Below, one piece after another: positions 1 through 25,141 of a stretch of DNA of 25,141 nt. Position 1 is the first letter of the stretch. Each line of letters starts with the position of its first letter. Source of the stretch: a virus; the IMG/VR virus record IMGVR_UViG_3300017719_003791, positions 1 through 25,141 of that record. One strand, written 5' to 3'. A program made the position numbers and the translations under genes. The notes under the pieces were generated by a model. It had not been told where the DNA came from, made no database searches, and saw nothing but the letters and a program-made list of their open reading frames with translations.

Positions 1-1
1 A

Positions 2-3000
2 GATACAGGTACATTAGATCTTTTTGATAATAATGTTAGTTTAGGCGGTAGTTCTAATATTGGTAAATTATTAGTATTAGAAACTCCGGAAAATCTAGAC
101 TTAGTAGATAATCCGGAAATTGTTGATCAAGAATATTGGTTAAATCAAAAACAAATTATTATTGGCGATTCTCGTCCTGCAAACTATCCGATTAGTTCTA
201 ACAAGGACTACACACAGGTTTATAATATACCTGTAAATAGTTTTGGAACAAACACATATGATAGCGGCTCACTATCAATATATAGAAGATCTGCAAATAA
301 TGTGTTTAGATATATTAAAACTATTGTTTCACAAAACAGGAATAATAATAAAGGCTTTGGCAATAATATTAAAGTTGTGCAGGCTGAAGAAAAATACTGG
401 AAAATATTTGTAAGTTCGATAGGTAATACAACTTCAGGAAATTCGGGCAATATAGAAATAATAGAACATGGTATTAAGGATGATTTAAAACAAACATCTT
501 ATGTAGGATTATGGAACTCAGATAACGAATACAACAAAGACGATATAGTTGAACACAAAAATTTATTTTATCAAGCTAAAACATTTATACCGGGCGCCCA
601 AGAAGATACAATTCTAATTACTAATCCTGCTTATTGGAACGACATCAACTTTAGATATAGTATCGACGAAAATTATAGAGGAACTTTTGATAGAGAGTAT
701 TCTTACTTTGAAGGAGATATAGTAAGTGAAATAGGCCCTGATAGTTCAAATCAAAGGCTTTACAAAGCAATTACTAATGTTTCGTCGGGCAGTGATTTTA
801 ATTCTAATCATTGGAGTCTAATTACTGATGGTGTAGATTATTTAGGATACTTGCCTAACGATACTGGTATAGCATTTTACGATTATGATATGTTTGATAA
901 AAATAGATCGTACGTTACAGGCGAATTAGTATTATATGAAAATGACGTTTATAGTGCTGCAAGAGATATACCTGTATCTGTTATAGAAGAAAATAGAGGA
1001 TTTACTAGAACTGACTGGCAACTAGAAAGAGATGCAAAAGACGAAATACTGTTTAATCCTAGCACAGACATTTTACAATTTGCTAAAATATTTGATGTAT
1101 CAAAAAATGGCGATGTATTGGTTGCTAATTGTGTTTTATCGTCTGATAGCAGTCCTGAAGTAGTTGTGTTAATTTATAGAAGTGTTAAAGATAAATTTTA
1201 TCTAGATCAGATATTAAGAACTACTTCAACTGAAACAAATACAGGTTACGGACACAGTCTAAGTATAAGCAAGGACGGTATGACAATACTTGTTTCGGAA
1301 CCTTGGAGCGATACAAAGAAATTAGATCAAGGCGAAGTTCATGTATATAGACAGCGCAATGGTAAGTTTGAAAAAACTCAAACTTTGTATAGTCCTAGAA
1401 ATGAACAAACAGAAAAGTTTGGTTATACTGTCGTTATAGATGATAATACAGCAGTAGTAACAAGCTTAAATGGCGATTTAGAAAACATTACTTCGTTTGA
1501 TTCAGATACTGAAAATGAAACATCATTTGATAACGGATTTACTACATTTAATAATACTATTCTTGATAGTGGTGCAATTTATGTGTTCGAAGATATTAAT
1601 AATACATTCCTTTATGCAGAAACTTTATCGAGACAAGATCCAGCTAATAATGGTATTGAATATTCGCAAGACGACGATTTCTTATTAGATCCTAACTTAT
1701 TCTTCTTAGGCGAAAACGTCTTTGTTGAAAATAATCACATCTACATTGGAATGCCTAATCTAGAAATTAATAATAATTATACAGGTTCGGTAATAGATTA
1801 TACAAAAGCACAAGGAAAAAATGCATGGAATGTTGTAAGAAGTGCAATTACACCTGTAGATATTGATAAAATACAGGGTGTATTTTTATACAACAAAAGA
1901 ACTAATAATTTATTAACATATTTAGATTATATTGATCCTGTGCAAGGTAAAATTGCAGGACCTGCAGAACAAGAATTAACATATAAAACTCCGTACGATC
2001 CTGCTTCTTATAATTTAGCTCAAGATCTTTCGTTCTATGCACCCGATAATGTTTGGGGCGAAAAACAAGTTGGAGAACTATGGTGGGATATAGGACAAAC
2101 AAGAATGTTATATCCTTATCAAAGTGAAATTACTAGACAAACTAACAATTTTAATAAGCTTGTTCCTGCTACATTTGTAAATGTTTATGAGTGGGTATCG
2201 TCTAGTATTTTACCTAGCGAATGGGATCAGCTAACTGATACTGAAGAAGGTCTGCAACGAGGTATAAGCGGTATTAGTTTATATGGTAATGCAACTTATG
2301 TATCTAAGAACGAGTACGAAGAAACAACTGGCACATTTATTCCTAAGTTTTATTTCTGGGTAAGAAATAAAGTGATTGTTCCTACAATAGAAAATAGAAA
2401 AATATCTGCAAAAGATGTTAGCGAACTAATTAGAAATCCTGAAGGTACAGGATATAGATATGTAAGCTTCCTTGGAGAAAATAAATTTTCTATACATAAT
2501 TGTAAATCGTTTATCAACGACCAAGATGTAGTTATTAGCATACAATGGCAAGTTGGCAACAACATAGAACAAAATTCACATACTCAGTATCAAATAATGA
2601 GTGAAGGGTTAGAGTCTGATAAACTTAATAAAAATATCGAACGTAAATGGTTTGATAGTTTAATAGGCTATGATGAAAATTTACAAGTTGTTCCTGATGT
2701 AACACTAAGTCCAAAATACAAATATGGTAATAGATTTACACCAAGACAAAGTATGTTTGTAAATAAAGAGGAAGCATTAAAGCAAGTTATAGAGCGTGTA
2801 AATTTAACTCTTAAACAAAACGTAATTATAGATTTATATGATATTGCACCGTTAAATTCAAAACAAGACATTCCAACAAGTGTAACTAACTTGTTTGACG
2901 TTACTATAGATACCTTAGATGAATTAAGATTTGTTGGAACGTCAAAAGTTACTCCTGCAAAACTTTCTCCTGTAATTATAAATGGCAAAGTGTCAAGAGT

Positions 3001-6000
3001 TGATATTATTGATCCAGGTAGAGGATATAAAAGACCTCCTACTTATGAAATATTAGGTCAAGGTAAAAATGCTGAATTTGATATTACGATTGATAATATC
3101 GGAAAAGTTACTAATGTAAGTGTAATAAACGCTGGTGAAAATTATAATATTAACACAGCAATATCTGTAAGACCGTTTAGTGTATTAATTAATAATGATT
3201 CTAGTGTTTATGATAAATGGGCAATTTATAGATTAGATTCTAATAAAGAATGGTTTAGATATCAAGTACAAGAGTTTGATGTGGGCTTATTTTGGAATTA
3301 CGAAGATTGGTATGCAACTGGCTATAACGAATTTACAAAAATTAACTTTACATTAGATCAAAGTTATGAATTGCAAACAAACAATATTTTGATAGGTCAA
3401 ATAGTAAAAATTAATAATATTGGTACCGGCGGCTGGCTATTAATTAAAAAAATTGCAGACGAAAATACAGAAGACTACACAATAAATTATGAAACTATCG
3501 GTCGTCAAAATGGTACAATACAATTTAACAGTTCGTTATATGACATTAGTAATAATACTATAGGATATGATAATAGAACTTATGATAGTTATTTTTATGA
3601 CAATCAACCTATTCGTGAAACTAGAATTATTTTAGAAACACTAAGAGATAATATCTTTATAGAAGACCTCGAAGTAGAATATAATAAATTATGGTTTGCA
3701 AGTTTAAGATATATTCTTTCAGAACAAAATTATGTTGATTGGGTATTTAAAACTAGTTACATTAAAGTAGTTCATAATTTAGGACAATTAGATCAACCAG
3801 TTACTTTCCAAAATAATACACTTCCTAGTTATGAAGATTATGTAGAGGAAGTAAAACCGTTCTCGACAACTATTAGAGAATACTTGTCGTCATATGAAGC
3901 AAGTGATAATACACAAAGTTTAATAAGTGATTTTGATTTAGCTCCTTCATACGATAATAAAACTAAGAAAATTAAACCAAATACAGCTATAATAGTTGAT
4001 AATACTATACAGAATCCTTCGGATAACACATTTGAATATCCGAGAAAAAGTTGGTATGATAATTTAGGATATAGTATTAAAGAAATTAAAATTTCTAACG
4101 GTGGATCAGGATTTACGTTTAAGCCTAAACTTACAGTTGAAGGCGGCGGCGGCATAGGTGCTATTTTAGATCCTATTATTTCTAAAGGAGAAATTGTTGA
4201 TATTAAAGTTATTTCTCCAGGATTTGGGTATATTAATAAACCTAATATTATTGTAAATGGATCACAAAGTATCGGCGGCACTCCGGCAATCTTAACTCCA
4301 GTATTGGGTGATGGCCTTGCTAGAACATCACATACAAAAGTTGCGTTTGACAGAGTAAGCGGCGAAGTGTATATTGCTAATCTAAAAGAAACATCGCCTG
4401 TACTTTACGGAACAGGTAATAAATTTAAGTATAATTTAGAATGGCCGATGGATATTAACAATACAAAGGTAAAAGTGTTTGTTGATGGAAGACAAAGTTT
4501 AAGAAGTGAATATCAATTTAGAAATATAGAAGACACGCTATTAGATTACACTAGATTCAAAGGCCAAGTAGAATTTACAAATCCGCCTGCACTTGATGCA
4601 GAAATTGTAATTGAATATTATAAACCTTTAAACATGCTTTCAGCAGCTGATCGAATAAAACACGGTTATGTTGCATTACCTGGAATGTATCAGATAGAAA
4701 ATGATCCTAGCGGAAAATTAAACTTTAGCCAATTGATGGATGGTATTGATTATGGCGGCGTTGAAGTAAGAAGCTTTGAATTACAAGGCACTAGTGGTTG
4801 GGATGCCGGGGATTGGTATTCGAGTACATGGGATACATTTGATAACAGTTTTGAAGATGAAATATTTACATTTGACGGATCAACAGTAAGTATTGTTCTT
4901 GATGCTCCTTTAGAAGACGGCGTAGAATATAATGTTTATAGAAACAGAATTAGAATTGACGATTCTAACTACAACACACCGCAACAAACTAATACAAATG
5001 CAATAATGCAAAGTATTACAGGTGACGGAGAAACACAAGAGTTATTCTTAGACGAATTAGGAATTACAGTTGTAGATGATGATATTCTAGTTATAAGAAA
5101 AATTACATCAGACGGAAGCTTCTTGCCAGACCCTGAAAGTTATGATACTGCATTAAGTGGTGGCGATCTTACATATGCAAGTGCGCAGGGTGTTAAAGCA
5201 GAAGATATAATTGTAGATGGCGACGGATTCGTAACACCTACAACGTCAAAAGGTCCAGAAGAAATTGTACCGGGACAAGTTTTAGATACACTAGATATTA
5301 AAGTTTATCAAAGAGACGGAGACGGTCAAGGAACGATTACTACACAAAATTATTTAACTGACGGAACTACTGAATTTGACTTACAAAATACTCCAGGTAC
5401 TGAACATAGTATATTTGTAAAATTAAATAACATAGTACTATCGGATAACGAATACGATGTAGATTGGCAGAATAATAAAATTACTCTTAAAGAGACTCCG
5501 GCTAATAATCTTGAGCTTAACATTGTTACTATTGATAGTGGCGGACAAAAAATTCTAGATATTGAAACAGTATTAGCAGATGGCGGTAGTGATTATATTA
5601 CAAGAGTTGCATATAGAGAAAATCTAAGTGCGTTTGTTACTGTAAATGGTAAAATAGTTCCATTTTTAATAATAGATAGTACTGATAGTTCTACATTTGG
5701 AACAAATAGAGCAGCTATTAGGTTTGATACACCAATAGAGCAAGATGCAGTAATTAGATATTCAATTTTCTATGATGATAGCGAAATAAACTATACACAA
5801 ATTAGTAAAGATATTTTTGTAGCAGACGGCAGTAGTGTAACATACGAATTATCACAAGAACCATTGTATAAAAAACCTACAGCGCATAATACTATTGTAA
5901 AAGTAGGTAACAATATATTAAATCCAGGATATAATAAACAATTTGTTATACAATCTAATAATAGAACTGTAAATTATGATAGCGAAGGCGACGGATTAGT

Positions 6001-7564
6001 AGGCACAACACAATATAGTCTAGAACTTTTCCAACAACCGTCGGCGTCAATACAAGTTAGCGAAGTTGAAGTCTATTTAAATGGAGAAGAAATTACATTC
6101 CCTGCACAATGGAGATTTGATGTGTTCAATAATGCTGTTGAACTAGTTCCTGGCATTGGCAACGTAGGTGATATATTAGAAATATATGTAATTACAGACG
6201 GCGAATATACTATTAATGAAACAGATATTACATTTACTAACCCTGTTACTGAAGATGAAACAGTTGAAGTATTTAGATTTACTAATCATAATATTCTTGA
6301 AATAGAAAGAATAAATTATGACAATGTAGTACGTAGTGCAAATCTTATTGTAGGATCAGAAGAGTATGTTGCATATCATAGATTAAACTATGGAGAGATT
6401 GATTTAAGATATAAAGCAATCGATGCACAGTATGTCTGGGTAATAGTAAATGGTGAATTATTAAGTCCAAATGCAGATTATAAATTAACGGATAATATGA
6501 GAAGAATTAAATTGTCGAAACAATTATCAAGTGGCGATATTGTAGATATTATACAATTTAGTGCTGATAATCAAACTAGTAAGTTTGCATTTAGACAATT
6601 TAAAGATATGTTAAATAGAACTCACTACAAGCGTATTGATTCTCCAGTAACAACTTTAGCAAAACCGTTAAGTGTATATGATTTAACTATTGAACTTACA
6701 GACGGTACTAAGATGCCAGAGCCAAACAAAGGTAAAAATTTACCTGGAATTATTTTTATAGGTGAAGAGCGTATTGAATATCTTGTAAAAGAAGGTAATT
6801 TATTAAGACAGTTACGAAGAGCAACACTTGGTACTGGTGCTTCAGATTTATATAATGTTGGAACTCCTGTGTTTGATCAAGGCGTATTGAAAAATATACC
6901 TTATAAAGATGAAAACATTGTACAAAACATTATTGTTCAAAATCCAATTCAAGAAAGATTTGAAGCAGACGGTACAAGTATGATATACAACATTTTTAAT
7001 TATGATTTACTTTATCATAATAATTTAAATGTTTCAGTAAATGGAGTAACAACTACTGTAACAATTCGCAACGATGCTATTGAATTTAATCTTCCTATAA
7101 GTGAAGGTGCTATAATAGAAGTTACATCAGATGGACAGAATATCTTTAATTTAGACTTTGTGCCTAACAGTGTAAATGAATTTGAAGTGTTTGCAATTGG
7201 ACGCAGAATGCGTAAAACAGAAATACAAAGATTTGATCCTACTGTTGCACTTGATTCGCCAGCTGGTGATATAACACTTCCGGCAGAATTTAGATTACCG
7301 GTAATAGACGAAACAGATATAGACATACCTGTACTTCCGTCAGTAGGAACACAATACACACAAAATAATTATAACTATACTTGGAATGGTTCGGAATGGA
7401 AATCAAACAATTTGATATTAGAAGACACACCAACCGGAAGCTCAAAAGTTTCTATAATTAGAAAAATAGGAAAACCTTGGACTGCATTAGGCGAAAGCGT
7501 AACATTAGCTGAAAATGATATTGCTACGTTCTTACGTGCAGGCTCAATTGATTTATTAGAATAA
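2..7564 (+). CDS. Giant multi-domain virion structural protein, 5' end outside window
   Basis: The frame is open from base 2 to the TAA at 7562-7564, so at least 2,520 residues are present and the true start lies left of the window; a GTG at 302 is only an internal valine. Visible architecture in order: a propeller-like stretch (about 110-470), three carbohydrate-binding-like repeats (506-1027), a longer FG-GAP-like region (about 1082-1630), a long region without clear motifs, two glycine-rich repeats (about 2966-3165 and 4076-4315), then many short beta repeats with V-x-V-N-G and P-x-x-G-x-x-I signatures from about 4420 to the end. Around 6584-6890 is a block with 'FKDMLNRTHYKR' and 'LRRATLGTG' that I associate with large structural proteins of T4-like cyanophages. 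There are no transmembrane segments. It heads a run of structural genes, so a tail, baseplate or fibre role is likely. The virion location is inferred; the exact role is unknown. Confidence 0.85.
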   Translation, partial: DTGTLDLFDNNVSLGGSSNIGKLLVLETPENLDLVDNPEIVDQEYWLNQKQIIIGDSRPANYPISSNKDYTQVYNIPVNSFGTNTYDSGSLSIYRRSANNVFRYIKTIVSQNRNNNKGFGNNIKVVQAEEKYWKIFVSSIGNTTSGNSGNIEIIEHGIKDDLKQTSYVGLWNSDNEYNKDDIVEHKNLFYQAKTFIPGAQEDTILITNPAYWNDINFRYSIDENYRGTFDREYSYFEGDIVSEIGPDSSNQRLYKAITNVSSGSDFNSNHWSLITDGVDYLGYLPNDTGIAFYDYDMFDKNRSYVTGELVLYENDVYSAARDIPVSVIEENRGFTRTDWQLERDAKDEILFNPSTDILQFAKIFDVSKNGDVLVANCVLSSDSSPEVVVLIYRSVKDKFYLDQILRTTSTETNTGYGHSLSISKDGMTILVSEPWSDTKKLDQGEVHVYRQRNGKFEKTQTLYSPRNEQTEKFGYTVVIDDNTAVVTSLNGDLENITSFDSDTENETSFDNGFTTFNNTILDSGAIYVFEDINNTFLYAETLSRQDPANNGIEYSQDDDFLLDPNLFFLGENVFVENNHIYIGMPNLEINNNYTGSVIDYTKAQGKNAWNVVRSAITPVDIDKIQGVFLYNKRTNNLLTYLDYIDPVQGKIAGPAEQELTYKTPYDPASYNLAQDLSFYAPDNVWGEKQVGELWWDIGQTRMLYPYQSEITRQTNNFNKLVPATFVNVYEWVSSSILPSEWDQLTDTEEGLQRGISGISLYGNATYVSKNEYEETTGTFIPKFYFWVRNKVIVPTIENRKISAKDVSELIRNPEGTGYRYVSFLGENKFSIHNCKSFINDQDVVISIQWQVGNNIEQNSHTQYQIMSEGLESDKLNKNIERKWFDSLIGYDENLQVVPDVTLSPKYKYGNRFTPRQSMFVNKEEALKQVIERVNLTLKQNVIIDLYDIAPLNSKQDIPTSVTNLFDVTIDTLDELRFVGTSKVTPAKLSPVIINGKVSRVDIIDPGRGYKRPPTYEILGQGKNAEFDITIDNIGKVTNVSVINAGENYNINTAISVRPFSVLINNDSSVYDKWAIYRLDSNKEWFRYQVQEFDVGLFWNYEDWYATGYNEFTKINFTLDQSYELQTNNILIGQIVKINNIGTGGWLLIKKIADENTEDYTINYETIGRQNGTIQFNSSLYDISNNTIGYDNRTYDSYFYDNQPIRETRIILETLRDNIFIEDLEVEYNKLWFASLRYILSEQNYVDWVFKTSYIKVVHNLGQLDQPVTFQNNTLPSYEDYVEEVKPFSTTIREYLSSYEASDNTQSLISDFDLAPSYDNKTKKIKPNTAIIVDNTIQNPSDNTFEYPRKSWYDNLGYSIKEIKISNGGSGFTFKPKLTVEGGGGIGAILDPIISKGEIVDIKVISPGFGYINKPNIIVNGSQSIGGTPAILTPVLGDGLARTSHTKVAFDRVSGEVYIANLKETSPVLYGTGNKFKYNLEWPMDINNTKVKVFVDGRQSLRSEYQFRNIEDTLLDYTRFKGQVEFTNPPALDAEIVIEYYKPLNMLSAADRIKHGYVALPGMYQIENDPSGKLNFSQLMDGIDYGGVEVRSFELQGTSGWDAGDWYSSTWDTFDNSFEDEIFTFDGSTVSIVLDAPLEDGVEYNVYRNRIRIDDSNYNTPQQTNTNAIMQSITGDGETQELFLDELGITVVDDDILVIRKITSDGSFLPDPESYDTALSGGDLTYASAQGVKAEDIIVDGDGFVTPTTSKGPEEIVPGQVLDTLDIKVYQRDGDGQGTITTQNYLTDGTTEFDLQNTPGTEHSIFVKLNNIVLSDNEYDVDWQNNKITLKETPANNLELNIVTIDSGGQKILDIETVLADGGSDYITRVAYRENLSAFVTVNGKIVPFLIIDSTDSSTFGTNRAAIRFDTPIEQDAVIRYSIFYDDSEINYTQISKDIFVADGSSVTYELSQEPLYKKPTAHNTIVKVGNNILNPGYNKQFVIQSNNRTVNYDSEGDGLVGTTQYSLELFQQPSASIQVSEVEVYLNGEEITFPAQWRFDVFNNAVELVPGIGNVGDILEIYVITDGEYTINETDITFTNPVTEDETVEVFRFTNHNILEIERINYDNVVRSANLIVGSEEYVAYHRLNYGEIDLRYKAIDAQYVWVIVNGELLSPNADYKLTDNMRRIKLSKQLSSGDIVDIIQFSADNQTSKFAFRQFKDMLNRTHYKRIDSPVTTLAKPLSVYDLTIELTDGTKMPEPNKGKNLPGIIFIGEERIEYLVKEGNLLRQLRRATLGTGASDLYNVGTPVFDQGVLKNIPYKDENIVQNIIVQNPIQERFEADGTSMIYNIFNYDLLYHNNLNVSVNGVTTTVTIRNDAIEFNLPISEGAIIEVTSDGQNIFNLDFVPNSVNEFEVFAIGRRMRKTEIQRFDPTVALDSPAGDITLPAEFRLPVIDETDIDIPVLPSVGTQYTQNNYNYTWNGSEWKSNNLILEDTPTGSSKVSIIRKIGKPWTALGESVTLAENDIATFLRAGSIDLLE
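506..1027 (+). repeat. Three carbohydrate-binding-like (CBM5/12-type) repeats in the giant protein
   Basis: Three consecutive segments (506-646, 677-823, 872-1027) share the pattern Y-x2-[GD]-[DE]-[IL]-V, then an aromatic Y-x-A/S-A, a spacer of about 12-20 residues, and a Trp near the end. Examples are 'NEYNKDDIV...YQA...YW', 'YSYFEGDIV...YKA...HW' and 'RSYVTGELV...YSA...DW'. This is the layout of the small chitin/cellulose-binding modules CBM5/12, which also occur in phage fibres. Glycan binding is inferred from that resemblance only. Confidence 0.5.
1082..1630 (+). repeat. FG-GAP-like propeller repeats in the giant protein
   Basis: Repeated units of about 50-60 residues carry a phenylalanine or tyrosine next to glycine ('GYGHSLSIS', 'KFGYTVVID'), a strand ending in 'ILVSEP' or 'AVVTSL', and a G-x-[VI]-[HY]-V-[YF] strand ('GEVHVYRQ', 'GAIYVFED'). 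This matches the FG-GAP/integrin-alpha type of beta-propeller repeat. A further copy appears to lie at about 350-470 ('KGFGNNIKV', then 'GNIEIIEHG'), so the propeller may be interrupted by the three carbohydrate-binding-like repeats. Confidence 0.55.
2966..4315 (+). repeat. Two separated copies of a glycine-rich 'GxGY/GSGF' beta domain
   Basis: Two regions (2966-3165 and 4076-4315) share a repeat of the form V-x-x-[IV]-x-[IV]-x-x-[PG]-G-x-G-[YF]-x-x-x-P followed by a glycine/alanine-rich strand. Examples are 'VDIIDPGRGYKRPP', 'IKISNGGSGFTFKP' and 'IKVISPGFGYINKP'. They are separated by about 900 bases of other sequence. Such repeats are common in large structural proteins of marine T4-like phages; their function is unknown. 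Confidence 0.5.
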
Positions 7565-7567
7565 ATA
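7560..7567 (+). promoter_or_regulatory. Candidate T4-like late promoter box (AATAAATA)
   Basis: AATAAATA matches the NATAAATA late-promoter consensus reported for T4-like marine phages (T4 itself uses TATAAATA). It overlaps the stop codon of the giant gene and lies 18 bases before the ATG at 7586. A transcript starting some 6 bases downstream would begin almost at the ribosome binding site (AGGA, 7574-7577), which is tight, so this is weaker than the other two boxes. Confidence 0.33.
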
Positions 7568-7585
7568 CGTTGTAGGAAATGTAAA

Positions 7586-8197
7586 ATGACAGATAAACTA
7601 AAAGAAGATAGCGGCATTGTAGTGCAAGGACATATAAAAATATCAGATCCAGAATCTGGTAAAGTTTATATTGACAAGCGAAATGCTATTCATTATGAAA
7701 ATATGAGTATTTCTTTAGCAGAAAGCTTGAGTAATGCTGGTAAAGGATGGATTCATGAAATGAGTTTCGGTAACGGAGGAACAAGTGTTGATCCAACAGG
7801 TATTATTACATATCTAACACCAAACTCAACTGGTACTAATGCTAGCTTATATAGACAAACATATAGTAAAGTTGTAGATGACACATCAGTTAATAACACT
7901 GATCCTACACGTAATAAGATCGAAACAAGACATGTAAGTGGCACAAATTACACAGATGTACTTATAACTTGTTTATTAGATTATGGTGAGCCAAATGGAC
8001 AAGAAGCTTTTGACACAGCAGAAAGTTTTGATAGTCCGTATGTGTTTGACGAATTGGGATTAAGAAGTTACTCAGGAGATCCTGATATTGACGGAAGACT
8101 TATTACTCATGTAATTTTCCATCCTGTACAAAAAAGTTTGAATAGGCTTATACAAATAGATTATACAGTTAGAATTCAAAGCTTGTCAGGTATTTAA
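7586..8197 (+). CDS. Probable virion structural protein, 203 aa
   Basis: The ATG at 7586 is preceded by AGGA (7574-7577) with 8 bases between. The 203-residue protein is polar, with no signal peptide, membrane segment or cysteine cluster. It opens with an acidic stretch and 'IVVQGHIKISDPESGK', has a serine/glycine-rich middle ('MSFGNGGTSVDPTG'), and ends in beta-type sequence ('YTVRIQSLSG'). I recall proteins of this look next to fibre genes in T4-like cyanophages, where they are listed as structural or hypothetical; no catalytic motif is visible. It sits 21 bases after the giant protein and 10 bases before the first fibre gene, so a tail or baseplate connector role is plausible. That is inferred from position. 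Confidence 0.7.
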   Translation: MTDKLKEDSGIVVQGHIKISDPESGKVYIDKRNAIHYENMSISLAESLSNAGKGWIHEMSFGNGGTSVDPTGIITYLTPNSTGTNASLYRQTYSKVVDDTSVNNTDPTRNKIETRHVSGTNYTDVLITCLLDYGEPNGQEAFDTAESFDSPYVFDELGLRSYSGDPDIDGRLITHVIFHPVQKSLNRLIQIDYTVRIQSLSGI

Positions 8198-8207
8198 GGA
8201 GTAGTAA

Positions 8208-10310
8208 ATGGCATATGAAGTTAGATACACAGATGAAGCAAATAAAGGTACAATTGTCGTAGAAGACAATACACTTAATACTGATACAACTTTGCAAATA
8301 CCTGGTAGATTTTATACAGGGTATGGACAAGCTATAGCAGAAAACTTACTTCACTTATTAGAAAATTTTGCTTCACCCACAGCACCAGCAAAGCCTTCAG
8401 AAGGGCAACTATGGTATGATAATTCTGAGGGAGTTGATCAACTTAAAATATATGACGGTACAAGTTGGCTTAGTTCGTCAGGTCTTAAAAAGTCAGACAG
8501 AGAACCTATTGCTAGTATTTCAAATGCAGGCGATCTGTGGGTTGATACTGATAACCAGCAACTATTTTTATACACAGGTGCTCAATGGATACTTGTAGGA
8601 CCTAGCTTTTCAGATGGATTATTAACAGGCGCTTCACCTGCTTCGGTTGTAGGCCAAGATAATCAAGAATATACTATTCTAAAAATTGACGTAGCAGATA
8701 CAACTGTTGCTATTATAAGTGACAACGAATTTTTCTTAAAATCTACTATTCCTGGTTTTGGTACAGGAATAAAGAAAGGTTTTAATCTAAGTAACTTAAA
8801 CGACGAATATACTTTTGTTGGAACAGCTGATAGTGCTGCTGGTGTAAAGGTTACAAATGATCCAATTAACGGAACAGCAATTATTAGTGCAAATGATTTA
8901 TTAAGAGCTGATGCACCAAGTACAACCAACTTTCAGTTAAGAGTAAAAAATAATAATGGCGTGCTAATTGGCTCAGGAGGCGAGCTATCAATTAACGTTG
9001 CAGGATCAACAGGAGTTATCCAACATACAGCAGAAGGCTCTAGTTTAGATATTAGAGTTAAAGATGGACAAACAGTAAAAACACCAATCCGTATTGAATC
9101 AAATACTAACGTTGGTATTAATAATCTAGCACCAGATGAGTCATTAGATGTAGTAGGCAATATACAAGTGTCTCCAACTAATTTAGATCCTAATACAGGT
9201 AGAATAATTGTTAATAATATTACGCAATCTACAGCATTTGACGAAGGATCTATCACAACTCAAGGCGGAATTGGTATTGCAAGAAATGCTTATATCGGCG
9301 GCGATGCTAATATTGACGGTGTTTTACAAACAGGAAACATTATACCTGACGGAAATAGCACACGAAATATAGGTAGTTCTTTACAAAAATATGACCAAGT
9401 TCATTCAAATTCATTCTTTGGACGTTTAACTGGCGATGTTACAGGTACAGTAAGTGGTCGTGCAGGAAGTGCTGAAAGGCTTACGACTGCCACAAGTTTT
9501 GAAATGCAAGGTGATGTAACTGCATCAAGTTTTGCATTTGACGGTAAGTCAGGTGATAGTACAAAGGTCTTTACTACTACCGTATCAGACGGATTTGTAG
9601 CAAACAAAAATATACTAACAACACCTCAGTTATCAGATGAAATAATTATAAGAAAAACACAACTTGCAGCAGGAGAAGACTTACAACAACCGCTAGGGCT
9701 ATATAGAGTAAGTAAGCTTAATTTTCTAAAAAGTTTGCCTCAGATACCTACAGGAAGTTTAATGCCATTTGCTGGAGTTGTAGAGCCGTCGGGTTGGTTA
9801 CTTTGCGATGGTAGAATTGTTTTACAAACACAATTTCCATTATTGTTTAGTACAGTGCAATATGCATTTTTAGATGCAGAATCGTTGAATAACGCTGGAT
9901 TTAGTCCTGACACATTCTTTGCTATACCGGACATGAGAGGTAGATTCCCTCTAGGACTAGACAATATGGGCGATACACAGCCTACAGCAGCAGGAAGAGT
10001 TACATCTACAGGTGCTACCGAATTAGGTAATAGCTTAGGTAATGAAGGCACTGTACTTGATATATCAAATTTACCTGAACACGAACACGATCTGCGTGGT
10101 GATAGTGGTGCTCAGTACTATGCTATTAGAGATAATAGTGGCGAATTACAAGATAACGAAGCTATTACATACGATGCACCGACTGGTGCGCAAGCAGGTC
10201 AAGCATATCCGTCAAGTGGTGGTATTAAAACTACTAGCACATTGGCTTCACCCTTGGATATTATGAATCCATACTTAGCATTAAATTATATTATATATAC
10301 CGGAACGTAA
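8208..10310 (+). CDS. Tail fibre-like protein with C-terminal tail-collar domain, 700 aa
   Basis: A strong AAGGAG (8196-8201) lies 6 bases before the ATG. Residues 1-134 form a module shared with the next two genes: 'YTGYG' and 'LLENFA' followed by two half-repeats, 'GQLWYD...YDGTSW' (66-87) and 'GDLWVD...YTGAQW' (108-127). Residues from about 290 to 490 are fibre-like, with 'NVGINNLAPDESLDVVGN', 'NIGSSLQKYDQVHSNSFFG' and 'LTGDVTGTVSG'. Residues about 512-580 are a phage tail-collar domain: 'GSLMPFAG', 'PSGWLLCDGR', 'FAIPDMRGRFPLG'. The C-terminus has 'SNLPEHEHDL' and ends 'NPYLALNYII', the usual ending of collar-domain fibres. It is probably a trimeric fibre at the tail or baseplate that contacts the host surface. 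Fibre identity is well supported; receptor and position on the virion are unknown. Confidence 0.88.
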   Translation: MAYEVRYTDEANKGTIVVEDNTLNTDTTLQIPGRFYTGYGQAIAENLLHLLENFASPTAPAKPSEGQLWYDNSEGVDQLKIYDGTSWLSSSGLKKSDREPIASISNAGDLWVDTDNQQLFLYTGAQWILVGPSFSDGLLTGASPASVVGQDNQEYTILKIDVADTTVAIISDNEFFLKSTIPGFGTGIKKGFNLSNLNDEYTFVGTADSAAGVKVTNDPINGTAIISANDLLRADAPSTTNFQLRVKNNNGVLIGSGGELSINVAGSTGVIQHTAEGSSLDIRVKDGQTVKTPIRIESNTNVGINNLAPDESLDVVGNIQVSPTNLDPNTGRIIVNNITQSTAFDEGSITTQGGIGIARNAYIGGDANIDGVLQTGNIIPDGNSTRNIGSSLQKYDQVHSNSFFGRLTGDVTGTVSGRAGSAERLTTATSFEMQGDVTASSFAFDGKSGDSTKVFTTTVSDGFVANKNILTTPQLSDEIIIRKTQLAAGEDLQQPLGLYRVSKLNFLKSLPQIPTGSLMPFAGVVEPSGWLLCDGRIVLQTQFPLLFSTVQYAFLDAESLNNAGFSPDTFFAIPDMRGRFPLGLDNMGDTQPTAAGRVTSTGATELGNSLGNEGTVLDISNLPEHEHDLRGDSGAQYYAIRDNSGELQDNEAITYDAPTGAQAGQAYPSSGGIKTTSTLASPLDIMNPYLALNYIIYTGT

Positions 10311-10312
10311 AA

Positions 10313-12178
10313 ATGAGTTATAAGTTAAACAAAACCGATGGATCACTACTTACAGATCTTATTGATGGCCAAATAGACAGTCAATCTACAGATTTAGTTC
10401 TTGTAGGAAGGAATTATACAGGTTTTGGTGAATTTATAAATGAAAATTTTATCAAAATGTTGGAAAACTTTGCTAGTACGGCAGCTCCTGCTCGTCCATT
10501 AGAAGGACAACTTTGGTGGGATACTACTGAGCTGCGTGTTAAAGTTTGGGACGGAACACAATGGAAGGCTTCGGGCGGACCATTTGTGCAAAAAACTAGG
10601 CCGCAAATGAACGCAGGTGATCAGTGGATTGACACAGTTAATCAACAAATGTATTTTTATGACGGTAATAGCGAAAATCAACTTACATTATTAGGACCAG
10701 GTTATAACAAGTTCCAAGGAACAACAGGCTTTCAGGTAGAAAGTATTCTAGATGTACAAAGCAGACCAAGACCTATTGCAAAATTATTTATTGCTGGCGA
10801 ATTTGTAGGGGCATTTAGTAATCTTACATTTACTCCTCGTCCTGCTGAAATTACTACTAAAGGTTTAGTAGGGTTAGTGACAGCTGATAATCCAACTGGT
10901 ATTGTAAAAGAAGGATTTAACCCTGTTGATATTAATAACTTTAAATGGCAAGGTGTTGCTCTTTCTTCTGAAGCACTAGTTAATGATGCAGGCGAAATTG
11001 TTAGAGCTAGCCAGTTCCTACCCAGTGACGGACCAGGCGAAACATCAGGTACATTAACAATTACTAATAATGGTGGTATTACAATAGGTAGTGATAGTAA
11101 CAATGTACAAAAAGTTCTTAGTCCAACACTATTTGTTAATGAAAATCAACTTACTGACCAAGATTATACTATAAGAGTTCGAAGTAGTGCATTCGGTACA
11201 ATTGCTACAGATGCTATATATGTTAAAGCAGATACTGCACATGTAGGTATCTTTAAAGAAAATCCGGCATATACACTTGATGTTTCAGGTGATGTAAATA
11301 TTGACGGAAACTTATTTGTGCAAGGCAACACTACACAAATAAATGTTACTAATTTAGAAATTGAAGATAAAACTATTGAACTAGCAAAATCAAATGATAG
11401 TACAATAGGCGATGACGAAGCTGTTGATCTAGGTGGTATTATATTAACATCTTCAGATAATCCTAAATCAATATTATGGAACCGTACAACTAATAGTTGG
11501 ACATCAAATGTTAATTTTGATTTAGATAATGGTAGAGTTTATAAAATTAACGGCATTACTAAATTATCAGATGCACGTTTAGAAAATACAATATTATTTG
11601 CAGAAGGTTTAAGAAGAATCGGAACACTTGAATATCTTGATGTAGATAATATCAATATTAACTCAAGTACAATTACTGCTTCTACTCCTCTTATAATTAA
11701 TTCTTCAGATACAATTACAATAAACGACAAAAAGATTACAGGCGTAATTGATCCAACTGTGGGGAAAGATGTTGCAAATAAAAATTATGTAGATACACAG
11801 CTTGATAGCGAAAGAGTTATTATTACATTAGACGTAACTAATTTAAATGACAATCAAATTGGCTTTATTTTAGATACAGTATATCCTGCTTCGCAAAAAG
11901 AAGAAGGAACATTAGGGTTTGTTATTGTACAAGATGCTAATGCTTCTGTTGTTAGTAACGTGGATGTTGATGCTGTAAAAAATATTACATACACGGCTGT
12001 TGATAGTAACGGCACACAAAATGAATCGGTTATGCAGGATATTGCTTTCTTCCCTGCAAGCGGTAACTTAACAAGACAAGTTACTACAGGCCTAAAAAGA
12101 TATGAGGTAGAAAGCGGTAATTGGGTATTCAAGTCGGATGTATATACTGACTTTACAAGTGATCCAAATTTCCCATAA
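10313..12178 (+). CDS. Tail fibre-like protein, second paralogue, 621 aa
   Basis: It starts 2 bases after the previous stop; only a weak CGGA (10301-10304) precedes the ATG, so translation may be coupled to the upstream gene. Residues 1-130 repeat the shared N-terminal module: 'YTGFG', 'MLENFAS', 'GQLWWD...WDGTQW' and 'GDQWID...FYDG'. The middle has 'YTLDVSGDVNIDGNL' and 'NVTNLEIEDKTIELA', and a later 'ITGVIDPTVGKDVANKNYVD', all typical of beta-structured fibre stalks in marine T4-like phages. Unlike the first paralogue it lacks a collar domain; the last 100 residues ('VIVQDANASVVSNVDVD' onward) are beta-type and unrecognised. It is probably a second fibre or baseplate-linked protein whose shared N-terminus docks to the same kind of site. 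Confidence 0.82.
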   Translation: MSYKLNKTDGSLLTDLIDGQIDSQSTDLVLVGRNYTGFGEFINENFIKMLENFASTAAPARPLEGQLWWDTTELRVKVWDGTQWKASGGPFVQKTRPQMNAGDQWIDTVNQQMYFYDGNSENQLTLLGPGYNKFQGTTGFQVESILDVQSRPRPIAKLFIAGEFVGAFSNLTFTPRPAEITTKGLVGLVTADNPTGIVKEGFNPVDINNFKWQGVALSSEALVNDAGEIVRASQFLPSDGPGETSGTLTITNNGGITIGSDSNNVQKVLSPTLFVNENQLTDQDYTIRVRSSAFGTIATDAIYVKADTAHVGIFKENPAYTLDVSGDVNIDGNLFVQGNTTQINVTNLEIEDKTIELAKSNDSTIGDDEAVDLGGIILTSSDNPKSILWNRTTNSWTSNVNFDLDNGRVYKINGITKLSDARLENTILFAEGLRRIGTLEYLDVDNININSSTITASTPLIINSSDTITINDKKITGVIDPTVGKDVANKNYVDTQLDSERVIITLDVTNLNDNQIGFILDTVYPASQKEEGTLGFVIVQDANASVVSNVDVDAVKNITYTAVDSNGTQNESVMQDIAFFPASGNLTRQVTTGLKRYEVESGNWVFKSDVYTDFTSDPNFP

Positions 12179-12179
12179 A

Positions 12180-12187
12180 GATAAATA
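12180..12187 (+). promoter_or_regulatory. Candidate T4-like late promoter box (GATAAATA)
   Basis: GATAAATA fits NATAAATA and sits just after the stop of the preceding fibre gene. The ATG at 12213 lies 25 bases downstream, leaving room for a short leader with the ribosome binding site AAGGG (12198-12202). Chance matches are expected in sequence this AT-rich, but the position in a short intergenic gap supports it. Confidence 0.45.
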
Positions 12188-12212
12188 ATATAGTAACAAG
12201 GGTTGAACACAA

Positions 12213-13715
12213 ATGGCTTATACACTGAACAAATACAATGCTGATATATTAACTGTAGTTGAAGACGGCACAGTTGATAATACTACCGATTTAAAATTTA
12301 TTGGTAAAAATTATGCAGGATACGGAGAAATTCAAAATGAAAATTTCCTTTTCCTATTAGAAAACTTTGCTGGAAATAATCCACCATCGAGGGCATTAAG
12401 TGGCCAAGTTTGGTTTGATGCATCAGTAAGCAAACTTAAATTTTATGATGGAAATAAATGGCGCTCAACAGGCGGATCTGAAACTTCATCCGGAGAACCA
12501 ACAGGATTAACACAAGGTGATTTTTGGTGGGACACTAGTAATGAGCAATTATTTGTATATAACGGTTCAACATTTGTGTTAGTAGGCCCGCAAAACGCAG
12601 GTATAGGTGTTACAGCATTTGTAAGTGACACAGTTGATGATAATGTAGGAACTACAAGGTCGGTAATTAAAGGTATTGTCGGTGACGAAGTAGTTTATAT
12701 GCTAAGTGCAACATCGTTTGAATTAAGTAATGAAGATAAAATAGATCTTCCGGGTTTCACTTTAATTAAAGCAGGATTTACACTAAAGGGTACAGACGCA
12801 TTAGGTGTAACACAAGCATCACTTACACCTGATTATGTTCATTGGGGAACTGCAAGTAATGCACTTAGATTAGGTGGCAACTTAGCAGAAGATTATGTTC
12901 TATCAACAAATCCGAGTTTTGGCGGCGCTGCTAATTTTACAGACGGCGGCTTTACAGTAGGCAACGACAATGCTTTAAAAGTATATGTTGATAGAGATGC
13001 TACAAGTACAACAGAAGATCACGGTGTAATAGAAAATGATGTAGGTAGTAATAGTAAAATAAGTTTTAAAGCTACAAATAATGCCGGAACATCAGTCCAT
13101 AGTATTACAATTACTGCTGACGGAATTGAACCTGCTACTGACAATGAATTTAATTTAGGCACTACAGCTAAAAAATGGGCAAATGTTTATGCAACAAATT
13201 TTATTGGTAAAGCTGACGAAGCAAAAGCATTAAGAGTTACTGGAGCAGGCGCAGAATATTTTGGTGTTGGAAGAGAAGATGTTACAGCAAAATCAATTGC
13301 AGCTAGAACAGCTGACGGCGATCTTTATGCAAGATTCTTCCAAGGTACTGCTACTAGCGCACAATATGCTGACTTAGCAGAAAAATATACAACAGCAGAA
13401 GAATTGCCAGCAGGTACAGCAGTTGCAGTCGGTGGTGATGCAGAAGTTAAACCAGCAAGCGCAAGCAATATGTGTATTGGTGTTGGTTCAACTGATCCGG
13501 CATATAGGATGAACAGCGAAGCAGAAGGCCAGTACATTGGTCTTAAAGGACGTTTGCCAGTAAGAGTAAAAGGCCCAGTTTCAAAAGGCCAAGCAGTGTA
13601 TGCATGGGAAGATGGCGTAAGTACAACTATTGCTTCGTCAGCATTAGTGGGTATTGCACTTGAAAGCAATAGTGACGAAGGCGAAAAATTAGTAGAATGT
13701 GTTTTAAAAGTATAA
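12213..13715 (+). CDS. Tail fibre-like protein, third paralogue, 500 aa
   Basis: The ATG follows AAGGG (12198-12202) with 10 bases between. Residues 1-128 are the third copy of the shared module: 'YAGYG', 'LLENFAG', 'GQVWFD...YDGNKW' and 'GDFWWD...YNGSTF'. The middle is fibre-like: 'ALKVYVDRDAT', 'LGTTAKKWANVYATNF'. The last 115 residues hold 'ADLAEKYTTAEELPAG', 'IGVGSTDPAYRMN' and 'GLKGRLPVRVKGPVSKGQ'. This layout resembles C-terminal domains of other phage fibre and appendage proteins, some of which are self-cleaving intramolecular chaperones of the peptidase G2 type. Self-cleavage is not shown here: I cannot point to a catalytic pair with confidence. The shared N-terminus and different tip suggest the three fibres use one attachment scheme with three binding ends. 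Confidence 0.83.
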   Translation: MAYTLNKYNADILTVVEDGTVDNTTDLKFIGKNYAGYGEIQNENFLFLLENFAGNNPPSRALSGQVWFDASVSKLKFYDGNKWRSTGGSETSSGEPTGLTQGDFWWDTSNEQLFVYNGSTFVLVGPQNAGIGVTAFVSDTVDDNVGTTRSVIKGIVGDEVVYMLSATSFELSNEDKIDLPGFTLIKAGFTLKGTDALGVTQASLTPDYVHWGTASNALRLGGNLAEDYVLSTNPSFGGAANFTDGGFTVGNDNALKVYVDRDATSTTEDHGVIENDVGSNSKISFKATNNAGTSVHSITITADGIEPATDNEFNLGTTAKKWANVYATNFIGKADEAKALRVTGAGAEYFGVGREDVTAKSIAARTADGDLYARFFQGTATSAQYADLAEKYTTAEELPAGTAVAVGGDAEVKPASASNMCIGVGSTDPAYRMNSEAEGQYIGLKGRLPVRVKGPVSKGQAVYAWEDGVSTTIASSALVGIALESNSDEGEKLVECVLKV

Positions 13716-13726
13716 AAGGATAGGCA

Positions 13727-14665
13727 ATGGCAGTAGATGATATTATCACCGCAGCCCGTTATAATTTGTTACAAGCAAGAATTGCAACTATAATAGGCGA
13801 CCCAAGTGACGGCGAAGGTTACGGACAGCAACTAGAAAGCGATACCGTAGCTACAGGATCTACTGTTCGTGCTGTAGATATGGCAGGATTATATACAGAT
13901 ATGATCCGTGCTAGAAAACATCAAACAGGAAATATACCTAATACTATTAGTAGTATTGTGGCAGGCGACATTGTCGGTGATGACGATACTGCACCATACG
14001 ATACTACAAGTTTTACAGCGTTTGAAGAAGCTATGGAAGACATAGAATCTAACAAATATGATTTAAGTTTGTCTCAAGCAACTGTACAATCATTAGCTTC
14101 TGCAACACGTGGTCCAGGATGGAATAGTACAATATACCAAGAATTTAGTTTAAATTTTGTAGGCTATACAACTGAAAATGGAACAGCTATTTCAGCAGCC
14201 GATCATAGACGTGCATTTTTTAATGCAGGCGGTTCAGTTTATGTATCACCAAATCTAAGTGGCGGTTCAGGCAATAAAACAAAAGACTGGCGCAATTTGC
14301 TTTCAAATATTAGTCAAATAAGATTTACTCACGATGAAACAAACGCCTTTGCTGGCACCGGTAGTGCTATTGGTAATTATGACCTAACAACTAGTTATAA
14401 GCAGTTATTCATCAAACAAGCAGAACTATATCCAGTGTATAATGAAAACAATTTTAAACTATATGCAAAAAAATTATCAGACAGTGAAATACAGTTTAAA
14501 GTAGAACTAAATGATGACGATACTGGAGATAGAACAGGGCTAGGTGCTGCACAAGACGAATCAATTACTGGAACACTTGCAGTAGTAATACAAGTATTAC
14601 GTCCGAGTGGAACATCAGTAGATATACCGGCACCTGCTTATGTAGAAAGATCTGCATTTAATTAA
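13727..14665 (+). CDS. Structural protein, paralogous to the next gene, 312 aa
   Basis: AAGGA (13716-13720) lies 6 bases before the ATG. The protein starts 'AVDDIITAARYNLLQARIA' and has 'GYGQ' (31-34), 'RKHQTGN' (63-69), 'FEEAMEDIE', then a C-terminal half with 'HRRAFFNAGG', 'SPNLSGGSGNKTKDWRNLL', 'YNLTTSY'-like 'YDLTTSY', 'FKLYAKKLSDSEIQFKVEL' and 'VIQVLRP'. The next gene has the same blocks in the same order, so the two are clear paralogues. There are no catalytic motifs, cysteines or membrane segments. Proteins with this N-terminus occur among structural genes of marine T4-like phages. Position after three fibres suggests a tail or fibre-associated virion protein; the exact role is unknown. 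Confidence 0.75.
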   Translation: MAVDDIITAARYNLLQARIATIIGDPSDGEGYGQQLESDTVATGSTVRAVDMAGLYTDMIRARKHQTGNIPNTISSIVAGDIVGDDDTAPYDTTSFTAFEEAMEDIESNKYDLSLSQATVQSLASATRGPGWNSTIYQEFSLNFVGYTTENGTAISAADHRRAFFNAGGSVYVSPNLSGGSGNKTKDWRNLLSNISQIRFTHDETNAFAGTGSAIGNYDLTTSYKQLFIKQAELYPVYNENNFKLYAKKLSDSEIQFKVELNDDDTGDRTGLGAAQDESITGTLAVVIQVLRPSGTSVDIPAPAYVERSAFN

Positions 14666-14674
14666 CTTTTCTTC

Positions 14675-14702
14675 TTGACAAAATTAAAAAAGTATATATA
14701 AT
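14675..14702 (+). promoter_or_regulatory. Sigma70-type promoter before the 407-aa gene
   Basis: TTGACA (14675-14680) and TATAAT (14697-14702) are both perfect consensus hexamers, 16 bases apart, in the 71-base gap before the GTG at 14737. Host RNA polymerase with its main sigma factor would be expected to use it. Its -10 hexamer overlaps the late-type box at 14700-14707. Confidence 0.6.
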
Positions 14703-14707
14703 AAATA
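14700..14707 (+). promoter_or_regulatory. Candidate T4-like late promoter box (AATAAATA)
   Basis: AATAAATA fits NATAAATA and overlaps the -10 hexamer of the sigma70-type promoter by three bases. The GTG start is 29 bases downstream with CGGAG between, a good leader length. Either or both elements could drive the 407-aa gene. Confidence 0.45.
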
Positions 14708-14725
14708 CTACTAGATAAGATTTTT

Positions 14726-14730
14726 CGGAG
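14726..14730 (+). promoter_or_regulatory. Ribosome binding site CGGAG deciding a GTG start
   Basis: CGGAG is 6 bases before the GTG at 14737. No in-frame ATG precedes the conserved 'ILATRFNNLQSRIA' block that aligns with the start of the upstream paralogue, so GTG is the likely initiator. Confidence 0.6.
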
Positions 14731-14736
14731 ATATTT

Positions 14737-15960
14737 GTGCCAACTACTACCCCAATTCTAGCAACAAGATTTAATAATCTTCAGTCGAGGATAGCAGCAA
14801 TCTACGGCCCGCCGTCAAGTGCTAGTTCGGCAACTGGTTATGGACAAACAGTTAGGTCTGGCCAAGTAGAAAGTTTTGATGCTACGTCACGAACATTTAA
14901 TGCTAGTACTAATGTAGATTATTCTTCAAACAGAATTACTATATCAGGGCATAATTTTGCCGAAGGCGGATTAGTTGAATATGATGCTAACGGAAATGAT
15001 CCTATAGTTGAAACTTTAATTGAAGACGCACATTATTATGTAAAAGTTATTAGTTCAAATGTTATAGAATTATACTTTGAATATGACGGTACAACTTTTT
15101 CTCGTGAAGTAGATTTATTAAGTGGTGCATCTGGAACACATATTTTAAATTATTATAATACAGATAAGATTAGCGCTGATGATTATTTTCAGTTATATGT
15201 AGATGTTGCTACTGCACGTATCCATCAAATCGGAAATGGATTTATAGTAGGAAATAGTGCTTTTATTGCAGCTGGCGATATTATTGAACTAAGTTATTTG
15301 ACTTTTATGGAAGGTGTAATGACACAAATAGAAGCAGATAAATTTTTAATTGCAGACCCCGGCCAAGTAATTTTAGAATCTTTAAAAGATGGTTCAAATT
15401 CTAGCATTGATTCAGTAAGGACATCACCCTGGAACGGTACAAGACGTCATGAATTTTCATTAAATTTTACTAGTACTGCTCAAGCACGAGGATTTTGGAA
15501 TAGTGCTGGCGAAATTAGAATTAATCCTAGCTTAACAGGCGGCTCAGGTCAAAAAACAGGCGACTGGAGATCAATTATTGGCGATACTAACGGAATTGGT
15601 TACCTAACGTTTTCAAGAACTGGCACTGCTAAAACAGGCCCCGGCGGATCAATTACATCAAGTATAACTCCGTACAATCTTACAAGTAGTTATCAAGTAG
15701 TCATGCAAATAAATGGCGCAAGTTATGGTAATAACAGATATAGATTGTATGCAAGAAAAGTTAGTAATACCGAGTATCGATTTAGATTAGAGTTTGCTGA
15801 TCTAGATAGCCCCGGCGGCTTCGGTATTGACGAAAACGTAAATGGCACTTTACGTAGTAATATTCAAATATACAGACCTAACGGAAATGTAGTTATCGGA
15901 GGCACTTCGTATAACACAGTTAGTTTTACTGCTACTGGACAAAACATACAAACTCTTTAA
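14737..15960 (+). CDS. Structural protein with inserted beta domain, paralogue of 13727-14665, 407 aa
   Basis: It has a GTG start with CGGAG at 14726-14730. Blocks shared with the 312-aa neighbour: 'ATRFNNLQSRIA' (9-20), 'GYGQ' (34-37), 'RIHQIGN' (161-167), 'FWNSAGEIRINPSLTGGSG', 'YNLTSSY', 'YRLYARKVSNTEYRFRLEF' and 'IQIYRPNG'. Between GYGQ and RIHQIGN this protein has about 95 residues the neighbour lacks (about 43-142). The insert carries 'NRITISGHNFAEGG', 'YYVKVISSNVIELYF' and 'GASGTHIL', a small beta module that recurs in large phage and surface proteins. It has no catalytic motif. It is separated from its neighbour by a 71-base gap holding promoter elements, and it is the last structural gene before the sugar/radical SAM block. 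A tail or fibre-associated role is likely; its precise function is unknown. Confidence 0.75.
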   Translation: MPTTTPILATRFNNLQSRIAAIYGPPSSASSATGYGQTVRSGQVESFDATSRTFNASTNVDYSSNRITISGHNFAEGGLVEYDANGNDPIVETLIEDAHYYVKVISSNVIELYFEYDGTTFSREVDLLSGASGTHILNYYNTDKISADDYFQLYVDVATARIHQIGNGFIVGNSAFIAAGDIIELSYLTFMEGVMTQIEADKFLIADPGQVILESLKDGSNSSIDSVRTSPWNGTRRHEFSLNFTSTAQARGFWNSAGEIRINPSLTGGSGQKTGDWRSIIGDTNGIGYLTFSRTGTAKTGPGGSITSSITPYNLTSSYQVVMQINGASYGNNRYRLYARKVSNTEYRFRLEFADLDSPGGFGIDENVNGTLRSNIQIYRPNGNVVIGGTSYNTVSFTATGQNIQTL

Positions 15961-15967
15961 AAAGATA

Positions 15968-15996
15968 TTGACCTTTTTGCTTTTCTACTATATAAT
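15968..15996 (+). promoter_or_regulatory. Sigma70-type promoter opening the modification gene block
   Basis: TTGACC (15968-15973, five of six consensus bases) and TATAAT (15991-15996, perfect) are separated by 17 bases, the optimal spacing. They lie in the 62-base gap between the structural block and the small gene at 16023. A start near 16003 would leave a short leader containing the AGGAG at 16013-16017. No NATAAATA box is present in this gap, which suggests timing different from the structural genes. Confidence 0.65.
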
Positions 15997-16012
15997 ATAA
16001 CTAATAGATAAT

Positions 16013-16017
16013 AGGAG
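16013..16017 (+). promoter_or_regulatory. Ribosome binding site AGGAG
   Basis: AGGAG lies 5 bases before the ATG at 16023, just downstream of the predicted transcription start. It fixes the start of the 117-aa gene. Confidence 0.6.
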
Positions 16018-16022
16018 AACTT

Positions 16023-16376
16023 ATGGACGAACGTCTTGCGAAAGCATTAGAATTTAGTAACTATATGGTTACTTTCAATAACAAAAAACAAATATTAAAG
16101 GAAAAGTTCAATTCAGATCTTTTATACTATATTCAAGGATCTCAATTTACTATTACAAAAGAATTAATTACATTTGTAGGGTTTCTTCTAGAAAAAGGTA
16201 ACACTACTGATATTGTACTTACAGATGATAATAATTATCCTATTCGAATTTCTGATCTTAATGATTTCTATGAGACTATAATAGACAATTATTTTTCTGC
16301 TACAAACGAATATCTTACAGAGTACGAAAAATTAAAATTAAATAGATCAGTTGAGTCAATGATAGATCATGAATAG
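16023..16376 (+). CDS. Small conserved-looking protein of unknown function, 117 aa
   Basis: It begins 'MDERLAKALEFSNYMVTFNN' and is alpha/beta-like, acidic at the C-terminus, with no cysteines, signal peptide or membrane segment. The central part has 'FVGFLLEKGN', 'IVLTDDNNYPIRI', then 'FYETIIDNYFSATNEYLTEYEKLK'. I recall similar short proteins in T4-like marine phages, always listed as hypothetical; I cannot name a function. It is the first gene after a strong sigma70-type promoter. Its stop is TAG immediately followed by TAA (16374-16379), and it overlaps the next gene by 8 bases, so the two are probably translated together. It could be a partner or regulator for the transferases downstream, but only its position suggests that. 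Confidence 0.72.
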   Translation: MDERLAKALEFSNYMVTFNNKKQILKEKFNSDLLYYIQGSQFTITKELITFVGFLLEKGNTTDIVLTDDNNYPIRISDLNDFYETIIDNYFSATNEYLTEYEKLKLNRSVESMIDHE

Positions 16377-17220
16377 TAATGGTATAGTTGTTTTTGCAAA
16401 CAACAATGATAAAATAGACTATGTAAAGCAGTGTATTGATCTTGCAAAACGAGCTAAAGAACATTTAGGATTACCTGTATCTATTATCACAGATTCTCCT
16501 GAATATGCTTATAATATAGGCAGCAATGTCTTTGATCAAATAATTACTGTAGGTACTAACTTAGATGCAGATTTGAGACGTTTTAAAGACGGCGCCCTAT
16601 CTGAGCATCGAACTCAGTTTAAAAATAATAACAGAGCTAAGATTTTTAGTTTAAGTCCTTATGACAATACACTATTATTAGATTCAGATGTTATAATTTG
16701 TAACGATCATTTTAAAAATGCATTTGAAAGTAATCAAGATTTTCTAATATATGACAATTCAAACGACCTTTCATCTTTTAGATCTCAAGAAGAATTTCAA
16801 TATGTAAGTGAAGCTAGTATAAAGTTTTACTGGGCAACTTGTGTATTTTTTAGAAAAAATAAAACAAATGAAATATTTTTTAATCTTGTAGATCACATAG
16901 AAGAGAATTTTTCACACTACTGTAAAGTTTATCAATTAAGAACAAACTTTTATAGAAATGATTTTGGATTTAGTATTGCAATTCATATAATGAACGGATT
17001 TCAAAAAGGTGAGTTTGCTGGTGCTATGCCTGGAAAATTTTATCATACTTTAGATACTGATTTATTATATAAGATTAAAGATAATTCTCTAGTGTTTCTT
17101 TTAGAAAAAGAAAATTATTTAGGTGAATATACTCTAGCAGAAACAAGTGATTTAACTGTACATGTTATGAATAAATTTAGTTTGATGCGAGAACTAGATA
17201 AGGAGACATACATTGACTAA
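16369..17220 (+). CDS. GT8-like glycosyltransferase, DxD motif, 283 aa
   Basis: The N-terminus 'GIVVFANNNDKIDYVKQCID' reads as a beta-alpha Rossmann-type nucleotide-sugar binding half. 'PYDNTLLLDSDVII' places a DxD metal/nucleotide-binding motif (D105-S-D107) at the end of a strand, as in GT-A fold enzymes such as GT8. A later 'WATCVFFRKN' (about 155-164) resembles the 'TGVxFFKK' strand of such enzymes. No membrane segment is present, so it is probably cytoplasmic. It is paralogous to the next gene, which has the same blocks in order. The start ATG overlaps the upstream stop by 8 bases and has no strong Shine-Dalgarno, which suggests coupling. The family is inferred from motifs; donor and acceptor are unknown. 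A non-catalytic GT-like role is possible. Confidence 0.68.
   Translation: MNSNGIVVFANNNDKIDYVKQCIDLAKRAKEHLGLPVSIITDSPEYAYNIGSNVFDQIITVGTNLDADLRRFKDGALSEHRTQFKNNNRAKIFSLSPYDNTLLLDSDVIICNDHFKNAFESNQDFLIYDNSNDLSSFRSQEEFQYVSEASIKFYWATCVFFRKNKTNEIFFNLVDHIEENFSHYCKVYQLRTNFYRNDFGFSIAIHIMNGFQKGEFAGAMPGKFYHTLDTDLLYKIKDNSLVFLLEKENYLGEYTLAETSDLTVHVMNKFSLMRELDKETYID
17201..17205 (+). promoter_or_regulatory. Ribosome binding site AGGAG deciding a TTG start
   Basis: AGGAG lies 7 bases before the TTG at 17213. The next in-frame ATG would remove the first beta strand ('GILVAAQNN') that aligns with the upstream paralogue, so TTG is the likely start. Confidence 0.6.
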
Positions 17221-18055
17221 AGGTATATTAGTCGCTGCTCAGAATAATGATACTGATAACTATGTAGAACAAGCATGTTTGCTCGCTATGAGTTTGTCAA
17301 TTACAAATAATTCTACGCCGATCAGCATTATGACAAATGACAAGATTCCGAAAGAATACAAAGGGTTATTTGATAAAATTATTCCTATACCTTGGGGCGA
17401 CATGTCAGAAAAAGAAGATTGGAAAATACAAAATAGATGGAAATTATATCATGTAACTCCGTATGACGAAACTATAGTTATGGATACTGATATGTTAATC
17501 TTACAAGATCTAACTAATTGGTGGAAAATGTTAGATAAGTATCCTTTATACTTTACTTCTCAGGTACAAACATATCGAGGAGAAGAAGTTACTTCTGACT
17601 ATTATAGAAAAACTTTTTTAAATAATGATTTGCCTAATTTATATACAGGATTTTATTATTTTAAAAAGAACAATTTATGTTTAGAATTTTTTGAATTATT
17701 AGAGCTTATAGTAAATAATTGGGAGCTATTTTATGAAAAATTTACTCCAAATAATTATCCTAAATGGTGTAGTATAGATGTAAGTGCTGCAATTGCCATT
17801 AAAATTATGGGAGTAGAACGTCATGTTACTAACAAAAATTTAACATATCCTACATTTACCCATATGAAACCGGCTGCACAAGATTGGTTTAATATTCCTG
17901 ATAGCTGGTTAGACAAAGTAGAAACATATGTAAATAAAGATTGTCAAGTTAGAATAGGCAATTGGCTTCAGTCCGGAATCTTTCATTACACAAATCCAGA
18001 CTTTGTCACAGAAGCAACTATATCAAAATTTAAGGCAAAATGCAATGTCGAATAA
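17213..18055 (+). CDS. GT8-like glycosyltransferase, DxD motif, second paralogue, 280 aa
   Basis: It starts at TTG with AGGAG upstream and overlaps the previous stop by 8 bases (TTGACTAA). The N-terminus 'GILVAAQNNDTDNYVEQAC' matches the first strand and helix of the upstream protein. 'PYDETIVMDTDMLI' carries the DxD motif (D91-T-D93), and 'NLYTGFYYFKKNN' (142-154) is the GT8-like strand after it. The last third has 'PTFTHMKPAAQDWF' and 'QSGIFHYTNPDFV'; the histidines there could fit the C-terminal metal-binding histidine of GT-A enzymes. It is soluble and probably cytoplasmic. Two tandem transferases suggest two consecutive sugar additions, or duplication with a changed substrate. The substrate is not visible from sequence. 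Confidence 0.72.
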   Translation: MTKGILVAAQNNDTDNYVEQACLLAMSLSITNNSTPISIMTNDKIPKEYKGLFDKIIPIPWGDMSEKEDWKIQNRWKLYHVTPYDETIVMDTDMLILQDLTNWWKMLDKYPLYFTSQVQTYRGEEVTSDYYRKTFLNNDLPNLYTGFYYFKKNNLCLEFFELLELIVNNWELFYEKFTPNNYPKWCSIDVSAAIAIKIMGVERHVTNKNLTYPTFTHMKPAAQDWFNIPDSWLDKVETYVNKDCQVRIGNWLQSGIFHYTNPDFVTEATISKFKAKCNVE

Positions 18056-18668
18056 AATGCAAACTTTGTCAGATCTAATTAAAGATACAAAATTAGACGA
18101 AAATGGCTATGTGTATTACGAAGCGGAAACAGGCAAAGTTAAACAAGTGGGTACCAATACTGATTCGGTGTATAACAAAATAGCTATTGAGCACGAATTG
18201 ATTGAAGACATATTGTCAGGTAAAGAACAAATGGAAGATTATATTGTTTTTTATAATATTGTTAAAAAAGACTGGATTTTTAAAAAGAAAACAGATAAGT
18301 CTCAGAAAGACGTACAATATACAGAATATTTCGAAATGCCGTATAGACAAGTTACAACTGAAACAACAGAAATAACAGAAGACATTCTTATAGTGCAGAA
18401 TGTAAAAGAACAAATATGGAAGTTGAAAATAGGTTATGATGCTATGAATGAAATAGGTGAGTATTCTCGCCGTAATTTAATTTTTAATGTAACAGAACCG
18501 TACGATCCTAATATATTATATGATAAATTAGAGTTTGACGTAGAAAATCTTACACGTAACGGATATGCAACGTTACCATTCCATTATCCATTTGAAATTA
18601 GCGGCGATGATATAAGTATTTTTACAAACAAAATGTTTAACACTTACATGTATGAGAAAGTTGTATAA
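18045..18668 (+). CDS. Unknown protein, 207 aa
   Basis: I choose the ATG at 18045 (preceded by AAGG at 18032-18035), which overlaps the previous gene by 11 bases. An upstream in-frame TTG at 18003 would add 14 residues but has no binding site. The protein is charged and soluble: 'MQTLSDLIKDTKLDENGYVYYE' leads a region rich in E, K and T ('TTETTEITEDILIVQNVKEQ'), and the C-terminal part has 'RRNLIFNVTEPYDPN' and 'FHYPFEISGDDISIF'. There is no recognised motif and no cysteine cluster. Its stop and the next start share one base (TAATG), so it belongs to the same translational unit as the transferases. It could be an accessory subunit or a modification target; neither can be shown. Confidence 0.7.
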   Translation: MSNKMQTLSDLIKDTKLDENGYVYYEAETGKVKQVGTNTDSVYNKIAIEHELIEDILSGKEQMEDYIVFYNIVKKDWIFKKKTDKSQKDVQYTEYFEMPYRQVTTETTEITEDILIVQNVKEQIWKLKIGYDAMNEIGEYSRRNLIFNVTEPYDPNILYDKLEFDVENLTRNGYATLPFHYPFEISGDDISIFTNKMFNTYMYEKVV

Positions 18669-19597
18669 TGAACAAGTTTAGAGTAACCGATTGTGATATC
18701 ATCTATCTTTCATATGACGAGCCAAATGCAGAAAAAAACTATGCAGATTTACTTACTAAAGTTCCGTGGGCAAAACGTGTTCATGGAGTAGAAGGATCTG
18801 ATGCAGCGCATAAAGCATGTGCTAATTTAAGTGACACAGATCGATTTATTACTATCGACGGTGATAATATTGTAGAACAATCTTTTATACAACAAGAGCT
18901 TGATTTAAGTGACCATCAACAGTTAGAAAATTGTGTTATTAGCTGGTGCGGCAAAAATGTTATTAACGGACTGTTGTACGGCAATGGCGGAATTAAATGT
19001 TGGCCTAAAGAATTTGTACTTAATATGAAGACACATGAAAATGCCGAGTCTGATAATCCACATGCCCAAGTAGATTTTTGTTGGGATGTACAGTACATAC
19101 AACAAAACAGTTGGTTCAGCACAGTTTATAATAACGATACTCCTTATCAAGCATGGCGAGCAGGATTTCGAGAAGGTTGCAAAATGTCTTTAGATAGAGG
19201 AGTAAAGCCTAAATCATCTAAAGAGTTCATTGACGGACATTGGAAAAATTTACATCGCTTATATATTTGGCTTATGATTGGATCGGATGTTAAGAACGGG
19301 CTATGGGCAATTCACGGAGCAAGAGAAGGTTTAAGAAAGACTATGCTTACGGATTGGGATTATTTAAATGTCCGTGATTTTGCTTACTTAACTAATATGT
19401 GGGAAAATGAATATAAATTTCTTAATGATGATAACTTAATTGAAAATATACAAAATATTGGCGATGACTTACTAGATAAATTAGGTGTTCCGATTGCCCA
19501 CAATCCTTTAGATCCAGAGCAAAGTAAGTTTTTTAAAGAAGTGTATCAAAATCCTAGTAGGAAAGCCGGTCAGCAGTTTGTAATAGATCCGGAATAA
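18668..19597 (+). CDS. Probable glycosyltransferase-like protein, DGD motif, 309 aa
   Basis: The ATG overlaps the preceding stop by one base (TAATG). 'DIIYLSYDEPNAEKNYADLL' at the start and 'RFITIDGDNIVEQSF' (59-73, DGD at 64-66) have the layout of a GT-A nucleotide-sugar domain: first strand, helix, then DxD at a strand end. 'ISWCGKNVINGLLYGNGGIK' and 'CWPKEFVLNM' follow. Family-2-like transferases of this appearance occur in T4-like marine phages, often listed as hypothetical. The C-terminal half ('GHWKNLHRLYIWLMIG', then acidic helices) is unrecognised. No membrane anchor is clear. It stands between the unknown protein and the radical SAM array, 4 bases from the latter, so it likely acts in the same pathway. 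The enzyme class is moderately supported, the substrate unknown. Confidence 0.66.
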   Translation: MNKFRVTDCDIIYLSYDEPNAEKNYADLLTKVPWAKRVHGVEGSDAAHKACANLSDTDRFITIDGDNIVEQSFIQQELDLSDHQQLENCVISWCGKNVINGLLYGNGGIKCWPKEFVLNMKTHENAESDNPHAQVDFCWDVQYIQQNSWFSTVYNNDTPYQAWRAGFREGCKMSLDRGVKPKSSKEFIDGHWKNLHRLYIWLMIGSDVKNGLWAIHGAREGLRKTMLTDWDYLNVRDFAYLTNMWENEYKFLNDDNLIENIQNIGDDLLDKLGVPIAHNPLDPEQSKFFKEVYQNPSRKAGQQFVIDPE

Positions 19598-19601
19598 AGT
19601 A

Positions 19602-20405
19602 ATGGAAAACTCAAAAACTTTTTGTGCTATGCCATTTATTAGTACTATGTTAAACACTGATGGTAAAATGCGTTATTGCTGTATTGCAAGCGGCTCAACA
19701 GCCTTTGCACGTAATGCAGATGGATCTCCTATGATGGTTGGCAAAAACAGTGTAGAAGATGCATGGAACAGTGAAGTTTTTAAAAATGCTAGAAAAGATA
19801 TGCTCAACGGTGTTCAAGTAGAAGCGTGTAAGCATTGTTACAAACAAGAAAGTATAGGCTTAGATAGTTTTAGAACTAGAATGACTGCTGAGTGGCAAAA
19901 TCGTTTAGGCCCAAAACTGTTTGATTTTATACAAAGTGCAGAAGATAACGATTACGAAGTAAAATTACCACCTGTGTATTTAGATCTTAGACTAGGAAAC
20001 TTGTGTAATCTTAAATGTCGTATGTGTAATCCGTTTAATAGCAGTCAAATTGCTAAAGAACACTTTAGCTCATACGAAAAAAGTGAAGAATACAAAGAAT
20101 TTTGGAATAACAACTGGGGACCAAATCCTACTTTCTTAAAAGACAGCGACTTAAATTTTGATAGTAACTTTTTATGGAATGAAATTATAGGGCTTATTCC
20201 AAATTTAAGTAAAGTTTATATGACCGGCGGCGAGCCTACTCTTATAAACAACAATTATAGATTTATGGAAGAAATAGTTGCAGCAGGATATCAAGATAAG
20301 ATTGAAATATTTTTTAATATCAATTGCACAAATGTAACTGATAAATTTTTAAGTCTAATTAGTAAGTTTTCTAACATAAAAATTAATTGCAGTCTAGACG
20401 GTTAG
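19602..20405 (+). CDS. Radical SAM protein 1 of the array, ends early at an in-frame TAG, 267 aa
   Basis: This is the first of five paralogues. The N-terminal twitch-like set is C8, C26-C27, C76 and C79; the radical SAM motif CNLKCRMC is at 135-142 (CxxxCxxC), and 'TGGEP' ends at 212, the usual SAM-binding strand. These would hold a [4Fe-4S] cluster that cleaves S-adenosylmethionine, and probably a second cluster at the N-terminal cysteines. The reading frame hits TAG at 20403-20405 right after 'INCSLDG', in the middle of the TIM barrel, so the product would lack the last barrel strands and the C-terminal 'LDKxR' tail found in its relatives. The same frame stays open for 161 codons beyond. 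As written it is probably inactive unless the TAG is read through or is a sequencing error. The ATG is 4 bases after the upstream gene, with CCGGA (19589-19593) before it. Confidence 0.8.
   Translation: MENSKTFCAMPFISTMLNTDGKMRYCCIASGSTAFARNADGSPMMVGKNSVEDAWNSEVFKNARKDMLNGVQVEACKHCYKQESIGLDSFRTRMTAEWQNRLGPKLFDFIQSAEDNDYEVKLPPVYLDLRLGNLCNLKCRMCNPFNSSQIAKEHFSSYEKSEEYKEFWNNNWGPNPTFLKDSDLNFDSNFLWNEIIGLIPNLSKVYMTGGEPTLINNNYRFMEEIVAAGYQDKIEIFFNINCTNVTDKFLSLISKFSNIKINCSLDG
20403..20405 (+). other. In-frame amber codon splitting a radical SAM gene
   Basis: TAG stands at codon 268, between 'SLDG' and 'QKVND'. In the paralogues the same place reads DGT, DGI and DAW. Both flanks stay in one frame, so this is a single codon change, not a frameshift. 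Nonsense mutation, base-call error and amber suppression are all possible. Confidence 0.85.
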
Positions 20406-20891
20406 CAAAAAGTAAATGATTGTATACGCTCGCCTAGCGGATGGGAAAAAATTGATGAAAACTTTCAAAAGATTGCACAACTAAAAAATGTTAATCTAGA
20501 CGTTTCGCCAGTTGTACAAACTTATAATGTTTTAGATTGTCATAATATGCTATATTATGTAGATTCTATTAGTGAAAAATACGACAGGCCAATTGGCATT
20601 GACTATTTGATAAACGATCATCCGTTTTACTTAGATGTAACAATACTACCGCAGCATATTAGAGAAAAGGCTGCACTTAATTTAGAGTCGTATCAAGGTA
20701 AGCTATTAAATGAACCGAGAATTAAAACTACAATTCAGGGCATCATTAATCTAATGCGCAAAGAACAGCATCAAGATCATGAAACACTAATGAAAAACTT
20801 TTTAAATTACACTCGTATGCTAGACAAGACTAGAAACGAAAGTTTTAAAGATGCTATTCCTGAACTTGCAAAGGAACTAGGCGTTGAATAA
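20406..20891 (+). pseudogene. C-terminal remainder of radical SAM protein 1 after the TAG
   Basis: 161 in-frame codons follow the TAG. They begin 'QKVNDCIRSPSGWEKIDENF', which matches the radical SAM paralogues after their 'DG' ('EEVNNYCRFPSNWDSVSKNF', 'GKHHDYVRYPADWNVIQENL'), and end with 'LDKTRNESFKDAIPEL', the C-terminal tail shared by the array. This part therefore belongs to the gene starting at 19602. There is an in-frame ATG at 20547 without a binding site, so separate translation is unlikely. Its conservation means the break is recent, or is bypassed, or is an error. Confidence 0.75.
20871..20875 (+). promoter_or_regulatory. Ribosome binding site AAGGA deciding a TTG start
   Basis: AAGGA lies 8 bases before the TTG at 20884. 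The next in-frame ATG is at codon 55, which would remove the conserved C6 and C24-C25, so TTG is the likely start. Confidence 0.6.
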
Positions 20892-22005
20892 GACTATTTG
20901 TTCATATCCTTTTTTTGCAGCAGCTATTAGGCCAAACGGCTTAACAATACCCTGCTGTAGATATCCTCATATTGACGAAGAAGATAGCTATGTTTGGAAT
21001 GATCGTGTGCGTAACACAGAACATTGGAAAGACATTAGAGATAAAATGCTATCTGGAGAATCTGTAGAAGGTTGTCACGGTTGCTATCAAGATGAGCGCA
21101 ACGGCTTGCGCAGTATGAGACAGCACAGTCTTTCAAAATTTACACCTACTGAAAATAAAACTGTACCAGTACAACAATTAGAAGTAAGTTTTAGCAATCT
21201 ATGTAACTTAGCATGTGCGCATTGTAGTGGATTTTTTAGTAGTAAATGGCAAGCTGAAGATAAAAAAGCAAATAGAGTAGAAACAAAGGGATTTTTAAAA
21301 AATGACTTTGATTTTGAAAAGTGGGATTTATCAGATGTAACTGATCTAAAGATTATAGGCGGCGAGCCATTTATGGAAGGTGCTAAATTTAAGAAACTGT
21401 TACGTAGTTTAGATTTAACTAAAGTAAATTTACAAATTTGTACTAACGGAACCGTATTACCTGATCAAGAACTAAAAGATTTAATCGAACAATGTAATAA
21501 TGTATATTTGTGTGTAAGCATGGACGGTATATATACTGCAAACGATTGGTATAGATGGCCTTCTAAATTTGATGATTGTATTTCGATAATTAAAACATTT
21601 GAAGATTGGTGGCAACATAAAAGTAACGTGCATTTCATTATTCACACTGTAGTAAATTTAGTTAATGTATTAGAACTAGATAAATTGGTAGATTACATAC
21701 ACAATAATTTGCCTTTGTGGAAGGTAGAATGGGATTGGATTAGATGGCCGCATTGGCAACAACTAAGTTCGTTACCTAATAGTACCAAACATAATCTTAT
21801 AGAAAAATTTAATCGGTTGAATTTAGACTATAACTATGCTATAATTGATAATCCCTACAAAGTTACAATTGAAAGATTAAGTGAGGATCAAATAGATAGC
21901 TGGCAGCTAGTAAAAGAAAATATTAGTAGTCTAGATAAAGAACGAAACTTAAACTTTTTAGAAATGGTACCTTCTTTTAAAGAGATATGGAATTTAAATG
22001 ACTGA
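20884..22005 (+). CDS. Radical SAM protein 2 of the array, N-terminal twitch type, 373 aa
   Basis: It starts at TTG overlapping the previous stop by 8 bases (TTGAATAA). N-terminal cysteines are C6, C24-C25, C64 and C67; the radical SAM CxxxCxxC is 'CNLACAHC' at 107-114, and 'IIGGEP' ends at 162. 'CVSMDG' marks a later barrel strand. The C-terminal tail 'LDKERNLNFLEMVP' matches the other members. It is the shortest complete member (373 residues) and has the shortest spacer between the N-terminal CC and C-x2-C (38 residues). Known relatives are the twitch-domain radical SAM proteins of marine phages and bacteria, of unknown reaction. SPASM/twitch enzymes commonly modify peptides or sugars with an extra iron-sulfur cluster. 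The enzyme class is secure, the substrate unknown. Confidence 0.88.
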   Translation: MNKTICSYPFFAAAIRPNGLTIPCCRYPHIDEEDSYVWNDRVRNTEHWKDIRDKMLSGESVEGCHGCYQDERNGLRSMRQHSLSKFTPTENKTVPVQQLEVSFSNLCNLACAHCSGFFSSKWQAEDKKANRVETKGFLKNDFDFEKWDLSDVTDLKIIGGEPFMEGAKFKKLLRSLDLTKVNLQICTNGTVLPDQELKDLIEQCNNVYLCVSMDGIYTANDWYRWPSKFDDCISIIKTFEDWWQHKSNVHFIIHTVVNLVNVLELDKLVDYIHNNLPLWKVEWDWIRWPHWQQLSSLPNSTKHNLIEKFNRLNLDYNYAIIDNPYKVTIERLSEDQIDSWQLVKENISSLDKERNLNFLEMVPSFKEIWNLND

Positions 22006-23257
22006 ATCGAAAACATTTTGCGTTTTACCTTGGACACACATGGCTACATGGACTGACGGCAGTGCCTTACTATGCTGCGTTGCTAAGAACAGTTATAAGC
22101 ATAACTTAAACGATCAGACTGTAAGTGAAATATGGAACAGCGATCACTGGAAAGACGCTAGAAAAAAGATGCTGGCAGGTGAAAGAGTTTCTGCGTGTGA
22201 TCACTGCTATAAAGAAGAATCAGCAGGCATCCGCAGTCATCGTATTAATGAAAATGCATTATGGAAACGAGAACTAGGCGAAGATAAAATCAACAGTTTA
22301 GTTGAAGCTACACAAGAAGACGGCACACTCGAAGAAGATTTAGTAACACTAGACTTTAGATTAGGCAATACTTGTAATCTACAATGTGTGATGTGTAGGC
22401 CTCAAGACAGCAGTATGTGGTTAAATCCTGCTAAAAAACTAGCAGAAGAATTAAAGTCAGATGCAAAGTGGGATTGGAAGCACAAACTAGAAATTGATAC
22501 TACAAAGTTCGAATGGTATAAAAAAGAAAAACTATGGCAAGACTTTGAGCCTATGTTTGCAAACATACGTCATATGATTTTTGCCGGCGGAGAACCTCTG
22601 CTTATAAAAGAACATCATAGAATGTTACGAAAACTTGTAGAGACAGGACATAGTAAGCATATTAATCTAAGATATCATACAAACGGTACAGTATTGCCAG
22701 AAGAAGTATTAGAACTTTGGAAAGAGTTTGGATATGTAGAACTAATGATTAGTATGGATGCCTGGGGCAAGCATCATGATTATGTGAGATATCCGGCTGA
22801 CTGGAATGTTATACAAGAAAATCTAAATACATTAGATAATACACCTGATAATATCGAAGTAAAAATACTTTGCACAGTACATGCAATGAATATATTTTAT
22901 ATTCCAGACTTTGCTACATCGTTACTTGAACAAAACTTTAAAAAGATAGGTATAAGGCACCATAATGGATTATTCCATGCAGGAACAGTACATTGGCCAA
23001 GATATCTTTGTACGCAAATGTTTCCTAAAGAAATAAAAGATAAAATAAAAGACAAATGGGCCAGCTTAAAATTGCCCGACAACAAACAATGGAATGAAAA
23101 GATTTCTCATCAAATAGATTTTATGTATCAAGAAGACTTGTCGGAGTTATATCCACAATACCTAGATTATATCCAAGGTCTTGATAAGATTCGAAACACA
23201 AGTTTTCAAGATACATTTCCAGAGTTTCACAATATATTGGAGCAATATAATGGATAA
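21998..23257 (+). CDS. Radical SAM protein 3 of the array, N-terminal twitch type, 419 aa
   Basis: The ATG overlaps the previous TGA by 8 bases (ATGACTGA). Cysteines C8, C26-C27, C67 and C70 form the twitch-like set ('KTFCVLPWTHMATWTDG', then 'ACDHCYKEESAGIRSHR'). 'LDFRLGNTCNLQCVMC' gives CxxxCxxC at 126-133, and 'FAGGEPLL' ends its GGEP at 200. 'LMISMDAWG' is the later barrel strand, with Ala where the relatives have Gly after the Asp. The C-terminal tail is 'LDKIRNTSFQDTFPEF'. It is most like the first array member, also beginning 'SKTFC', which suggests these arose by duplication. It is a full-length, probably active, soluble iron-sulfur enzyme. The reaction cannot be named. Confidence 0.9.
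   Translation: MTESKTFCVLPWTHMATWTDGSALLCCVAKNSYKHNLNDQTVSEIWNSDHWKDARKKMLAGERVSACDHCYKEESAGIRSHRINENALWKRELGEDKINSLVEATQEDGTLEEDLVTLDFRLGNTCNLQCVMCRPQDSSMWLNPAKKLAEELKSDAKWDWKHKLEIDTTKFEWYKKEKLWQDFEPMFANIRHMIFAGGEPLLIKEHHRMLRKLVETGHSKHINLRYHTNGTVLPEEVLELWKEFGYVELMISMDAWGKHHDYVRYPADWNVIQENLNTLDNTPDNIEVKILCTVHAMNIFYIPDFATSLLEQNFKKIGIRHHNGLFHAGTVHWPRYLCTQMFPKEIKDKIKDKWASLKLPDNKQWNEKISHQIDFMYQEDLSELYPQYLDYIQGLDKIRNTSFQDTFPEFHNILEQYNG
23239..23242 (+). promoter_or_regulatory. Ribosome binding site GGAG deciding the start of radical SAM 4
   Basis: TTGGAG (23237-23242) is 7 bases before the ATG at 23250. This favours that ATG over an in-frame TTG at 23181, which would add 23 residues entirely within the upstream gene and has no such site. 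Confidence 0.6.
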
Positions 23258-24593
23258 GATAGATAAGTTACGTAAAGAAATAATCGAAAGTGATACTTTT
23301 TGTTTTTATCCTTTTTTAGAACTAAGCACTAATCCTGCAGGACATGTAAAACCTTGCTGCTATTATGCTGATACATTAAAACCAGAACTTGATAGTAAAG
23401 TTGAAGATCAATATGTACTTTCAAATGATAACACATTTGAAGAAGTTTGGAATAGCAATAGTTTAAAAGATATTAGAACTAAAATGCACAACGGTGAAAA
23501 GTTATCTGCGTGTGATATTTGTTATAGAGATGGTATTGCAAGTATGCGACAACGGTCTGTTAATGAATATAAAAATGATAGAGAAGTTTTGCATAGAGTA
23601 AGTGATGCTTTAGATAACAACGGACACTCTGATAAGACTCCAAAGAGATTAGAACTAAAGCCTAACAACTTGTGTAACTTAAAATGTGTAATGTGCAACA
23701 GTTATGACAGTAGTCAAATAGCAAAAGAATTAAAATCACTTGCAAAAACACACGGCGGAATTGAAGTTAGCACAGGAAGATTTGAAAAGATATCTGACAA
23801 GCCTGGTATAAATGAAAACAATGCAAATTTTGAAGGTATTGATGTTCCAGACTGGAGCGACAATGAAGAAATTTGGGATAGTTTCTGTAGAATATTACCC
23901 GGTGTTGATACACTAAGTTTTGCCGGAGGCGAACCACCGTTAATGCCTTGGGTACATAAAGCACTACAACGTGCAATTGATACCGGTGTTAGTAAAAACA
24001 TTTCAATTTATGTTGCATCAAACTTCACAAACATACATCAAAGTTTTCTAGACTTTATGCCACATTTTAAAAAGTTTGAACTTCTTGCTAGTATTGACGG
24101 CACAGAAGAAGTTAATAACTATTGTCGTTTTCCGAGCAACTGGGATTCAGTATCTAAGAACTTTATAAAAGCAAAATCATTTACAGAAAGTTCTAATATA
24201 AAACTTGTTACTAATATCACTGTTAATATGTTAAACGTTCTTAATTTAACAGATTTATTATATTGGATTGAAGAACGATCACAGGAATATCCCTATTATA
24301 AACAATGGCCTTATAATTTAAATGTTCTCAGTTTTCCAATGGGGCAACATGTAGGTAATTTATCAGATAATAATAAAAAACTAGCAATAGATAGATTAGA
24401 AGAATATAAGAGAAACTCATTAATACTTAAAGAGTTTCCTGACCTAACTCATAAAATTGATCTAGTAATACAAGAAATAAATCAACCTCGAAATGAATTT
24501 GAATATTTTAAATTTGTCGGTAGGGTAAATGTACTTGACAAGCATCGTAAAGTAAGTTACAAAGATTTTATTCCGGAGTTAGATTTAGAATGA
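23250..24593 (+). CDS. Radical SAM protein 4 of the array, N-terminal twitch type, 447 aa
   Basis: From the ATG at 23250, which overlaps the previous TAA by 8 bases (ATGGATAA). It has a 17-residue leader before its first cysteine. Twitch-like set: C18, C36-C37, C88 and C91 ('ACDICYRDG'). Radical SAM CxxxCxxC is 'CNLKCVMC' at 142-149; 'SFAGGEPPL' is the GGEP strand, and 'LLASIDGTEEVNNYCRFP' shows the intact form of the region where member 1 has TAG. The C-terminal tail is 'LDKHRKVSYKDFIPEL'. It is the longest complete member, with an extended segment between CxxxCxxC and GGEP. It shares 'DSSQIAKE' after the cluster with member 1 ('NSSQIAKE'). It is probably a soluble iron-sulfur enzyme; the substrate is unknown. 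Confidence 0.9.
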   Translation: MDKIDKLRKEIIESDTFCFYPFLELSTNPAGHVKPCCYYADTLKPELDSKVEDQYVLSNDNTFEEVWNSNSLKDIRTKMHNGEKLSACDICYRDGIASMRQRSVNEYKNDREVLHRVSDALDNNGHSDKTPKRLELKPNNLCNLKCVMCNSYDSSQIAKELKSLAKTHGGIEVSTGRFEKISDKPGINENNANFEGIDVPDWSDNEEIWDSFCRILPGVDTLSFAGGEPPLMPWVHKALQRAIDTGVSKNISIYVASNFTNIHQSFLDFMPHFKKFELLASIDGTEEVNNYCRFPSNWDSVSKNFIKAKSFTESSNIKLVTNITVNMLNVLNLTDLLYWIEERSQEYPYYKQWPYNLNVLSFPMGQHVGNLSDNNKKLAIDRLEEYKRNSLILKEFPDLTHKIDLVIQEINQPRNEFEYFKFVGRVNVLDKHRKVSYKDFIPELDLE

Positions 24594-25141
24594 CAACAAC
24601 TTTTTGTCCGTATGCATGGATTCATTTAAGTGCTGCTACTGATGGTAATATTAGACTTTGTTGTAATGTTACTGATTCAGATCCTCGGATAAAGGATAAT
24701 AATGGAGACAACATGCATGTCTCAGACATTAAAACTATTCAAGATGCATTTAATACTGACATGTATAAAGACATTAGAAAAAAGATGATTGCAGGAGAAA
24801 AAGTAGATTTGTGTCAGCGTTGTTATGATGTTGAAAACAACGGCGGTTGGAGCATAAGAAATAATGCAGTTAAACATTTTGGTATCGACGAATATGTTGA
24901 TAATACAGATAGTACAGGATATTCAAAAAATATAGAAATACGTAGTCTAGATTTTTCTTGGAGCAACTATTGCAATTTAAAATGTAAAATGTGCTCGCCT
25001 GATGCTACAAATCAATTGGTAGAAGAATTTATACACTTTGGCGAAAACTATCGTGATGTTGATTTAGACAAATGGACATTTGACGCTTTATACGATACAC
25101 TAGAAACAGTATCTCCTAACTTAAAAGAAATATTAGTTACA
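24590..25141 (+). CDS. Radical SAM protein 5 of the array, truncated by the window edge
   Basis: The ATG overlaps the previous TGA by 4 bases (ATGA), with GGAG at 24575-24578. 184 residues are visible. Twitch-like set: C6, C24-C25, C75 and C78 ('LCQRCYDVENNGGWSIR'); radical SAM CxxxCxxC is 'CNLKCKMC' at 128-135. The sequence ends 'LKEILVT', exactly where the relatives reach the GGEP strand, so that motif must lie just outside. It is clearly the fifth paralogue and open at the right edge. The array may continue beyond the window. Confidence 0.87.
   Translation, partial: MTTTFCPYAWIHLSAATDGNIRLCCNVTDSDPRIKDNNGDNMHVSDIKTIQDAFNTDMYKDIRKKMIAGEKVDLCQRCYDVENNGGWSIRNNAVKHFGIDEYVDNTDSTGYSKNIEIRSLDFSWSNYCNLKCKMCSPDATNQLVEEFIHFGENYRDVDLDKWTFDALYDTLETVSPNLKEILVT

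Follow-up and report, generated by a model that had tools for sequence, protein, structure and literature searches.

The genes for two GT8-like glycosyltransferases, GTa and GTb, lie in a gene block with the order F-e-GTa-GTb-h-D, which recurs in more than 200 IMG/VR loci (147 after deduplication, drawn from the best 80 matches per scan) and leads into an array of radical SAM genes. Judging from the sequences, the carriers are many uncultivated T4-type aquatic phages, in which the block lies near tail-fibre genes. Few features of this phage group are as regular as the block, yet when GTa, GTb, D, and e were searched by tblastn against 50,697 deposited phage records, nothing matched.

Gene layout and recurrence of the block

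The window, the whole stretch of DNA analyzed, is a 25-kb virus record (25,141 nucleotides) whose main genes, from position 2 to 25141, all lie on the + strand. Genes upstream of the block match phage structural and tail families. Closest to the block are two paralogues: F1 (13727-14665), a virion-type protein found with the profile of F2 (the o14737 family), and F2 (14737-15960), a fibre- or appendage-like structural protein directly 5' of the block with a weak PHROG baseplate wedge match (E = 3e-6). Two F copies usually precede e in relatives. Then follow e (16023-16376), a conserved 117-aa protein with a mean column identity of 62% across 30 relatives; GTa (16369-17220; 283 aa); GTb (17213-18055; 280 aa), with a TTG start behind AGGAG; h (18045-18668), whose start at 18045 was set from relatives; and D (18668-19597), a third DxD protein. 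The sequence-only reading had placed the transferase pair, this third DxD protein, and five radical SAM genes in one unit, and that layout stands, with every gene on the + strand. The T4 late promoter motif TATAAATA was not in excess over shuffles.

IMG/VR was scanned with GTb, GTa, and D, and each scan returned hundreds of relatives. From the best 80 kept per scan, a set of 241 loci was obtained (147 after duplicate removal). Among these best-80 loci, the order e-GTa-GTb-h was present in 225 of 241 and e-GTa-GTb-h-D in 209. A radical SAM gene followed D in 207 of these 209 loci, each of which had at least 500 bases downstream, and it lay within 100 bases in 170 of them. Where at least 8 kb of downstream sequence was available, a radical SAM gene was found in every case (84 loci). 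The proposed conserved unit with radical SAM genes was thus borne out by the relatives. The region downstream of D was highly variable, and the type and number of radical SAM genes varied freely relative to the transferases. The T4 portal family PF07230 was detected in 8 of 11 large records carrying the block; the window record, at 25 kb, is likewise only a fragment of a genome.

As these loci were picked for encoding GTa, GTb, or D, they cannot tell how often radical SAM genes occur without them. In an independent sample, 42 virus records of at least 30 kb were chosen by a DNA motif for CNLKCRMC, with the transferases ignored. All 42 contained proteins above the NF033640 cut-off; D was present in 25, GTb in 22, e in 21, and F in 17. 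The gene e was found in 21 of the 22 GTb-positive and none of the 20 GTb-negative records, and F in 17 and none, respectively; the records are fragments (one, G039, begins inside D), so the absence of a gene is weak evidence. The confinement of e and F to GTb-positive records suggests that the block is inherited whole; radical SAM arrays also exist without it.

The sequence-only reading had held that frequent radical SAM genes without transferases would speak against its proposal. This was found in part: 20 of the 42 records have radical SAM genes but no block, which makes the coupling one-sided, but three of these 20 (L404, L406, and L407) carried a different tandem pair, of GT7 type, directly upstream of the array. 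Several members of this pair contain a lectin-like domain. L404, L406, and L407 lack both GTb and D, and in L404 a gene resembling a tail sheath gene follows.

The transferase pair and its neighbours

As had been reported from the sequence, GTa and GTb are paralogues (26% BLASTP identity over 224 columns, E = 3e-13) with an 8-base overlap (17213-17220), and both contain the GI-V start, the PYD-x-T motif, and a DxD. A short overlap of a few bases was also seen in nearly all relatives compared. In a tree of 80 rows, GTa and GTb separated with 100/100 support, indicating that the duplication predates the group. The description "tandem duplicated" therefore holds in that the two are tandem paralogues, but the duplication itself is older than the whole group.

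In GTa, the DxD residues Asp105 and Asp107 were invariant across 41 relatives, and in GTb Asp93 was invariant and Asp91 conserved at 90% or more (39 relatives). A GTb profile built from 39 relatives matched glycogenin chains, which belong to GT8, at E values from 9e-7 to 2e-4 (best about 1e-6), and the match spanned the nucleotide-binding half. The GTa profile gave no significant match to glycogenin (E = 0.33), so that the link of GTa to GT8 runs via its paralogue. His217-Met218-Lys219 of GTb, invariant in the 39 relatives, lies in the right C-terminal region for the GT8 motif HxxGxxKPW; the full motif is absent, and His-Met-Lys may stand for it. GTa lacks this motif. Searches of Pfam, NCBIfam, and PHROGs gave neither protein a name, and GTb was above no Pfam cut-off. 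Profile and motif together support the earlier identification of the pair as probable DxD glycosyltransferases. GTb thus has the DxD and profile similarity in common with glycogenin-type GT8, from which the phage pair differs in consisting of two tandem enzymes.

D is strongly conserved (mean column identity of 68% in 40 relatives), has invariant Asp64 and Asp66, and is without a Pfam model. The best PDB folds for its AlphaFold2 model (pLDDT 88.9) were the S-glycosyltransferases SunS and ThuS (E = 3e-5), although at a TM of 0.34, an rmsd of 13.8, and 11-12% identity the overall SunS-type fold is not shared and the resemblance is GT-A-like only. Other GT-A enzymes were also matched (TM about 0.34), and the named viral fold matches were mostly glycosyltransferases. 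D is thus a predicted GT-A-like protein, with no closer assignment. Unlike in the SunS and ThuS systems, a glycocin peptide was not found here. D-family domains also occurred inside very large proteins (L413:5491-9246, 1252 aa; L412:14688-18032, 1115 aa), which shows the family to be a component of large multidomain proteins as well. The protein h evolves fast (17-45% identity in relatives) but has a conserved C-terminal motif. Its AlphaFold2 model (pLDDT 89) is mostly beta and had no match among PDB folds.

Pairwise-similarity matrices from 112 deduplicated loci were strongly correlated for GTa-GTb (0.70), GTa-h (0.73), GTb-h (0.65), and e-h (0.57), against permutation maxima of 0.12-0.20. 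Correlations of D with e, GTa, GTb, and h were weak (0.05-0.23; GTa-D 0.23, GTb-D 0.13), and those of the first radical SAM gene after D with e-GTa-GTb-h were 0.18-0.27 (87 loci, earlier run). These low values suggest that D and the radical SAM genes are separately exchanged parts. F gave correlations of 0.31-0.41 (GTa-F 0.41), and the same pattern was obtained inside the largest GTa group alone. The strong correlation of h and the weak one of F make h a more likely partner of the transferases than the fibre. The suggestion that the adjoining fibres are the acceptor accordingly lost ground, with h the better candidate. That e, GTa, GTb, and h are inherited together could, however, stem from close linkage rather than common function.

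The radical SAM array

Five radical SAM genes follow D: rS1 (19602-20891), rS2 (20884-22005), rS3 (21998-23257), rS4 (23250-24593), and rS5 (24590-25141), the last cut by the window end. The complete genes rS2, rS3, and rS4 scored 232, 399, and 302 bits against NF033640 (N_Twi_rSAM), above its curated cut-off of 170 bits. rS1 is broken by an in-frame TAG at 20403-20405, after which the frame is open to 20891; its N-terminal part passes the cut-off (235.9 bits), while the C-terminal part scored 54.5 bits. As a relative with 84% DNA identity (L208) is open at this position, the gene may have been broken recently, or the TAG may be an artefact of assembly. rS5 was assigned as N_Twi-type by motif only, from the N-terminal Cys pattern and CNLKCKMC. 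CxxxCxxC and the N-terminal Cys cluster were present in all five genes and invariant in a 30-member alignment, so that the complete genes agree with N_Twi_rSAM in both score and Cys pattern.

Many radical SAM proteins directly after D have SCHH in place of CC. A non-N_Twi kind was considered for the proteins at this position and rejected, as four of them pass the NF033640 cut-off. The name ahbD (heme synthesis), which has been applied to some viral SPASM genes (PMC9301287), was also rejected, as the scores reached 28-29 bits where 500 are required. Every peptide maturase model gave values far under its cut-off.

N_Twi proteins above the cut-off were rare in bacteria (3 of 398 genomes, from one phylum), and one of the three is a phage-bearing genome that had been used as the centre of the sample. 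In contrast, a phage record analyzed here can hold an array of as many as 17. This number of NF033640 matches was reached in the virus records of L271, L278, and L289 (G023, G028, and G032). The only named deposited isolates with a distant rS3 match (22-27% identity) were the Vibrio phages K566, K567, and VS1. The large N_Twi family, which has no assigned function, thus gains a recurrent genomic partner, and a guess at its substrate becomes testable.

Possible roles and published context

We tentatively favour an explanation in which soluble glycosylation takes place in the cytoplasm, on an acceptor that is linked to h or otherwise belongs to the virion, and in which D and the radical SAM enzymes provide variable tailoring. 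GTa and GTb would add successive sugars to one acceptor in the cytoplasm, most likely h or a virion protein to which h belongs, e would act as a helper, and D would attach one more sugar. An exchangeable set of radical SAM enzymes, together with sugar-nucleotide enzymes and SGNH proteins, would then modify the sugars or their carrier, and related phages would thereby differ in the final decoration. We infer the steps for e, h, D, and the radical SAM enzymes. As the block is missing from half of the records that carry radical SAM genes, these enzymes may have another purpose. The closest folds of the D model, those of protein or peptide S-glycosyltransferases, count weakly for soluble glycosylation. 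A more specific form of the proposal is that e-GTa-GTb-h is a dedicated protein-glycosylation unit with h as acceptor or adaptor, whose glycan is altered by an interchangeable radical SAM array, and that it decorates virions in hundreds of uncultivated T4-type phages; we regard this as rather unlikely in full. If the block does decorate virions, surface variation would be possible without change in the fibre gene. A precedent for virion glycans comes from mycobacteriophages, in which Freeman in 2023, as cited in PMC12619734, reportedly found glycans on capsid and tail tube proteins, but the hosts are unrelated and the transferases differ. To our knowledge, radical SAM enzymes have not been reported with mycobacteriophage virion glycosylation.

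Families encoded downstream in relatives included Ugd (UDP-glucose dehydrogenase), an epimerase, a DegT aminotransferase, and GDSL-type/SGNH proteins, which fits sugar chemistry. Ugd and epimerases are also typical of cell-surface polysaccharide pathways. By hydropathy scan, no window protein had a membrane-like segment, and such segments were found in 14 of 1300 downstream ORFs of at least 150 aa (a crude scan without a matched control). This scarcity favours a soluble acceptor and makes a self-contained lipid-linked assembly line with its own flippase unlikely.

The main rival of the soluble-acceptor reading is modification of the host surface, in which lipopolysaccharide or another glycan would be altered against superinfection and the radical SAM and sugar enzymes would supply unusual sugars. 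We consider this possible but doubtful. A host-surface change by GT8 enzymes against superinfection has been proposed by the authors who described the pelagimyophage island (PMC7029224), and the downstream Ugd, epimerase, aminotransferase, and GDSL-type genes would agree with it. However, the block encodes no membrane proteins, almost none are encoded downstream, and no Gtr-type flippase or lipid-linked transferase was found, so host lipid carriers would be needed; Gtr-type serotype conversion clusters have a membrane flippase and membrane transferases, of which the hydropathy scan showed none in the window. Host-surface modification also gives no role to e and h, which nevertheless co-evolve with the transferases. 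Less probable, and in our view unlikely, is modification of a peptide or protein by N_Twi enzymes acting like SPASM/twitch maturases, with the transferases glycosylating the same polypeptide. The N-terminal Cys cluster with CxxxCxxC, the weak peptide maturase scores, and the resemblance of the D fold to SunS and ThuS are consistent with this, but those scores are far under the cut-offs, no precursor peptide was identified, and the radical SAM genes vary freely in type and number relative to the transferases.

It is quite improbable that the radical SAM array has no functional relation to the transferases and that both are cargo sharing a hypervariable insertion site 3' of the tail-fibre genes. 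The variability of the downstream region, the absence of the block from 20 of 42 radical SAM records, and the low correlation of the first radical SAM gene with e-GTa-GTb-h would all be explained in this way. On the other hand, a radical SAM gene comes after D in 207 of 209 loci, in 170 of them no more than 100 bases away, and three block-less records have another tandem transferase pair right before the array. Phage glycosyltransferases are also known to glycosylate DNA (PMC12619734), and the present enzymes could do so while the radical SAM enzymes modify bases. This we hold to be very improbable indeed, as the block lies among tail-fibre genes rather than replication or nucleotide genes, sugar-nucleotide genes are found downstream in relatives, and no base-hypermodification gene was recognised among the families looked at.

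The sequence-only reading knew of no characterised pathway with this layout. Literature searches indeed gave no description of the six genes in their fixed order, of the families of D and h, or of the pattern of co-inheritance, but the setting has a partial precedent. In pelagimyophages, the hypervariable host-recognition island between VrlC and gp14 carries tail fibres together with GT8 transferases and cassettes of radical SAM genes (PMC7029224). T4-type phages, tail fibres, GT8, and radical SAM genes are common to both systems, whereas the account of that island does not mention the fixed e-GTa-GTb-h-D block. The phage collection that includes Pelagibacter phage HTVC008M had no match to GTa, GTb, D, or e, and HTVC008M had none to NF033640. 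The e profile likewise matched neither HTVC008M nor P-SSM2, both records being without a positive control. An enrichment in both GT8 and radical SAM genes has been described for some marine viromes (PMC7150976).
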